Source: Nostoc sp. S13 (lineage in GTDB: Bacteria; Cyanobacteriota; Cyanobacteriia; Cyanobacteriales; Nostocaceae). Taken from it: a DNA stretch of 64,000 nt. Under the pieces are notes generated by a model. That model had not been told where the DNA came from. It worked only from the letters and a program-made list of their open reading frames with translations, and did not search any database. Of the stretch, positions 1 to 64,000 are shown in pieces; the stretch's first letter is position 1; every line of letters begins with the position of its first letter. Made by a program: the position numbers and the translations under genes. The DNA is taken from contig NZ_JAQYWQ010000007.1 of NCBI RefSeq assembly GCF_029379315.1, positions 1 to 64,000 on the forward strand. Direction: 5' to 3'.

Positions 1-80
1 GTCTTAAACCCGATTATTCATCCACCAGTCGTACAGAATTCATTCTGAATTCTGACTCCTGACTCCTGAATTCTGTTCGC

Positions 81-300
81 TCATCATTTTAAGAAAAAAA
101 TCATCTTTTTAAGAAAAAAATCATCTTTTTAAGAAAAAAGTCATCTTTTTAAGAAAAAAATCATCTTTTTAAGAAAAAAATCGTCATTTTAAGAAAAAAA
201 TCATCTTTTTAAGGAGCAAAGAATGGCGTTAAGGAGTAACCCATCGCTTTAAGGAGTAAATTATCACTTTAACGAACAAATTACCAGTTTAAGGAATTAC
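81..300. repeat. 20-bp tandem repeat array, about 11 units
   Basis: Eleven consecutive 20-bp units in exact register. The first seven are almost identical (TCATC, then a T-run, AAG, then an A-run). The last four diverge but keep a TTTAAGGA-like core. With a 20-bp period, about two helical turns, the A-runs recur in phase, so the block should be intrinsically curved. There is no reading frame through it and no variable spacer, so it is not a CRISPR. Function is unknown. Confidence 0.9.
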
Positions 301-361
301 AACTTAAGAATTGACAGAAAACACTAAATAAATATGTGTGATGCAAAAAACCAAATCTGTC

Positions 362-592
362 GTAGGGGTTTAGCAATGCTCATGCGTGTCAACTTAAGCT
401 CAAACTCCTTTAAAACCTCGTTTCCAGCCAGAGGCTGGAAATGCACCTCATTGCGGTTCTGCCACAAATCTTGAGGCGGAGCCTCTTTGAATGCATTCCC
501 AGTTGGAGACTGGGAACGAGACAATCTCTAAAAGCTATTTCTAGACTGGTTTTACCTTAAGTTGTCACTAATGAGCAATACTAAACCCCTAC
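362..592. mobile_element. MITE-like element with 37-bp terminal inverted repeats
   Basis: The ends at 362-398 and 556-592 are imperfect inverted repeats of 37 bp. Both begin GTAGGGGTTTAG and end CAACTTAAG inward. The 231-bp element has no credible gene. Inside are two small palindromes (TTCCAGCC...GGCTGGAA near 421-439 and TTCCCAGT...ACTGGGAA near 497-516). Sequence like one of the ends recurs at 670-693, and the palindrome at 12282-12310 shares the GTAGGGG...AGCAATGCT core. No convincing target duplication was found. Confidence 0.75.
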
Positions 593-1052
593 AGCGCGGA
601 TCTATTTACCATCATGCATTTATTAGCCAGAGGCTCTTAACGAGGTTTTAAATTCTATTTGCTTTGGTTCTAAGCTGACACTCCTGAGCAATGTTTCCTA
701 CGAGTTGTTTATACTCTATGCAATTGAGAACCGCTATATATTTAAGAGCGCGACCAAATTGTACTTGAGAGTACCTTTTTTTATGTGAGATATTTTTAAT
801 ATTGATAAGAGTACCTTATTTAAGATTGGGCATTTATCATGTTTGTACTTATAGTAGTATTTCTACTTAAAATCAAATATCAGCATTGCTTTGTGCTAGA
901 TGAAACCTAGATATGAATAATCATCCGGAATGCTGCTAATTTAGTTAGTATTTTGAGTGAGATGTACTTAAATTAAGGGAGAAATTCCCTAACATTAATA
1001 TATTTATTTAGCAGATTTTTTCATCCTTATTCTTCAGTGAACTCGATTAGTT
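593..1052. other. Non-coding region upstream of the ATPase/STAND operon
   Basis: AT-rich stretch with a partial copy of the 362-592 MITE end at 670-693. No credible reading frame was found. It must carry the promoter of the operon starting at 1053, but I could not identify a specific promoter or operator. Confidence 0.5.
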
Positions 1053-2384
1053 ATGCTCCTAGATTTAGAAAGATTTTATCAGGCTTGCAATCCGAGCAGA
1101 CCTCTAATCATAGGAAATGCCAGCGATCGCAGATACTATATCGATTTTGCTGCGGTGCGGGGTGGCAAAATTATCGAAGCTTTGCAGCGCACGATCGTTC
1201 GCATATCGCCGGATGCTCCAACCTGTCAACTATTTACAGGACATCTCGGCTGTGGGAAATCAACGGAGTTGTTGCGCCTGAAAGCGGAGTTAGAAGTGCA
1301 GCAATTTCATGTAGTTTACTTTGAGTCTACCCATGTCTTAGAAATGGCAGATGTGGATGTGACTGATATTTTGTTAGCGATCGCCGGACAGGTGAGCGAA
1401 AGCCTAGAAGCGATGAAAATCAGGCTCAAACCTACCTACTTTACCAAGTTGTTTGGTGAAATTGTCGATTTCTTGCAAACGCCAATTGACATTGGGGTAG
1501 AAGCAGAGTTGTCTGTGGGAATTGCCAAAATTACAGCTAAAACTAAAGAAAGCCCCCAATTGCGGCGGCGGTTAAGGGATTATTTGGAACCGCGAACAGC
1601 AAATATTTTACAGTCAATTAATCAAGAATTATTACAACGTGCCACCAAGGAACTGAAAGCCAGGGGTAAAAAAGGATTGGTGGTGATTGTTGATAACTTG
1701 GATAGAGTCGCAATTCGACCTTTACCATCGGGGCGATCGCTGCCAGAATACTTATTTATTCAGCGTGGTGAACAGTTACGAAAACTTAATTGTCATGTAG
1801 TCTACACTATTCCCTTAGCTCTGACTTTTTCCAACGATAGCGCCGAACTTCAGCATCGTTTGGGGGGTGGAGTCGCGCCAAAAGTGTTACCGATGATACC
1901 TGTGCGTTTGCGCTCTGGGGAGATTTTCCCTCAAGGGTTAACAATGTTGCGGCAAATGGTGCTAGCTAGAGCTTTTCCAGACATTTTACCTAGCGATCGG
2001 TTAGGCTTAATTACAGAAGTGTTTAATAGTTTGGAAACCTTAGATCGATTGTGCCTGATTAGTGGTGGTCATGTACGCGACTTGCTAGGGTTACTATTTG
2101 ACTGTCTGCGAGAACAAGATCCACCCTTTGATCGGGAGTGTGTCGAACTAGTAATTCAAAGACAACGGGATTACCGAACTAATGCTATCGACCCTCATGA
2201 GTGGGAATTAATCTTTCAGGTAGTGCAACAGCAGAGAGTTAGAGGTGATATAGAATACTACACTTTATTGCGAAGTTTATTTGTATTTGAATACCGCGAT
2301 CATCAGGGAGCTTGGTTTGCCGTCAACCCAGTTTTAGCAGAGACGGAAAAATTTAAATCATGGTTGAACGACACCCACAAGTAG
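1053..2384 (+). CDS. P-loop (AAA/STAND-like) ATPase, first gene of a two-gene module
   Basis: 443-residue protein with a clear Walker A, GHLGCGKST, near residues 62-70 and a Walker B-like LVVIVDNLD near 209-217. A GGHVRDLL segment near 340 resembles the sensor region of AAA/STAND ATPases, followed by a probable winged-helix tail. No signal peptide or membrane segment is visible, so it is probably cytosolic. Its last 25 nt overlap the start of the WD40-STAND gene at 2360, so the two are probably translationally coupled and may act as one complex. The family is recognisable as a P-loop ATPase only; the substrate is unknown. A regulatory or defence partner of the STAND protein is inference from the overlap. 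Confidence 0.8.
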   Translation: MLLDLERFYQACNPSRPLIIGNASDRRYYIDFAAVRGGKIIEALQRTIVRISPDAPTCQLFTGHLGCGKSTELLRLKAELEVQQFHVVYFESTHVLEMADVDVTDILLAIAGQVSESLEAMKIRLKPTYFTKLFGEIVDFLQTPIDIGVEAELSVGIAKITAKTKESPQLRRRLRDYLEPRTANILQSINQELLQRATKELKARGKKGLVVIVDNLDRVAIRPLPSGRSLPEYLFIQRGEQLRKLNCHVVYTIPLALTFSNDSAELQHRLGGGVAPKVLPMIPVRLRSGEIFPQGLTMLRQMVLARAFPDILPSDRLGLITEVFNSLETLDRLCLISGGHVRDLLGLLFDCLREQDPPFDRECVELVIQRQRDYRTNAIDPHEWELIFQVVQQQRVRGDIEYYTLLRSLFVFEYRDHQGAWFAVNPVLAETEKFKSWLNDTHK

Positions 2385-5300
2385 ATATACAAGCAGCTAA
2401 TGAGCGAGCTTTGCGGAGTTTGAGGAGAGCAATTGCCCTTTCTAGCGGTCAATTTTCCCTGGTTTTGGTGTGCTGCAATTATCGAGTTTTGCAAGAGCAA
2501 ATGCTGCAACAACTCGAAGAATTCTCTTCAGGAGTACATCAAATTCAAAAGGTAGTTCTACCGCATAATGCCAGAAGTCTTTACACAAGTATTCATTTAC
2601 AACTGCTAACCGAAAAAAATCCGCCATCAGCCTTGATGATTTTGGGTTTAGAGTCAGTAGATGGACTTGATGATCTACTTAGGTCGATTAATCATATTCG
2701 TGATGAATTTCGCAAACGTCACCCATTTCCAATGATTTTGTGGGTGAATGAAGAAGTGTTGCAAAAGGTAGTGCGTTTAGCACCAGATTTTGCTAGTTGG
2801 GCGGCGACACCGATTCAGTTTGAAATGACAACTGAATCACTGCTGCAATTTTTGCAACAGGAAACAGACTCTTTGTTTGCCACGGTGTTACCAAGCGATG
2901 CTGCACAACACCAACCTCCTCAAGTTGCAAAGCATTATTCCACAGTGGAGCAAGTCTGGAAACATAGCTATGAACTCCACTTTGCGATTAGAGAGTTACA
3001 CAATCGTGGTATTACCTTAAAGCCAGAATTACACGCTAGTTTAGAATTTGTTTTTGGTCTAGATGATTATATTAGCGATCGCATTCATCCAGCTTTAAAC
3101 CATTTTCAGCAAAGCTTGGAAGCTTGGCAAAAGTTGGCACAGAGAGAAGATGAGGAGGATGAGGGGCAGGGGGGCAGGGGAGCAGGGGAAGCAGGGGGAG
3201 CAGGGGAAGCAGGGGAAGCAGGGGGGGATGAAGAAGTATTTTCTTTGCCTACGCCTCCTAATCGCCCATCTCCCCTACTTTTGCGACAGGGAATTTTACT
3301 GTTTTATATTGGGCTGTGTTATTGCCGTTTTGCAGAGCAAAATCAAACAGAAAACCGCCGCCATTGGTACACAGCTAAATCTTATTTTCAGCAATGCTTG
3401 AATATCTTGCAGGTGGCTGGGCGTTTAGATATAGTTGCTGGATTTATTAATCAACTTGCAGAGGTTTTGCAATATCTGCAAGAGTGGGAAGAATTGCAGA
3501 CGGTTGCTCAAAAGTCTCTGGAGTTACATCAAACTTATGGTACTCAAATCGAATTAGCTTGTGACTACGGTTTTCTGGCACAAGTGGCTGTGCAGCAGTC
3601 ACGGTGGGTACAGGCGAGTATATTAGCACACGTATCACTGCTGAAATTAGGTGAGGCGCAAAAGCACAACGACCCTTACAACTGTCTATTTCCATTATTA
3701 TTGGGGCAAATTTACTATTTAGTTTTAGCGAAAGCCCAGCGAAATTTAGGTGAGCTAGAAATAGCTCGTGAATACCTCGACAAGGCGACTAAAGAACTGC
3801 CAGCAGCCTTAGAAAGCAGTGCCCATCAATACGATGCCCATCGTTATATTCGCTTATTGCGGAGACTGCGATCGCTTTACTTTGAAGAAGGGCGCTATTT
3901 GGAAGCCTATTACATTCGACAGAAACGGCGTTCTGTTGAGCAGCAGTACGGTTTTCGGGCTTTTATCGGTGCGGGACGTTTGCAACCCCAAAGACAGGCG
4001 ACAAATCCAGCATTGATGTCACCTTCGGGGAGTAGCAGCGTTGCTTTAGAAATTGCGGCTTCTGGTCGAGAGCGTGATATTAATAACTTAATTGGCAGAA
4101 TCAGCCGCGCCGATCAAAAGCTGACGGTGATTCACGGTCAATCAGGGGTGGGTAAGAGTTCTACTGTCACGGCGGGTTTAGTTCCAGCACTGCAAAATCG
4201 AGCGATTGGCGATCAAATAGCCGTACCTGTGGTGTTGCAAGTTTACACCGATTGGGCGCGGGAATTAGGGAAATCTTTAAGTGAGGCGATGTCTAGTGAC
4301 GCATCCCTCACGGTGTATGCTGATATCAAGTCAGAAGCAGCCATTGAAGCGGAGGCTTTGCCCTACTCTGGTACACCGTTCACCATCGTTAGTATTTTAC
4401 AGCAACTAAAAGAAAATGCTGATCACCATTTGATCACAGTTTTAATTTTTGACCAGTTTGAGGAATTTTTCTTTGGTTATAGCGATCGCAATCAAAAGCA
4501 AGAATTTGATAAATTTATCAGCGATTGCCTGAATATACCCTTTGTCAAAGTTATCCTTTCCTTGCGAGAAGATTATTTACATCGTTTATTAGACTTTAAA
4601 CATCTTTCGGCACTGGAAGCGATTAATAACAATATTCTCGACAAGCATATCCGCTACCAGTTAAATAATTTCACGCCAGAATATGCCAAAGCAATTATCC
4701 GAAAATTGACAGAGCGATCGCAGTTTAATTTAGAACCGGCTTTAATTGATGCCTTAATCGAAGATTTATCAACAGAATTTGGAGAAGTCCGCCCGATTGA
4801 ATTGCAAGTTGTGGGAGCGCAAATCCAAGATGAACGCATTACTACACTAGAAGAATATCAGCCATATAGACCGAACAAACTCATCGAACGATATATTAAG
4901 GAACTGATTAAAGACTGCGGCCCAGAGAATGAACGAGCCGCGTTACTCGTCTTATACTTATTAACAGATGAAAGTAACAACCGACCTTTTAAAACTCGTG
5001 CTGAGTTAGCGGCGCAGCTAGGAGAATTAGAAGATGCTGGCAAATTAGAGTTAGTTTTAGACATTTTAGTACGCTCCGGTTTAGTGATTCTTTTTCCCGA
5101 TGTTCCAGAACGCTATCAACTGATTCACGATTATTTAGTATACTTGATTCGCTACCTGCAACAACAAGAATCGAGCTTACAGGTACAACTGAACCAGCTA
5201 CGCCAAAAAGTAGAACAAAGTCAAGCTGAGATTGAACGACTTAAAAGCGAACTTAGCCAAAAAAAGCAGGGTTCCAAATTAGTAGATTCTCATCTCCAAC

Positions 5301-7570
5301 CGGGTTTGGACTTATTAACAGAATTGCGAGAGTTACACAAGCGCGAAGAATTGAGTCAGTTAGAAATTGAACACTTGCGAGCTGAACTTAAAGAAAAAGA
5401 GTTAACAGCTAAACTCGCAGAAAGTCAAAAGAAACAAAGGCTCAGTGAAGCTCAATTAAATCGTTCGCTAAAAATTGCCCTGACTGCTTGTGTTCTCGCC
5501 ATATTAGGATTAAGTGTTTCCATAGTGACAGCAGTAGATAGCGAAATTAAAACCTTCAGTGCATCCAGTGAAGCCCTATTTGCCTCACAAAAAGGTATTG
5601 ATGCTTTAAAAGAAGCTTTAAAAGCGGGAAGAAAATTACAACAAACAATCTGGGTAGATTCCTACACAAGACAACAAGTACAGACAGCACTCTATCAAGC
5701 AGTTTCTGGGTTAAGAGAGTATAACCGCTTAGAAGGGCATATCTCAGGAGTAAATAGTGTTATATTTAGCCCTGACCACTCTTTAATTGCCTCAGCCAGT
5801 GCAGATACAACAATTAAACTTTGGCGTCCCGATGGTAGCTTGGTTAAAACCTTGTCGGGGCATGAAGATGTAGTTAATAGCGTCAGTTTCAGCCCCGATA
5901 GTCAAATCCTTGCTTCCGCCAGTCAAGACAAGACAGTAAAACTGTGGAGTCGGGACGGTCAACTGCTTGCCACTCTCTTAGGGCATCAGGGTGTAGTGAA
6001 TAGTGTTAGTTTCAGCCCAGATGGTCAAATTATTGCTTCGGCGAGTTCAGACAAGACGCTGAAACTGTGGAGTCGGGATGGTAAGCTGCTCAAAACTTCG
6101 CTCTTACATGATGGTGCAGTCTTAAGTGTCGCTTGGTCGCCTGATGGTCAAACTATTGCTTCCGGGAGTGCTGACAAGACGGTGAAATTGTGGAGTCGGG
6201 ATGGTAAGCTGCTCAAAACCTTCCAAGGACATGAGGATGCAGTCAAAAGTATAGCTTGGTCGCCTGATGGGAAAGCGATCGCTTCTGCTAGTTTAGACCA
6301 GACAATCAAATTATGGAATCTGGAGGGTAAACTACTGCGAACCTTATCGGGGCATAGTGCTGGAGTTACCAGCGTCAGTTTTAGCCCTGATGGTAAGACC
6401 ATCGCTTCCGCAAGTACCGACGAGACAATCAAACTCTGGAGTTTTGAAGGTGTGCTGTTGGGAACCCTGAAGGGACATAATAATTGGGTGAATAGCGTCA
6501 GTTTCAGCCCAGACGGTCGTACCCTCGCTTCTGCTAGTCGGGATAAAACTATTAAACTCTGGCATTGGGACGATGTGCTGCTGCGAAAGCCGAAAGCTGA
6601 TAATGATGACTGGGTAACTAGCATCAGTTTTAGTCCAGACGATCGCACCTTAGCAGCAGCAAGTCGAGACAAAACTATAAAACTTTTTAGTCGAGAGGGG
6701 AAACTACTCCGTATTTTCACGGGGCATGAGGGTCAAGTTTGGGGCGTGAGTTTCAGCCCTGATGGTCAGGCGGTAAGCAAAGCCATGCCCAAAGGTCTTA
6801 TCGCTTCCGCTAGTAAAGATAAAACAGTGAAGCTTTGGAGTCTCGACGGTAAACTACTCAACACTTTACAGGGACATAATGATGCCGTCTTGGGTGTAGC
6901 TTGGTCGCCTGATGGTAAAGTAATTGCCTCGGCTAGTAAAGATAAAACAGTGAAGCTTTGGAGTCGCGAGGGTAAACTACTCAACACCTTGCAGGGACAT
7001 CAAGATGCGGTGAATTGGGTAAGCTTTAGCCCAGATGGCAAGTTGCTAGCCTCAGCTAGTGATGACAAAACAGTGAAAATCTGGAGTGTAGATGGTAAAT
7101 TACTATATACCTTAACTGGTCATAGCCGCCGGGTAAATGGGGTTGCTTGGTCGCCAGATGGGAAAGCGATCGCTTCAGTTAGTATTGATAGCACGGTGAA
7201 GATTTGGAGTCGAGACGGTAATTTGCTAGATAATCTTGCTGGGGATGGCGATAGTTTCATCAGTGTCAGTTTTAGCCCTGATGGCAAGACTCTAGCAGCT
7301 AGCAGTGATGACAAAGTGAGGATTTGGAACCGAGAAGGGACATTGCTGATTGCTTTGAAAGGTGATAGGGATGAGTTAACCAGCGTCAGTTTCAGCCATG
7401 ACGGCAAAACTTTGGCTGCGGGTAGTGGCAATGGCACAGTAATATTTCGAGATTTGGCAGATATCCAACTGGAAAAATTGCTTACGCGGGGTTGCCATTT
7501 GCTGCATGATTATTTGCAGACTAACCAGAAGGTAATGAAGGGCGATCGGGTCTTGTGTTCTGGTAGGTGA
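2360..7570 (+). CDS. STAND NTPase with TPR, nSTAND1, coiled coil, TM helix and 14 WD40 repeats
   Basis: 1736 residues. Residues 1-170 resemble a P-loop domain that has lost its Walker A. A TPR-like helical region follows (about 195-545), interrupted by a Gly/Ala/Glu low-complexity insert at about 267-290. An nSTAND1-type NTPase comes next, with Walker A GQSGVGKSS near residue 593 and Walker B-like LIFDQFEEF near 695. Then come a long coiled coil (about 930-1030), one hydrophobic segment (about 1037-1055) and 14 WD40 repeats (about 1123-1710), enough for two seven-bladed propellers. STAND proteins are signal-sensing switches; in bacteria several act in antiphage defence or cell death. Here the WD40 part would sense and the N-terminus would pass on the signal. 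The ligand and output are unknown. It overlaps the upstream ATPase gene. Confidence 0.88.
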   Translation: MVERHPQVDIQAANERALRSLRRAIALSSGQFSLVLVCCNYRVLQEQMLQQLEEFSSGVHQIQKVVLPHNARSLYTSIHLQLLTEKNPPSALMILGLESVDGLDDLLRSINHIRDEFRKRHPFPMILWVNEEVLQKVVRLAPDFASWAATPIQFEMTTESLLQFLQQETDSLFATVLPSDAAQHQPPQVAKHYSTVEQVWKHSYELHFAIRELHNRGITLKPELHASLEFVFGLDDYISDRIHPALNHFQQSLEAWQKLAQREDEEDEGQGGRGAGEAGGAGEAGEAGGDEEVFSLPTPPNRPSPLLLRQGILLFYIGLCYCRFAEQNQTENRRHWYTAKSYFQQCLNILQVAGRLDIVAGFINQLAEVLQYLQEWEELQTVAQKSLELHQTYGTQIELACDYGFLAQVAVQQSRWVQASILAHVSLLKLGEAQKHNDPYNCLFPLLLGQIYYLVLAKAQRNLGELEIAREYLDKATKELPAALESSAHQYDAHRYIRLLRRLRSLYFEEGRYLEAYYIRQKRRSVEQQYGFRAFIGAGRLQPQRQATNPALMSPSGSSSVALEIAASGRERDINNLIGRISRADQKLTVIHGQSGVGKSSTVTAGLVPALQNRAIGDQIAVPVVLQVYTDWARELGKSLSEAMSSDASLTVYADIKSEAAIEAEALPYSGTPFTIVSILQQLKENADHHLITVLIFDQFEEFFFGYSDRNQKQEFDKFISDCLNIPFVKVILSLREDYLHRLLDFKHLSALEAINNNILDKHIRYQLNNFTPEYAKAIIRKLTERSQFNLEPALIDALIEDLSTEFGEVRPIELQVVGAQIQDERITTLEEYQPYRPNKLIERYIKELIKDCGPENERAALLVLYLLTDESNNRPFKTRAELAAQLGELEDAGKLELVLDILVRSGLVILFPDVPERYQLIHDYLVYLIRYLQQQESSLQVQLNQLRQKVEQSQAEIERLKSELSQKKQGSKLVDSHLQPGLDLLTELRELHKREELSQLEIEHLRAELKEKELTAKLAESQKKQRLSEAQLNRSLKIALTACVLAILGLSVSIVTAVDSEIKTFSASSEALFASQKGIDALKEALKAGRKLQQTIWVDSYTRQQVQTALYQAVSGLREYNRLEGHISGVNSVIFSPDHSLIASASADTTIKLWRPDGSLVKTLSGHEDVVNSVSFSPDSQILASASQDKTVKLWSRDGQLLATLLGHQGVVNSVSFSPDGQIIASASSDKTLKLWSRDGKLLKTSLLHDGAVLSVAWSPDGQTIASGSADKTVKLWSRDGKLLKTFQGHEDAVKSIAWSPDGKAIASASLDQTIKLWNLEGKLLRTLSGHSAGVTSVSFSPDGKTIASASTDETIKLWSFEGVLLGTLKGHNNWVNSVSFSPDGRTLASASRDKTIKLWHWDDVLLRKPKADNDDWVTSISFSPDDRTLAAASRDKTIKLFSREGKLLRIFTGHEGQVWGVSFSPDGQAVSKAMPKGLIASASKDKTVKLWSLDGKLLNTLQGHNDAVLGVAWSPDGKVIASASKDKTVKLWSREGKLLNTLQGHQDAVNWVSFSPDGKLLASASDDKTVKIWSVDGKLLYTLTGHSRRVNGVAWSPDGKAIASVSIDSTVKIWSRDGNLLDNLAGDGDSFISVSFSPDGKTLAASSDDKVRIWNREGTLLIALKGDRDELTSVSFSHDGKTLAAGSGNGTVIFRDLADIQLEKLLTRGCHLLHDYLQTNQKVMKGDRVLCSGR
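3161..3228. repeat. G-rich minisatellite inside the STAND gene
   Basis: Short tandem units of the GGGGAAGCAG type run in frame through the TPR region and encode a Gly/Ala/Glu-rich stretch. The composition (almost no T) is unlike the flanking coding sequence and like the short tandem repeats common in intergenic DNA of Nostocales. It is probably length-variable between strains. Confidence 0.85.
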
Positions 7571-8172
7571 TGAGGAAGAATTATGAAAGGCAATGTCGAG
7601 CAATAATCACAGGGAAAACGAAAATAACAATACACTTAAGATCAAAGGTTATCACTTAGAACACAACTTTGGACATTGTAAAAACATACCAGGGTAAGCG
7701 CATCTCAAACACTCTTGACACGGACGTTTTAGGGTTCACCCAAAGCACAAATAAGTTCAAACTTACTATACTGAGCCAAAGGGTGGGATTGAGATTTTCA
7801 TCTTTATGTGGTTAAAAAACATAAAAAGCTATTTGACCCATGTTTTTTCAATCATTTACGACAATTCGTCCTATTTTGAATGAAAAATTGATATTTAGAT
7901 AGAGTTTCAAGCTTTTTATCTGTATCAAGAGCTACAAAATTAGATGCGCTTACCCTGAAAAACATACCAGTATAGCCGAAATATTTAAAAGTAACAATTC
8001 GAGCTAACTATTATTAGCATAAATGCTTGAGGCTGAATATTGGGATATGTATCAGAGTAGTATTAAAGGAATAGCAAGAGCAAAGCATCAAATTGTAATT
8101 TATCCTGTTTATAATTAATGTCCTTATTATCTATCGCTTATAAAAAATACTTCTTAATTCTTGATTTATTTA
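7571..8172. other. Non-coding region between STAND and TIR genes, containing a MITE
   Basis: About 600 bp without a gene. Most of it is the MITE at 7690-7957. The rest is AT-rich and separates the convergent ends of the STAND gene (+) and the TIR gene (-). I see no clear hairpin terminator. Confidence 0.6.
7690..7957. mobile_element. 268-bp MITE with 10-bp target-site duplication
   Basis: Terminal inverted repeats of about 16 bp (CAGGGTAAGCGCATCT at 7690-7705 and its complement at 7942-7957). The element is flanked on both sides by the direct repeat AAAAACATAC (7680-7689 and 7958-7967), a target duplication. No gene is inside. The termini are related to those of the elements at 39656-39873 and 52045-52270 (CAGGGCAAACGCATC), so they may be moved by the same kind of transposase. 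Confidence 0.88.
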
Positions 8173-8919
8173 TTACTTATTATACTTTGGCTTAGTTCTA
8201 TTTATAATTCTATTTGCCTTCTTCTGTGCTTCTTGAATAGTACTCATTCGTTCAATTTTAACCTTGTATCCTGGAACATAATTTTTACCAAGTTGTAAAT
8301 GTTTTTGAAGAGTTATATAAACTTCTCCTTTTTTTGCCACTCCTGTATAATTATTCCTTCCTCCTTGAGTTAAAACTTTATAAACTATCGGTTTATCATT
8401 AGATAATTGACTAATTCCCTCAAAATTAAAATTTACGGTTTGAGTTGTTTGTTTTAATTTTATAATAGGCTTTGGATTATCCTTAGTAAGAATTGAGGTA
8501 TTTAAGTTTGTATTATTTAACTTCTGAATAACAATCTTTGCAAAGTTTTCAGGTAAAACATTTTGTAAATCAATATAACCAATTGTTGGAATAAGACCTG
8601 GAATTTCTGTATTATCAAAACGCGCAGGAAGAAGATACTCTTCTTTTTCTTGGAATACACGAGCCTGAACACTTTCTCTTTCGTGATTAGTCCAAGTCTT
8701 TCTTAAATAATGTTTAGAAATAAACATTACACAAAAGTGTGCTTCATTGCGATAAATTTCATCTAAATGAACATACAAGTTCTTGCCCCAAAGATTAGCC
8801 TGTTCAAATTCGTCATAAAAAACTTTGATACCAGCAGCTTGGAGAGTAACTGCAACTGCTCGAACATATTCTCGATTTTCACTTGCAAAAGATAATACAA
8901 CATCGTATTTTTTAGCCAT
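8173..8919 (-). CDS. TIR-domain protein with C-terminal GIY-YIG-like domain
   Basis: 248 residues from the ATG at 8919; an ATG 24 nt further upstream would add 8 residues. The N-terminal 130 residues form a TIR domain: YDVVLSFAS at the first strand, and SKHYLRKTW followed by Glu80, which aligns with the catalytic glutamate of NAD-cleaving TIRs. After a linker, residues about 180-248 match the GIY-YIG layout (VYKVL, then NYTGVAKKG, then KPKYN at the end). The usual catalytic Arg and Glu positions appear to be Thr and Ala, so this part is probably not a nuclease and may bind nucleic acid. Bacterial TIR proteins often act in antiphage NAD depletion; a role here is inferred. It is isolated on its strand and converges with the STAND module. 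Confidence 0.8.
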   Translation of the reverse strand: MAKKYDVVLSFASENREYVRAVAVTLQAAGIKVFYDEFEQANLWGKNLYVHLDEIYRNEAHFCVMFISKHYLRKTWTNHERESVQARVFQEKEEYLLPARFDNTEIPGLIPTIGYIDLQNVLPENFAKIVIQKLNNTNLNTSILTKDNPKPIIKLKQTTQTVNFNFEGISQLSNDKPIVYKVLTQGGRNNYTGVAKKGEVYITLQKHLQLGKNYVPGYKVKIERMSTIQEAQKKANRIINRTKPKYNK

Positions 8920-9109
8920 AATTAGTGATTCACAATACCACACAGTGAAGAAACATATTTTTTACTGTCGTACAAAAAATACGCTACTACACTAAAATTA
9001 TACTGAATTAAAAGAGAGGTATCAGCATTAGAGGTTGAGAAAAAAGGCAAGTAAAAAGTATTAACTTATCTACGTGTAAAGAATTAACCTTTAATAGTGC
9101 GACAAACTT
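8920..9109. other. Divergent intergenic region between the TIR gene and the 9110 gene
   Basis: 190 bp of AT-rich DNA between two divergently transcribed genes. It should hold both promoters; none could be assigned with confidence. Confidence 0.4.
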
Positions 9110-9481
9110 ATGCCTAAATTTGACCCAGCGAAAATCAAAAAAGTATCATTCAGCCTTCCTTTTGGAATTGGTTTTGTAGAATGGGAAGTTGACCCAACGG
9201 AGCGTAAAGCCGCTTGGTCACTGTACGTTGAACTTGTAACTCGCATTGCAGTTCAGCCATTGGAAGTTGATAACGGACTTTTGCAAGAGGCTTTGACATC
9301 TCTGTACAACTTGTTCCCTGTAACCTGGCAAGTCCTTAAAGAGGGTGGGCCAGATGTCGGAGCATCCCATGATTCCGTACGTGGAATTGCGATCGCCTTT
9401 TGTTACCCTACTTCAAACTGTTATTTCAGAACTATGGCAGGAAAATCAAGCAGGACTCATAGACAAAACTGTACATCTTGA
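9110..9481 (+). pseudogene. Conserved hypothetical protein, 3' part apparently replaced
   Basis: The first 93 residues or so (starting MPKFDPAKIKKVSF, with VEWEVDPTERKAAWSLYVE) match from memory a hypothetical family common in Nostocales and usually longer than 123 residues. The family sequence stops right after a HIP1 site at 9389-9396. The remaining codons, rich in Cys/Ser/Thr/Arg, look like out-of-frame reading. Another frame after the break is open to 9493 and encodes an unrelated-looking peptide (VISELWQENQAGL). I infer a recombination or deletion joint that truncated the gene. Function is unknown; the truncated product might still be made. Confidence 0.55.
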
Positions 9482-9522
9482 TAGCATTGAGTGAAGTACC
9501 CGTCAGCAATGGAGCGAGGGCG

Positions 9523-10167
9523 ATGTACGCAACCGTCACACAACCACTGACTTTTGAAGAGTTTCTTGCCTGGGACGATGGTTCAGGCAGAGAGTTTGAG
9601 CTATTGGATGGGATTCCCGTGCCATTATCAGAACCAAATGCAAATCATGAGGATTTGATCGAGCGATTGTGTGCCTATTTAGAAAATCACTGCCAAGAAA
9701 ATGACCTGCCTTACATCTCGCGCCAGTCCAAGCAGGTTCGGCTCAAAACAGCAACAGGAGAAAAAGAAAAAAGCCGGAAAGCAGATATTGTCATATTTGC
9801 TAGACAAGAATGGCAGAGGATGAAAACTAGCTCTAGCTCTGCTGCTGCATATATTCCACCACCCGGAATCATTGAGGTCGTTAGCAACAACTGGAAGGAC
9901 GACTATCTGACAAAACTTGCTGAATATGTTCGCGTAGCGTCTCGTAGAGAGGAATTAGGCGTTTTCGAGTACATCATTGTGGACTATGCTGCTTTTGGTG
10001 GCATTCGGTTCATTGGCTCTCCCAAGCAGCCAACCATTACAATCTACCAACTTGAAGATGGAGAGTATTTACCCCCAAAGGTGTTTCGAGGGCAAGATCG
10101 AATTGATTTTAGATTGTTTCCGAACATTCCCTTAACGGCTGAACAGATTTTTGCAATGAGTCGCTGA
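9523..10167 (+). CDS. Uma2-family (DUF820) endonuclease-like protein with repeat insertion
   Basis: 214 residues from the ATG at 9523, which has a GGAGCGAGGG stretch just upstream; an in-frame TTG at 9478 is less likely. Uma2 proteins have a PD-(D/E)XK nuclease-like fold and are hugely expanded in cyanobacteria; their cellular role is mostly unknown. Visible family features are LTFEEFLAWDD, FELLDG, the core KADIVIF, IIEVVSNNW and EYIIVDY. Residues 136-143 (VRVASRRE) are encoded by a 24-nt dispersed repeat inserted in frame where relatives read AEY directly followed by an ELG-like turn. The gene is otherwise intact and stands alone. Confidence 0.85.
   Translation: MYATVTQPLTFEEFLAWDDGSGREFELLDGIPVPLSEPNANHEDLIERLCAYLENHCQENDLPYISRQSKQVRLKTATGEKEKSRKADIVIFARQEWQRMKTSSSSAAAYIPPPGIIEVVSNNWKDDYLTKLAEYVRVASRREELGVFEYIIVDYAAFGGIRFIGSPKQPTITIYQLEDGEYLPPKVFRGQDRIDFRLFPNIPLTAEQIFAMSR
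9928..9951. repeat. 24-nt small dispersed repeat inserted in frame in the Uma2 gene
   Basis: The sequence CGCGTAGCGTCTCGTAGAGA with short flanks is a dispersed repeat of Nostocales. The same core occurs inverted in non-coding DNA near 18702-18727 of this window. Here it adds exactly eight codons, keeping the frame open. Confidence 0.75.
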
Positions 10168-10414
10168 TTAGCATTTCTGTCTCAAATAATCTTAAAACCG
10201 CCAGTTTCACTTCTGGCGGCTCCACATTCTCTATTATTGGAATTTCTGGAGGACTTTCTGACATTGCTCAAATTCAGGCAACACTCTGAGCAGACGGCTT
10301 AATTAATGCTACTTCATCAGTCTTGTCATTAAAAGCTGCTGCCAATTCAGGACTGGTAAAAATAAAATCCCTATGACCTGCTATTAGTCAAGGTCTTAGG
10401 GATTTTTTGGCTTA
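10168..10414. other. Non-coding gap before tRNA-Arg
   Basis: About 250 bp between the Uma2 stop and the tRNA, with a short inverted repeat (CCGCCAGTTTCACTTCTGGCGG) near 10199-10220, a possible terminator of the Uma2 gene. No reading frame of note. Confidence 0.45.
10365..10406 (-). terminator. Rho-independent terminator of tRNA-Arg
   Basis: Inverted repeat of about 15 bp (AAATCCCTAAGACCT with AGGTCATAGGGATTT on the minus strand, one mismatch) followed by a T-rich run on the minus strand, immediately 3' of the tRNA. A T-run also follows on the plus strand, so it could work in both directions. Confidence 0.8.
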
Positions 10415-10488
10415 CGGGACTGGTGCGGCTCGAACGCACGACCTGACGCTTAGGAGGCGTCCGCTCTATCCAACTGAGCTACAACCCC
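10415..10488 (-). tRNA. tRNA-Arg (anticodon CCT)
   Basis: Reads on the minus strand as a 74-nt cloverleaf. The acceptor stem is GGGGTTG / CAGTCCC with two wobble pairs. The D arm contains AGTTGGATA, the anticodon stem is GACGC/GCGTC with loop CTCCTAA, and the T arm is GTGCG-TTCGAGC-CGCAC. The anticodon CCT decodes AGG arginine. The CCA end is not encoded. A hairpin terminator follows. Confidence 0.95.
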
Positions 10489-10521
10489 AATTACGAAGCA
10501 TATATAATTATAGCAGTACTT

Positions 10522-12254
<1,733 letters not shown>

Positions 12255-12418
12255 AGATGAGAAGCGGAATACATATCATTCGTAGGGGCACAGCAATGCT
12301 GTACCCCTACTGCGTGTTGCTTCAGACGGCGACACCATACTTTGAGTTAGATAATATCTACACTTGGGAATACTAAGTATAGGAAGATTTGCTGGTGATT
12401 TTTTAGTATTCCTAAATA

Positions 12419-12555
12419 GACTTATCCACAAATAAACCTCAAAATAGCTGAAACCCTTACATAGCTGGCTTTTTAGCTTATATAAAACAGGAACCTCTAA
12501 AACCCTCTCCAGAGCTAGGTTTCAGCCAAATAAAGTTCTCATTTCCGGATAAGTC
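12419..12555 (+). mobile_element. 137-bp TA-flanked MITE, copy 1
   Basis: Begins GACTTATCC and ends GGATAAGTC, flanked by TA dinucleotides at 12417-12418 and 12556-12557. Subterminal inverted repeats (AGCTGAAACCC / AGGTTTCAGC) add to the symmetry. Essentially identical copies lie at 25152-25288, 38737-38873 (inverted) and 56370-56506. The TA flanks point to an IS630/Tc1-mariner-type transposase acting in trans; none is present in this window. Confidence 0.92.
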
Positions 12556-12559
12556 TAAT

Positions 12560-12661
12560 ATGCAAGATTTAATATCTGTACGCACTCTCAAAGGGCATTC
12601 AAATAAGGTAATGTCTGTCGTCTTCAGTCCTGATGGGCAAACTTTAGCCAGTGATAGTTAA
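12560..12661 (+). pseudogene. WD40-repeat gene remnant
   Basis: A 33-codon open frame beginning two bases after the MITE's right-hand TA encodes one recognisable WD40 unit (LKGHSNKVMSVVFSPDGQ, then TLAS) and ends at a stop. It is far too short to form a propeller, so it is a leftover of a larger WD40 gene. Confidence 0.7.
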
Positions 12662-12970
12662 GCATAATCTATTCTTGATTTATTAAAAATTTAGATGATT
12701 TCAGTAAATTACTAGATTTTTTATCTATGTATGACCTGACAATTTAATAACATCTATCTTTGGAGGTACTCTTTCTTTTGATTAAGTATTAACTCCCTAG
12801 AGATAGAGCCACTTGCTGATCACAGAGGTTATACTGAAAACTCCCAACATCTGAGTAGCAAATAAAACTCAATATTTATCAGCAACATACATTTTTCGGC
12901 TGATTAAAACCTCTTGTTTTTACAAAGCTTTAGTTTGTCAATCTCGTATCGAGGAGTTAAATCAACAACT

Positions 12971-13660
12971 ATGCCTATTCCTACCAATCAAGGCGAAAGC
13001 GAAAACACTGAAGTCAAGAAAGAGACTTACACCGATAGTAATGGTAATATTCACACCAACCTGACACAAAGCACTGAAAGATCTAAAAACAACACACATG
13101 ATCCCAACTCTTACCAAAAAGGTTACGTACAAGGTCGAAATACTGAGCATATCAATCAGCAAGCTGATTTAGCCGAGCGCGACAATAACAATGCTAGTGG
13201 TGGTTTGCTGTTGGGTATTATCATTACTTCCCTGCTTGGTTTGGTTATAGGTGGGGTCTGGTACTTCAACCAGCAGAATAACGCACCGGTTAACAATATT
13301 GTGCCAGTCGCAGTTCCTGTACCGAGTAAGAGTAGTGCAACTCCTAGTGCATCTCCTCAACCACGAACGACAATCATCGAAAGAACCAGGGAAATACCTG
13401 TTGCTATTCCTGTTCCTGTTCCACAACAGCAGGTTACACCTCCATCTACACCTCGCCAACCGAATATTAACATTACTATTCCACCCCAGCAGCCTGCGGC
13501 AGAAAAAGCACCTGTAACCCAGCCAACCCCGAAAGCGGCACAAACTCCGACGACCAGTCCAACCAATACTCCGACTTCGGAGAACAAGGACGATACTTCT
13601 ACTAATAGTGTCGCTCCAGGTGCGAAAAGTGATACCTCTAAAACCACTCCACCTCAATGA
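12971..13660 (+). CDS. Proline/threonine-rich single-pass membrane protein, premature stop
   Basis: 229 residues from the ATG at 12971; upstream GAGGAG is a possible ribosome site, and the frame is open further upstream. Residues about 1-75 are polar and Asn/Gln/Thr-rich. One hydrophobic helix follows at about 77-98 (GGLLLGIIITSLLGLVIGG), then a Pro/Thr/Gln-rich tail (VPVAVPVP, IPVPVPQQQ) typical of an extended surface or periplasmic stalk. After the TGA at 13658-13660 the same frame stays open for 25 more Ser/Gly/Thr-rich codons to a TAA at 13736-13738, just before a strong terminator. The original protein was therefore probably 255 residues, and the TGA is recent or read through. Function is unknown. 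Confidence 0.7.
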   Translation: MPIPTNQGESENTEVKKETYTDSNGNIHTNLTQSTERSKNNTHDPNSYQKGYVQGRNTEHINQQADLAERDNNNASGGLLLGIIITSLLGLVIGGVWYFNQQNNAPVNNIVPVAVPVPSKSSATPSASPQPRTTIIERTREIPVAIPVPVPQQQVTPPSTPRQPNINITIPPQQPAAEKAPVTQPTPKAAQTPTTSPTNTPTSENKDDTSTNSVAPGAKSDTSKTTPPQ

Positions 13661-13756
13661 GTAGGTCAGTCAAACAGTACATCTAATAGCGGTTCTTCTA
13701 CCGCAGGTGATGCTACTACAGGCGATTCTGCTCAATAACAGCTTCTGAACTTTCAG

Positions 13757-13812
13757 CCCACTTGATAATGCTGGCATTAACGCCAACGTCTAACAAGTGG
13801 GACAATTTTTTT
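13757..13812 (+). terminator. Rho-independent terminator
   Basis: Perfect 8-bp stem CCCACTTG / CAAGTGGG (13757-13764 and 13794-13801) with inner pairing possible, followed by ACAATTTTTTT. It lies 19 bp after the TAA at 13738, supporting that TAA as the ancestral end of the upstream gene. Confidence 0.8.
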
Positions 13813-14199
13813 ATCAATATTTCTGAATTGTTGCGATGAATTAATGGTATTTAAGTTTAGTAAATATATGGTGTACCTGAATAAACATAGGCTAGATTAA
13901 GAGCAAGGTACAAACAGGTTAAAAGTTAAACAAAAACTTTCAAGTTAGAGCCTGTGCCTCCTGCTCTAATGTTCTTGCGCTCGCTCTGAAGTTGTGGCAT
14001 CCATTGAATGTATTTTTAGATTGAGTTCAATGAGTTGTTTTGGAGGAATGAGAACGCACAGCCAGAAAATGCCTGTCTAATTGAAATCTAAGGATGTGCA
14101 ATTCTGAGTATAGCGATGTCTACGACGGGTTACACCTACGCGAATGCTGTCCACCTTAATTAGTTGAGTTAGTTACTTCTGAATTCTCCAATCTTCAAG
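13813..14199. other. Non-coding DNA with repeat fragments
   Basis: No credible gene. Includes a small-repeat sequence (GCGATGTCTACGACGGG near 14114-14130) that recurs at about 18616-18632. Confidence 0.5.
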
Positions 14200-14248
14200 A
14201 AACCGCCGCAAGCTGTTGATATTTATCCATCGCAGCTTCCGGCGGTTT
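14200..14248 (-). terminator. Long hairpin at the end of the metallophosphoesterase gene
   Basis: Arms AAACCGCCGCAAGCTG (14200-14215) and CAGCTTCCGGCGGTTT (14233-14248) pair with a single mismatch. It lies 33 bp beyond the stop of the minus-strand gene at 14281 and between convergent genes. There is no long T-run, so the termination role is probable rather than certain. Confidence 0.6.
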
Positions 14249-14280
14249 CTGCGTTGAGTTAATTAAAAAGTTCAGAATTG

Positions 14281-15135
14281 TTAATGACTAATTAAGGTAA
14301 TCACAGTTACTTCTGGCGGACAAAATAGGCGTCCTGGTTTATAAGTTCCTAAACCCCGATTGACATATAGTTGATTTTTTTCCACCTTGTGAAACCCTTG
14401 CGCCCACTCCCAATATCGCACTACTTTAGAACAGTCTCCCAGGAAAAATGTTACCCAACGCCGTAATTTTTTGGGAATTTGTTTGAGTAGCTTTTTATAA
14501 TAGAGTACTAAAGGCCCAATCCCCGGAATTACGATGTGACCACCGTGGGTATGACCAGATAGTTGCAAATCTACGCGCCATTGTTGCAATATCTTAGCTG
14601 TATCTGGGTTATGGGATAAAACGATGCGGGGTGTAGCCGAGTCTAGTTGATTCATGACTGGTGCGGGGTGGAATTCCCGTGACCAATAATCAGCTAGTCC
14701 TACTAGTGGTAATTCTTTTCCTAGTGGATAGGCGATTTCATTCCAAAGCACATGCACCCCAATGCTAGTTAACGCCTGGGTAACTTCTGCTTTTGAGTGG
14801 CTGTAATAGATATCGTGATTACCAAGTACGGCGTAGATACCATAGCGACTTTGCAGATGTTTGAGTCGAAGCACCAATTGGTGAATTGGCGTGGGATCGT
14901 CAGTTACGTAGTCACCAGTTAATAGAATTAAATCTGGTTCAGCTTCGTTAGTAAGTGCGATCGCTTTTTCTAACATATCTTCTGATAGCCGCAAACCATC
15001 GTAGTGAAAATCTGACAACTGCACTAGCGTTGTACCTTGTAAAGATGCTGGAAGTTCCGCAATCTTAACCCTGATTTTATCTACTCTTAAATGTCCTGTA
15101 AACAACCAATGCATAACGCAACCGATACTCCTCAT
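14281..15135 (-). CDS. Calcineurin-like metallophosphoesterase (YkuE type), copy 2
   Basis: 284 residues. It carries the dimetal phosphoesterase signature: LSDFHYDG, LILLTGDYV, LGNHDIYY, SHNPD and LSGHTHGGH. The YkuE-like group includes membrane-associated lipid or nucleotide pyrophosphatases; the substrate cannot be told here. A short amphipathic/hydrophobic N-terminus (MHWLFTGHLRV) may anchor it. The gene at 15282 upstream on the same strand encodes a protein that is clearly a tandem duplicate, about three quarters identical by eye. The two may be cotranscribed across a 146-bp gap. The second Gly-His-Thr-His motif reads GGHIV here and GGQIV in the other copy. Confidence 0.88.
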   Translation of the reverse strand: MRSIGCVMHWLFTGHLRVDKIRVKIAELPASLQGTTLVQLSDFHYDGLRLSEDMLEKAIALTNEAEPDLILLTGDYVTDDPTPIHQLVLRLKHLQSRYGIYAVLGNHDIYYSHSKAEVTQALTSIGVHVLWNEIAYPLGKELPLVGLADYWSREFHPAPVMNQLDSATPRIVLSHNPDTAKILQQWRVDLQLSGHTHGGHIVIPGIGPLVLYYKKLLKQIPKKLRRWVTFFLGDCSKVVRYWEWAQGFHKVEKNQLYVNRGLGTYKPGRLFCPPEVTVITLISH

Positions 15136-15281
15136 ACCAGCGCTTACAGCTTACCAAAAATCAAAATGTAACTTGAGAAACTGCAATAATTTATGTCATA
15201 TACTCCAGATATAATTAACTAATTGATTTATTTGAAATAGCTGAATTTAGTTATGGGGTTTTTCTTATACTTCCTGTCTTC

Positions 15282-16133
15282 TCATTCACCTTGTAGGGTG
15301 ATTATAGTAACTTCTGGGCGGCAAAATAAGCGTCCTGGGAGGTAAGTTCCCAAACCACGGTTGACATATAGCTGATTTTTTCCTAGTCGATGGAAACCCT
15401 GTGCCCATTCCCAATGGCTGACTACAGAAACATTTATTTGCAAAAATGGGACTAGACGCCGCACTTTTCTGGGTATTTTTTTTACAAGCTTTTCGTAAAA
15501 GAACGCCGCAGGGCCAATTCCCGGAATCACGATTTGCCCACCGTGAGTATGACCCGATAATTGTAAATCGACTCGCCAGGATTGTAATATTTCCGCACTA
15601 TCTGGGTTGTGGGATAAAACGATGCAGGGTGTGTTGGGGTTTAGCTGGTTCATGACTGGTGCGGGGTGGAATTCTCGTGACCAACTATCCGCCAGTCCAA
15701 CGAGTGGCAATTCTTTTCCTAGTGGATAGGCAATTTCGTTCCAAAGGACGTGAATCCCAATGCTAGTAAGGGCATCTGTAATTTCTGCTTTTGCGTGTCT
15801 GTAATATATATCGTGATTGCCAAGAACAGCATATATACCACTGCGACTTTGCAGATGTTTGAGTCGAAGTACCAGTTGGTGAATCGGTGTCGGCTCATCA
15901 GTTACGTAGTCACCAGTTAATAGAATTAAATCTGGTTCAGCTTCGTTAGTAACTGCGATCGTTTTTTCTAACATGTCTTCCGACAGCCGCAAACCATCGT
16001 AGTGAAAATCTGACAGCTGCACCAGTTTCTTACCTTGTAACGATGCAGGCAATCCTGCAATGTTAACCGTCAATTTCTCTATACTCAACGGCCCAGATAA
16101 TAACCAATGCATAAGACGTTCAATAAAGCTCAA
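15282..16133 (-). CDS. Calcineurin-like metallophosphoesterase (YkuE type), copy 1
   Basis: 283 residues with the full metal-binding set: LSDFHYDG near residue 40, LTGDYV, LGNHDIYY near 105, LSHNPD and LSGHTHGGQ. It is a tandem paralogue of the gene at 14281. Divergence is greatest in the C-terminal basic region between the GHTHGG motif and QLYVNRGLGTY, suggesting either different membrane contact or relaxed constraint. This copy has the canonical GHTHGGQ motif. The substrate is unknown. No other operon partner is seen, and upstream (16134-16415) is AT-rich promoter DNA. Confidence 0.88.
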   Translation of the reverse strand: MSFIERLMHWLLSGPLSIEKLTVNIAGLPASLQGKKLVQLSDFHYDGLRLSEDMLEKTIAVTNEAEPDLILLTGDYVTDEPTPIHQLVLRLKHLQSRSGIYAVLGNHDIYYRHAKAEITDALTSIGIHVLWNEIAYPLGKELPLVGLADSWSREFHPAPVMNQLNPNTPCIVLSHNPDSAEILQSWRVDLQLSGHTHGGQIVIPGIGPAAFFYEKLVKKIPRKVRRLVPFLQINVSVVSHWEWAQGFHRLGKNQLYVNRGLGTYLPGRLFCRPEVTIITLQGE

Positions 16134-16415
16134 TCATAGCGCTTACAGCTTAACTGAACATTGTCAGATTGTGTGTACCGACCAGTGCAACTTATTGAAA
16201 ATTTTATAAAACTTCTAGATTTTAGTGTATTTATACTTATTTAAATCAGACGTAACTTTGCAGTTAATTTATCTTAGAGTATGGTGCATTTCTTTGAAAG
16301 AGGAGAATAGTGATTCATGTTACGTATATAAATCAACTATACGGACAGGGTTTATTTTGATAAAGTATACTGTATTACATACTATCTCATTGAAGCAAAA
16401 CACTTAAAGTTGTTT

Positions 16416-17582
16416 ATGTCATCACCATTAGAGCCACAATTCAGCGAGGATTTTACCCACTTTGAGCAGCACGTAGCAAAACTGCTCCATAAAGCAGATT
16501 GGACAGTTGAAACTGCAAAGACCAATCAACCTGGCTATGATCTAGTGGTCAAAAAAGGAAACCTAGTTGGTGTTGTTCAGGTTAAATGGTTAAAAGGTAA
16601 CGTAACAGCGCCGCAGCTTTTAAAGTTTGCTGACTTTTTAGATTCTGACGAAGGCAAAAAATTTAATTTTGGTTGGTTCATAACCACAAAAGGATTTGGT
16701 GGCCCAGCATTGGCATTAATCAGAACCTGGCGTAAAGATACTAAAGTTCGCTGTGGGATTGCCCATGAAAATAAGCTGGTTGCGATTGATGGCAGTTTCG
16801 ACGATAAGGACGGATATAATCGGAATCCTAACGGAGAAACTATGCCAAAAAAAGTTTATTTTGGAGTTTTTACCTGTAAAGGCGGAGTAGGAAAAACAAC
16901 TGTAGCAGGGCATTTAGCAGGAGCATTAGCGCTGCAAGGATTTAATGTGGCACTTGTGGACTTAGACCCAGAACAAAATCTGCAAAAATTAGTAGGTGAT
17001 GGTGTTTTTGTTCCCAATCCTAAAGGGGTAGGTACAACTATTCAAGTGTTTGATGGAAAGGATTGGAATGAAGATGCTGCCCGTGACTGTCAAATCGTAA
17101 TTTGCGATTGCTCACCAGCACTAGAACGTAATCCCTCAGAGCTAGTTAAGCGATTAGATTATTGTATTATCCCAACTACCTTCAACCCACTGGGAATAAG
17201 CAAACATGGTAAAGTTATTCAATCAACTGTTGTAGATATACGTAAAGTCAATAATGAAGCTCATTTATTTGTGCTAGTTAACAATTTTAAAGATCCTGGA
17301 ATTAAGCGTTTAAGGCTTTTAAAAGAAGTGTATTCTAATGCTTATAAGGAAATTAGCAAGATAGATAATAAATTTCATTGTATAGATCCAGAAGAAGTTT
17401 GTATTCGGGCTAGCGACCTCCTTTATTACTGGGGTATACATATACTCGAAAACCCAGAAAATCCTGCCAGTAGATTAGCGTTTGATCTGGTTGGCGGAAG
17501 ATGCTACCCGCGTGAAGATTTTATCAACTTAGCAGATTACATTGAAAGAAAAGCTGGTATAGGAATTCTTAGAGCTAATTAA
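16416..17582 (+). CDS. Mrr-like restriction-endonuclease domain fused to a ParA/MinD-type ATPase
   Basis: 388 residues from the ATG at 16416; a TTG two codons earlier is also possible. Residues 1-125 look like an Mrr/restriction-endonuclease-like domain: FEQHVAKLL with Glu17, then GYDLVV with Asp42, then VVQVKW with Gln55 and Lys57, fitting the E...D...QxK active-site pattern. After a linker, residues 147-388 form a ParA/MinD ATPase: deviant Walker [10 protein letters not shown] with signature Lys155 and Lys160, switch VALVDLDPEQ, and Walker B IVICDCSPAL. ParA proteins dimerise on ATP and bind DNA or membranes; Mrr domains cut or bind modified DNA. The fusion suggests an ATP-gated nuclease, perhaps in defence or plasmid control. 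It has no ParB partner and no operon neighbour. Confidence 0.82.
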   Translation: MSSPLEPQFSEDFTHFEQHVAKLLHKADWTVETAKTNQPGYDLVVKKGNLVGVVQVKWLKGNVTAPQLLKFADFLDSDEGKKFNFGWFITTKGFGGPALALIRTWRKDTKVRCGIAHENKLVAIDGSFDDKDGYNRNPNGETMPKKVYFGVFTCKGGVGKTTVAGHLAGALALQGFNVALVDLDPEQNLQKLVGDGVFVPNPKGVGTTIQVFDGKDWNEDAARDCQIVICDCSPALERNPSELVKRLDYCIIPTTFNPLGISKHGKVIQSTVVDIRKVNNEAHLFVLVNNFKDPGIKRLRLLKEVYSNAYKEISKIDNKFHCIDPEEVCIRASDLLYYWGIHILENPENPASRLAFDLVGGRCYPREDFINLADYIERKAGIGILRAN

Positions 17583-17750
17583 GACTCTTAATAAAATTCA
17601 TAATCGGGGGCGATCGCTAATTTCCCTATAAAATTTTTAGTAATATCTGTGCTAACATTGAGGGCTTCTCTGAGACTTTTCAAATATTCTCTAAGCCGTA
17701 ACACGCCCTAATGGCGCTAATTTTGACTATTCTGTTGCAAAATAATCAAA

Positions 17751-17790
17751 AAAAATAACACCTACCTGCAATTAAGGTGGCGTTATTTTT
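17751..17790. terminator. Bidirectional hairpin terminator
   Basis: AAAATAACACC...GGTGGCGTTATTTT forms a stem with A-rich and T-rich flanks on both sides, between the end of the Mrr-ParA gene (+) and the end of the small membrane-protein gene (-). It suits both convergent genes. Confidence 0.65.
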
Positions 17791-17865
17791 TTTATTTAAT
17801 TGACAGTTAAAAATAGTTCGATAAACCTGTTAAATCTTTCTCGTTAATTCACCGCGATCTTATTA

Positions 17866-18138
17866 CTATACAGCACTGCGGTTGGTTAATAAATTCCACA
17901 CGAAAACTGCAATAATTGCACCAAGAACTGCTAGCGCAATACCAGGAATGCTAAGAGTAGGAGCTGCTAGAGCTAAGGTTCGTGTAGTGAAGAATACACC
18001 TAAACTCCCGCCAACAAAAGCACCGATGATTCCTAGCAAGATTGTTCCCAGAATTCCGCCGCCTTGATGACCTGGGTAGATAGCTTTTGCGATCGCACCA
18101 GCAATTAGACCTAAAACAATCCAAGCAAGAATATTCAT
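17866..18138 (-). CDS. GlsB/YeaQ/YmgE family (transglycosylase-associated) small membrane protein
   Basis: 90 residues. Very hydrophobic, with about three membrane helices (1-20, 28-50, 62-83) and the family hallmarks GLIAGAIAKAIYPG and GGGILGTILLGIIGAFVGG. This family is widespread, often stress-induced, and of unclear molecular function; the transglycosylase label is historical. The start ATG at 18138 gives the expected N-terminus MNILAWIVLG. It stands alone. Confidence 0.88.
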   Translation of the reverse strand: MNILAWIVLGLIAGAIAKAIYPGHQGGGILGTILLGIIGAFVGGSLGVFFTTRTLALAAPTLSIPGIALAVLGAIIAVFVWNLLTNRSAV

Positions 18139-18731
18139 TGTTCTTAATTCGGTAAACGTTTTTCACTCACAAATATATATTAGCAATCTTAATCTTTTGA
18201 TTCCATCTATCATCAGAATTAATTATTTATATCCATAAGGAATAGTTTTATCGATCCTAAGTTTTTTAATACATAACCTAATTGAAGTAGATAATCAATT
18301 AAACCAATTGGCAATTCGCAATACTTCTTTACCAGAGGCTGCGCCAACGGCTGCGCTCAGTACAAGTTCGCAATTACGTTTTGTGACGGGGATTTTAATT
18401 AGGCGTTCAATTCCTGCTGCCACAAGAAGCAGGGGAATTAAACTGAACATACTTTGTTAAAAAAAGCTCCTAGTAGGTCTTTAACTAGGGGCTTATCAAA
18501 CTATTGCTTGGTAATTGCAGTATATGCCTTTTAATTAGCTCTCTCCTCTACTAGAAGAATTAAGCTGAGTTTTCAAAGACTGTCTCTAAAGTAATGTAAA
18601 GGAAGCAAAATCAGGCGATATCTACGACGGGTGTAGTTGTAGCAACTTTTTTACCAGCATTTCCCACTTGGACATCGCCAGGATACCTGTCACATCGCAT
18701 TTATTCTCTACGAGACGCTACGCGAACATTT
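18139..18731. other. Non-coding region with dispersed repeats
   Basis: About 590 bp without a gene. Holds the 94-bp hairpin repeat (18367-18460), a short inverted repeat with T-run (CCTAGTAGG...near 18470-18495), and an inverted small repeat (TCTCTACGAGACGCTACGCGAA near 18705-18727) of the same family that is inserted in the Uma2 gene. Confidence 0.6.
18367..18460 (+). repeat. 94-bp dispersed hairpin repeat, copy A
   Basis: Nearly identical to 51404-51497 (two differences seen). Its centre forms a hairpin (AATTCCTGCT...AGCAGGGGAATT). Both differences between the copies fall in the stem and preserve pairing as G-T wobbles. No coding potential. Confidence 0.88.
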
Positions 18732-19007
18732 CTAACTTTTAATTTTTAATTGCTTATCCCAATTACTCTCAATGACTCGATGGCTGAGAAATGGGAACAG
18801 TCTGCGGTAAGACCAATGCATACTTAAGAAAATCAAACTCACCAATGTCAGCAGCATGACACCCAAAATCGTTCCATATGCCTTAGTATGCCACCAAAAT
18901 CCTGCACCTAGTCGCACAAGCTTCCACAAGCTGCTTATATCGACGCTTTCGGAATCGTGAATGCTAATTGCTAAGGATGCTGCTGTGTTTTGTCGCGCAA
19001 TTGTCAT
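18732..19007 (-). CDS. Small single-pass membrane protein, unknown function
   Basis: 91 residues, not recognised. A polar N-terminus (to about residue 30), then an aromatic stretch with LGAGFWWH, one clear membrane helix at about 43-63 (GTILGVMLLTLVSLIFLSM), and a basic C-terminus (YRRLFPFLSHR). No Cys. A possible ribosome-binding AGGAGT is just upstream of the ATG on the minus strand. No operon partner. Real-gene status rests on the start context and composition. Confidence 0.55.
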   Translation of the reverse strand: MTIARQNTAASLAISIHDSESVDISSLWKLVRLGAGFWWHTKAYGTILGVMLLTLVSLIFLSMHWSYRRLFPFLSHRVIESNWDKQLKIKS

Positions 19008-19233
19008 TTTAATTACTCCTTTAGACCTAAACGCTGAGGCATTTAATTTTAAACTACGGTAATTCGATAGGTTTTACGATGTTTGTATGCAATATCTCAT
19101 AGCTTGATACAAGAAGCAAGTTTTAAGGGCATTGGGGATGGAGTATTGGGCATTAGTATTGAAAATTAGGTATTAGGTATTAGAAATCCCCAGTCTCCAA
19201 TCCCTAGTCCCCAACCCCTAATTCCCAGTCAAA

Positions 19234-19866
19234 ATGCCTAATCAAATTTGGTTATCACAATTGGAAAAACATCGAGCGATCGCAGTCATCCGCGCCCCTA
19301 AAATCGAAGTGGGACAGCAAATGGCAATGGCTGTAGTATCTGGGGGAATGCAGTTAATTGAGATAACCTGGAATAGCGATCGCGCTGGGGAATTAATCAG
19401 TCAACTACGCTCACAATTACCAGCCTGTACCATTGGTACTGGTACGCTATTCAATGTGCAACAGCTAGAAGATGCGATCGCATCTGGGGCGCAATTCCTC
19501 TTTACACCCCACGTTGACCCCGCAATGATTCAGGCGGCACAAGAAAAAAATGTACCTATTATACCAGGAGCGCTGACTCCTACAGAAATTGTTACCGCCT
19601 GGAGTCAGGGCGCTAGTTGTGTAAAAGTATTTCCTGTACAAGCAGTGGGAGGGGCTGATTATATCAAAAGTTTGCAAGGGCCGCTGGGTCAGATTCCCTT
19701 AATTCCGACTGGCGGCGTTACCCTGGAAAATGCTAAAGAATTTTTACAAGCGGGAGCGATCGCTGTAGGTTTGAGTGGTGAATTATTTCCCCAAAAGCTT
19801 GTCACAGAGGGAAATTGGGAAGCGATCGCATCTGGGGCAAAAAAGCTAATGCGACAGTTAACTTAA
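19234..19866 (+). CDS. eda: KDPG aldolase (2-keto-3-deoxy-6-phosphogluconate aldolase)
   Basis: 210 residues, full family length. It cleaves KDPG to pyruvate and glyceraldehyde-3-phosphate in the Entner-Doudoroff pathway, and may also act on 4-hydroxy-2-oxoglutarate. The Schiff-base lysine lies in VKVFP, and the general-base glutamate in LIEITWNS. GTGTL, FTPH and IPTGG are also present in the expected order. It is cytosolic. No edd or other sugar-acid gene is next to it. The 19130-19230 upstream region is a string of short heptamer-like tandem repeats (CCCTAGT/CCCCAAC type), so the promoter is displaced or embedded in repeats. Confidence 0.92.
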   Translation: MPNQIWLSQLEKHRAIAVIRAPKIEVGQQMAMAVVSGGMQLIEITWNSDRAGELISQLRSQLPACTIGTGTLFNVQQLEDAIASGAQFLFTPHVDPAMIQAAQEKNVPIIPGALTPTEIVTAWSQGASCVKVFPVQAVGGADYIKSLQGPLGQIPLIPTGGVTLENAKEFLQAGAIAVGLSGELFPQKLVTEGNWEAIASGAKKLMRQLT

Positions 19867-19979
19867 CTTTGAATCCAATCATCAAAAATTCACATCTATT
19901 AAAGTAATAGATATGGAAATAAAGGTGAAAACTGATAAGTTTCCCAAGACCCGATGATTTGAGTGTGAGTGTATCTAAA

Positions 19980-20495
19980 ATGAAAAGACTGATTTATCCT
20001 GACTGGGTGCGTCGCTTACAAATACTCCTCACTGGTACAGCACTGTCCTTAAGTGTTTTTACTACTACTGGAACGAGTGAAGTTTGGGCGAATTCCCAAA
20101 ATCAAGTGATTGCACAAACAATCCAGACATTACAACAATCGGATCAGCGCTGGATTCAAATTAATCTTTCAAAGCAACGGTTAATAGCTTGGCAAGGTGA
20201 CAGAGTTGTTTATGGAAGTGCTATTTCCTCTGGCAAAAAATCTACTCCTACTCTTGTTGGTAGTTTTAAGATTCAATCCAAGTTCAAAACTACACAGATG
20301 CAGGGAGAAGACTACAATGTTCCCAACGTTCCTTATGCAATGTTTTACCAAGGTAATTACGCTATTCACGGAGCTTACTGGCATAAGAGATTTGGCACTC
20401 CAGTAAGCCACGGCTGTGTCAATATCGCACCTAAACATGCTAAATGGCTATTCGAGTGGGCATCAGTAGGGACACCAGTAGTCATCCAGAAATAG
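19980..20495 (+). CDS. L,D-transpeptidase (YkuD domain), copy 1
   Basis: 171 residues from the ATG at 19980 (a TTG start 21 nt upstream is possible). An N-terminal signal-like segment (LQILLTGTALSLSVFTTTG) indicates export. The YkuD domain starts at RWIQINLSKQRL and ends with the catalytic block [20 protein letters not shown], with His and the nucleophilic Cys in SHGCVN. These enzymes make 3-3 cross-links in peptidoglycan or attach proteins to it, in the periplasm. A closely similar paralogue sits 600 bp downstream on the same strand. No LysM or PG-binding domain is present. Confidence 0.9.
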   Translation: MKRLIYPDWVRRLQILLTGTALSLSVFTTTGTSEVWANSQNQVIAQTIQTLQQSDQRWIQINLSKQRLIAWQGDRVVYGSAISSGKKSTPTLVGSFKIQSKFKTTQMQGEDYNVPNVPYAMFYQGNYAIHGAYWHKRFGTPVSHGCVNIAPKHAKWLFEWASVGTPVVIQK

Positions 20496-21102
20496 TCGGT
20501 GAAGCAGCCAGAACGCAATTTAGGTAAAATCATAAATAACAATAAATCAAGACAATTAAGTAATTCCCAGCATAAAATCTTGCTGGGAATCTTCGGAGTC
20601 GGAATTACTGAACTTGAAATAAAATAGAAAAGAGGGCATTCAACAATTTGCCCAAAAAAATAAGCGTAAATCCTGATAATTCCTGTGTGAAATTACAAAT
20701 GCAAATATGAATTCGGGGAAAGTTTGCATTTAGGCATTTAAATGACAGATTTTTTGTAAAGGTTGTCCTTTGTAATTAGTCATTAGGAATGTGGATTCAA
20801 CAAAATGTAAAACTTCTATTTTGTAAGGTGCGTTAGTCAAGGGTATAACGCACCATTGCTATATTTTCGGTGCGTTACGGCTTCTGTAACACACGCGACG
20901 AATAAATCTGTGTTCCTTTGTCAATAACAAATGACAAATATGCAAATTGGACGCAGATTAGCTTAGAACTTGTCTTGAGAAGCATTAGCGGATGAATTGC
21001 GTAAATCCTCCACAGTAAGCGAGTAGTCGCTCTGGAAATTTGTAATGTTCCAGAAAATTACTTCACTTCATGATTTTTACGTAGTTTAGAAGATGAGACA
21101 TA
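20496..21102. other. Non-coding region between the two L,D-transpeptidases
   Basis: Contains a hairpin ATTCCCAGCA...TGCTGGGAAT (20563-20590) without a T-run and a pair of GGTGCGTTA-type repeats at about 20825-20880, a motif scattered in Nostocales intergenic DNA. No gene seen. The 21000-21102 segment presumably holds the promoter of the second gene. Confidence 0.5.
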
Positions 21103-21642
21103 ATGCAAACCTGGATTCGCAGTGGTGGGATTCGTTCCCCAGGAATTTTTTGTACAGGCGTAGCACTCATGGTGGTGACTTTATTTTCTTGGTCATCACC
21201 GTTAGCAGGTACACCCAATTCGACTACAGCAACAGCCACATCAGTCGATGAAAACGGCATCACTCTATCTAATATCAGGCAAAGATCCCAACCTCGCTGG
21301 ATTGAAATTGACCTGTCACAGCAACGCTTACGTGCATGGGAAGGTAATAAAGTTATTCATTCATACCGCATTTCCACAGGTAAGCAATCGACCCCTACAC
21401 CCATAGGTAGATTTCGGATTAATTCTAAGTATCGCACTCACCGAATGCGAGGCAGTGGCTACAACATTCCTGACGTTCCTTACACAATGTATTTCTACAG
21501 AGGCTATGCCATCCACGGTGCTTATTGGCATAACCGTTTTGGAACTCCAGTCAGCCACGGTTGCGTAAATTTACCTGTTAAGCAAGCTCGTAATCTTTAC
21601 AACTGGGCTTCAATGGGAACTTTAGTAGTCGTGCGGAAATAA
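21103..21642 (+). CDS. L,D-transpeptidase (YkuD domain), copy 2
   Basis: 179 residues. Signal-anchor-like N-terminus ([17 protein letters not shown]), then a YkuD domain ([20 protein letters not shown]...) with the catalytic segment [20 protein letters not shown]. It is a paralogue of the gene at 19980, with the same catalytic block and spacing, probably from an old duplication with the intergenic region since filled by repeats. It acts on periplasmic peptidoglycan. A strong hairpin terminator follows at 21717. Confidence 0.9.
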
Positions 21643-21716
21643 TTCGTAATTAAGAGTTTCAATTACGAATTATCGTGATGATGAATTGATCGTTGCTGCA
21701 ATTCTTATCTTGATGT

Positions 21717-21751
21717 ATGGACAGGTGCGTTCCGTGAAAGCACCTGTCCAT
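21717..21751 (+). terminator. Perfect 12-bp hairpin after L,D-transpeptidase 2
   Basis: ATGGACAGGTGC pairs perfectly with GCACCTGTCCAT around an 11-nt loop, 75 bp after the stop. The T-run is weak (ATATATACTGC), so termination is likely but not classic. Confidence 0.65.
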
Positions 21752-21796
21752 ATATACTGCTAGACTAAAAACACATTTTCCAGGAATTCAGGAGCT

Positions 21797-22360
21797 ATGA
21801 GCGCCACAACTACTGAACCTCTCACCCTGGAAGAGTTTCTGAACCTCCCAGAAACAAAGCCTGCAAGCGAATATATTAACAAAGAGATTATTCAAAAACC
21901 AATGCCGAAAGGGAGACACAGCCGCTTACAAGGTAAACTTTGTGCTGTTGTCAATCAAGTCACGGAGAATCAAAAGATTGCCTATGCGTTTCCCGAATTA
22001 CGGTGTACTTTTGGGAAACGCTCAACTGTAACGGATGTGGCTGTATTTCAGTGGGAACGCATACCGTTCACCGTTGATGAGCAAGTACCTGATAATTTTG
22101 AACTTCCACCAGACTGGACGATTGAAATTTTCTCGCCAGAACAAAAACCCAACAAAGTAATTGGGAATATTCTTCACTGTCTGAATTATGGCAGCCGCCT
22201 GGGATGGTTTCTTGACCCTGATGACCTGAGTATCTTGGTATTTCTAGCAGAGCAACAGCCAGTGCTACTCTAGGGAGAAGATTTTTTGCCTGTATTACCA
22301 GAAATTCAACTTGCACTAACCGTCAATCAAGTTTTTGGATGGTTAAAGATGGGTGGCTAG
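21797..22360 (+). pseudogene. Uma2-family gene with in-frame amber stop
   Basis: The first 158 codons encode a Uma2 (DUF820) protein (LTLEEFLNLPETKPASEYI, VTDVAVFQW, WTIEIFSPEQKPNKV, LGWFLDPDD). A TAG at 22271-22273 interrupts it. In the same frame the next 28 codons (LPVLPEIQLALTVNQVFGWL, then KMGG) are the normal Uma2 C-terminus, ending at a TAG at 22358-22360. The gene is therefore full length apart from one nonsense codon. The truncated protein keeps the PD-(D/E)XK core and might fold. It stands alone. Confidence 0.8.
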
Positions 22361-22454
22361 AAATACACATTCGCCGTTAGGTGTAGCCTCAGCCTAGCGT
22401 CTGCACTTTTTTTATGAGAATATAGACATTAATTATCAAGAAAAGAGGTTTTAG

Positions 22455-22745
22455 ATAAACTGGAGAATTGCAGAAGCGAAACAGAGGTTCTCCGAACTGA
22501 TTCATGCTGTCACTAAAGAACCGCAACTCATCTATAAGCGAAATCAACTGGTGGCTGTTGTTGTTGAAGCTGAGATGTTTGAAGAATTTTTGACGTGGCG
22601 CAAGCAGCACGAAAAAATTTCTCTAGCTGATGTTTTCAAAGAACTACGTCAGATAGCTGCTGAAGAAGATTATATCCTCGAAGTACCCTGCCGCCAAGAC
22701 CGTCCTAACCTTTTCGCTGATGCCATCGATGACTTTTCTCTGTGA
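22455..22745 (+). CDS. Phd/YefM-type antitoxin with no standard start codon
   Basis: The frame from 22455 encodes NWRIAEAKQRFSELI...LVAVVVEAEMFEEFL, the typical N-terminal DNA-binding/dimer region of Phd-YefM antitoxins, with an acidic C-terminus (FADAIDDFSL). A ribosome site AGAGG lies six bases before an ATA codon at the expected start position. No ATG, GTG or TTG is available until GTG 22551, which would remove a third of the domain. Either ATA is used or the start codon has mutated. It overlaps the PIN toxin gene by 17 nt, typical of a toxin-antitoxin operon. Such antitoxins neutralise the toxin and repress their own operon. Confidence 0.65.
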   Translation: MNWRIAEAKQRFSELIHAVTKEPQLIYKRNQLVAVVVEAEMFEEFLTWRKQHEKISLADVFKELRQIAAEEDYILEVPCRQDRPNLFADAIDDFSL

Positions 22746-23290
22746 CACTAACATTATCAGCGAATTATTAAGACTCCAACCTAAGAGGTTGTTTGAAAAG
22801 TGTTTCGCTGTGACTTTAGGCACTTTTAGATCCCCCCTAACCCCCCTTTTTAAGGGGGGAACCGGAATCAAAGTCCCCCTTTTTAAGGGAAATTTAGGGG
22901 GATCTAAAACTAGTTGATACCGACAATAGGACATTTCAAACATCCTCTAACTCTGGTGTACTGAAATGGGCAGAAAGAGTTTCCTCAATAGTTCTGAGTG
23001 CAATTACCGTTGAAGAAATATTTTATAGACTGACATTCAAGCCCAACGTTAGAATTAAAATATGGTTGGAGAGCTTTTTGGAAAATAACTCCCAAGTATT
23101 ACCCATCACCATTGAAATTGCCAAGCGCTCTGGTGAATTGCGAGGTCAACTAAGATTAAGTGGGAAAACACACAGCCAAGCAGATATGATGATTGCTGCT
23201 ACTGGTCAAATTCATCAATTGACTTTAGTAAGGCGCAACATCCGAGATTTCGACGGTTGCGGTATCCCACTTTTAAATCCTTTTAGTTAA
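22729..23290 (+). pseudogene. VapC-like PIN-domain toxin interrupted by a MITE
   Basis: 5' part: MTFLCDTNIISELLRLQP with the first PIN aspartate. 3' part (22951-23290): SGVLKWAERV, ITVEEIF, SQADMMIAATG and RNIRDF, which contain the remaining acidic residues of a VapC ribonuclease. Between them lies the 163-bp element at 22785-22947. Joining the halves and keeping a single copy of the target bases restores a continuous reading frame of about 130 residues with all catalytic acids. The toxin is therefore inactive as it stands. It follows its antitoxin with a 17-nt overlap and ends directly against the Hsp70-like gene on the other strand. Confidence 0.85.
22785..22947. mobile_element. 163-bp MITE inserted in the vapC-like gene
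   Basis: Ends are inverted (GAGGTTGTTTGAAA / TTTCAAACATCCTC, one mismatch). TAA flanks both sides (22782-22784 and 22948-22950); whether the target duplication is TA, TAA or CTAA cannot be decided. The interior holds a second nested inverted pair of CCCCC-TTTTTAAGGG type repeats. Confidence 0.85.
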
Positions 23291-24889
23291 TTAACTCAAC
23301 TGTGCCACAAGTTGATTTTCCAAAAGTGTATCATTAGTTAACAAGTCTTCAACAGTAATTCGCAAAAAGCGTTGTTGATCAACTTCAAAGAGGATTTTTA
23401 TCCGATCGCTTCCGGGATATCCGGCTGGTGTCAGTTGGGCAATTGTCCTCGCGCCTTCTTGATCGTTGAGGGGTTTGACCCTGGTTTCACTACTGTCCAG
23501 ACGGCGAGTAATCAGGCGATCGCCATCAAAATAAACTTCGGTATTGCCTGTATCTGCTCCCAATTCTCCCATAATTAATTCAATACTAGGTTGATTTTCC
23601 AGAGAAGCGCCTAAGACTAATTCCACTGGCTGACTCATTGGATATGCCTGTCCAGCTTTAATCAGAGAATGCCATTTGTGACGCTGATTGCGGCGATCCC
23701 AGTAGCGGATACCATAACTATGATACAGAAAGTCTTTTATTTGTACCCCTTGTGCTAGATGTAATGCACCTTGAGCGATCGCTTCAAAGGGACGTTCGCA
23801 ACGGATTTTTTCTGGCTGAAAATACTGTTTGATCCATGTCTGCACTGCCGGTAATTGCACTGTTCCACCAACTAACAAAACTGCATTAATATCTGGAAGT
23901 TCTATCCCTTGGCGTCTTGCTTGCTGCAACAGTGTTGTCATTGACTCATCGAGTAACTCAAAAAATGCGTGTTCTTTGAGGATATTTTCAAAAGTGTCGC
24001 GGTTTAATTCCAGTTCATAGCTTTCAAATGTCTCATCATCAAAATAAACTTCACTAGCTTGGTTTTGGGTTGATAGCTGAATTTTCACCCGTTCTGCCAA
24101 TCGTGTTGTCAAGGGACTTATCGTCAGTTGTTGAGTTTTGGCAAAGTAATCTACCAACCAATTATCAATATCAGTACCGCCCAAATTTTGCCCAGCTTTC
24201 GCCAGGACACGGGCAGTTTTGACTTTTTGTTTTGAGTCTTCAGCCAAGGACTTATTGCCCCACTTAAGGATAAATCCCAAGGGCTTTGTGCTTGCTTGCA
24301 CACCTTGATCTAACCGCACAAGGGACAAATCCAAAGTACCGCCACCAAAGTCAATCACCAAGAGAATTTCTTGATCTGCCAAGCCATAACCCAAGGCGGC
24401 GGCTGTGGGTTCATCTAGCATTCGCACCTGTTCGACGGGAAGGGATTGACAAACTTTCCCCAACCAGTGACGATAGGCTTCAAAGCTGTCTACGGGTACA
24501 GTTAAAACTAGAGAATCTAACCCACCTTGCAGAGGCGCTAGTTGTTCAATTACTTGGGTGAGGAACCATTGCCCTACTCGTTCAAAGGTGACAACTTGCC
24601 CATCTAGTTCGGGTAAGAAACCTTGGATATTTGCACCGATACCGCGCTTGAAGCTGCGGAAAAATCGCGTTTCGCCTTTGAGGTCAAGACCGCGATCGCG
24701 TACTTGCTGCCCTACTAAAACTTTATTTTGTCTTGCGTCTTCAACATAAACCAAACTGGGAATCAGTGGCGGATTGAGACTTTGTTTAATTGATAAACCT
24801 GGTAGATTCAGGGTTTCTGGCTGCTGGGTTACGGGGTTCCAACGAGCAATGACTGTGTTGCTAGTACCAAAATCGATTGCGATCGCCAT
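23291..24889 (-). CDS. Hsp70-family protein (DnaK-like ATPase)
   Basis: 532 residues, about 100 shorter than DnaK. The nucleotide-binding domain has all phosphate and adenosine motifs: MAIAIDFGTSNTVIARWN (residues 1-18), VIDFGGGTLDLSLV near 180, and VLLVGGTVQLPAVQ near 340. The C-terminal part is a short beta-rich region without the helical lid and without a C-terminal EEVD-like tail. It is therefore a divergent Hsp70 of the cyanobacterial accessory type, cytosolic, with unknown clients. No grpE or dnaJ is adjacent. Its stop codon abuts the end of the vapC-like pseudogene with no gap. Confidence 0.9.
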   Translation of the reverse strand: MAIAIDFGTSNTVIARWNPVTQQPETLNLPGLSIKQSLNPPLIPSLVYVEDARQNKVLVGQQVRDRGLDLKGETRFFRSFKRGIGANIQGFLPELDGQVVTFERVGQWFLTQVIEQLAPLQGGLDSLVLTVPVDSFEAYRHWLGKVCQSLPVEQVRMLDEPTAAALGYGLADQEILLVIDFGGGTLDLSLVRLDQGVQASTKPLGFILKWGNKSLAEDSKQKVKTARVLAKAGQNLGGTDIDNWLVDYFAKTQQLTISPLTTRLAERVKIQLSTQNQASEVYFDDETFESYELELNRDTFENILKEHAFFELLDESMTTLLQQARRQGIELPDINAVLLVGGTVQLPAVQTWIKQYFQPEKIRCERPFEAIAQGALHLAQGVQIKDFLYHSYGIRYWDRRNQRHKWHSLIKAGQAYPMSQPVELVLGASLENQPSIELIMGELGADTGNTEVYFDGDRLITRRLDSSETRVKPLNDQEGARTIAQLTPAGYPGSDRIKILFEVDQQRFLRITVEDLLTNDTLLENQLVAQLS

Positions 24890-25151
24890 ATTTTATATTT
24901 ATTATCTCGCACGAAGATGCCAAAGCGACTTTATTTGTGATTATTCTCTATAAGCCACCAAGAATGCAAATGCGCCTAGACGCTTGCTTCTTTGTATCCT
25001 AACCCAGATATCGATTCAGTCCGTTGCAGCCAAGTGTTAGCATTAGACAATTGGCTTGTCAGAAAGCATGGAAATCATTGGCTGTAAATGTATAAAAGGA
25101 GCAATAAACTCAACAGCAGGCTTTATCATAGTTGCAGTCTTTTTCTTATTA
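24890..25151. other. Non-coding region upstream of the Hsp70-like gene
   Basis: About 260 bp of AT-rich DNA; no gene recognised. The MITE copy 2 begins directly after it. Confidence 0.45.
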
Positions 25152-25288
25152 GACTTATCCACAAATAAACCTCAAAATAGCTGAAACCCTTACATAGCTG
25201 GCTTTTTAGCTTATATAAAACAGGAACCTCTAAAACCCTCTCCAGAGCTAGGTTTCAGCCAAATAAAGTTCTCATTTCCGGATAAGTC
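25152..25288 (+). mobile_element. 137-bp TA-flanked MITE, copy 2
   Basis: Same ends (GACTTATCC...GGATAAGTC) and length as copy 1, with TA at 25150-25151 and 25289-25290. By eye identical to copies 1 and 4. Its right end supplies the stop codon that ends the truncated integrase frame at 25288. Confidence 0.92.
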
Positions 25289-25440
25289 TATTGGCATAAC
25301 GTGCTTAAACTCACTTCACACGCAGATGCTGAAATGTCATAAATCGCCCCAATCAAAAGAGATCGCACCTCAGTTGGTGTCAGGTATTCTCTATATATGT
25401 AATGCTTGTTGGGTAGACGAGTTGGGGGTGGCAACCTCAT
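25288..25440 (-). pseudogene. Tyrosine recombinase/integrase N-terminal remnant
   Basis: A 50-codon frame beginning MRLPPPTRLPNKHYIYREYL and continuing TPTEVRSLL resembles the first residues of small cyanobacterial tyrosine recombinases, where REYLTP.EV introduces the first helix of the catalytic domain. The reading then loses resemblance and stops at the MITE boundary. None of the Arg-His-Arg-Tyr catalytic residues are present. It is probably a dead fragment. It lies 38 bp downstream of the PIN-toxin gene on the same strand. Confidence 0.5.
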
Positions 25441-25478
25441 TGACCTTTCTTTAATGTCTAAGATTAAAATTTGTAGGC

Positions 25479-25901
25479 TCACAGTTCTTCTGGCATAATC
25501 ACAGAAATTAATTGATTACGATTTTTCCGATAAATTCTAAAATCACTATCAAATGTGAGTAATTCACGAGTAGGATACAGTTCTGCCATCCTCACCAAAC
25601 AGGCATCCGCTAACGACATCGGTACAGACTGATAACGCAGCATCAACTCATAAACCGCCCCAGCTTCTTCACTCAAGCTCAACGGGAGATGGATAATTCC
25701 CTTTTGCACAAAAGAAATTACTGCTGCTTCTCCTCCAGAAACATTCTGTAAGAGAAAACAAGCCTCTGTAACTACCGCTTCACAAGTTAACAAAGGTGGT
25801 TCAATCTGTCTAAACTGATTTGTCACCCATTTATGAAACTGCTCTCTCCGATTGACTAAAGCTACTAATGGGCCTGTATCTAGCAGTACCGCTTGCTTCA
25901 T
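25479..25901 (-). CDS. PIN-domain toxin (VapC-like ribonuclease)
   Basis: 140 residues, normal VapC length. PIN acidic residues are all visible: LLDTGPLVAL (Asp8), CEAVVTEACFLL (Glu), SLADACLVRMAE (Asp) and TFDSDFRIYR (Asp). VapC toxins cut tRNA or rRNA and stop translation. The start ATG overlaps the end of the upstream antitoxin gene by 4 nt (ATGA type), so they are translationally coupled. This toxin-antitoxin locus is intact, unlike the one at 22455-23290. Confidence 0.88.
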   Translation of the reverse strand: MKQAVLLDTGPLVALVNRREQFHKWVTNQFRQIEPPLLTCEAVVTEACFLLQNVSGGEAAVISFVQKGIIHLPLSLSEEAGAVYELMLRYQSVPMSLADACLVRMAELYPTRELLTFDSDFRIYRKNRNQLISVIMPEEL

Positions 25902-26203
25902 TCTGCTAATGGTCTTTTAAGGTACTCCTTGTTTGTCGAGAGATCCCCAGGCCCAGAATCCACACAGCCAACTAAGTCTCCCGCTGCTTCTAAAGCAGAC
26001 ATTGGCGTGCCATCATGGTGCTTAAACTCCACTGTTAGTGATTTCAATTGCAGAAATTCTACAAAGTCAAGTACTTGCTGCTGTTGTTCTTTTGATAAGG
26101 TAAGAACCTTTTGGGTAATAATTTGATCTATACCAATTGCTCTGGTCACCAGTCTTTCCTCCAGTCCCATCACTTCAAGTCTAAATCCAACTGCTTCAGT
26201 CAC
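25898..26203 (-). CDS. Antitoxin partner of the PIN toxin (DUF2281-like)
   Basis: Up to 101 residues; in-frame starts further in would give about 91 or 60 residues. The segment VLTLSKEQQQQVLDFVEFLQLKS is typical of DUF2281-type antitoxins found with PIN toxins in cyanobacteria. The C-terminal part, with GDLVGCVDSGPGDLSTNKEY, is acidic/flexible and likely wraps the toxin. It lies directly upstream of the PIN gene with a 4-nt overlap. Autoregulation is expected for the family; no operator was recognised. Confidence 0.75.
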   Translation of the reverse strand: MTEAVGFRLEVMGLEERLVTRAIGIDQIITQKVLTLSKEQQQQVLDFVEFLQLKSLTVEFKHHDGTPMSALEAAGDLVGCVDSGPGDLSTNKEYLKRPLAE

Positions 26204-26320
26204 ACAGAAACCAACAGAGCGTTGAAAATTTTGAGATGACTAGCTTTTGTCAATTTGATAGCGTAGGTGGCGAAAAAGCTGATTATTTCGTTCATCAATC
26301 CAGGCGATTAACCCAGACTT

Positions 26321-26515
26321 ATGAATAAGACACATAGCAAACCTACTTACATAGATTATATTGTTAAACTTCCTGAGCGATCGCTGGAGGAGTTTTGTCG
26401 CTGGGTGTACCGCTTCATGGGCAATGCTCAGTTCATCTATCCTCAACATCTCGCCGAACAACACCAGAAATTTGCTCATGCATTAATAAATCGGTATTCT
26501 TCCAAAGCCACATAA
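26321..26515 (+). pseudogene. Fragment of a WYL-domain regulator (C-terminal end)
   Basis: The frame encodes LEEFCRWVYRFMGNAQFIYP, then QHLAEQHQKFAHALINRY, which resembles the end of WYL-domain transcriptional regulators (a WV..FG.NA.VI.P.L...H pattern). The WYL motif and any HTH are missing, so it is a remnant if the assignment is right. The minus-strand frame over the same DNA has no recognisable features. Confidence 0.4.
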
Positions 26516-26577
26516 ATCAGGATTTTAGTACAGAAACTGGGTCTAACCCGAAAATCCGGGTTAGTGGTAGTTCACGC

Positions 26578-26817
26578 TCAATCTTCATGCCGTAACTGCC
26601 ATACTGCACCGAAAGCGGCCCCAGCCCCAGCTAACAATCCGGTACTCATTCCTTGGATAGTTCTTTGGATTGGATTTTGAGTTAGACACTCACTTGTAAC
26701 CTTACTGTCATCCAAGCAGAGACTACTTTCTGCCCAAGCAGCAGTACCTCCTAAAATTACACCAGTTATACTACAGCAAACAACTAACAGCAAAAGACGT
26801 TGATTTTTTCTAGCCAT
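26578..26817 (-). CDS. Small exported/membrane protein, unknown
   Basis: 79 residues from the ATG at 26817 (a start 42 nt upstream is possible). Good signal peptide: basic MARKNQR, hydrophobic core LLLLVVCCSITGVILGG, and a likely cleavage after AWA. The mature part has two Cys (LCLDDSKVTSECL) that could form a disulfide. A C-terminal glycine/alanine-rich hydrophobic segment follows (GLLAGAGAAFGAVW). Not recognised further; probably periplasmic or membrane-anchored. Confidence 0.6.
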   Translation of the reverse strand: MARKNQRLLLLVVCCSITGVILGGTAAWAESSLCLDDSKVTSECLTQNPIQRTIQGMSTGLLAGAGAAFGAVWQLRHED

Positions 26818-26972
26818 AGATAGATGTTTCAAAGATTGAATATAGTAACGGGCACTCACTTACTTTACACATTCTTGCTAGCAAATGTCATCTGGTTTCA
26901 AGAGAACTGGCTGTTATTCCAAACATAGACAAGTATTAAAAAATCTGATTAGATATCGCATCTTATAAAAAT

Positions 26973-27006
26973 AACCTCTGCGGAAGGAATATCACCAGAG
27001 GTTTTT
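26973..27006 (-). terminator. Hairpin terminator of the deacetylase gene
   Basis: AACCTCTG / CAGAGGTT stem with T-runs on both strands (ATTTTT on minus, TTTTTAAT on plus). Positioned about 130 bp after the minus-strand polysaccharide deacetylase gene. The rest of the 26818-27134 gap shows nothing else. Confidence 0.7.
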
Positions 27007-27134
27007 AATAAAGACATTACAATAGGGAACTATTATAAAAATAAATTTATCTTTTTGCCAACACTCTTTTCTCCTTCTCAAAAACAGGTCAAAGTTTATT
27101 TTATTTGTAATTAAGGATACAAATTGGACTGATA

Positions 27135-28118
27135 TTACCTTTTTTGAGGCACTAATACAGGCAGTTGACGGGCACCGGCTACGAATTTGGCGTGTTGTCC
27201 AACAGTCAAAACATTGAACTGACTGGATATAAGTTCTAAGCTTTTATTCACTATTGCCAGCTTTTTGTAGGTGGGGACACTCATACCAGGAAAGAATGAT
27301 AGTTCTGGCACATCCTCTTGACTTAAAAAGTCTGTAGGATGGAGTAGCAAAGAAGGCTGGACGCGTGTAAGTTTACACAGCCACAGGGCAATTCGCAGGT
27401 AGAGTAACGCCACTTCCGAAGAAAATGTACTCAGATACATTATGTAACTGAAGTGAATTGGCACCTTGAAAATTGGCATGGTGGTAACGGGAATCTCAAT
27501 CAGTTTATCCTTACCCATGTGCCACTGGTAAGCTTTTAGAGGCTGCAAACCGTCTTTGAAACCGCCAAATAAGGCTTTGCGTTTCTTGCGTTCTTCCTTG
27601 CTCAGTTTACAAGTCATTAAATAATAAGCTCGTGCTATTGGCCCCAAAAATGTGGGAAAAGTCGAAGCATCATATTCATATCCCCGTCGTGCTAAGACTT
27701 TCAATACCGCAGGAGAAAAACTGTATCCAGGCCCCCGGAAGCCGATAGGATGTTGATGAGTGACGCGCTTGATATGTTCTTCGGCGATCGCTACCTCTTG
27801 TTCAATCTCATCCTCTGAATACAGATGTAGCCAAGGATCATGGTAAAATGAATGATTGCCTATTTCGTGACCAGCCCTAGCGATCGCTTGTAATGCGTTG
27901 GTGTTCTTTTCCAGCGCTGCATCCTGACCGACAATGAATACTGTGATTGTCAAATCCCATTGCTGAAGAATATCTAAGAAACGAGGTACTGCGATATCCA
28001 GGTAAGAAGGGAAAGTCTCCCAACCCGGAGCGCCCTGATTTTTTAGATAAGACCAAATATTATCCAAATCTAAAGAAAGACTGGCTATTGGTTTGTTTAA
28101 TGTTCGCTTGGTTTGCAT
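27135..28118 (-). CDS. Polysaccharide deacetylase family protein (NodB homology)
   Basis: 327 residues. NodB-type motifs: ASLSLDLDN (motif 1 Asp), GHEIGNHSFYHD (metal-binding His pair), GFRGPGYSF (motif 3 Arg) and LLLHPTDFL (C-terminal His). It therefore likely removes N- or O-acetyl groups from a glycan using a divalent metal. No signal peptide is seen, so it may act in the cytoplasm, for example on lipid-linked sugars. A mid-protein insertion (residues about 155-215) distinguishes it from peptidoglycan deacetylases. It lies downstream of aspartoacylase and the hydroquinone reductase on the same strand, but spacing (98 bp) does not force an operon. Confidence 0.85.
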   Translation of the reverse strand: MQTKRTLNKPIASLSLDLDNIWSYLKNQGAPGWETFPSYLDIAVPRFLDILQQWDLTITVFIVGQDAALEKNTNALQAIARAGHEIGNHSFYHDPWLHLYSEDEIEQEVAIAEEHIKRVTHQHPIGFRGPGYSFSPAVLKVLARRGYEYDASTFPTFLGPIARAYYLMTCKLSKEERKKRKALFGGFKDGLQPLKAYQWHMGKDKLIEIPVTTMPIFKVPIHFSYIMYLSTFSSEVALLYLRIALWLCKLTRVQPSLLLHPTDFLSQEDVPELSFFPGMSVPTYKKLAIVNKSLELISSQFNVLTVGQHAKFVAGARQLPVLVPQKR

Positions 28119-28216
28119 TATTAGTTTGAATCTTTGGACAATTTTAAGCGTAAATTATTATAATGTTATGGGCTTGAGCAACTCGTTAAAGGTAGGTAAA
28201 CTTACGCCACAGTTTA

Positions 28217-29146
28217 CTAAATATTTATTTGCTGCTTCTGAGTCAAACACATTGCAATTCCCTTTTCATAGTAAGCTGCCTCATTAATAAAAATAGGCCA
28301 AACGGTAGATTTTCCCTCATAAATAATTGTTTTATCATCAAATGTGATAAAAATTGGATCTCCTGGGTTTAAGGCTTGATAATCCTTGTCTTGAAGCTCT
28401 GGATGAATCATTCCAAAGATTGTCCCATCCTGTTTTTTTGGATAGTCTACAACTGATAAATGGTCATAAAGAATCAACGTTTGATTAATTGATGAAGTTT
28501 GACCCTGATTAAATTGTTCTAGATAGTCCAGAACCGCATAAACAAGTTCCTCTGTTTCTTGGAACAGCGTCGCTTTTAATATACCTTGGGCAATGGGGCC
28601 AACCTCGATCGCAAAGCCTAATTCGCACAGGGAATTTACAAATGGGTTTTCTTCAATTGATTTAAAAGAGCAGCGATAAATCCTCACCAAAGGGCTAACA
28701 TGGCTCAGATAAGCAGCCAATTTCAAGTTTAAGGGATGACTGTTTACCAAAATAATTGTCAGACCCATATTAGCTGTACTGCTGTGCAAATCTAAGATGA
28801 AATCTACTTGTTTATCCGCATTTGATGCTAGGGTGTTCTGGATTGATTTAGCTTGCAATTCTTCGTAACTGTTCAGAGTCGGATCTTGTAAATCTTGCTT
28901 GATAAAACAGCGATTTAAATCCTTCTCTACATATCGCCTCCCCGCCGCAAAAGCGTTAGGATTTGCTAACAGAGTGACTGTTTCAAAACTTGGTCTAATA
29001 ATTAAATCGGGAAACTGGGCAAATTTTTGGATTAGGTAGGCCCCTGTAAACTCATTGCCATGAGTTCCACCAACAATTGCAACTCGATTAATCTGGTTCA
29101 CATTACACCAACTCCCGAATGCAGCCATCAAGGTATCAGTTTTCAA
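28217..29146 (-). CDS. Aspartoacylase (M14-type zinc hydrolase)
   Basis: 309 residues. Matches aspartoacylase (N-acyl-aspartate to aspartate plus fatty acid/acetate): zinc ligands in GGTHGNEFTG (His, Glu) and LDLHSST (His), substrate residues in KDLNRCF, and catalytic Glu in FAIEVGP. Full family length. Cytosolic. It lies 6 bp after the end of the glutathionyl-hydroquinone reductase gene on the same strand, so the two are probably cotranscribed, an odd pairing with no known pathway link. Nostocales usually carry this enzyme; the in vivo substrate could be another N-acyl amino acid, such as aspartate released around cyanophycin metabolism (speculation). Confidence 0.9.
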   Translation of the reverse strand: MKTDTLMAAFGSWCNVNQINRVAIVGGTHGNEFTGAYLIQKFAQFPDLIIRPSFETVTLLANPNAFAAGRRYVEKDLNRCFIKQDLQDPTLNSYEELQAKSIQNTLASNADKQVDFILDLHSSTANMGLTIILVNSHPLNLKLAAYLSHVSPLVRIYRCSFKSIEENPFVNSLCELGFAIEVGPIAQGILKATLFQETEELVYAVLDYLEQFNQGQTSSINQTLILYDHLSVVDYPKKQDGTIFGMIHPELQDKDYQALNPGDPIFITFDDKTIIYEGKSTVWPIFINEAAYYEKGIAMCLTQKQQINI

Positions 29147-29152
29147 TGTACC

Positions 29153-30208
29153 TTATGAAGCATTCACTTTGCCGATGCGATCGCGACCATGTGGTTGATA
29201 AAGATCAGACATATCAGGGCCATCGGGAATAATCCCGCCCGGATTAAGTGGGAATAGGTTGCCGTAGTAGTCCCGCTTCACACTTTCTACATCGCAGGTG
29301 TCAGCAACACCTGGAAGCTGATATAGATCACGTAGATAAGGTCCCAGATTCTGATAGTCTCGAATTCGCCGCCGATTACACTTAAACAACCCGTAGTAGG
29401 CACTATCAAACCGAAATAACGTTGTGAATAAACGAACATCTGCGAGTGTGAGATTATCCCCACACAGATATCGACTATTTTGCAATGCAATCTCAATCTC
29501 ATCAAGAGTTGCGAACAGTTCATTACAAGCTTGATTGTATGCTTCTTGACTCTGGGCAAAGCCGCAGCGATACACACCGTTATTTACCGCGTGATAAATC
29601 TTCTCATTCCACCAGTCAATTTTTTCTTTGAGTTCTTCTGGGTAAAGATTTAGCGTCGGATTGTTGGCGAACTCGTTAAACTGAGAGTTCAGCATCACGA
29701 TAATCTCTGAACTCTCGTTATTGACAATAGTTTTTGTTTGGTTATCCCATAAAATTGGAACTGTGACGCGTCCACTATAGCCAGGTTCTGCGAGCTGATA
29801 AAATTCTGCTAGTGTGCGACAACCCTGTTCTTCTTGGTTGAATATCCAACCGCCTTCAATGGGAGAAGGAGAGACGATACACACTGATATTACCGCTTCG
29901 AGTTTTTTGAGCGATCGCACAACCAGGGTTCGGTGCGCCCAAGGACAGCCCAGCCCAACATAGAGTTTGTAGCGCCCCGTTGCTGGTGGGTAAGGATTCC
30001 CTGACTCTGTACCAATGAACTTCCGAAACTGGCTATTAGGACGAATATACGCGCCCGACTGATTGCTGGGAGCAAGCTTTGACATCATGAGCTGCCACAT
30101 AGTTGTCCAGACATACTTTCCCAGCCAAATGATCAGCTTGGGAGGGAGTGTCTTGCCCTTTTTCTTTGAGAGATTTTTCTCGTCATCCATCGGAGTTGAG
30201 TTGCTCAT
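29153..30208 (-). CDS. Glutathionyl-hydroquinone reductase (Xi-class GST)
   Basis: 351 residues from the ATG at 30208; a GTG at 30283 would add 25. The thioredoxin-like N-terminal domain carries the catalytic Cys in GLGCPWAHR. VTVPILWD and NNESSEII (glutathione site) follow, then the GST C-terminal helical domain with LTLADVRLF and the Xi-class ending (VKRDYYGNLFPLNPGGIIPDGP). It reduces glutathionyl-hydroquinones to hydroquinones in the cytosol, a detoxification step for quinones. It is the first gene of a probable pair with aspartoacylase (6-bp spacing). Confidence 0.9.
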   Translation of the reverse strand: MSNSTPMDDEKNLSKKKGKTLPPKLIIWLGKYVWTTMWQLMMSKLAPSNQSGAYIRPNSQFRKFIGTESGNPYPPATGRYKLYVGLGCPWAHRTLVVRSLKKLEAVISVCIVSPSPIEGGWIFNQEEQGCRTLAEFYQLAEPGYSGRVTVPILWDNQTKTIVNNESSEIIVMLNSQFNEFANNPTLNLYPEELKEKIDWWNEKIYHAVNNGVYRCGFAQSQEAYNQACNELFATLDEIEIALQNSRYLCGDNLTLADVRLFTTLFRFDSAYYGLFKCNRRRIRDYQNLGPYLRDLYQLPGVADTCDVESVKRDYYGNLFPLNPGGIIPDGPDMSDLYQPHGRDRIGKVNAS

Positions 30209-30817
30209 GGCGACAATCTGGCTTTGGGAGGGATTGACGTTACCACTGTTTCTACTGAGTAGGTTTCCCTGCTTACAACCCACTCTGAGTTTTACTACTT
30301 TACTTTACTACGCTTTGCCTGTATTTTGTCTCATGTTGATTACAAAACATCTCTCAGCTTTAAGCTAATTGTCGTTCAAGTTACATCTTTGTGTCTATGT
30401 AGCCTTTCTTACATTAGAATATTAGTAATAAGTTAAAGTTATCAACTATTTGTTAATAAGTAATAGTGTTTCAAACCTAGTCAAAAACCGAGGTCAGAAA
30501 CACAACTTTTCAGCCTGCGATGCCCAATGGCAAGCAGCTTTCAAAGTTATGAGTTAAAGAAAACTGACCCTCAAAATTATCTTTGCGTCTACAGATCATA
30601 TTTAAAAGCATCGTTCATCCTTACCCCAAAAAACTAACTTAAGGCGTAATTAAATGCTCAGACTTATTAAGAATTAACAGTGTAATTACTATTGACAAAA
30701 CTAATTTTACATTACCTTTTTATAAAAAACATCACATCTTAACACTAACTAAACGGAAAAAAGTTATAAGTTTAGGAATAAATTACATAAAAGTTACATA
30801 GGAATATTGTAAATAAA
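30209..30817. other. Divergent intergenic region
   Basis: 600 bp between the divergent hydroquinone reductase and galactose-oxidase-like genes. Strongly AT-rich from 30640 on. No gene, repeat or clear hairpin recognised; presumed promoters for both sides. Confidence 0.45.
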
Positions 30818-32305
30818 GTGACTCAGCCAAATAACAAGACTAACTTTCGAGAAGAAACGGATTTAGGAACTTTCATAGCTCAGGCTACTACCACAGACAA
30901 ATGGGAAGTATTGCCGTACAGTGCTCCAATCCTACCTATACATGCCGCTCTACTTCGTACTGGTAAGGTATTCTTTTTCTGTGGCTCAGGTAATGATCCC
31001 AATCGGTCAAATACTCCCTATGACAGTGTGGTCTGGGATGTAAACAAGGGAACCTTTTCCAATCAAGCGCCTCCATTGGATAGTAATAATCAACCTATTG
31101 ACCTTTTTTGCTCCGGTCACTCGTTCACCCCTGATGGTCTTTTGATGGTTGCGGGTGGAACTCTGCGCTACGATCCATTTTGTGGTTCATTCTCTGCTCT
31201 GACGTTTGATCCGATTACCGAGACATGGGTCAAGAAGCCATCAATGAATAATGGCCGCTGGTATCCTACTTTGTTAACACTAGGCAGTGGTCGGATATTT
31301 GCAGTGACTGGATCAGATAAAGATGGCAATCTCAACAAACAACCAGAAATTTATTCTTCTACATTTGCAAATGGTTGGAACGCTTTTCCAATAACTAGTA
31401 ACTTCCAGTCATACGCACATCTGTTTCTACTAAGTAGTGGAAACCTCTTTTATTCAGGTGGTCATATGGGCAACAGTGGATTGATGCCAAGGATACTAAC
31501 CCTGCCAGGGACATTTACACAATCCATTACAGAAAAAGCGGTGCTAGGGCTGCAAGACCCAGGTTTCGGTGATCAAGCTGCGAGTGTGCTTTTACCACCG
31601 GCACAAGACCAAAGGGTGATGATTATTGGTGGGGGTAATTTAGGTAATACGGCAACATCCAGAGTGAATATTGTAAATCTAAAAGCTACTAATCCAACTT
31701 ACGTAGGATCAAGGTATCTAAAATATGCTCGCAAGCATCACAGCGCAGTTTTGTTGCCCGATCGGACAGTGTTTGTTTGCAATGGTAGCACAATAAATGA
31801 GGACATAACACGATCAATGCTGCCAGCAGAAATCTATAATCCAGCCACAAATACCTGGACACCAGTAGCTAAACAAAATGTCCCCCGCGTATATCACTCG
31901 GTAGCCTTGCTCCTGCCAGATGGTAGGGTAGCCACAGCTGGAGGTAATCCCAAGCGCAGGGTCAATGAACTGCGATTAGAAATCTACAGTCCTGCGTATA
32001 TGTCGCGGTCACGACCAATCATTAACAGCGCTCCTCAAACATTGAGCTACGGGCTGCAATTTACGATTCAGACACCCCAGGCTGCGAATATTAAATGGGT
32101 TAGTCTGATTAGACCAATGGCAACCACCCATTCCTGCGATACAGAACAAAGGTTAGTGGATGTACCGATTAGTTCTAGAACCGCTACTTCTCTGAGTGTC
32201 ACCCTAACAGATAATCGAAACATAGCACCACCAGGCTGGTACATGCTTTTTATTAGTGACAACAATGGGACACCCTCAGTAGCAACCTGGACACAATTAT
32301 CTTAG
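30818..32305 (+). CDS. Galactose oxidase/glyoxal oxidase-like (Kelch propeller + DUF1929)
   Basis: 495 residues from a GTG. The body has Kelch-like blades (FCSGHSFTPDGLLMVAGGT, GRWYPTLLTLGSGRIFAVTGS, PRVYHSVALLLPDGRVATAGG). The C-terminal Ig-like domain is the DUF1929/galactose-oxidase C-terminal domain. Radical-copper ligands fit: Tyr-His in VYHSVALLLPDGRV and His in MATTHSCDTEQR. The Cys that forms the Tyr-Cys cofactor might be the one in FCSGHSF. Family enzymes oxidise primary alcohols or aldehydes and release hydrogen peroxide. No signal peptide is visible, unusual for a secreted family. A long hairpin follows, separating it from the Tat-exported protein. Confidence 0.85.
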   Translation: MTQPNNKTNFREETDLGTFIAQATTTDKWEVLPYSAPILPIHAALLRTGKVFFFCGSGNDPNRSNTPYDSVVWDVNKGTFSNQAPPLDSNNQPIDLFCSGHSFTPDGLLMVAGGTLRYDPFCGSFSALTFDPITETWVKKPSMNNGRWYPTLLTLGSGRIFAVTGSDKDGNLNKQPEIYSSTFANGWNAFPITSNFQSYAHLFLLSSGNLFYSGGHMGNSGLMPRILTLPGTFTQSITEKAVLGLQDPGFGDQAASVLLPPAQDQRVMIIGGGNLGNTATSRVNIVNLKATNPTYVGSRYLKYARKHHSAVLLPDRTVFVCNGSTINEDITRSMLPAEIYNPATNTWTPVAKQNVPRVYHSVALLLPDGRVATAGGNPKRRVNELRLEIYSPAYMSRSRPIINSAPQTLSYGLQFTIQTPQAANIKWVSLIRPMATTHSCDTEQRLVDVPISSRTATSLSVTLTDNRNIAPPGWYMLFISDNNGTPSVATWTQLS

Positions 32306-32330
32306 CTTTAGGGATTTCCAACAAATAAAT

Positions 32331-32421
32331 TATTCAATCTTGTGGGGTGGGCCGAAAAGCCCGCCTTGGGCTAAGAGATTCGAGACATCCACCCCACAAT
32401 CAGTAGTTGAATATTTTTTTT
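32331..32421 (+). terminator. Long hairpin terminator
   Basis: Outer arms TATTCAA / TTGAATA and inner arms TTGTGGGGTGG / CCACCCCACAA pair across a 38-nt loop and are followed by eight Ts. Placed 25 bp after the galactose-oxidase-like gene. The palindromic GTGGGGTGG block is of a type often dispersed in Nostocales. Confidence 0.85.
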
Positions 32422-32484
32422 GTCAGTTCCTAACGCGTTTATGTTCAATACACTGCACTTTACCTAAATTCTAGGAGTGGAAAT

Positions 32485-33603
32485 ATGAGTTACAAGCTAT
32501 CACGTCGAAAATTTGCCCAGTTGGCAGTTGCTGGAACTGTAGTATCTGGAATTACTTATCTAACTAACAAAGCTTTGGCGCAAACACCAAGTTTAAAAAT
32601 TATTGGTATAGATTCTGGGTCTATCATCAGCAGTGACCAAACCGTTATTCCAGAGGTAAACACCACTGAATTAGACAGCACTGACTCAAACACAAACACT
32701 GTACTCACAGATATTAAGCCTGTAGGACTAGGACTTGTTTTGCAATCCTTAGTTTCAGGAAAAACTCAACTTCTAACTCCACTAGCCTCTCAGATATTTG
32801 CTGAGCGCGATGCAGCTTTAGTAGAGTCTAATGAGGCATTGAGTGTCTTCAGTTCTTTAAGTGATGGCACACTTGCCGATCGCATTACAGCTTTAGTAGA
32901 GCCTAATCAGATATTGAGTGACTTGACTTCTTTAAGGAATAGCAAACCTGCCGATCACCTTACACCTTTAGTAGATTCTGATGAGATATTGAGTGGCTTC
33001 ACTAGTTTAAGCGATGGCACACTTGTCGTAGCCGTTACTCCTGTTAGCACTACTAAGAAACAGGCGACACCTACTCGCATTACATTTTTGGGTACACCTG
33101 TCAAAACTTTGATAGTCTCAGGACTTAAAAAGAATCAACAGCTTGGGAGCTTGCTAGGCACTAATGATGGGCGACTCATCGGTTTAGTAGGTAAGAAGAA
33201 CGGTACACCACCAATCAGATTGGTAGATATTAACCTTCAAACAGGAGAGATCAGTTTGATTACTAAGGTTAAATTCCCGGAGGATGAGCGAGTCAGTAAT
33301 CTAGCTGAGTGCCCAGATGGAAAACTCTATACCTCTTTAGTTGGATTCGATGGTAGTACAACTCTGGTACAGCTAGATTCAAATCAAAAAAACCCGATCA
33401 AACTGGGACAATTGAAAGTTAATGGTGAAGCATGGAATAATGGCTTACAAAGCTTGGTTTGCTCTGCAACAGGTCAACTCCTCGCCTTTGGAGGGATGAG
33501 GTATCAAACACCTAATGCTGTGTATAGCATAGATAAGAACAGTGGAAACATGACTCGGCTACAAGACTTTGACGCTGCCCAGATTACGCTTGCTCGTGGG
33601 TAG
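32485..33603 (+). CDS. Tat-exported protein with internal repeats, unknown function
   Basis: 372 residues. Starts with a twin-arginine signal (SRRKFAQLAVAGTVVSG, cleavage probably after ALAQ), so it is exported folded. Residues about 115-190 contain three imperfect 31-34-residue repeats of the ALVESNEALSVFSSLSDGTL type. The C-terminal half has DGRLIGLVG, DGKLYTSLVGFDG and GQLLAFGGM segments spaced like propeller blades. The ribosome site AGGAGTGG precedes the ATG. Not recognised beyond this. The Tat route suggests a cofactor or periplasmic folding need. It follows the galactose-oxidase-like gene but has its own promoter region. Confidence 0.75.
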   Translation: MSYKLSRRKFAQLAVAGTVVSGITYLTNKALAQTPSLKIIGIDSGSIISSDQTVIPEVNTTELDSTDSNTNTVLTDIKPVGLGLVLQSLVSGKTQLLTPLASQIFAERDAALVESNEALSVFSSLSDGTLADRITALVEPNQILSDLTSLRNSKPADHLTPLVDSDEILSGFTSLSDGTLVVAVTPVSTTKKQATPTRITFLGTPVKTLIVSGLKKNQQLGSLLGTNDGRLIGLVGKKNGTPPIRLVDINLQTGEISLITKVKFPEDERVSNLAECPDGKLYTSLVGFDGSTTLVQLDSNQKNPIKLGQLKVNGEAWNNGLQSLVCSATGQLLAFGGMRYQTPNAVYSIDKNSGNMTRLQDFDAAQITLARG

Positions 33604-33627
33604 AAGGGATTGAGCCGATATCTAGCA

Positions 33628-33670
33628 AAAAAATGCCAAGCCCTCGTCTGGATTTGAGGGCTGCATTTTA
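33628..33670 (+). terminator. Hairpin terminator
   Basis: AAAATGCCAAGCCCTC / GAGGGCTGCATTTTA stem with one bulge and A/T-rich flanks, 25 bp after the Tat-exported protein gene and before the dehydrogenase gene. Confidence 0.8.
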
Positions 33671-33699
33671 GGCATCTAATTTGTTGGAGGATCAACAAT

Positions 33700-34677
33700 A
33701 TGCCTCAAGCTAAAGTCTTTATCACTCGTCGCCTGCCCATCGAATTGGAGCAACTGCGCTCGCTCGCTAATGTGGAAGTTTGGCCAGAACGCCAACCCCC
33801 TCCCTACGAAATTTTACTAGAAAAAGTCAAGGAAATAGATGGATTGCTCTGCTTGCTGACTGACCAAATTGATCGGCAACTGATAGAGTCTGGGAAACTC
33901 AAAGTTATCAGTCAAATGGCGGTGGGTTACGATAACATTGACATTCGTGCCGCTACTGCACAGCAGATTCCCGTGGGTCATACTCCCGGTGTGTTAACTG
34001 ATGCTACCGCAGACTTTACTTGGGCATTATTGATGGCAGCTGCGCGGCGAGTCGTGGAGGCAGATCGGTTTACTCGTGCAGGGTTATGGCAGACTTGGGA
34101 ACCAGACTTGTTATTGGGGTCAAATGTTACAGGTGCTACTTTAGGGATTGTGGGTTTTGGGCGCATTGGTCAGGCGATAGCTCGTCGTGCCAAAGGATTT
34201 GAAATGCAGATTTTGTATACGAGTAGGCAACGATGCAAGCCAGAATTAGAACAATCTCTAGGTGTGGAGTTTGCTACGTTGGAACACATACTTAAAGAGT
34301 CAGACTTTGTGACACTGCATACACCATCTGCTGATGATACTTATCATCTGATTAGCGATCGCCAATTTGAGTTGATGAAGCGATCGGCTATTTTGATTAA
34401 TACAGCGCGGGGAACTATTGTAGATCCAGATTCTCTGTATCGTGCCCTTGCAAGTGGTGAAATTGCCGGTGCGGCTGTGGATGTCACCGAACCAGAACCG
34501 ATTCCCACCGATAGCCTGTTGTTGACCTTAGATAATCTAATTATTGCACCTCATATTAGTAGTGCCAGCCGCCAGACGCGCTCAAAAATGGCAACAATGG
34601 CGATCGCTAACTTAATCGCTGGACTGACAGGCGATCGTCTAGTTTATTGTATTAACCCTGAAATTTATAATTCATAA
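33700..34677 (+). CDS. D-isomer-specific 2-hydroxyacid dehydrogenase (glyoxylate/hydroxypyruvate reductase-like)
   Basis: 325 residues. Substrate domain at both ends and a central Rossmann fold with TLGIVGFGRIGQAIARRAKG. The catalytic triad fits the family: Arg in INTARGTIVD, Glu in VTEPEPIPTD, and His in APHISSAS. N-terminal PQAKVFITRRLP and GYDNIDIRAA resemble GRHPR/glyoxylate reductase (EC 1.1.1.26/29/81), which reduces glyoxylate or hydroxypyruvate in photorespiratory metabolism. The exact substrate cannot be told. Ribosome site GGAGG seven bases before the ATG. It converges with ribokinase. Confidence 0.9.
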   Translation: MPQAKVFITRRLPIELEQLRSLANVEVWPERQPPPYEILLEKVKEIDGLLCLLTDQIDRQLIESGKLKVISQMAVGYDNIDIRAATAQQIPVGHTPGVLTDATADFTWALLMAAARRVVEADRFTRAGLWQTWEPDLLLGSNVTGATLGIVGFGRIGQAIARRAKGFEMQILYTSRQRCKPELEQSLGVEFATLEHILKESDFVTLHTPSADDTYHLISDRQFELMKRSAILINTARGTIVDPDSLYRALASGEIAGAAVDVTEPEPIPTDSLLLTLDNLIIAPHISSASRQTRSKMATMAIANLIAGLTGDRLVYCINPEIYNS

Positions 34678-34750
34678 TTCGCTAATTAATATCTTTTTTA
34701 AATACCTACCTTGAAAGCCTCATTTCCCCCAGTCCCTAGTACAGACGCGA
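34678..34750. repeat. Short palindromic repeat between convergent genes
   Basis: The 20-bp perfect palindrome AGACGCGATTAATCGCGTCT (34743-34762) straddles the end of the ribokinase gene, within a run of short CCCTAGT-like repeats. It is a common dispersed palindrome in Nostocales and may act as a bidirectional hairpin. Confidence 0.6.
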
Positions 34751-35695
34751 TTAATCGCGTCTCTCCTCACTCCCCACTTCCCTTTCCCTAAGAAATGCAT
34801 CAAATGTAAACCTATCCGGTAGCGAAGTTTGTGCGCCTGATTTTGTTGTCGCCAAAGCACCGGCGGCGGCACCCCAAACAACCGCCTGATGTAAACAAAG
34901 TCCTTCAAAAAGTGCCGCTGTTAAGCCGCCATTAAAAGCATCACCAGCAGCTACTGTGTCAACTGCATGAACTGGAAACGCTGGTATAAAAAAATTTTCC
35001 TCAGCAGTGGCACAAAAAACACCTTTAGCACCCAGTTTGACGATCGCACATTTCACACCCCGTTGTAATAAAACTCCAGCTGCTTTGGCTGCTTGTTCTT
35101 CTCCATCCACAGGAAAACCGACTAACTGCGCTGCTTCAACTTCATTCGGTGTGATAATATCCACCAACGGGTAAAGTTCATCTGGGAAATCAGATTGTGC
35201 GGGTGCAGGGTCGAGAATTACGGTTATTTTGGTTTTTCTGGCGGCTTTAGCGGCTGCAATCACGGCAGTAATCGGAATTTCTAATTGTAAAAGCAGTGCT
35301 GTAGCATCTGGTAATAAATGGGACAATCGTTCTACATCTTCTTGATTGACACACCCATTTGCACCAGGAATTACAATAATTTGATTTTCACCAGCATGAT
35401 TGACGGCGATGATGGCGACTCCAGAACTAACAGTTTCATCCACAAAAATATTGTCAATCTGCACACCGGATGCTTGCAAATTGTTGACAAGCTGTACACC
35501 AAAACTGTCTGCACCCACACGCCCCACCATTTGGGTAGGAATTCTCAATCTTGCTAATGCTACGGCTTGATTAGCTCCTTTACCTCCCGAAACTTGAAAA
35601 AAGTCTTCTCCTAGCAACGTTTCTCCTGGGACTGGCAACCGAGGTGCTGTTGCTACCAAGTCTATATTTATGCTGCCGAAGCTGATAATGCCCAT
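34751..35695 (-). CDS. rbsK: Ribokinase (PfkB family)
   Basis: 314 residues. Phosphorylates ribose to ribose-5-phosphate in the cytosol. PfkB signatures: SFGSINIDLVATAPRLPVPGE at the start, the sugar-binding GGKGANQAVALARL near residue 38-51, and the ATP/catalytic motif DTVAAGDAFNGGLTAALFEG near 250 with the catalytic Asp. The C-terminus (REREVGSEERRD) is extended by reading into repeat DNA, which suggests that the original stop was lost or replaced. No rbs transport genes are adjacent. Confidence 0.9.
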   Translation of the reverse strand: MGIISFGSINIDLVATAPRLPVPGETLLGEDFFQVSGGKGANQAVALARLRIPTQMVGRVGADSFGVQLVNNLQASGVQIDNIFVDETVSSGVAIIAVNHAGENQIIVIPGANGCVNQEDVERLSHLLPDATALLLQLEIPITAVIAAAKAARKTKITVILDPAPAQSDFPDELYPLVDIITPNEVEAAQLVGFPVDGEEQAAKAAGVLLQRGVKCAIVKLGAKGVFCATAEENFFIPAFPVHAVDTVAAGDAFNGGLTAALFEGLCLHQAVVWGAAAGALATTKSGAQTSLPDRFTFDAFLREREVGSEERRD

Positions 35696-35918
35696 GATGC
35701 TTATTTTTGTTGATCGTCAAGTCATTCAACCTAATATTAGAGGATGCGATCGCAATGGTTGAAACAACCAAATATCAGGCGATGTGCGATTTATATTATA
35801 TCCGCTTGATTAGTTCTTAAACCCGAAGAACCCCAAAGAGCCAAAGCTGCGCGTTGTCTCCCCTAAGAGCCTGCCTACAGTGTACACACAAGTCTAAAAT
35901 AGCTGATTAACCAAGGTT

Positions 35919-37616
35919 TTACCCTTCATTTAATTCCATTAATTCTTTTGTTTTCAAATCAGCCGCTACAGGTAGAGAACATTCTGCAATCTGAGGAGAG
36001 ATAGAGCAAATCGCATCTGTCGTTGTTTCAAAACAATTTGATAATCCAATTGTTTTTAACAATCCTGAACGTTCTAGTAGTTGTTTGACTCCGGGTTGTA
36101 AACCTGTGAGAATTAAGCGGCAATTGTGCCGTTCCATGTCGTGATAAATATCCTCTAAGGCTACTAACCCAGTTGTGTCCATATTTGGCACAAACCGCAA
36201 CCGTAAAATTAAATACTTCACTTCCGGTTCATGGCGGAGGAAGGTAGCAAACCGTTCAGCAGCACCAAAAAATACGGGCCCATCTACCCGATAAACGGCA
36301 ATTTCCTTACCTAATTCTAGAGGAGTACCAGGGGGAAATACTTCGGTTTCAGGTATTTTGACTAGGCTTAAATCGCTCATCCGTTTGATGAACAAGGCTC
36401 CAGCTGCAATCAATCCCACTTCTACAGCCAGAACTAAGTCAAACAAGATTGTCACTAGCCAGGTGAGAATCATCACAGCAAAGTCGGAGTAGGTAGCACG
36501 CATTAATAAACCAATCGCTTTCCATTCAATCATCCGCGTGCTAACTACCATCAAAATGCCAGCAAGTGCTGCTAAAGGAATCTGTGCTGCTAGGGGTGCT
36601 AAAGTTAAAACAATAATCGCTAAGGCAACGCCGTGAATTACCCCAGATAGTCGGGTTTTAGCGCCAGAACGGACATTGATAACAGTCCGAGCGATCGCAC
36701 CTGTTGCAGGAATGCCACCAAAAAATGGCACAATGATATTTGCCAATCCTTGACCAATTAATTCGCGATCACTATTGTGTTTTTCGCTCACCGTCATCCC
36801 ATCAGCCACCACCGCCGATAGCAACGATTCAATACTTCCCAGTGCTGCTAAAGCCAAAGCGGGATTAATCAGTTCCCGAATCAAGCCAAAATTATTCCAG
36901 TGGGGAATGCCTTGGGGCATCGGTAAAGATTGTGGAATGCTGCCAATTGTGGGTACATGCACATGGAAATAAGTAGCGATCGCTGTTGCCAACACCAACC
37001 CCATTAAAGAACCTGGTATTGTAGAATTAATCTTGGGCCACAAAACCGTGGTTGCAATCACTACCATTGCCAACCCAACAGCAGCCCAGTTTAAAGCTTC
37101 TACATGACTTACACTTTGCCAAAGTCCCGGCAGAAAATGTTCACTACGCGGTAGTTGTAAACCAAAGAAATTATTTAATTGACCACAAAATATAATCACG
37201 GCAATACCATTGGTAAAGCCTGCCGTCACTGGATAGGGAATAAACTTAACTAGCTGTCCAAGTTTGGCAACCCCCAAGGCAATCTGGATAATTCCAGCCA
37301 TCACCCCAGCAATCCAAACTTTTTCAATGCCGTACTTGCCGACAATTGCCACCAAAATCACAGCCATTGCACCTGTTGGCCCTGTAATCTGGACTGAGGA
37401 ACCACCAAAAATTGCCGCGACTATTCCTGCTACAATCGCCGTGTAAAGTCCAGCTTTTGGTTCTACTCCACTTGCCACCGCAAAAGCTAAAGCTAAAGGC
37501 AAGGCTACCACTGCTGCTGTCAATCCTCCCGTCAAATCGCCACGCAGTCCACTAAATAAGCGTCCCAGACGTTGTGGTTCTTCGAGAATATCTGAGATTG
37601 CCATATTCGGTTTCAA
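35919..37616 (-). CDS. SulP-family anion transporter with STAS domain
   Basis: 565 residues: about 12 hydrophobic segments (residues 25-420) with the SulP signature region (TGGLTAAVVALPLALAFAVASG, GLYTAIVAGIVAAIFGGSS, ITGPTGAMAVILV), then a cytoplasmic STAS domain (VYRVDGPVFFGAAERFATFL, MDTTGLVALEDIY). SulP members move sulfate, bicarbonate or other anions, usually with sodium or protons. The sequence does not let me choose; the bicarbonate transporter BicA is a relative, but there is no local carbon-concentrating context here. The long leader upstream (37617-37740) has two potential hairpins. A single-gene unit. Confidence 0.88.
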   Translation of the reverse strand: MKPNMAISDILEEPQRLGRLFSGLRGDLTGGLTAAVVALPLALAFAVASGVEPKAGLYTAIVAGIVAAIFGGSSVQITGPTGAMAVILVAIVGKYGIEKVWIAGVMAGIIQIALGVAKLGQLVKFIPYPVTAGFTNGIAVIIFCGQLNNFFGLQLPRSEHFLPGLWQSVSHVEALNWAAVGLAMVVIATTVLWPKINSTIPGSLMGLVLATAIATYFHVHVPTIGSIPQSLPMPQGIPHWNNFGLIRELINPALALAALGSIESLLSAVVADGMTVSEKHNSDRELIGQGLANIIVPFFGGIPATGAIARTVINVRSGAKTRLSGVIHGVALAIIVLTLAPLAAQIPLAALAGILMVVSTRMIEWKAIGLLMRATYSDFAVMILTWLVTILFDLVLAVEVGLIAAGALFIKRMSDLSLVKIPETEVFPPGTPLELGKEIAVYRVDGPVFFGAAERFATFLRHEPEVKYLILRLRFVPNMDTTGLVALEDIYHDMERHNCRLILTGLQPGVKQLLERSGLLKTIGLSNCFETTTDAICSISPQIAECSLPVAADLKTKELMELNEG

Positions 37617-37740
37617 CTCTCATACACAATTTGTTGATACATACATTGATGTGATATGATATCCGGGCAATTAAGCATAATACCCGGAACCTCAAAGAGC
37701 CTGAGGGGAAAAGCCCTTTTATTATAGATATCTCTAAAAA
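37617..37740 (-). promoter_or_regulatory. Structured leader of the SulP gene (candidate)
   Basis: On the minus strand, upstream of the ATG at 37616, two stem-loops can form: CCGGG...CCCGG around 37660-37690 and CCTCAGGCTCTTTGAGG around 37692-37708, the latter next to GGGCTTTTCCCC. This could be a regulated leader or a small repeat element. No known riboswitch consensus was recognised. Confidence 0.3.
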
Positions 37741-37835
37741 AAGTCAAAATTATATTGTTATTAATTTGTAGCGTGCAGTCTTGAAAAATCCGCCCATTTA
37801 GGTTTTAAATGAAGCGACCTCAGCGATGGATAATA

Positions 37836-37957
37836 GACCTCTTGCAAAAGTCCCAAAATCAGGCATGTCATTCTGAGCAGAACGCGGTGGAGAGAAGAAT
37901 CTCACTAGATGTATCACTCGGCTCAATATGACAATTTAAGCATTTATGCAAGAGGTC
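37836..37957. mobile_element. 122-bp MITE sharing ends with the IS5-type element at 40325
   Basis: Left end GACCTCTTGCAAAAGTC and right end TTATGCAAGAGGTC are inverted repeats of about 12-14 bp. The left end is identical to the left terminus of the IS at 40325-41271. No gene inside. Likely a deletion derivative or MITE moved by that IS family. Confidence 0.78.
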
Positions 37958-37997
37958 TCTTAAATTGCATATAGTACTTATGTACGATGCCTAAGTC

Positions 37998-38618
37998 CTA
38001 ATAATACGACCTTTTGGGTGATAAGGGTAACACTTTTATCTCACTACCGTCTTCAGGAACGACTTTTAATGGAAGTGAATCCTGATGCTCTTGTCTAGAT
38101 AATTGAATATATTGAAGACCTTTTTTTGTAGGCTTAACTACCATAAGATAGTGATTGCCTACCCACTTAATACTTATTACTCTGTACAGCAAAACCCAGA
38201 CTTCAGCTATCTCTCCAGTGTTAATTTTATTCCTTGAGGATTCACCACATTGCCATTCAAGATTACCGCTGGGTGTCCATAAACCCGCAAGATAATGATA
38301 ATCAAAAAACGAACTACCACCAAAAGTTGTAAACGAATAAATATTATAGCTCAACCATCTTTCATAACGCTCAGGGTTCTGAGTCAGATCATTATATCTT
38401 GCGTTCATCGACGACAGCAGAAACTTCATTTGTTCTGCTTTAGTAGGACGCACCCATGTTTCGGATGAGTTGCAAATTTTAAATGGTACTTCAATCGCTT
38501 TACTGCGATTAGTGGACTGTGAGGCAGCAGGCTGTGAAAAAGTTATGCTGATAATAGTCTGAGCGCTTACAAATGCTCCTGTTAACAGGAACATATTTAC
38601 TAATTTAAGAAGTTTCAT
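37998..38618 (-). CDS. Exported protein of unknown function
   Basis: 206 residues. N-terminal signal peptide (MKLLKLVNMFLLTGAFVSAQ, cleavage near residue 20-33). The mature part is polar with aromatic patches (SFFDYHYLAGLW, ISIKWVGNHYLMVV) and two Cys (KICNSSETWV and WQCGESS) that may form a disulfide. No domain recognised. It lies between two MITEs (37836-37957 and 38737-38873), with no operon partner. Coding status is supported by the signal peptide, length and normal codon use. Confidence 0.6.
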   Translation of the reverse strand: MKLLKLVNMFLLTGAFVSAQTIISITFSQPAASQSTNRSKAIEVPFKICNSSETWVRPTKAEQMKFLLSSMNARYNDLTQNPERYERWLSYNIYSFTTFGGSSFFDYHYLAGLWTPSGNLEWQCGESSRNKINTGEIAEVWVLLYRVISIKWVGNHYLMVVKPTKKGLQYIQLSRQEHQDSLPLKVVPEDGSEIKVLPLSPKRSYY

Positions 38619-38736
38619 GATTTTGCTTGTTTATTTATATGAAGAGTATTTGTAAAGAAACCCCGTTTAAGGATAGCGGAGTATATGCGTGCCATCATTA
38701 TTTAGTTAGGAATGAGTGAAATTAGCTTATGCATTA

Positions 38737-38873
38737 GACTTATCCGGAAATGAGAACTTTATTTGGCTGAAACCTAGCTCTGGAGAGGGTTTTAGAGGTT
38801 CCTGTTTTATATAAGCTAAAAAGTCAGCTATGTAAGGGTTTCAGCTATTTTGAGGTTTATTTGTGGATAGGTC
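38737..38873 (-). mobile_element. 137-bp TA-flanked MITE, copy 3 (inverted)
   Basis: Same element as copies 1, 2 and 4 in the opposite orientation, with TA at 38735-38736 and 38874-38875. Only a few substitutions are seen (AAGTCAGC for the usual AAGCCAGC region; GGATAGGTC at one end instead of GGATAAGTC). It lies upstream of the exported-protein gene at 37998-38618. Confidence 0.92.
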
Positions 38874-39461
38874 TATTAGACTCAGCCGCAACCCAGAAGC
38901 AAGAATAGACCAATTCCACTGCAATCAGCCGCCATATGACCTTGAAATAGTTCACACTATCGAAGTTGAGGAAATAACCCGATATTTTTTTATCATTATT
39001 GACTTATGCTTAGAAATTTCAACGCTATAACGTTGTTCACAATTAACAATATATAAAATTTAGTAAGATATGGATGAAGACATTGTGTCACTACCTGAAT
39101 CTAACTATTAAATATTGGATAGTGTATAGCTTATCAGTTTTATTTAAAAGTAATCTGAAGCGTTGTTGTAGATAAACTTATTCTTTAATACGTAAGCGAC
39201 TCTCATGATTTTGAGTATGACAATTCTCCAATTGGACTAGTTAGTACGAATTATTTTAAAAATATCATTACTTAAACTAGAAAAATTCATATCTCGCCAT
39301 TTACCATATAACAGGGTTTTAACTCTAAAAAAGTCGGCAAATGTGTAGTTAAACGACATCTCTGAATGGGAGCAGCCCGCAGCGCGATGGCGTACCCGCC
39401 CGCAAGAGCGCGATCGCCGCATGTTAGACTGTTCACTGGACACTATTATGACAGTAGAAAG

Positions 39462-39573
39462 TGATATAAGTCCCGTAGTCGGATTCGTAAATATCGTTGC
39501 CACCTGCACCAGTCAAAGTGTCGGTGTTACTGCCGAATAGGATATCGTTACCCTTAGTTCCAATGATATTTGC
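39462..39573 (-). pseudogene. RTX/hemolysin-type calcium-binding repeat remnant
   Basis: The minus-strand frame reads ANIIGTKGNDILFGSNTDTL, then TGAGGNDIYES. These are nonapeptide-like GG.GND.(L/I) calcium-binding repeats from a large secreted RTX protein. Only about 37 codons survive, with no start, and the frame soon ends in repeat DNA. A dead fragment. Confidence 0.65.
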
Positions 39574-39655
39574 CAGAATTTTTACCTACCTAAATCTGAT
39601 TTTTTGAGCAACTTTCAGTTTTCAATCTACTATTGGTGCTGTTTCAGGCAGAAAC

Positions 39656-39873
39656 CAGGGCAAACGCATCTAAATTATACTTGCTCACCACCGAGGTTAA
39701 GAATCAATGAAAAAATCAGTATTTCTTGTTTGATTTGTTTTCTAACCCTCAAAGCGATGCCTGCGGCGGGCTACGCCAACGCTTAATTCTTTGTGAATAA
39801 ACAAAGCTTAATGAGATTGCTTTTGGATTTATTGAGAATATAGTAGTCTTCTTGACATGATGCGTTCGCCCTG
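39656..39873. mobile_element. MITE with CAGGGCAAACGCATC ends
   Basis: Left end CAGGGCAAACGCATC at 39656-39670; right end GATGCGTTCGCCCTG at 39859-39873, inverted with one mismatch. 218 bp, no gene. The interior (AAGCGATGCCTGCG...AATGAGATTGC) is related to 52045-52270 in reverse orientation. No target duplication is evident. Confidence 0.72.
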
Positions 39874-40130
39874 GGGTAAGAGTATTTCGCCGCCACCCAT
39901 CCCTGCTGCTTTTTAAGAGGCTTGTCGAGAGGGGGAGATGTGAATCATTACCATTCTGCTATAGGATTTGTTTTGTAGAAGGCTTTAGGACCGCTTGACC
40001 AGTAGTCAAGCGGTAGGTATATGTAAGGAACTGCAGACAGAAACGCTTCAAACTGCAAACAAGGCGATTTTGAAACCACATTAAGGTTCTTGTCAGATTT
40101 TGGTGATCAACACAGAAAAGGGTTTTAAGG

Positions 40131-40316
40131 CGAATGGCACTAAGAAAAGCGCAAATGTATTATTTACAAGGGTTTCATCTCTTTGGAAAAATGTAGACTA
40201 ATGAAGCAGCGATCGCAAACTGAGAGTTGCAGATTATTCTGATTCCCGACCTGAAAACTATTAGTTTTATAAACTCCTTATCCTGCAACTATTTCAGCTT
40301 TTCTTAGTGCCATTCG
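40131..40316. mobile_element. 186-bp MITE with perfect 20-bp inverted ends
   Basis: CGAATGGCACTAAGAAAAGC at 40131-40150 and its exact complement at 40297-40316. No gene inside. It abuts the IS5-type element, whose left flank begins eight bases further on. Confidence 0.78.
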
Positions 40317-40324
40317 AGTCAGTA

Positions 40325-41271
40325 GACCTCTTGCAAAAGTCTCATGAGCGTGGGACAAGTAGGTTAGAACTTTCTTTACATCTATGACCTACGAAAAGGT
40401 AAAAAATCTCAAACCGGAAGAATTCAAACGCTTGTGTGGTGTGCATCCTGAGACTTTTATTCAGATGACAGAGGTAGTGCGATAAGCCTAACAGGATGGC
40501 TTCGCTTACCGCGTTCAAAAACAAAGCTGAAAACAGGGCGACCAGGTAAACTGAGCTTAGAAAACCAATTGTTGATGACATTGGAGTATTGGAGGGAGTA
40601 CCGCACCTATTTTAATATTGGCCAATCTTGGGGAGTCAACGAGTCAACAGCATATCGTATCATTAGAAAAATCGAAGATATTCTCATCAGTTCAAGAGAA
40701 TTTTCGCTTCCTGGGAAGAAAAAGCTTTCCTACCAAAATTATCAGATAGAAGTAGTGGTAGTGGATGTTACGGAAAGTCCGATAGAACGTCCTAAAAAAA
40801 ACAGAAACAGTTTTATAGTGGTAAAAAGAAAAGACATACATTAAAATCTCAAGTTGTCGTAGACCGAAGTACTGGAGAAATCCTCTGTACCGCACATGGT
40901 AAGGGAAAAGAGCATGATTTTCGTATCTTCAAAAATAGTAAAGTTAGGTTAAGAAAAGATATCGAATGCTTGGGTGATAAAGGATATCAAGGAATTCATA
41001 AACTTCATGCCAAGAGCCGAATACCAAAAAAGAAACCGCTTAGGTGGTGAACTCAACCGTGAAGATAAAAAAAGTAATCAAGAGTTAGCCAAAGTCCGAG
41101 TTGTGGGTGAGCATATCAATCGAAAACTGAAAATATTTAAAATTTTGTCTGACCGTTATCGCAATCGTCGAAAAAGATTTGCTTTGAGATTTAATCTCAT
41201 AGCTGGTTTGTACAACTATGAGCTTCGTCTCCCCAAAACTCAATCTGCTTAAATGACTTTTGCAAAAGGTC
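40325..41271 (+). mobile_element. IS5-type insertion sequence, degraded
   Basis: 947-bp element with inverted ends GACCTCTTGCAAAAGTC (40325-40341) and GACTTTTGCAAAAGGTC (41255-41271), flanked by TA on both sides (40323-40324 and 41272-41273). It encodes one transposase of the IS5 group in several frames. The left end is shared with the 122-bp MITE at 37836. It cuts an isochorismatase-like gene on its right side. Confidence 0.88.
40384..41252 (+). pseudogene. IS5-family transposase, frameshifted
   Basis: The parts in order are MTYEKVKNLKPEEFKRLCGV (to a stop at 40485), TGRPGKLSLENQLLMTLEYW (second frame), IEVVVVDVTESPIERPKK (DDE first Asp), YSGKKKRHTLKSQVVVD and LGDKGYQGIHKLH (third frame, second Asp), then HINRKLKIFKILSDRYRNRR and LIAGLYNYEL (final frame). 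All transposase motifs exist, but at least three frame changes separate them. A small-repeat-like insertion near 40485-40530 (GGATGGCTTCGCTTACCGCG) causes the first. The enzyme cannot be active. Confidence 0.88.
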
Positions 41272-41273
41272 TA

Positions 41274-41463
41274 ATGAAACTGCATTATTTAGGGTACTTG
41301 TCAAAACTACAGGTATCTTAAGCAACTTTGCCACTTTCGCAAGTGTAAGAGTATTCTTTTCTACCTCGGTCAGAGGGAAGTTTTTAATCAGCTTTATCGT
41401 GCCAACTTCATGATCAATCAGAAGCATGGCCGAACTTTCTTGAATGAAATCAGAATATTTCAT
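41274..41463 (-). pseudogene. 5' fragment of an isochorismatase-like hydrolase gene
   Basis: Starts MKYSDFIQESSAMLLIDHEV and continues GTIKLIKNFPL...LAKVAKLLKIPVVLTSTLNN, the first 60 residues of a YcaC-like cysteine hydrolase with the catalytic Asp in LLIDHE. The IS5-type element at 40325-41271 cuts it off; no matching 3' part was found on the other side, so DNA has been lost as well. The active-site Cys is missing. Not functional. Confidence 0.7.
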
Positions 41464-41594
41464 TGTGCTGTTTGACTATATCCTCTCAAATCAGCTTACA
41501 AGTCAGATGTATCTAAACACAACTTTGGTATTCTAGCTTAGAAAACCGTAGCGAACGCCCCTACCTCACCTCAGCCAAAACAAAATTTTATTTG

Positions 41595-41848
41595 TCAAAT
41601 ATGCATAATGTCGTCGAGTTTAAGTTTTAAATTTGGCAATATCTCAGAATAAGTAGTATCTCCTAAGCGATATTGTTGCTGCTGGTACACACCGTTCACT
41701 AACTGACAAACTGTGAAGGTAGGTTGTTTGGGATTGCCGATAAATTGCAAACCACCTAAGCCCCGAAAGTCTACAATCCAATATTCTGGGATGTTAAGAA
41801 AAGCGTATTCTTCTACTTTTCTTGCATAATCATCTTGCCAATTACATT
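41595..41848 (-). pseudogene. 3' fragment of a Uma2-family gene
   Basis: Minus-strand frame of about 84 codons: NWQDDYARKVEEYAFLNIPE, then YWIVDFRGLGGLQFIG, QPTFTVCQLVNGVYQQQQYR, and LPNLKLKLDD near the end. This is a typical Uma2 (DUF820) C-terminal half; the N-terminal half is absent. It lies just upstream of the ABC exporter gene. Compare the intact homologue at 9523, which shows where the in-frame repeat was inserted (AEY..ELG here reads EEYAFLNIPEY). Confidence 0.8.
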
Positions 41849-41924
41849 AAGTCTTTAATCTTCAGACTCAGGACTCAGGAGTGTGTTCTGTGTTAATATC
41901 AACTGCACGAAACCGCAAAAAGCC

Positions 41925-43733
41925 GTGACTACAGTATTAAAATCTCATCGGGTATCAAGAAGGCGTAAACATTCAACGCATCCTCTCCAGCGTTTGCTTG
42001 AGTATGGACACCAGTATCGTAAACAAATTTGGCTGGCGACTACTTATTCTACCCTGAATAAATTTTTCGACTTGGCACCACCCGGCTTAATTGGCGTCGC
42101 GGTGGATGTGGTAGTCAAACAGCAGGATTCCATAATTGCACAGTTAGGGGTACGCGATGTCTTTCAACAATTTTTGATTATTTCCTTCCTGACTGTGATC
42201 ATTTGGATACTAGAATCTGTTTTTGAGTACGCCTACGCTCGACTTTGGCGTAATTTGGCTCAGAATATTCAGCATGACTTGCGTTTGGATGCATACAAAC
42301 ATTTGCAAGAGTTGGAATTGGCTTATTTTGAAGAACGCAGCACTGGCGGTTTAATGTCTATTCTCAGTGATGATATTAACCAATTAGAGCGATTTTTGGA
42401 TGGAGGAGCGAATGATATTATCCAAGTTTCCGCAACTGTTGTAATTATTGGCGCTGCTTTCTTTATTTTGGCTCCTAGTGTAGCGTGGATGGCTTTGTCA
42501 CCGATGCCATTTATTCTCTGGGGTTCCTTTGCCTATCAACGATTACTTGCGCCTCGCTATGCTGATGTCCGGGAAAAGGTGGGTTTCCTCAATTCGCGTT
42601 TGTCAAACAATATCAGCGGAATTACTACTATTAAAAGTTTCACCTCCGAAGCTTATGAAGCCTCCCGTTTGGAATTAGATAGTGATGCTTATCGTCGTAG
42701 TAACTCTAAAGCAATTCTTCTTTCTGCTGCTTTTGTCCCATTAATTCGGATGCTAATTTTGGTGGGTTTCACGGCATTACTGTTGTATGGCGGGATGGCA
42801 GCAGTTTCTGGAGCAATGTCTGTAGGTACTTACAGCGTATTAGTGTTTTTAATCCAGCGCTTGCTGTGGCCTTTAACAAGATTAGGCGAAACTTTTGACC
42901 AATATCAAAGGGCAATGGCTTCTACTAATCGAGTCATGAATTTGTTAGATACTCCCATCGCTATTCATACAGGTAATGTATCCTTACCTGTGGATGAAGT
43001 GCGCGGTGAAGTGCAATTTAAAAATGTTTATTTTGCCTATCAAGATAGATTTCCAGTTATTAAAAATCTGTCTTTGGATATTCCGGCGGGAAAAACCATT
43101 GCAATTGTCGGTTCAACGGGTTCTGGTAAAAGCACTTTAGTCAAACTTTTATTGCGGTTATACGAAGTGCAAACGGGAAGTATTACTCTCGATGGCATTG
43201 ATTTACAAAGTTTGAATTTGCAAGATTTACGCCGTTGCATTGGTTTGGTGAGTCAGGATGTCTTTCTATTTCATGGCACTGTAGGGGAAAATATTGCCTA
43301 TGGTAGCTTTGAGACTACAGAGCAAGAAATCATCAGGGCGGCGAAGGTAGCCGAGGCGCACGAATTTATTATTGAATTGCCCCAAGGTTATCAGACAATT
43401 GTCGGGGAAAGAGGACAAAAGTTATCTGGTGGACAAAGACAACGGATTGCGATCGCCCGTGCAGTTCTCAAAAATCCCCCGATTCTGATTTTAGATGAAG
43501 CGACCTCGGCGGTGGATAATGAGACAGAAGCAGCAATCCAGCGATCGCTCGAACGGATTACTGTCGATAGAACTACAATTGCGATCGCTCATCGTCTTTC
43601 CACCATTCGCAATGCCGATTGCATTTATGTCATGGAACATGGGAAATTAGTAGAGTCGGGAACCCATGAGCAATTGCTGGAGAAAGATGGGATTTATTCT
43701 AGTCTCTGGCGTGTACAGTCAGGTTTGAGATAA
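41925..43733 (+). CDS. ABC exporter, fused permease and ATPase (half-transporter)
   Basis: About 602 residues from the GTG at 41925 (the frame is open from a GTG at 41883). Six-helix membrane domain (residues about 30-310), then the nucleotide-binding domain: Walker [11 protein letters not shown]-loop VSQDVFLF, signature [14 protein letters not shown], Walker [13 protein letters not shown] and H-loop IAHRLSTI. This MsbA/multidrug type works as a homodimer exporting lipids, peptides or drugs in the inner membrane. Substrate unknown. The next gene (probable ccmS) begins 39 bp downstream and may be cotranscribed. Confidence 0.92.
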
Positions 43734-43772
43734 CTTTCGCGCAAAGTTTTGTGTCTTCATTACAAATTATTT

Positions 43773-44201
43773 ATGTTTTTTGGTAATAGTCAACCAGAAT
43801 CAGGTGATAACAAGTGGCGTCGCCAGTTGGATAAGTTTGTGAAAGCAAATCAGCAAGAATTGGCGGCGCTTTTTTGGGGATTGTGGTTAGCAAATGGCGA
43901 CAGTCAGGGTACTGTTGGTATTGATTTGCAACCAACGCCACATTTTGTTTATTGTCCGAAAGAGCAGATAGATAAGTTAAATAATCAAGTTGATAATCGG
44001 CTTCAGGAAATTTTGGGAATTGTTGAGAATCATCAGCCGGATGTGGAAGTTGTGATGATTGGGATTGGGAAGGGGGAAATTAAGTTAATTCAGTTTGCAC
44101 CGTCACCAGCACCACCGATTTGTTTTGAGGAAGTTGGGAAGGATGTGGATGGGTTATTGGATGTGCTGGAAGAGAGGATGAGGGAGGAGATTGTTTTTTA
44201 A
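43773..44201 (+). CDS. ccmS: Probable beta-carboxysome assembly chaperone CcmS
   Basis: 142 residues from the ATG at 43773. Features: an N-terminal FFGNSQPE segment, helical WRRQLDKFVKANQQELAALF, WGLWLANGDSQGTVGIDLQP, HFVYCPKEQIDKLN, VVMIGIGKGEIKLIQF, and an acidic C-terminus (LLDVLEERMREEIV). This matches my recollection of the CcmS family, which binds the C-terminus of shell protein CcmK1 and assists beta-carboxysome assembly. That recollection is not verified here. Cytosolic. It sits 39 bp after the ABC exporter and 6.3 kb before ccmK3-ccmK4. If the family call is wrong, it is a conserved hypothetical protein. Confidence 0.55.
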   Translation: MFFGNSQPESGDNKWRRQLDKFVKANQQELAALFWGLWLANGDSQGTVGIDLQPTPHFVYCPKEQIDKLNNQVDNRLQEILGIVENHQPDVEVVMIGIGKGEIKLIQFAPSPAPPICFEEVGKDVDGLLDVLEERMREEIVF

Positions 44202-44260
44202 CGCAGAGGGACGCGGAGGGACGCGGAGGGAAGCGCAGAAGAACGCGGAGGAAGATAAGA
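44202..44260. repeat. Short tandem repeat (GGGACGCGGA type)
   Basis: About five consecutive ~10-bp units (CGCAGAGGGA, CGCGGAGGGA, CGCGGAGGGA, AGCGCAGAAG, AACGCGGAGG), directly after the stop of the probable ccmS gene. A GC-rich short repeat of the cyanobacterial STRR kind. It could vary in length. Confidence 0.8.
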
Positions 44261-44386
44261 ACTCTGCGCTTATTGTTTAGTTGATTGCTTTGTAGAAATA
44301 TTGATAAGTTAGATTTTTCGCACAGTGCCAGATGATGTTAAACGCAGCCTCATAGCGAGATGAGTATCTATAAATTTTGCTAGACT

Positions 44387-44785
44387 TCAGAGTTGTATCT
44401 CAAGCATTGAAGAATCGATATCTAAAAGCCAACTTTCATCAATAAACTCTAAATTTTCATTGTAAATAAGAACCAACTCGCCTAGCTTTTGAGCGTTATT
44501 ATTTGCCGTCTGTGTGCCATCAACAGCAGAAGCTATAAGGAAAAACTTTAGTTGTAGAAAGCGTTCTTTGTGGGTAACGCCAATACAGCTACTAACTAAT
44601 TCAGCTTCTAGGGTACGAGGCAAAGTAATTGTTTCATAATATTTATCTTGTTCATCCCAGTAGCCGTATATTTTATAATCAGATAGTTCCAAATGTTGTT
44701 TAACAAGCGTATTCGCATCTAAAGTTTCTAATATTTCACTTAAATCTCGCCAAACTTGATGATTTTTTAATTCGAGTTTTGTCAT
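44387..44785 (-). CDS. Hypothetical cytosolic protein
   Basis: 132 residues, not recognised. Acidic, no membrane segment. Notable stretches are LKNHQVWRDLSEIL, KIYGYWDEQDKYYETITLPR, and FLIASAVDGTQTANNNAQKL near the middle; the last 30 residues are rich in Glu/Leu. It lies 13 bp downstream of a broken reading frame (44798-45105) on the same strand, so the two look like a former operon. Confidence rests on length, start context and codon use. Confidence 0.5.
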   Translation of the reverse strand: MTKLELKNHQVWRDLSEILETLDANTLVKQHLELSDYKIYGYWDEQDKYYETITLPRTLEAELVSSCIGVTHKERFLQLKFFLIASAVDGTQTANNNAQKLGELVLIYNENLEFIDESWLLDIDSSMLEIQL

Positions 44786-44797
44786 AGTTCTGCGGGT

Positions 44798-45105
44798 TTA
44801 ATGTTCTGTTACCAAACCGGGGAAGTGTAATATACCATCAATAAATTTTGCATGAAATCGGCGCTCGCCAGTTTTACCTAATACTTTAGATTTCAAATCG
44901 TAGTCCGATTCTTGGGAAGTCACTAACCCCAGATTACCGCGAGGAGGTACTTGCCCTTTCTCAATAGCTTTTTAATGTTTGCCATTCCGATCGGATTTTA
45001 ATGCAAACTTTATTTGTTCACTTCCAAATGAGACTAGTAGTCCACCGGTTGAAAATATACAGTATTAGGTTGAATATCTTCCCAATTATTGGGTAAAGCT
45101 TCCAT
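44798..45105 (-). pseudogene. Broken ~101-codon gene upstream of the 44387 gene
   Basis: Starts MEALPNNWEDIQPNTVYFQP, then after a one-base frameshift continues GLLVSFGSEQIKFALKSDRN, meets an in-frame TAA after GKH, and goes on KAIEKGQVPPRGNLGLVTSQ and GKTGERRFHAKFIDGILHF to the end at 44798. One frameshift and one nonsense codon therefore separate three conserved-looking parts. Function unrecognised. Spacing to the next gene suggests a former two-gene unit. Confidence 0.65.
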
Positions 45106-45319
45106 TTAATTTACTACTGATATATAAGATTAATATTTGATTTCTGAAAAAGCTCGGTACAACTCGAAAAGCCTAATTCCCTATTCCCTACTCCCTACTC
45201 TCCACTCCCCGCCTACGTAGATAATTTCAAAAATCAAATACGATTCCTATAGTAGTCAAATTTAATTCGTAATTATTACCCCATAGTAGGGTGGGCATTT
45301 TGATACCCACCCTAGTTGC
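45106..45319. other. Short-repeat DNA
   Basis: Contains heptamer-type repeats (CCCTATTCCCTACTCCCTACT, 45178-45215) and the end of the P450 gene neighbourhood with a possible hairpin (GGGTGGGCATTTTGATACCCACCC, 45290-45313) acting as the P450 terminator. Confidence 0.55.
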
Positions 45320-46702
45320 CTAAACTAACGCTGGTGTATTTGCACGCTTTACTTGAGGTGTTGCAATCATCCGCATTCCGGCGGGTGCGGCTATAGTTAA
45401 CCCACGGCGCACAGGACGCACAGGACGCTTATTCACCTGCCATACTTGAAATTCAGACAAAACAGTTGCCAAGACGATTTTCATTTCATACTGGGCAAAT
45501 GCCATGCCAATACAGCGACGATTACCGCCACCAAAAGGTAAATATTCATAAGGTGAATATTGTCTTTCTAAAAAGCGTTCTGGTTTGAACTGCTTGGATT
45601 GTGGGTAAACTTCTTCCCGATGATGCGCTAAATAAATACTGGGGACAATTGCCGTTCCCTCTCGCAGTTCGTAGCCCATAATTGTAATTGGGGTCTTCAC
45701 AATCCGGGGGAAAGCAGTCATGGCGATTGGGTAAATTCGCAATGTTTCTTGGCAAACTGCTGTCAAATAGGGCAATTTAGCCACACTACTCAAATCGGGG
45801 TTAACTCCAATGGTGTTAAGTTCTTGTAGCAACTTCTCACGCACCTCTGGTAAATAGTCAATCCAGTAAAAAGCCCATGTCAATGCCGAAGCGGTAGTTT
45901 CATGTCCCGCAACTAGCAATGTCATTAACTCATCGTGTAATTCTTCATCTGACAGCCCTTGACCATCGTCGTAACGAGCCGCCATCATCAAACTTAGGAT
46001 ATCTTGGCGATTTTGCTCAGATTCAGCCCGACGTTCTCGAAGCAAAGCATAAATAAGTTGATCAATTTTTTGCCGTTGTTGCAGAATCCAACCCCACGGA
46101 CTCCACGCACCGAAATCTTTTTGCATGAACCGGAAAAAGAAGGCGCTGGACATTACGGGCGAACTGATGAAGTTTAGTAAGTCACTTAGCGATCGCCTCA
46201 GTTCCTTAAAAAGCTGTCCTTCACTCAAACCAAATACAACCCGTAGAATAACACGCAAGGTGATTTCTTGCATCGACTCACGGATATTGAAAGGCTTGCC
46301 AATTTGCCATTCATGACTCACCTGTCGGGTTATTTTACAGATATCCTGACCATAAGCTCGCATTCTTTCGCCATGAAAAGGAGGAGTTAATAGTTGCCGT
46401 TGGCGCTGGTGGCGATCGCCATCTGATAACATAAAGGAGCGATCGCCCAGCAAAAATCTTAGTCCCATGTTCCCCCCCCCAACCTCAAAATGGCTGGAAT
46501 CAGCAGTAAAAATCTGCTCAAGTGCTTGGGGTTGACTAAAGTACACAAGATGGTTATCAGAGCGACGACTCCTGATCGTGAAAGTGTCACCATAGATTTT
46601 GGCAAAATCATCCACATATTTCACAGGCTGACTAATAAACTTGATCATCCTTAGCCAGCGCGGTATTTGAGGCCCATCAGGCAGATGGTAAGTTGCTGTC
46701 AT
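45320..46702 (-). CDS. Cytochrome P450 (CYP110-like)
   Basis: 460 residues from the ATG at 46702 (MTATYHLPDGPQIPR); earlier in-frame starts at 46753 or 46786 would add 17-28 residues without adding a known feature. P450 hallmarks: I-helix LLVAGHETTASALTW, K-helix ETLRIYP, PERF, and the heme loop LPFGGGNRRCIGMAFAQYE with the Cys ligand. The N-terminus resembles CYP110, which is common in Nostocales; characterised members oxidise fatty acids or terpenes. No terpene synthase or redox partner is adjacent. Soluble-looking. The 46703-47022 upstream region is full of short tandem repeats. Confidence 0.88.
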   Translation of the reverse strand: MTATYHLPDGPQIPRWLRMIKFISQPVKYVDDFAKIYGDTFTIRSRRSDNHLVYFSQPQALEQIFTADSSHFEVGGGNMGLRFLLGDRSFMLSDGDRHQRQRQLLTPPFHGERMRAYGQDICKITRQVSHEWQIGKPFNIRESMQEITLRVILRVVFGLSEGQLFKELRRSLSDLLNFISSPVMSSAFFFRFMQKDFGAWSPWGWILQQRQKIDQLIYALLRERRAESEQNRQDILSLMMAARYDDGQGLSDEELHDELMTLLVAGHETTASALTWAFYWIDYLPEVREKLLQELNTIGVNPDLSSVAKLPYLTAVCQETLRIYPIAMTAFPRIVKTPITIMGYELREGTAIVPSIYLAHHREEVYPQSKQFKPERFLERQYSPYEYLPFGGGNRRCIGMAFAQYEMKIVLATVLSEFQVWQVNKRPVRPVRRGLTIAAPAGMRMIATPQVKRANTPALV

Positions 46703-47022
46703 AGAATTTTGGGGAATTAATGGCTGATGAATTTTATTGTTACGAGTTTTCATGTTCTTTAGGGTTACAGAAAGCGGTATATTCAATCAATGGGGAGTGG
46801 GGAGTAGAGAGTGGTGAGTAGAAAGTGGGAGAAAAGAAAAGGATAATAACTAATAACTGCTAATGACTAACTCAGTACTCAACACTCTTTCAAGTCAGTC
46901 CATCGTCAAAAAATCCCACAACCAAACATGAAAAAGATTTCTTCGGCTACTCCCCGCTCCCCATTGCCCCTAATCCCTAGAGGGAACCCTGAGTTCCCCA
47001 CTCCCTTTTCCTAGCTAAAGCA
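46703..47022. other. Intergenic region of short tandem repeats between P450 and mcdA
   Basis: Runs of GGGGAGTAGAGAG / ACTCCCCGCTCCCC-type heptamers at 46790-46835 and 46945-47010 flank unremarkable DNA. It holds the divergent promoters of the P450 and mcdA; nothing more specific could be read. Confidence 0.5.
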
Positions 47023-47655
47023 GTGCCAAAAATCATCGCTATTCTCAACGGTAAAGGAGGAGTCGGTAAAACGACTACCGCAGTCAATCTGGCTGCAAAC
47101 TTTGCGAATAAAAAAAAGGTGCTTTTGATTGACGCAGATATTCAAGGTTCTGCCAGCTGGTGGTTTGGGCGCAGTCAGCAAGGAATGGGATTTGATTTAT
47201 CTCAAGAAACCGATCCGACACTTTTAGGTGATTTAGGAAAGATAACAGGTTACGATTTAGTAGTGGTGGATACGCCTCCCGCACTGCGCTCTGAAGCATT
47301 AGTGGCGGTAATTGCGATCGCAGATTATCTAGTTTTGCCTACACCCCCAGCCGCAATGGATTTAGCTATCCTCGTGGAAACAGTCAAGGAAGCCGTCATC
47401 CCCTTGGGAACCCCCCATCGGGTATTGCTTACCAAAGTCGATACGCGCAGTCTGGGGGAAGCACTAGAAGCAAAAAACACTCTTACTCGCTTAGGTATTC
47501 CTACTTTTAATACTTTCATCCGTGCCTATAAAGCTCATGAACGAGCAGCACTTGAAGGTGTAGCAATTACTCAATGGCGAGGAAGTAACGCACGGGAGGC
47601 GGAATTAGATTACCGTCGTGCAGCTGATGAATTACAGCGTGATTGGAGAAAATAA
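47023..47655 (+). CDS. mcdA: ParA-family ATPase McdA (carboxysome positioning)
   Basis: 210 residues from a GTG. ParA fold with deviant Walker [10 protein letters not shown] including the signature lysine (Lys11) and Lys16, [15 protein letters not shown] (Walker A'), and [12 protein letters not shown] (Walker B). McdA forms ATP-dependent gradients on the nucleoid that position carboxysomes together with McdB. The call rests on the coiled-coil partner gene starting 2 bp after the stop and on ccmK3-ccmK4 lying 2.5 kb downstream. The signature lysine fits the Type 2 McdA group as I recall it. A chromosome-segregation ParA is less likely: there is no parB and no parS-like site. Confidence 0.82.
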
Positions 47656-47657
47656 TA

Positions 47658-48281
47658 ATGGCTAGGAAACAAAGTCTCTCTGACTTATTACAAGAAGAGG
47701 CGCAAAAATTTACACCCTCAGAAGGTGAATCTGCGATCGAAGTTACATCTGAAAAAATTGCCGAAGAAGAGGCTTCATCTGATGAGGAATCCTCAGCAGA
47801 AACACTTGAGCCAACTTCTACTAAGCGCACAAGTTCCACTAAGGCTGATTTAGAAACAACTGTCAAAGAATTGACAACTAATTTAGAAACAAGCCACAAA
47901 AAAGAAGCATCTCTTGCACAAGACATTGCTGATTTGCAATCAAAATTATCTAAACAAAAAACGTTTGCATCAGAACAAAAATCATTACTAGAACAGCTAA
48001 CAAAAGAACTTGATGAAACCAAAAAAACAGCACTGCAACTTGCAGAAGCAAATTCCCAGCTTATAGAAGAAATTAATTCTTTAAAACAAACAGCAGAAGA
48101 TAAATCTAAACTTGCTGTAGCTGTAAAGGAAACTAGTGCTATAAAACCCGTAAAAGAACACTACAATCCACTTAACTACAAGAAATCACATCGGTCATCG
48201 GAAACACTAGCTCAAAATCAACCTCAAAATCAACCAAATGAGTATCCTGATAGTTCTAATGAGATGTGGTTACTTGACTAA
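47658..48281 (+). CDS. mcdB: McdB-like coiled-coil partner (carboxysome positioning)
   Basis: 207 residues from the ATG at 47658. Residues 1-60 are disordered and acidic (EEEASSDEESSAETLEPTS), 65-165 a coiled coil (SKLSKQKTFASEQKSLLEQL), and the tail is polar and Gln/Asn-rich with a Trp four residues from the end (NEMWLLD). McdB proteins link carboxysomes to McdA, stimulate its ATPase and can phase-separate. An invariant C-terminal Trp is reported for McdB. The architecture, the 2-bp spacing to mcdA and the nearby ccmK genes support the call; sequence alone is weak because these proteins diverge fast. A terminator hairpin follows. Confidence 0.75.
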   Translation: MARKQSLSDLLQEEAQKFTPSEGESAIEVTSEKIAEEEASSDEESSAETLEPTSTKRTSSTKADLETTVKELTTNLETSHKKEASLAQDIADLQSKLSKQKTFASEQKSLLEQLTKELDETKKTALQLAEANSQLIEEINSLKQTAEDKSKLAVAVKETSAIKPVKEHYNPLNYKKSHRSSETLAQNQPQNQPNEYPDSSNEMWLLD

Positions 48282-48298
48282 AGTCAGTTAATCTTGGC

Positions 48299-48340
48299 TC
48301 CCCCTTCCCTAGTAAGGAAGGGGCTGGAGGTTGGTTTTTG
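48299..48340 (+). terminator. Terminator of mcdAB
   Basis: CCCCCTTCC / GGAAGGGG stem with a 7-nt loop, then CTGGAGGTTGGTTTTT. Located 18 bp after mcdB and before the convergent acyltransferase gene. Confidence 0.7.
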
Positions 48341-48357
48341 ATTGTTGAATCGATGCT

Positions 48358-49377
48358 CTAGATAACAAACTGTTTTAAACGAGTTAACTTTAATAAATAA
48401 ATTGATAACATAGTAAAAAATACAACAAAAAATCCTTCAATTAGAAAGATTGTACTCAAAGGAGTTCCAACAAATCCTATATCTATGCCAATTTTATAAT
48501 TATTAATTAACAAAAAGAACAAGTATTGCCAGTATTTATGTAATGAAAACAAACCAAGAGAGTATTGAGATAATTTTTGTACCAAGAAATTCTCTTTTAT
48601 TTCTTTTTGGGAATGAACATAACAGAAAATAGTTATTGCTCCGCAAATAATGGCAATTCTTCCATAGATACTTGAGTAATAGCCATATGTACGTAGATAA
48701 ATGTCATGAAATGAAAAAAGTATAAATGCTATCAGGTAGTAAAATTTGAAATTTAATAATTTATCAGGAAACTTAACTAAGTAAAAAGCTATGGGAATAT
48801 AAATAACAAAATTTATTAGCCAATGATAAGGAATACTGAAATTTAGTATACAACAGGCTTCAAAATAAAATAAACAAAATAATATTATTCTACAAGATAT
48901 AATTCTTCTGAAAGAATCTGATTTTATGATTTGATATAAAAAGGCCAAAATTGTCAAACAAATTAGATTAAAGAGAAAATAGAAAACTGAATCACCAACA
49001 ATTGGTAAGCTTGGTTCTAAGCCTGTAATGACTTCCCATGAAAAATTAGGAATTTTTCTCGTAGCTATAATAAAAAATATATTCTGAACAATCACCCAAA
49101 ATAAATAAATTTTAATTAACTTAGTAATTCTTTTTTGGAAGTATGTAATGTCGCCAGATTTCTGAAAAAATAAGTAAAGAGAAACAAGATAAAAAATCGG
49201 AACGGCTGTTAAATATAATTGCAGTTCCAAATTCCTCAGAATTTTAGCAATAAGAAGTACAGTCATATGAGCAGAATCATTTATAATAAATTGAAATGGT
49301 CGTAAATGCCAGATGAAAACAAAAGCAATGCTTAATGCTTTCAAGGCATCCAGACTATTATTTCTTTCTATTCTCAT
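48358..49377 (-). CDS. Acyltransferase 3 family membrane protein
   Basis: 339 residues with about ten membrane helices and the family start RNNSLDALKALSIAFVFIWH, whose His is the catalytic residue of this group (OafA/NodX-like). These enzymes O-acetylate sugars of surface glycans at the inner membrane. The gene is markedly more AT-rich than its neighbours and is rich in Ile/Phe/Tyr/Asn codons, which suggests recent transfer. It is inserted between mcdAB and ccmK3-ccmK4 on the opposite strand, with no glycan genes next to it. It ends close to mcdB's terminator. Confidence 0.85.
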   Translation of the reverse strand: MRIERNNSLDALKALSIAFVFIWHLRPFQFIINDSAHMTVLLIAKILRNLELQLYLTAVPIFYLVSLYLFFQKSGDITYFQKRITKLIKIYLFWVIVQNIFFIIATRKIPNFSWEVITGLEPSLPIVGDSVFYFLFNLICLTILAFLYQIIKSDSFRRIISCRIILFCLFYFEACCILNFSIPYHWLINFVIYIPIAFYLVKFPDKLLNFKFYYLIAFILFSFHDIYLRTYGYYSSIYGRIAIICGAITIFCYVHSQKEIKENFLVQKLSQYSLGLFSLHKYWQYLFFLLINNYKIGIDIGFVGTPLSTIFLIEGFFVVFFTMLSIYLLKLTRLKQFVI

Positions 49378-49700
49378 CGCTATTTATCTATAAACTGACT
49401 TTCTAGTAAATTTCCAAATCAACTCTAATGAACTACTGTCTATTTGAAAGACAGGTTTGCGATCGCTCTAGCTACAGAGTTCCCTAAAATTCTATGAAAG
49501 TAACACTATTAAAAAGAAAAATAGTAGCTCTGACAGAAGCCATTAGCAATAGATGAAAAACTTTACAATTCAGCCTTACATAAAAATTATTAATAGTTGT
49601 GCTACCTTGATACGTTCTCCCCAAGTACACCCAAGAAGTTGCAATAGATGCATCAGATTTCTTGGGTTTAAACTACAATTATCGAAAGTTTAAAATATTA
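49378..49700. other. AT-rich upstream region of the acyltransferase gene
   Basis: No gene found. A HIP1-like site lies at about 49459. Probably the acyltransferase promoter followed by repeat DNA. Confidence 0.4.
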
Positions 49701-49789
49701 GGACTTACGCAAAACTACACGCTGTAAGGGCAATTCATGAATTGCCCCTACCTAAAAATCAGGGTTTCAGCTATTGTTTGCCTAAGTCC
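49701..49789. mobile_element. 89-bp MITE-like repeat with GGACTTACGCAAA ends
   Basis: GGACTTACGCAAA at the left and TTTGCCTAAGTCC at the right are inverted with one mismatch. The interior has a palindrome (GTAAGGGCAATTCATGAATTGCCCCTAC, one mismatch). Its right end supplies the last codons and stop of the hydrolase fragment that follows. Confidence 0.75.
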
Positions 49790-50025
49790 TGAATATGCTG
49801 CGCGGTGATTTGTAGTTGTTCCAGGTGTGGGAGATGACCACAATTTTGAATCCAGACGAGAGTACTGTGTGGAATTGTCCTTTTAAATCTCATGCCATCC
49901 TTAGTACCCAAAATTTTATCGGAATCGCCCCATAAGATTAGCGTTAGGTGCACAATTTGTGATAGTATTTCAAATCTAAAAGCACTGTAACGACCACTTT
50001 TAGTGAAAGCAATCAGAGCTTGATG
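49771..50025 (-). pseudogene. 3' fragment of an alpha/beta hydrolase gene
   Basis: The frame reads HQALIAFTKSGRYSAFRFEI, LTLILWGDSDKILGTKDG (acid Asp region), and VWIQNCGHLPHLEQ with the catalytic His. This is the C-terminal third of an alpha/beta hydrolase; the nucleophile and oxyanion part are missing upstream of 50025, where short-repeat DNA starts. The last six residues come from the MITE at 49701-49789. Not functional. Confidence 0.75.
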
Positions 50026-50151
50026 CCAAACTCTCCACTCCCCACTCCCCCAAAAATTATGGTATCAAAGAAAGTTTTCCAAAATGTCAAAATTGGGACT
50101 AAAGCCACGTACAATTGAAGTCGCATATCCCTTAATCCAGGAGCTAATGCC

Positions 50152-50463
50152 ATGCCAATGGCGGTTGGCGTAATTGAAACTTTAGGTTTTCCTAGTGTCT
50201 TAGCAGCAGCAGATGCAATGGTCAAAGCTGCCGCAGTCACAATTGTCTATTATGGTCAAGCGGAAAGTGCTCGCTTGTTAGTCGCCGTCCGGGGACACGT
50301 TTCTGAAGTAAATAGAGCTGTTGAAGCCGGAATTGCAGCTGGAGAGGAAGTCAAGGTTGGTACAGTAATTACCTACTACATCGTTCCTAATCCCCCGGAA
50401 AATGTGGAAACCATATTACCAATCCATTTCACAGAAGAATCAGAACCTTTCCGCATGTTCTAA
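50152..50463 (+). CDS. ccmK3: Carboxysome shell protein CcmK3
   Basis: 103 residues, one BMC (Pfam00936-type) domain. Begins MPMAVGVIETLGFPSVLAAA with VTIVYYGQAESA where CcmK1/2/4 have the pore-lining YIRVGS-like turn, and ends VETILPIHFTEESEPFRMF. The altered pore loop and short C-terminus are typical of CcmK3, which forms mixed hexamers with CcmK4 and tunes shell permeability. The ribosome site CAGGAG lies 7 bp before the ATG. ccmK4 follows 85 bp downstream on the same strand. The rest of the ccm operon is not in this window, which is usual for ccmK3-ccmK4. Confidence 0.85.
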   Translation: MPMAVGVIETLGFPSVLAAADAMVKAAAVTIVYYGQAESARLLVAVRGHVSEVNRAVEAGIAAGEEVKVGTVITYYIVPNPPENVETILPIHFTEESEPFRMF

Positions 50464-50548
50464 GCAATTTTGCGATCAGAATCTGTAGTGAAACTTCGTA
50501 CAATTAACTTGTAGCCCCCATATCGTTTATTCATACAGGAGATTAATA

Positions 50549-50899
50549 ATGTCATTACAGGCAGTTGGAGCACTTGAAACGAAGGGTTTTCCTGCGGTGC
50601 TAGCAGCAGCAGATGCTATGTTAAAAGCTGGTCGAGTCACCCTCGTTGGTTATATCAGAGTAGGTAGTGCTCGCTTTACAGTTAATATTCGTGGCGATGT
50701 TTCTGAAGTGAAAGCTGCTATGGCTGCTGGTATTGAAGCCGCAGAAAATGTTTATGGCGGTACTCTAGAATCTTGGGTGATTATTGCTCGTCCCCATGAA
50801 AACGTTGAAGCTGTTCTACCAATTGGTTACACAGCAGAAGTCCAACAGTATCGAGAATCTGTAGAAAATCCCGTTGTTAGATCATCGAACGGTCGATAG
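50549..50899 (+). CDS. ccmK4: Carboxysome shell protein CcmK4
   Basis: 116 residues with a standard BMC domain: [40 protein letters not shown] (pore region), [19 protein letters not shown], and a short extra C-terminal helix/tail ([12 protein letters not shown]). Hexamers tile the beta-carboxysome shell around Rubisco and carbonic anhydrase. AGGAG precedes the ATG at a normal distance. Tandem with ccmK3, probably one transcript. The C-terminal tail is richer in polar residues than in the major shell proteins. Confidence 0.88.
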
Positions 50900-51077
50900 A
50901 GTCAACCCCCTGCGGGGGAATTCAAAATTTCAAAGGAAGAATCCTCATAAATGAATTTAAAGAGAAGTCTCTTGTAAGACTTCTGACCATTAAAACTATT
51001 GAGGGTTGCATTCTTTCTGTTTTTAGATTTTGCATAAGTTAAATTTTGAAGCAGACGCAAAGCAACAGTCAAAGTCA

Positions 51078-51115
51078 ATAGTCAAAATCAATATTGACTG
51101 TTGACTATTCATTTT
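51078..51115 (+). terminator. Possible terminator after ccmK4
   Basis: AATAGTCAA pairs with TTGACTATT and the segment ends CATTTTTAG. It is built of repeated TCAATAGTCAA units and lies 179 bp after ccmK4. Confidence 0.5.
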
Positions 51116-51403
51116 TAGGAATGTAAAAGTTTTAAGAAAAACTTGCTAATGATTAGAGGCGCAGTCGTGGGTGAAGCTAGTTTAAAAAGGATAAATTTGC
51201 CTATTAATCCCAACTATCCAGAATAGCATAAGCGTAGCCCGCACTTCTCTACGAGAAGCTGCGCGTAGCTTGCTTAAGAGTAGGGGTACGACAAAGACTC
51301 AGTGACCATCGTAGACATCGCCATGTGGCATACTGGGGCTGATTCTACACTGTAGCAATAGTATTTATCTAAGAATCTATTTAAACCAATTCGCAATTCG
51401 CAA

Positions 51404-51497
51404 TTCGCAATTACGTTTTGTGACGGGGATTTTAATTAGGCGTTCAATTCCTGTTGCCACAAGAGGCAGGGGAATTAAACTGAACATACTTTGTTAA
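51404..51497 (+). repeat. 94-bp dispersed hairpin repeat, copy B
   Basis: Matches 18367-18460 with two differences (C to T and A to G), both inside the hairpin stem and both keeping pairing through G-T wobble. Confidence 0.88.
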
Positions 51498-51514
51498 ATC
51501 TCATATGCAGTGTA

Positions 51515-51622
51515 ATGAATTCTCTATCCCCCAATGACTGCGAACAAAGTTGGCAAACGTTTGAGCATTTTATTCAAGACTACGATTATAATTTCGATAA
51601 ACGGGGATATTTAATTTTCTGA
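51515..51622 (+). other. 35-codon reading frame of doubtful status
   Basis: ATG followed by NSLSPNDCEQSWQTFEHFIQ and DYDYNFDKRGYLIF, then TGA. Composition looks protein-like (Trp, Cys, aromatic residues), so it may be the start of a lost gene rather than a functional peptide. No ribosome site is visible. Confidence 0.3.
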
Positions 51623-52044
51623 AAGCCCTATATAGTTGTGCTATTGTTGTAGTGTTAGCGTATTTCACTCTTTTTGAGGCTCGTCAATATTTAGATGCGT
51701 TTGCCCTGAAGCCAGATTCCGTTCTCTTTAGATTTTATTTACGAATCAGCTTTTAGTTTCAATCATTTTTGCTCCTTTCCTCAGTATTTTCTCACAACTC
51801 ATTTAGGATTGCTATAGATGTGAGGCTTGAACTTAGTTGATGATGAGTTTTTATATGAAGTTTATCTGAAAAATATATTAGTTTTATAGATTTTCTATAC
51901 ATAAAATTCAAACTATTATCGTTTATAGAAAAGCAAAAAACCAGAAAAACAAGAAGCTTGAGATTCAATGATTTTTTTGGTTCTTCCTCAAATGGGAGTA
52001 GAATCAGGGTGAACACATTATGTCAATAACACTCGTATATTATC

Positions 52045-52270
52045 AATAGACTTGCAGCTAATCTCATTAACGCTTGTTTATTGTTCAAGATTTAAGCGTA
52101 GGCGTAGCCCGTCGTAGCGAAAAGTCGGAGCGGTGGCTTCCGCCGATCTGAACTTTTCAAGACAGACATCGCTTTGAGTGTTAGAAACTAAACCAAACGA
52201 GAAATGCTTATTTTTTCGTTGGTTCTTAATGTTGGTTGTGATCAAGAGTGATTTAGATGCGTTTGCCCTG
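52045..52270 (-). mobile_element. Truncated MITE related to 39656-39873
   Basis: One end is clear (AGATGCGTTTGCCCTG, 52255-52270). The interior (CTAATCTCATTAACGC, GCGTAGCCCG, GACATCGCTTTGAGTG) is the reverse complement of parts of 39656-39873. The far end has been lost. A second solo end of the same family (AGATGCGTTTGCCCTG) is at 51693-51708. Confidence 0.65.
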
Positions 52271-52665
52271 GTATTTTACTACGTAAGGGGTTGTAGAGGG
52301 TTGAAACTTATACTGGTGAAATAACGTCTAGTATTGAGTTAAATTAAATTCGTTCCTCGATTCGGTTACAAAATGTCAGATTTTCTCAATCTATCTCGTG
52401 CAAAGCTGTCTCTTAACCATTCTAAGCAGATTTATGTTCTCAGTTAAAAAACACAACTTTACAAAAAGTTTAAATAAATAGAATTGACCTAAACGCTTCA
52501 TAGGCATGGGTTTAGGGCATTTTGAAATTGAAAAGAAAACATCAATATAGAAATTTCTGCATAATTTCAGTGAATTAAGACGTAATAAAAGTGGAATCAC
52601 TGAACTATTTTCATGAGACTCATGAAATCCGGGGCAACTGCCAGTTAAACAATTAGGTGGGACGA

Positions 52666-53853
52666 ATGGGGGTTGTGATGCAAACTTCAAAATTGAGTTT
52701 CGAGGAACGCAATCTCACTATGACAAGGGATGTGGAACAACTAGCTCTAGATTGGCAAAAGCGCTTGGTTGCGGAATGTCCAGACCAAAATGAAGCCGCG
52801 AAGCAAAGTATTATTCTCTGGCTATTTGGATCTGACTCAAAACGGTTTGATCTGTCTAACCCGAAGGAATTTGATATTGCCAAGCAAGCGATGGAATATC
52901 GCTGGAGAATTTTATCTCAACGCTACTTGGGGCTAGGGCGAGAACGTGCTTATCGCAACTTGATAACGCGATTGGGGAGTTTAGTGACATTACGGAATAA
53001 GATTCAGACTTGGGTTTCCCTCAGCCGCGATCGCCAGCGCAGTGTAATCGATGTGTTACAAGAAGTACTCCAAGAATTACTACAAAGCGATAGCCACATG
53101 CAACAGCAAATGGCTGATATTGCTAAATATACAAGTGATAGACGATTAAGGGATGCTCTGCTATTTGCCAGTGTAGAAGAATATTCTCTGCGGCCAGTAC
53201 GCAATCAACCACTATTAGCTTACCGATTTGTGAATTACTTGCGTCGGACTCAGCGCGGTGGCTTAACCCAAGTGCCAGGACGTGACTTGATTAGACTGGT
53301 GTCGGAAGAGGTTCTCACAGACGACAGTGATAATCGAGTTAACTTAGTGGATAGTCAGGCGATCGCAGAATATCAAGAAGCACAACAACTAGAGGAACAA
53401 CAAGCACTGCGCCAGTCAGTACAAAAAGAATTTGAAAATTATTTACAAGAAAATCTCGGGGCAGAGGCAGTAGAATGGCTACGACTGTATCTGCAAGGTA
53501 AGTCCCAGGAAGATATTGCCCAGAGAATGAATAAGCAGACTAAGGAAGTATACCGTCTGCGAGAAAAAATTAGTTACCATGCTGTGCGTGTTTTTGCCCT
53601 CAAAGGTAAACCAGAACTCGTAGACGGTTGGCTCTCAATTTCCTTGCAAGAACATAACTTGGGGTTAACGCCAAACCAATGGCAGCAACTTGATGAAAAA
53701 TTGACTCCTCTGGGGCGGCAAATTCTAGATTTGCGGAAAGCAGGTAACTCAATAGAAGCAATAGCCGAACACTTAAAACTCAAAACCCATCAAGTGCTAG
53801 GCGAATGGACAAAAGTCTATCTTGCAGCCCAAGCTTTAAGAACTCAGGAGTAA
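52666..53853 (+). CDS. hetZ: Heterocyst differentiation protein HetZ
   Basis: 395 residues from the ATG at 52666, which has AGGTGG five bases upstream; GTG 52657 and ATGs at 52678 and 52720 are alternatives. Mainly helical, with an HTH-like region (GKSQEDIAQRMNKQTKEVYRLREKISYHAVRVF) and a second one near the C-terminus (AGNSIEAIAEHLKLKTHQVLG). It matches my knowledge of HetZ, a DNA-binding regulator that acts early in heterocyst differentiation and activates hetR/hetP-related genes. The call is supported by the PatU-like gene next downstream, as in Anabaena. No close paralogue is in the window. Probably cytosolic. Confidence 0.8.
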   Translation: MGVVMQTSKLSFEERNLTMTRDVEQLALDWQKRLVAECPDQNEAAKQSIILWLFGSDSKRFDLSNPKEFDIAKQAMEYRWRILSQRYLGLGRERAYRNLITRLGSLVTLRNKIQTWVSLSRDRQRSVIDVLQEVLQELLQSDSHMQQQMADIAKYTSDRRLRDALLFASVEEYSLRPVRNQPLLAYRFVNYLRRTQRGGLTQVPGRDLIRLVSEEVLTDDSDNRVNLVDSQAIAEYQEAQQLEEQQALRQSVQKEFENYLQENLGAEAVEWLRLYLQGKSQEDIAQRMNKQTKEVYRLREKISYHAVRVFALKGKPELVDGWLSISLQEHNLGLTPNQWQQLDEKLTPLGRQILDLRKAGNSIEAIAEHLKLKTHQVLGEWTKVYLAAQALRTQE

Positions 53854-54133
53854 GTTATGAAGCATCTAGTTGATTTACTGAGGTCGTGGGGAAGAGTAGG
53901 AGATGGAGAAGACAGGTGAGTAGGGGAATATAGCAAGTTCCTCCCCTCTGCCTCTTCATCTCCTCATCCCGAACTCAGTATTATCACTAAACTACAATCC
54001 AAAATTGATCATTTACTTACGTCTATTTATATAGATAATTTAATTTTTAATAATTTAACAAAGGATCTTGATTAGATGTTTACTAAATTAGAGGAAAGAT
54101 AGTATAAAAGCAAACACAAAGTAAATCAAACCT

Positions 54134-55384
54134 ATGTTGTCTTCAAAAGGCAAACTAACAGATACCGCAGTAAGTAGTAAGCAAGTGCTAATTGCTACAC
54201 AAAGTTACTGGGATCGAGTAGACATTCCTAAGCAAATATTCCAGCTGATTGATAGTCTTTTGTCTTTTGAAGCTTGCCTCTATCACCAGATTGTGCCTTT
54301 GGAATTAGAAGACAACAACCTCTTGCTAGGTATGGTTCATCTACAAGACCGCAACGCACTAGATTACGTTAGTCGCATCTTGTCTTATATCAATTGCACA
54401 ACGGTAACTGAGACGATCGCAGCCGACGCTTACCGCAGAATACTCTCAGCCTACCTCAACTATAAGAATACATCTCAGCTAGATGCCAAACAAGTGCATC
54501 AGTCAAGAAAGGACTTTCCCCCAACAAATAGTGCAGCTACCATTACTGACAAACCTATTCCCTCCCTAGATCCAGAATCGGAATCAAATCAGCAACCAAT
54601 ATTGATGCTGTTTCAGACACAAAAGCGTCAACATTCTTGGCAGCGCGTAGACTTGCCTCCTATTCCAGAGCTAGATAAATTATCTCAAACTACGACGTTC
54701 TTAACCCCTATTTCCAGAGGTCAAGAGGGAGAGACTTCCAAAGCAGCAGCACCAAACAATTTACCTATTTTGTCTACACAAGTTCCCGAACTATTTAGTC
54801 CTATTGAGGTGCTACCAACACTACCACCCAAGAAATTACTAGAAGAATTGCTAGGGCGAATTCTGGCTGGGGGAATTGGTCGGCTGTATTTAGAAAGACA
54901 AGCTTATGAAGGCAGGATATTATGGAGTGACAATGGAGTCTTGCAGTCTGTATTAGACAAATTACCGCTCTCTGTTTTCCAAGGAGTACTGAATGAATTA
55001 AAGCGCTTTGCTTCTCTGCCTGTCACCACGGTTACAGAACCAAAACAGGTAGAGAAGGAATACGTATATCAAAAAAATCACTTGTTATTACGCTTGCGAG
55101 TCATGCCAGGAATCTACGGCGAAGAGGCAACACTCCAAGTGTTGCGGGGAGCAGCATTAAAGTTCTATCAACAACAACAGTTGGCGCATTTGAGCCGCGA
55201 TGCCTTCGGAATTTCTCAGCAACTAAGCTTCAAGCTGGATGAACTACAAGAACGGTTTTTACTGAATTCCAGCCTTGACTCTCAGCAATCAGAGGCTTTG
55301 GTTGCCCTGAATCAATTAGTGAAAAATTTAGACCAACAGATCAAAATACTAGCACTGGAAAGCAATCTACCAACAACCAGCTAA
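54134..55384 (+). CDS. patU: Heterocyst pattern protein PatU (unsplit)
   Basis: 416 residues. N-terminal helical/PilB-N-like domain (WDRVDIPKQIFQLIDSLLSF, LEDNNLLLGMVHLQDRNALD), a Pro/Ser/Gln-rich linker (residues about 130-225), then a C-terminal domain (LPPKKLLEELLGRILAGGIG, RLYLERQAYEGRILWSDNGV). In Anabaena 7120 the gene is split into patU5 and patU3; here a single frame joins both halves, as in many other Nostocales. patU3 mutants change heterocyst pattern and HetZ interacts with PatU3. It is on the same strand as hetZ, 280 bp downstream, with its own upstream region containing short G-rich repeats. Confidence 0.72.
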   Translation: MLSSKGKLTDTAVSSKQVLIATQSYWDRVDIPKQIFQLIDSLLSFEACLYHQIVPLELEDNNLLLGMVHLQDRNALDYVSRILSYINCTTVTETIAADAYRRILSAYLNYKNTSQLDAKQVHQSRKDFPPTNSAATITDKPIPSLDPESESNQQPILMLFQTQKRQHSWQRVDLPPIPELDKLSQTTTFLTPISRGQEGETSKAAAPNNLPILSTQVPELFSPIEVLPTLPPKKLLEELLGRILAGGIGRLYLERQAYEGRILWSDNGVLQSVLDKLPLSVFQGVLNELKRFASLPVTTVTEPKQVEKEYVYQKNHLLLRLRVMPGIYGEEATLQVLRGAALKFYQQQQLAHLSRDAFGISQQLSFKLDELQERFLLNSSLDSQQSEALVALNQLVKNLDQQIKILALESNLPTTS

Positions 55385-55590
55385 TCATCAATCTGTCAGT
55401 GAAACCCCTGATTTCGATCGCATACATAATTGTTATGTTTTAATGGAACCTCAGACCGATCAACCTTAGAGGTTTATCTCAAATAAATACAAATTTCGTG
55501 ATCGTATTCTGAGTAAGATTACGGTTTAAACAAACTTAATAGTAGCAAAGTTAATTTCCCGCTTTTGAATCCATCTCTTGCAAATATTTC

Positions 55591-56274
55591 ATGCTAACTG
55601 AGGTTTTTAGTGAACTTTTCCCCTTAATGAGTACAGCCACCCCCCAGACTTTGGAATGGCTACTCAACGTTGCAATTGAACATGAATACCCATCTGGGCG
55701 AGCTGTTGTGATGGAAGATGCTTGGGGGAACGCCGTTTACTTCGTTGTCTCTGGTTGGGTCAAAGTCCGACGTACCGTCGGTGAAGATTCAGTAGCTCTG
55801 GCAATTTTTGGGCGTGGCGATTTTTTTGGAGAAATGGCAATTTTGGATGAATCTCCACGTTCAACCGATGTCATTGCCCTTTCACCGGTGAAGTTGCTTA
55901 GTATCTCCAGAGAGCGTTTTATACAAATATTGTTTAAAGACCCGCAGTTACATCACCGGATGTTGCAATTAATGGTGCGGCGATTGCGGCAAATTAACCT
56001 GCGCTTGCAAATGCGGTCTTCACCACCAGCAGTCAAACTCGCCCATACCCTAGTGACTTTAGGGGAAAGTTATGGTCAGGAATCAAATTTGGGGAAGGAA
56101 ATTTTTAACATTCCCTTCAAAGATTTAGCAGAGGTGACAGAAATTGGCGTTGAAGAAACCACCAAAATTATGGAAAAGCTGCATGAGAAAGGGTGGATCA
56201 AAATTGACAGCGCCAACAACATCATTTATCTTGTGAACTTCAAACAGTTGATCAACTTAGCTGGCAAACTGTGA
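55591..56274 (+). CDS. Crp/Fnr-family transcriptional regulator
   Basis: 227 residues. cAMP-binding-type domain with EYPSGRAVVMEDAWGNAVYF, then GRGDFFGEMAILDESPRSTDV: the Gly-Glu, Arg and Ser-Thr of the phosphate-binding cassette are all present, so cyclic-nucleotide binding is plausible. Then the long dimer helix and a C-terminal winged HTH (FNIPFKDLAEVTEIGVEETTKIMEKLHEKGWIKI). No FeS cysteine cluster, so it is not Fnr-like. It resembles cyanobacterial SYCRP1/AnCrpA-type regulators; which operons it controls is unknown. Located downstream of hetZ-patU with a 206-bp gap, hence its own promoter. Confidence 0.85.
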   Translation: MLTEVFSELFPLMSTATPQTLEWLLNVAIEHEYPSGRAVVMEDAWGNAVYFVVSGWVKVRRTVGEDSVALAIFGRGDFFGEMAILDESPRSTDVIALSPVKLLSISRERFIQILFKDPQLHHRMLQLMVRRLRQINLRLQMRSSPPAVKLAHTLVTLGESYGQESNLGKEIFNIPFKDLAEVTEIGVEETTKIMEKLHEKGWIKIDSANNIIYLVNFKQLINLAGKL

Positions 56275-56369
56275 TTCGGGTATAAGTATCATCGGAACAG
56301 AAAACTGAGTTAAGGTTAAAAGCATTATTAGATAAGGATTATACTGATAACGAAGGTCATTGACTAATA

Positions 56370-56506
56370 GACTTATCCACAAATAAACCTCAAAATAGCT
56401 GAAACCCTTACATAGCTGGCTTTTTAGCTTATATAAAACAGGAACCTCTAAAACCCTCTCCAGAGCTAGGTTTCAGCCAAATAAAGTTCTCATTTCCGGA
56501 TAAGTC
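56370..56506 (+). mobile_element. 137-bp TA-flanked MITE, copy 4
   Basis: Same ends and length as the other three copies, TA at 56368-56369 and 56507-56508. It lies about 150 bp upstream of the zinc-ribbon gene at 56656, so it may have altered that promoter. Confidence 0.92.
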
Positions 56507-56655
56507 TAATGCTGATCATCGAGTCACTAGTCAACGATAAAATAAGGGTTTCAGCTTCTGAAAATACTTGTATTACTCATGTAATATCTCTTAAGCCGTT
56601 TTCGCGCGAATGCTACTCATACCGCGGAATACTAAAAATTAAATTCCTTCCAACC

Positions 56656-57597
56656 ATGAATCAACCAGAGTTATTAGAATTAGCAAAACAGGGCGATCCA
56701 CAAGCAATTGCTACGCTTATAAATAAACAATTAAACCCTAAAGGCATTTTGGCAAAAGCTAATATTATAAAAGGGTGTCTACAAATCATTTTTGAGGCAA
56801 CAGAAGTACCTCCGCAACAAGTAATTTTTAATTACATTTACAACGCTATAAATAAATTAAAACCACAATCTATAAATAAAGTAATAATTTATGGTAAGCA
56901 AACTGGTAATGATTTTCCAGTTTGGCAGCAAGAATTTGACTTTTTGAATACTCAATCTTTAAATAAACAGCCAAAAGCTTTGTCTGCCGAAGCAACAAAG
57001 CCAAGAGTATCTAAGGATTTTGAGTGTTATGGGGATGCAACAATTCTGGCTCTTAAAAATGACGGTGTACTTATAAAAAGATTAGGTAAACTCTTTTCCT
57101 CTCATACCAAAGGAGAGCGCTTCATTGCCTACAGAAATATTCTTAACATTCAATTTCACAATTCTGGCTCTCTTTCGTATGGCTTTATTTATTTTCAAAT
57201 AGCAGGCTCCTCTGGAAACCTAAAATACTTGGAAGCTGCATCTAATCATGATACGGTAATTTTTTTTCATGATAAATTTAGCGAGTTTGATAAAGCAAGA
57301 TTTTTGATTTTAGAAAAAATTAATTTACCAGGGACACAAGCATACACAGAGACTCAACCTGTTGTTCACCAAACCCACGTAGTCGTCCAGCCTGTTATAC
57401 AACACGAAATACCAATTAGCTGCCCCAAATGTGGTTCTACCCAAATCACTTCAAACAAAAAAGGCTTCAACGTTGGTCATGCTCTGGTTGGAGGTTTAGT
57501 AACTGGCGGGGTCGGGCTTGTTGCTGGTTTGTGGGGAAGTAATGAAATACGCCTCAATTGTTTAAGATGCGGAAATCGCTGGAAACCAAAAATGTAA
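56656..57597 (+). CDS. Zinc-ribbon protein with bacterial PH-like domain, unknown function
   Basis: 313 residues from the ATG at 56656; the frame is open upstream to 56509, but that part overlaps the MITE edge. N-terminal helical region (LLELAKQGDPQAIATLINKQ, a motif often seen at the start of cyanobacterial proteins) is followed by a CLQIIFEATEVPPQQV strand/helix. A central domain (residues about 125-225) has RFIAYRNILNIQFHNSGSLS spacing suggestive of a bacterial PH/DUF4429-like fold. The C-terminus is a split zinc ribbon: CPKCGST, then a 38-residue glycine-rich hydrophobic loop (GHALVGGLVTGGVGLVAGLWG), then CLRCGNRW. The hydrophobic loop inside the ribbon suggests membrane contact. Function is unknown. 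Confidence 0.7.
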   Translation: MNQPELLELAKQGDPQAIATLINKQLNPKGILAKANIIKGCLQIIFEATEVPPQQVIFNYIYNAINKLKPQSINKVIIYGKQTGNDFPVWQQEFDFLNTQSLNKQPKALSAEATKPRVSKDFECYGDATILALKNDGVLIKRLGKLFSSHTKGERFIAYRNILNIQFHNSGSLSYGFIYFQIAGSSGNLKYLEAASNHDTVIFFHDKFSEFDKARFLILEKINLPGTQAYTETQPVVHQTHVVVQPVIQHEIPISCPKCGSTQITSNKKGFNVGHALVGGLVTGGVGLVAGLWGSNEIRLNCLRCGNRWKPKM

Positions 57598-57923
57598 AAC
57601 AGTTTTAGATTGTTTTCTCTGCGCCGATGATTGCCACTGCCCGATACCATCCCAGCAGATGTTAATTTCTGTGCTCTCGTAATCGGGAAAGATTTTCATG
57701 AGGTTGAAACTCCAAAAAATGGGGGTCACTCAGCTACAGATTTTCTGACTCACTTCCAGCTATGAACTTTATCCCAAGAGGATTTAAAATCCTCTTGAGC
57801 GTATTCGGGGAGCTTGGAACAGCAGAGAGCTAGTCCTTTCTGCCCCCTGCTATCTTAATTAATCTTCCTAATGGGACTTAAACAAAAATTAAGGTGTTTT
57901 GGCTTAAATTGACACCAATGTTA
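57598..57923. other. Non-coding region between zinc-ribbon gene and bcsA
   Basis: 326 bp between convergent genes. A short inverted repeat (GAGGATTTAAAATCCTC, 57778-57794) lies in the middle, a weak bidirectional terminator candidate. Nothing else. Confidence 0.5.
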
Positions 57924-60536
57924 TTACAGAACCTGCAACAGTTGTTTAATTTTGGTGTCTTGGCGTTCCTTGAATTTTTCTGGAAAAATTAACTCGATCG
58001 CAATCTTGCCATTTGCTTGTTCTTCTACTGCATAAATTTCGGCAACAAATCGGTTAGATGAGAAATTCTCGGCATCCTGATTTAACAGTAAACCAACCAG
58101 TGGTTTAACAGTTCGCATCGTATGCAAGTCCTGTTGTCCGATCATTTTGTGAGAAGACACGGCTTTTTTATCCTCTATTTCCAAGCGCAAACCCGTTGTT
58201 CCTAGTTCTGTGGCTACTCCAAAGAAGAAGTTACCATCCCAGTAGAGTTGACTATTGGTGTTTACCTGCTTGCGTACCTTTTTACGGCTAGTTTGGTTGA
58301 GGTCACGCAAGGCCCGAGTCAGACTCGTGGCTAGAAATCCCAGAGAAGCTAGGGGCTGGTCTACGTACTGGGCTTTCTGAGAATACCACTCCCGGACATC
58401 AGAATATAAAACTAGAGTTAAAGCATCGCGTTGGGCATTGTTGAGTTTCACAAAATCAACACCCAAAAGCGTTTCTGTGTCATTTATCGGAGAGAGTCGG
58501 ACAATCTGCGCCGTTAAAGAGGCGCTAGCAGTATAATCTCCCATCACCTCAACTTCTACTTCATCCAGTAAATTGGGCCAGGTTTCCAAAGAAATTAAGG
58601 CGCCAGTTTCGGAAATATTCACGGTTTTGCCCATGATTGTTTGACCGTTATTGGTAATTAAAATGGGCAGACGACGCTGTAAACGGTGGGCAGTACGTAC
58701 TTGCGGTTGTTCAAAGCCAACCAGCAAAGCAGCTGAGAGCAAAACTAGATTAAAAATAGACCACATGGTGTTGACTAAGACCGCCTGCCAATCTTCAGGA
58801 CGTAGCAGCAGCCAATAGGGAACAGCCAGTAAGGAAGAGACTACAAATGCTGTCACCACCAAAAGACCACGCATTGATTCCCAATCAAAGATGCGTTTGC
58901 TAATAGATGTCCCCTTATCGGTAACGTTAAATGAACCTAGTTTGGGGTTAAACAGCGCCAACATCGTCACCCACCCAGCCTGGAAAGCCATCGCAAATTC
59001 AAAAATTTCGTTCCAGAAGGAGAAGCGGACGTTTTTGTAAATGATGTAGTTAGTAAAAAGGGAAAGGAGAATATGGGGTAGGGCATAAGCTAGAGTTTCT
59101 AAACCCAAACCTTGAACAGAGTTAACGCCAAATAATAAAAATAGCGGCGGTGCGATCGCATATGTTAGTCGAGGATAGCCATACAAAAAGTGCGAAGTCG
59201 CGCTAAAGTAACAAATCCTCTGGGCAAATGTCAGGTTCAGCTTCCGATTAAAAACGGGGTTTTCCAATCGCAGAATCTGCGCCATCCCCCTTGCCCAGCG
59301 AACTTGTTGCCCCACATAAGAAGAAAACGTTTCTGGTGCTAAACCAGCCACCATAATTTTGTCATAGTAGACAGACTTGTAACCCAGCGAATGCAATCGC
59401 AAGGCAGTATGACAATCTTCTGTCACTGTTTCCACCGCAATTCCCCCAACTTCTAAAGCGTGGGATTTACGGATTAATGCTGCCGAACCGCAGAAAAAGG
59501 CAGCATTCCAAAAATCGTTACCCTTTTGCAGCACCTTATAAAACAGTTCATTGCCTGCGGGGATTCTACCTTTTGTGACCAAATTACGCTCGAAGGGATC
59601 GGGGTTATAGAACCAGTGGGGAGTTTGGACAAAGGATACTTTGGGATCGAAGAAAAAACCCATTGTATGCAGGAGAATTTGCCGCGATGGAATGTGGTCA
59701 CAGTCCAAAATCAACACTAAATCGCCGTCGGTTTTCTCAAAGGCGGTATTGATATTACCAGCTTTAGCGTGGTCATTACTGTCCCGCGTCATGTGTATAC
59801 AGCCGAGTTCTTCGCACATTTGCCGTAGCTGTTCCCGTCTGGCGCTAAACTGTTCTCGGCGGGGGTCGTTTTCTTTATACTTTTCTGGACGACCATCATC
59901 AAGAACATAAACCTTTTTTTTATCGGCAGCATAATCACAAGCCAAGGCTGCCACGGCAGTCTTACGAACAATCTCCACGTCTTCGTTGTAAGTGGGGATG
60001 TAAATATCGACTTTGAACCATTCGTGTTGAGGAATAGTTGTGAGATTAACTGGTTGGCGTTCTTGAATTTTCAGAGTTTGAAAGTATGCCAGTACCAAGG
60101 TGAGGATGGCATAGAGTTCGGCGAGGAACAACAATACACAAGCGATGCTGTTGAGCCAACCATCAAAGTTGAGGGTATAACTGGTGCGGTAGAATAAATA
60201 ACGCAGCGTTGTGATCATACTCAGCCACAGCAGAAACAAGTGGTAATACTGGCTGATTTCTGGAGAGGACTCTTGAAACTCTGCGTGGATCACCAGTTGA
60301 CCGAGTAGCACCAGAAATACTGCTACCAATCCTTGCTGCCAAACTTCTATCGGGGTAATAATCAGTGGGACTGAGAGCACCAATAGCAGTAGGATAAGCC
60401 ACTTAAACTGTTTCACACCCACCCTTTGGAGAGTGCGGTCAAAAAATCGGGGGGTAATATCAATCAGCCAATGGCTCAATTTTAAGCGCTGGCGATCGCG
60501 TGATTTTTGGGGCAATGTGTCGGGGGAAGAAGACAT
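57924..60536 (-). CDS. bcsA: Cellulose synthase catalytic subunit (UDP-forming) with PilZ domain
   Basis: 870 residues, normal BcsA length. About eight membrane helices surround a GT2 domain: IYIPTYNEDVEIV, YVLDDGRPEK, the DxD in LILDCDH, TED in VTEDCHTALR, and QxxRW in QQVRWARGMAQ. A C-terminal PilZ domain has the c-di-GMP motifs HRLQRRLPILI (RxxxR) and NISETGALI ([D/N]xSxxG). It polymerises UDP-glucose to cellulose and exports it through the inner membrane, activated by c-di-GMP. It is the last gene of a minus-strand operon with bcsB (56 bp upstream) and a GH8 endoglucanase. No bcsC or bcsD is seen. Confidence 0.93.
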   Translation of the reverse strand: MSSSPDTLPQKSRDRQRLKLSHWLIDITPRFFDRTLQRVGVKQFKWLILLLLVLSVPLIITPIEVWQQGLVAVFLVLLGQLVIHAEFQESSPEISQYYHLFLLWLSMITTLRYLFYRTSYTLNFDGWLNSIACVLLFLAELYAILTLVLAYFQTLKIQERQPVNLTTIPQHEWFKVDIYIPTYNEDVEIVRKTAVAALACDYAADKKKVYVLDDGRPEKYKENDPRREQFSARREQLRQMCEELGCIHMTRDSNDHAKAGNINTAFEKTDGDLVLILDCDHIPSRQILLHTMGFFFDPKVSFVQTPHWFYNPDPFERNLVTKGRIPAGNELFYKVLQKGNDFWNAAFFCGSAALIRKSHALEVGGIAVETVTEDCHTALRLHSLGYKSVYYDKIMVAGLAPETFSSYVGQQVRWARGMAQILRLENPVFNRKLNLTFAQRICYFSATSHFLYGYPRLTYAIAPPLFLLFGVNSVQGLGLETLAYALPHILLSLFTNYIIYKNVRFSFWNEIFEFAMAFQAGWVTMLALFNPKLGSFNVTDKGTSISKRIFDWESMRGLLVVTAFVVSSLLAVPYWLLLRPEDWQAVLVNTMWSIFNLVLLSAALLVGFEQPQVRTAHRLQRRLPILITNNGQTIMGKTVNISETGALISLETWPNLLDEVEVEVMGDYTASASLTAQIVRLSPINDTETLLGVDFVKLNNAQRDALTLVLYSDVREWYSQKAQYVDQPLASLGFLATSLTRALRDLNQTSRKKVRKQVNTNSQLYWDGNFFFGVATELGTTGLRLEIEDKKAVSSHKMIGQQDLHTMRTVKPLVGLLLNQDAENFSSNRFVAEIYAVEEQANGKIAIELIFPEKFKERQDTKIKQLLQVL

Positions 60537-60591
60537 TTTGATCTCAATTTTGAAATTTAAATTTAAGTTAGCGATACCTGACGGAAAGTCT

Positions 60592-62931
60592 CTACTTTTT
60601 GTCAGCAGTTAGCCGTTTGAGATACAACTGAACAATCCCGTAAAGAATTAGAGAAATACTCAAAATACCTACAGGTAGCAACAGCCAATTTTCTTGTAAA
60701 AAGCGTGATGCTTTACTGAGGGGAGTGGTATTTTCCCAGCGACGACTATTCGGGGCGCTTTGGAAAAACTGTAGTTGATAGGCATCAGCATCGTAAGTAA
60801 CTGAGTCTTTTTGATCGCTACTAATTAGCACCGTATCCTTTTTGAGTTGGAAGAACCACGAGTCTTGATTAAGGACTTGCCGCACTCGCTCTAAACCAGT
60901 TTCGGTTTGAGATGTTAAAGCTAGAACGACGCGATCGCTATTCCAAGGAGAGATAATTTGCTTAATCATCCCTTGTGTGTCCTGCGGGGTCTGAATCGCA
61001 GCATAGGCAGAGGAGCGGGAAAATGCTTGATTCAAGTTAAAGCCACTGGAATTAAACACTTCCGGGAAAGGAAACTCCTCCCGCGTTCCAATTCCTACCA
61101 AATGGTCATTTTTGCGGACTTTTGTTGGTAAAGCATCCGGTGTATAAACTTCTAGTTTGACTGTATCGGCTTGACTGAGCCTGCCTAAGCGTTCGCTAAA
61201 AGCTAACAAGGTCAAAATATCTGTCTTCGAGGGGATTTGGGGCACGACAATCGCCGTCTGGGACAAATCCTGTGGTGCAGCAAAGGGAAAACCAAATTTC
61301 AGCAGGTTCAAGTCTGGTAATTGTGTAGATATCTCCCGCTTCAGATCGAAGCTAGTATCAGAATGCACCGTACCTGTTAATTGTTGATCTGGTGGCTGAA
61401 GACAGTTCTGTTTATCAAACGGTTCTCTGGGACTCATCCGAAAGAAAACTTGCAGTTTTGAGTTAGGTTTGATCAAGTTTTCCGGCAAATTGACTTTGAG
61501 GTTTTTGCGAGTTTCTCCCGACTCAGAATCAAGACGTACTCCACCGATGAAAACTCCATCCAGTAAAACTTCGAGCGCAGAAGTTCGAGGATTAAGCTGC
61601 GGCCCATAGCTGTAGATCAAATTCATCGAACTACCCCGGAGAAATCTATCATCCGGCAAAGCGCGAAAATCGACTTCGATTGGTGGTGCTGCCATTCCAC
61701 GTACAGTGACATCATTAAACGGCTCACCATTTACCTGGGTTTTGATGTCGCTGAGTTTAAAAGAATTTTGCTCTGGCAAATAACGAGGCCATTGGCGCAG
61801 TCCTAGTGTCGAGCTTTCTTTGAGGGTATTGACAAAAACTACCTGACCAGTCCCCATTTTCCGTAAGTCTGGCTGTGATAAAAATTGGATAGCCTTTTCC
61901 ACAGCTTTTGTGCTGTTGCCAGTGGCAATTAAAACCGGAACCCCGCTCTTTTCAGTTTTAGTGATCATCAACACCCCTGTTTCATCAGGTACGGGGTTGT
62001 TATCACGATCCAGAATTTGATTGCTGACGACTTTCAGGGGCAAATTCTTCCAAGTATTTAGGGCTGGTTGCTCGGTGGGAGTGCCAATGATCACCAAGCG
62101 ATCGCTTGCCTTCACATTTACCACATTAGACACCAAACTCGTCTGAATCGGGCGAAAATCTGCGATTCTCCCCAATCCTGCTTGTAAACGAGCTGCTGCT
62201 GTCAGCCAGGATTGATCAACTTGACTCGGTTGCAAGTAAGCAATTTGGTTAGTTTCTAAGCCGAGTTCGTCAAAGAAAGGATAAGGATAGCGGCTAAAAT
62301 TTAGGGGAATCGACTGCTGTTCATAGTTTAAGATTAATTTGGAATCTGGCAGAATCTCTGTCCACAAGTCGGGACTACTGGGGTCGCTACATTCGAGAGT
62401 GTTATTCTGCTGTGCCACCAATACGAGTTCGTTGTAGTCTTGAACCAGCTTTGGTGGAATATTGAACAGTACTTGACCTACTTGGGAATCTTTGCGATTG
62501 AGCGGTACGCTACCAACACTGGTGCCATTGACTAGCACGGTCAGGTTGGAGCGATTGGCATACAGTGCTGGTGAGTGTTGAAAGCGGATTAAGGCTTGTA
62601 TTTTACCCCGATCTAGTTTCCAGCCACGGGGACGGGTAAAAGCAAGACGACCTTCTGAGTAAACCCCGCGCAAGCGCATCCGGTTGCCCACAATCGGACT
62701 ACGATTAAATTCTAGGATGTAAGTTGCCAGTTTTTTAGCGCTAGCAGTTTCTAAGTCTGCTTTAGTACTATTTTCTGATGTCGTTGCTTGAGCTAATAAG
62801 GTTACTTGCTGTCGTAGTTCCCCTTTGGTTTGAGCTTGGGCGCTCAATAATGAACTAGGGAACAAAAAAAAGCAAGAAGTAACAATAATTGCTTTTTTAC
62901 TAATTTGGGAAAGGTGAAACAACTGCTTCAT
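60592..62931 (-). CDS. bcsB: Cellulose biosynthesis protein BcsB
   Basis: 779 residues. Signal peptide (SKKAIIVTSCFFLFPSSLLSAQAQ), then alternating carbohydrate-binding and flavodoxin-like domains in two copies (PPIEVDFRALPDDRFLRGSS, FLRGSSMNLIYSYGPQLNPR mark the second), and a C-terminal membrane helix (LLLPVGILSISLILYGIVQLYL). BcsB is periplasmic, forms the inner-membrane synthase complex with BcsA, and guides the nascent chain; the historical c-di-GMP-binding label is not supported by biochemistry. Located 56 bp upstream of bcsA on the same strand, downstream of GH8 with 359 bp between. Confidence 0.9.
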   Translation of the reverse strand: MKQLFHLSQISKKAIIVTSCFFLFPSSLLSAQAQTKGELRQQVTLLAQATTSENSTKADLETASAKKLATYILEFNRSPIVGNRMRLRGVYSEGRLAFTRPRGWKLDRGKIQALIRFQHSPALYANRSNLTVLVNGTSVGSVPLNRKDSQVGQVLFNIPPKLVQDYNELVLVAQQNNTLECSDPSSPDLWTEILPDSKLILNYEQQSIPLNFSRYPYPFFDELGLETNQIAYLQPSQVDQSWLTAAARLQAGLGRIADFRPIQTSLVSNVVNVKASDRLVIIGTPTEQPALNTWKNLPLKVVSNQILDRDNNPVPDETGVLMITKTEKSGVPVLIATGNSTKAVEKAIQFLSQPDLRKMGTGQVVFVNTLKESSTLGLRQWPRYLPEQNSFKLSDIKTQVNGEPFNDVTVRGMAAPPIEVDFRALPDDRFLRGSSMNLIYSYGPQLNPRTSALEVLLDGVFIGGVRLDSESGETRKNLKVNLPENLIKPNSKLQVFFRMSPREPFDKQNCLQPPDQQLTGTVHSDTSFDLKREISTQLPDLNLLKFGFPFAAPQDLSQTAIVVPQIPSKTDILTLLAFSERLGRLSQADTVKLEVYTPDALPTKVRKNDHLVGIGTREEFPFPEVFNSSGFNLNQAFSRSSAYAAIQTPQDTQGMIKQIISPWNSDRVVLALTSQTETGLERVRQVLNQDSWFFQLKKDTVLISSDQKDSVTYDADAYQLQFFQSAPNSRRWENTTPLSKASRFLQENWLLLPVGILSISLILYGIVQLYLKRLTADKK

Positions 62932-63290
62932 GGTAGAGCGTAATTTTAGTGTTAATTTACTCAGGGTTTTTACGTAAAAACTACAACTAATTCGGTGCTT
63001 TTAGAACTTAAAAATCAATCCGGTTTAGTTAAGGTTTAACTCTTTGTCAAAGTCAATTTTTTCAACGAACCGCAAAGGAGAGGCAGCGCGGTCTTGGGGG
63101 TCTCCCCCATGAGCGACTGCCGTCGCAAAGGACGCAAAGGAAGAAATGCTTAACTGAAGTGTGTTGACTTAAAAATCATCTCCTCGTATTTTCTAAAGGA
63201 AATCAATCGGAGTCAGTCTGCTGGGAATAAAAGGCAAATACTCAATCATGAGTTTGGGAAGCCCGTACTCTAATTCAGCATCGGAGGATG
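62932..63290. other. Gap between GH8 and bcsB with dispersed repeat
   Basis: Contains small-repeat DNA (a CGCAAAGGAGAGGCAGCGCGG...GAGCGACTGCCGTCGCAAAGG block, 63068-63130, with GGGGGTCTCCCCC palindrome near 63097). It may have split an originally tighter operon. Confidence 0.6.
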
Positions 63291-64000
63291 TCATTTGCCG
63301 ATAAGCAGTCGCTGGGGTATTGTCTTTGGAGGTAGCAATCCTAACCAAGCCAAATTCTGGGTATAATAAGCCGACTGATCTCCCCAAACTCCTTGCTTGT
63401 ATTGAGGCAGTATTTTTTTCACAAGCAGTTCTTGAGCAGTTACTGGTTCCACCAATTGCATAGCGGCATATAACATAGCGTATTGGGATGTAGCTTCGTA
63501 ATTCACTAATGCTTTCCCTTGGAGATCAATGCGTGCTGGTAGACTCGATTGTTTAGTCCACAGTTTTCGCAGGTGCTGAGTGGATGTCACTAGATAGCGC
63601 TGCGCTTGGGGTGAATTAAACCAGGCAGCATCCAACGACAAACGCCACCAGACTCGATAGGCATCAAAGCCATACAAACTCTTCAGGGTGCTAGATGCTG
63701 GTAGGGTTTGGCATTGTCCTGTTTTGGTATTTAGAGCTACCCAGTCACTGGGTAAACCCACGCTAGAAAGCTTTGCTGAATTTTCTAGCACTTGATAGCT
63801 GCTGTCTACCAAACTCAACCAATCATGTTGGGGATCAACTTGTGCAAAGATGCGAAAAGCATAGGGAGCAAAATAAGAGGGATTGAGGTAAAAGGTAGAT
63901 GCATTCGGGACAAATGCAGTTGTAGACCCTGGTAACAGGTAGCGCTTACCTTGGGCTTCTGAGATGGTGGACAGGTTCCATAAATCTTGCAATTTAAGTT
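63291..64000 (-). CDS. Glycosyl hydrolase family 8 (endoglucanase-like), partial
   Basis: 236 residues of the C-terminal part; the reading frame stays open past the window end, so the start is missing. Resembles GH8 enzymes encoded in cellulose operons (BcsZ-like): the segments STFYLNPSYFAPYAFRIFAQ, SLYGFDAYRVWWRLSLDAAW and YEATSQYAMLYAAMQ match the later part of the (alpha/alpha)6 barrel. These enzymes trim or edit nascent cellulose in the periplasm. The catalytic Glu/Asp residues lie in the missing N-terminal part, so activity cannot be judged. First visible gene of the GH8-bcsB-bcsA unit. Confidence 0.82.
   Translation of the reverse strand, partial: LKLQDLWNLSTISEAQGKRYLLPGSTTAFVPNASTFYLNPSYFAPYAFRIFAQVDPQHDWLSLVDSSYQVLENSAKLSSVGLPSDWVALNTKTGQCQTLPASSTLKSLYGFDAYRVWWRLSLDAAWFNSPQAQRYLVTSTQHLRKLWTKQSSLPARIDLQGKALVNYEATSQYAMLYAAMQLVEPVTAQELLVKKILPQYKQGVWGDQSAYYTQNLAWLGLLPPKTIPQRLLIGK

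Follow-up and report, generated by a model that had tools for sequence, protein, structure and literature searches.

The window analyzed here, a stretch of 64,000 nucleotides from Nostoc sp. S13, contains a gene that encodes, in one chain, a predicted Mrr-type PD-(D/E)XK domain and a predicted ParA-type ATPase (Table 1). This combination had been put forward in a preliminary description of the locus, and it holds: the gene is one intact open reading frame, uninterrupted by internal stops, and both domains score above the respective Pfam cut-offs. In the window protein, Mrr_cat (PF04471) matched residues 14-103 (42.6 bits, E 7.6e-11; cut-off 21), CbiA matched residues 154-294 (49.1 bits; cut-off 25.4) and the best stretch of AAA_31 covered residues 151-191 (46.4 bits; cut-off 27). 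Moreover, Mrr_cat and CbiA were both matched in 24 of 24 family members (Pfam, E <= 0.1). A TTG at 16410 is an alternative start that would add 2 residues; the methionine of close relatives, the starts of which were set by a mechanical rule, aligns with the ATG at 16416. Terminator-like hairpins, one of which follows the fusion gene, number two in the region (both strands), versus 1.1 expected from shuffles.

Table 1. Features of the fusion locus, in window coordinates
Feature	Position	Strand	Evidence
Mrr-ParA fusion gene, 388 aa plus stop	16416..17582	+	ORF reading and homologues
Mrr_cat nuclease domain, residues 14-103, with E17, D42, Q55, K57	16455..16724	+	Pfam (protein and whole-genome search), hhalign to E. 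coli Mrr
Variable linker, residues 123-145	16782..16850	+	Sequence and length differ among homologues (alignment, codon comparison)
ParA-type ATPase, residues 146-388: KGGVGKTT (signature K155, K160), D182/D184, Walker B D231, family-specific C-terminal block ~295-388	16851..17579	+	Profile and alignment evidence
Terminator-like hairpin, then T run, ~180 bp past the fusion stop	17762..17780	+	Consensus match only
Divergent calcineurin-like phosphoesterase, conserved neighbour	15282..16133	-	Pfam

The catalytic pattern (D/E)..(D/E/Q)xK is present in the window protein as E17, D42, Q55 and K57, and hhalign to E. coli Mrr (E 1.3e-7, 89 columns) aligns these residues with the glutamate, the aspartate and the QxK of that enzyme. 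Translation and alignment place the four residues, as well as K155 of the ATPase, at the positions that had been given for them. As described in an excerpt of PMC3874153, Mrr-cat is a PD-(D/E)XK variant with the pattern (D/E)..(D/E/Q)xK, which alone does not dictate modification dependence; Pfam recognized no modified-base recognition or specificity domain in the window protein. All four nuclease residues are kept in 26 of 30 sequences. Q55 is replaced by cysteine in L030, L036 and L038 (Scytonema, Brasilonema), and L047 has E17 changed to R and D42 to G, with an aspartate one position earlier; the ATPase motifs are intact in all of these, which are natural candidates for nuclease-altered forms. 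Three more Mrr_cat loci above the Pfam cut-off (C122, C12 and C153) are present in the genome of the window.

ParA proteins form, upon ATP binding, a sandwich dimer via the signature lysine; the dimer binds DNA, and hydrolysis resets it. The corresponding residues of the fusion, K155, K160, D182, D184 and D231, are kept in 30 of 30 sequences and make up the deviant Walker A, switch I and Walker B motifs. The best NCBIfam model was ParA_partition, at 56.5 bits far below its equivalog cut-off of 180, and the NCBI MinD model scored 25.6 bits versus a cut-off of 212.9. Alignment by hhalign to a Burkholderia plasmid ParA (E 3.6e-17) extended over 139 columns, from Walker A to beyond Walker B, and that to E. 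coli MinD over only 42 columns around Walker A; the best solved structure by sequence (phmmer) was plasmid ParF, 4dzz. The ATPase originally proposed as ParA/MinD is therefore more aptly described as a ParA of the ParF/partition type. The last 90 residues, located outside the Pfam match, are strongly conserved in the family. A tblastn alignment of a plasmid ParA with a member of the divergent group F2 (see below) runs up to residue 376 at 27% identity, so that the ATPase part resembles an entire ParA that carries a C-terminal block of its own.

The full-length fusion was found in 7 of 59 near genomes, and 6 of these 7 belong to the same genus (35 genomes, own included). A pattern scan, which used one genome per species and patterns from the window protein and therefore detects close relatives only, yielded 18 loci with the fusion, 4 of them in genomes also met among the near genomes. 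All 18 are cyanobacterial by title: Nostoc, Dendronalium, Anabaena, Scytonema, Brasilonema, Rhizonema, Cyanothece and two uncultured. A profile search, in which up to five first-look candidates were scored per genome, recovered the full-length fusion 14 times, in 11 of 386 cyanobacterial genomes (own included), always with E 2.7e-153 or better; beyond those 14, nothing reached 1e-25 or better in the 386 genomes. A further search came out with the same 11 genomes.

Identity to the window protein ranges from 39 to 92% among 23 other aligned members, of which 18 (F1) are 66-92% and 5 (F2) are 39-46% identical. Three of the 11 family-holding genomes (G051, G350 and G426) carry one F1 and one F2 member each, at different loci. 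In the tree, F1 forms one fully supported clade of 25 rows, and the Scytonemataceae, the Rhizonema and the seven closest Nostoc rows each group together; resolution is missing at 12 of 27 inner branches. Under midpoint rooting, the five F2 rows split into two groups, one of them with a very long branch (L047), and F2 is a label by identity, not a demonstrated clade.

K57, K155, K160, D182, D184 and D231 are invariant across 24 aligned sequences. When the window gene was compared with eight relatives, dN/dS ranged from 0.08 to 0.31 for the Mrr part and from 0.07 to 0.23 for the ParA part, with the latter below the former in 7 of the 8 comparisons; the linker is hypervariable, and dN/dS is unreliable there. 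In these eight pairs, purifying selection thus acts on both parts, somewhat more strongly on the ATPase, and this speaks against the nuclease being a passive remnant in the majority of members. Nevertheless, because the nuclease pattern is altered in 4 of 30 sequences and the ATPase residues in none, cutting may not be the universal function of the family. In the four closest relatives, synonymous divergence was lower in the nuclease part (16416-16781; 0.08-0.14) than in the ATPase part (16851-17579; 0.16-0.27). This difference, which was not clear in the four more distant relatives compared, could reflect recombination, uneven constraint or chance.

The search for the same fusion elsewhere, suggested in the preliminary description, also bears on the possibility named there that two separate genes were joined by an assembly error. 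The same full-length fusion recurs in separate assemblies, with 18 pattern-scan loci and 14 full-length profile matches spread over 11 of the 386 cyanobacterial genomes, which excludes both assembly error and chance resemblance. Given, in addition, the absence of internal stops and the constrained codons in both domains, we consider an artefact of either kind vanishingly improbable.

To trace the history of the site, we compared the fusion with the adjacent phosphoesterase. Distances among the fusion proteins and among the phosphoesterases are correlated (Mantel r 0.79, a value reached in 0 of 5000 permutations; 18 of the 19 loci), as expected of vertical descent. Thus, descent looks vertical at a fixed chromosomal site, and the shared site and the tree imply that the fusion probably predates the split of several cyanobacterial families. 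Of the 29 same-genus genomes that lack the fusion, 20 were inspected at this site; several of these regions end at contig ends. At one of them (L191, genome G011), the 5' flank extends to the equivalent of 16299 and is followed by the last 16-17 codons and the stop of the fusion gene, with ~1.2 kb missing in between. Because the 3' end of the gene is kept there, the gene was once present and then deleted. Some 3' flank is retained at L182, L187 and L192; L197 and L198, where nothing but the Walker A stretch was matched, and weakly (E 0.007 and 0.004), were left out of the count. The fusion gene is old at its site and, given its patchy presence and the documented deletion, dispensable, which fits a restriction-like role without proving one.

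Mobile elements were searched for relatives of the fusion. No match to the window protein was obtained by tblastn in plasmids or phages at 1e-5, and searches at relaxed settings, each with one F2 member as the query, yielded partial matches, none of which, among the matches listed, covered at least 80% of the query. Several plasmid alignments among the matches listed reach query residues 20-50, in the nuclease stretch, and most of these are annotated as RepA. Of the unannotated plasmid matches, H8 was inspected (H1, H9 and H13 were left out) and, judged by eye, is a RepA-like ORF with a different N-terminal part; the phage match H31 is likewise ParA-like with a different N-terminal part. The viral collection contained no relative of the window protein. 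Furthermore, the 80 viral loci listed, out of 233 confirmed with the family profile, match it from residue 127 on, and in the open frames of those 80 no match starts before model position 118. A mobile or viral origin was rejected, as no full-length match was among those listed in the plasmid, phage and viral searches.

Clustering of the neighbours revealed no gene common to all 33 fusion loci (28 F1, 5 F2). The divergent phosphoesterase lies at most 3 ORFs upstream of the fusion in 19 of the 33, always in opposite orientation; at the other 14, some of which are on short contigs, it does not lie within that distance (six ORFs off in L057). Genes of the window located further upstream recur in 10 to 14 of the 33 loci. 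The phosphoesterase is far commoner than the fusion, being present in 51 of 59 genomes versus 7 of 59, so that the recurrent pairing reflects conserved order, not partnership, and the phosphoesterase was rejected as a functional partner. In the window, two tandem calcineurin-like phosphoesterase paralogues occupy 14281-16133; two such genes occur in 34 of 35 same-genus genomes, and seven of the second copies and one first copy carry one stop inside the match.

Pfam was run on 30 neighbours from 11 loci, ten in the window and 20 at ten other loci; at the other 22 of the 33 loci the neighbours were clustered only. The 20 from other loci include Mg-chelatase, tRNA nucleotidyltransferase, ABC transporter, molybdopterin oxidoreductase, glycosyl hydrolase, glutathione transferase, ion channel, solute-binding protein, hydrolase, acyl-CoA dehydrogenase, aminotransferase and two Uma2 proteins, along with one protein with a domain of unknown function and four without a match. 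Over all 30, seven had no match at 1e-5 or unnamed domains only, and the recognized neighbours are metabolic and transport genes. No ParB-type domain and no methylase were found among the 30. The lack of a recognized cognate methyltransferase among these neighbours is what type IV restriction would show, and the neighbouring ParB-type gene of ParA partition was likewise not recognized among them. Thus, with no partner detected in the 33 clustered neighbourhoods or by Pfam on the 30 neighbours, the earlier claim that no partner gene is adjacent was borne out, and a one-protein system is the simplest reading. A further gene of the window (23291-24889) encodes a 532-aa Hsp70-like ATPase with a weaker MreB-type match (Pfam).

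A Uma2 putative restriction endonuclease (Pfam E 2.4e-24) is encoded at 21797-22273, 4.2 kb from the fusion, and Uma2 genes lie directly beside the fusion in L057 and L058. The two clusters that contain these three Uma2 genes occur in 7 of 33 loci (three members Pfam-searched). However, the genome of the window has 112 Uma2 matches, several with internal stops, so that such nearness is expected by chance, and Uma2 was rejected as a partner.

To assess the defence context, PADLOC models were searched. The window protein had one match, PDC-M28B, to residues 117-186 only, and no model covered most of the protein. Across 24 members (E <= 0.01), PDC-M28B was matched in 24, ZorD in 12, PDC-S73 in 7, PDC-S02 in 5, mad8 in 4 and mREase_IV in 2. 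Among the ten window neighbours, the Uma2 protein gave the one match, to the candidate model PDC-S03, and we recognized no defence island or mobile element at the fusion loci. Neither a model over most of the protein nor defence neighbours, which mark the known anti-phage systems, were thus found. Vertical descent at a fixed locus is unusual for defence genes. Together with the metabolic and transport neighbours, the lack of a full-length mobile match and the single candidate PADLOC neighbour, it places the context against the antiphage or antiplasmid role suggested in the preliminary description. In the open-access literature, we found no title or abstract on an Mrr-ParA fusion.

Our preferred reading, to which we assign a probability of about 0.4, is that the protein would be a single-chain, ATP-gated DNA-surveillance nuclease with a surveillance or restriction role, in which Mrr cutting is licensed by a DNA-bound ParA dimer. 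Surveillance or restriction appears more likely than partition. Upon ATP binding, the ParA part would form the usual sandwich dimer via the signature K155, and the dimer would bind DNA without sequence specificity. Dimerization would place two Mrr domains on one duplex, so that cutting would occur only in the ATP-bound, DNA-loaded state, that is, under the control of ATP; hydrolysis would then release and reset the enzyme. In this way, foreign or aberrant (for example, modified) DNA might be removed by a stand-alone restriction-like enzyme that needs neither a methylase nor ParB. In favour of this reading, both domains exceed their Pfam cut-offs, the catalytic residues are largely kept and the codons of both parts constrained, and neither a constant companion gene nor a ParB or methylase was recognized among the neighbours examined. 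The PADLOC matches of 12 of 24 members to ZorD and of 2 of 24 to mREase_IV, counted per protein whatever the stretch matched, also agree with it, and patchy presence and deletion in at least one genome are as expected of an accessory enzyme. Against it stand the altered nuclease pattern in 4 of 30 sequences, the lack of a recognized defence island or mobile element, the apparently vertical descent at a fixed locus and the lack of a Pfam domain for modified-base recognition. The bolder proposition, namely a new class of NTP-dependent nucleases with the ParA sandwich dimer as the switch, two Mrr sites assembled on DNA and a nucleoid-patrolling surveillance or restriction function, we regard as tentative and on balance doubtful.

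Alternatively, the protein might be a ParA-like ATPase for positioning or partition whose Mrr domain binds DNA or targets cargo and cuts weakly or not at all; this we consider rather unlikely. Type Ia ParA/RepA proteins carry an N-terminal helix-turn-helix, and the domain order of the fusion mirrors theirs, with a DNA-binding domain preceding the ATPase. Furthermore, a match of the family profile to 7npd_A (a Walker A-type ATPase of 407 residues) begins at profile position 110, two matches that extend into the N-terminal part, one phage and one plasmid record, encode ParA/RepA-like proteins with, by eye, a helix-turn-helix at the N-terminus, and the ATPase residues are better kept (30 of 30) than the nuclease residues (26 of 30). 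However, DNA binding alone would not need the joint retention of E, D, Q and K seen in those 26; a segregation gene would not be expected to be as rare and dispensable as this one; and the 30 neighbours searched with Pfam include no ParB-type domain.

It is unlikely that the protein is instead an ATP-controlled host nuclease for genome maintenance, acting on branched or damaged DNA as Hjc or NucS do. Hjc and NucS share the nuclease fold, and the host cyanobacteria are polyploid. The fixed chromosomal site, the vertical descent, the co-occurrence of two divergent copies in 3 of 11 genomes and the lack of full-length matches in mobile-element searches would all agree with such a role, whereas the absence of a match in 375 of 386 cyanobacterial genomes (up to five candidates scored per genome) and the deletion in a close relative indicate that core repair does not depend on it. 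NucS_C (E 0.0087) and Hjc (E 0.05) were weakly matched in Pfam, consistent with this reading, but in one member each and far more weakly than Mrr_cat. We consider still less probable, and indeed improbable, an effector that turns its nuclease on its own chromosome in abortive infection. According to an excerpt of PMC7159879, MinD/ParA-like domains (predicted inactive) and Mrr-like REase domains are both effectors in conflict systems of multicellular prokaryotes; the fusion is not mentioned in that excerpt. The fusion, by contrast, has intact ATPase motifs, no sensor or regulator was recognized adjacent to it (Pfam, 30 neighbours) and no PADLOC model spans most of the window protein.

At 388 residues and with no partner found, the protein is small enough for study in purified form with a few point mutants. 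Its presence and absence among close relatives within a single genus, one of which bears the deletion scar at this site, provide natural phenotype comparisons. Among known systems, the type IV restriction endonuclease EcoKMrr of E. coli shares with the fusion the Mrr_cat domain and the E/D/Q/K residues, aligned over 89 columns. However, an excerpt of PMC3874153 describes EcoKMrr with a presumed N-terminal DNA-binding domain and lists no NTP need for it, whereas in the fusion the nuclease is N-terminal and the ATPase follows. Partition ATPases of the ParA family (ParF, plasmid ParA) resemble the fusion in their deviant Walker A motif with the signature lysine, switch aspartates and Walker B motif; in contrast to them, the fusion has no recognized ParB-type neighbour, carries a nuclease ahead of the ATPase and ends in a C-terminal block that is strongly conserved and lies outside the Pfam match. 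The positioning ATPases related to ParA, such as McdA, belong to the same ATPase superfamily as the fusion, but McdA works with McdB, and these proteins are not known to carry a nuclease domain.

The NTPases of McrBC, SauUSI and LlaGI are AAA+ or superfamily-2 helicases. These enzymes and ZorD, which PADLOC labels as a helicase with an Mrr-like nuclease, resemble the fusion in coupling a nuclease to an NTPase, and LlaGI carries Mrr-like motifs according to the excerpt of PMC3874153. The fusion differs from all four in having a predicted ParA dimer switch in place of the AAA+ or helicase module. NTP-dependent nucleases are already known, and the proposed ParA switch would be what is new. Moving and positioning cargo is what ParA-type switches are known for, and NTP-dependent restriction enzymes are known to rely on helicases or AAA+ rings. 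The coupling of a ParA switch to a nuclease within a single conserved polypeptide, if true, would add a third mode of control over DNA cleavage.
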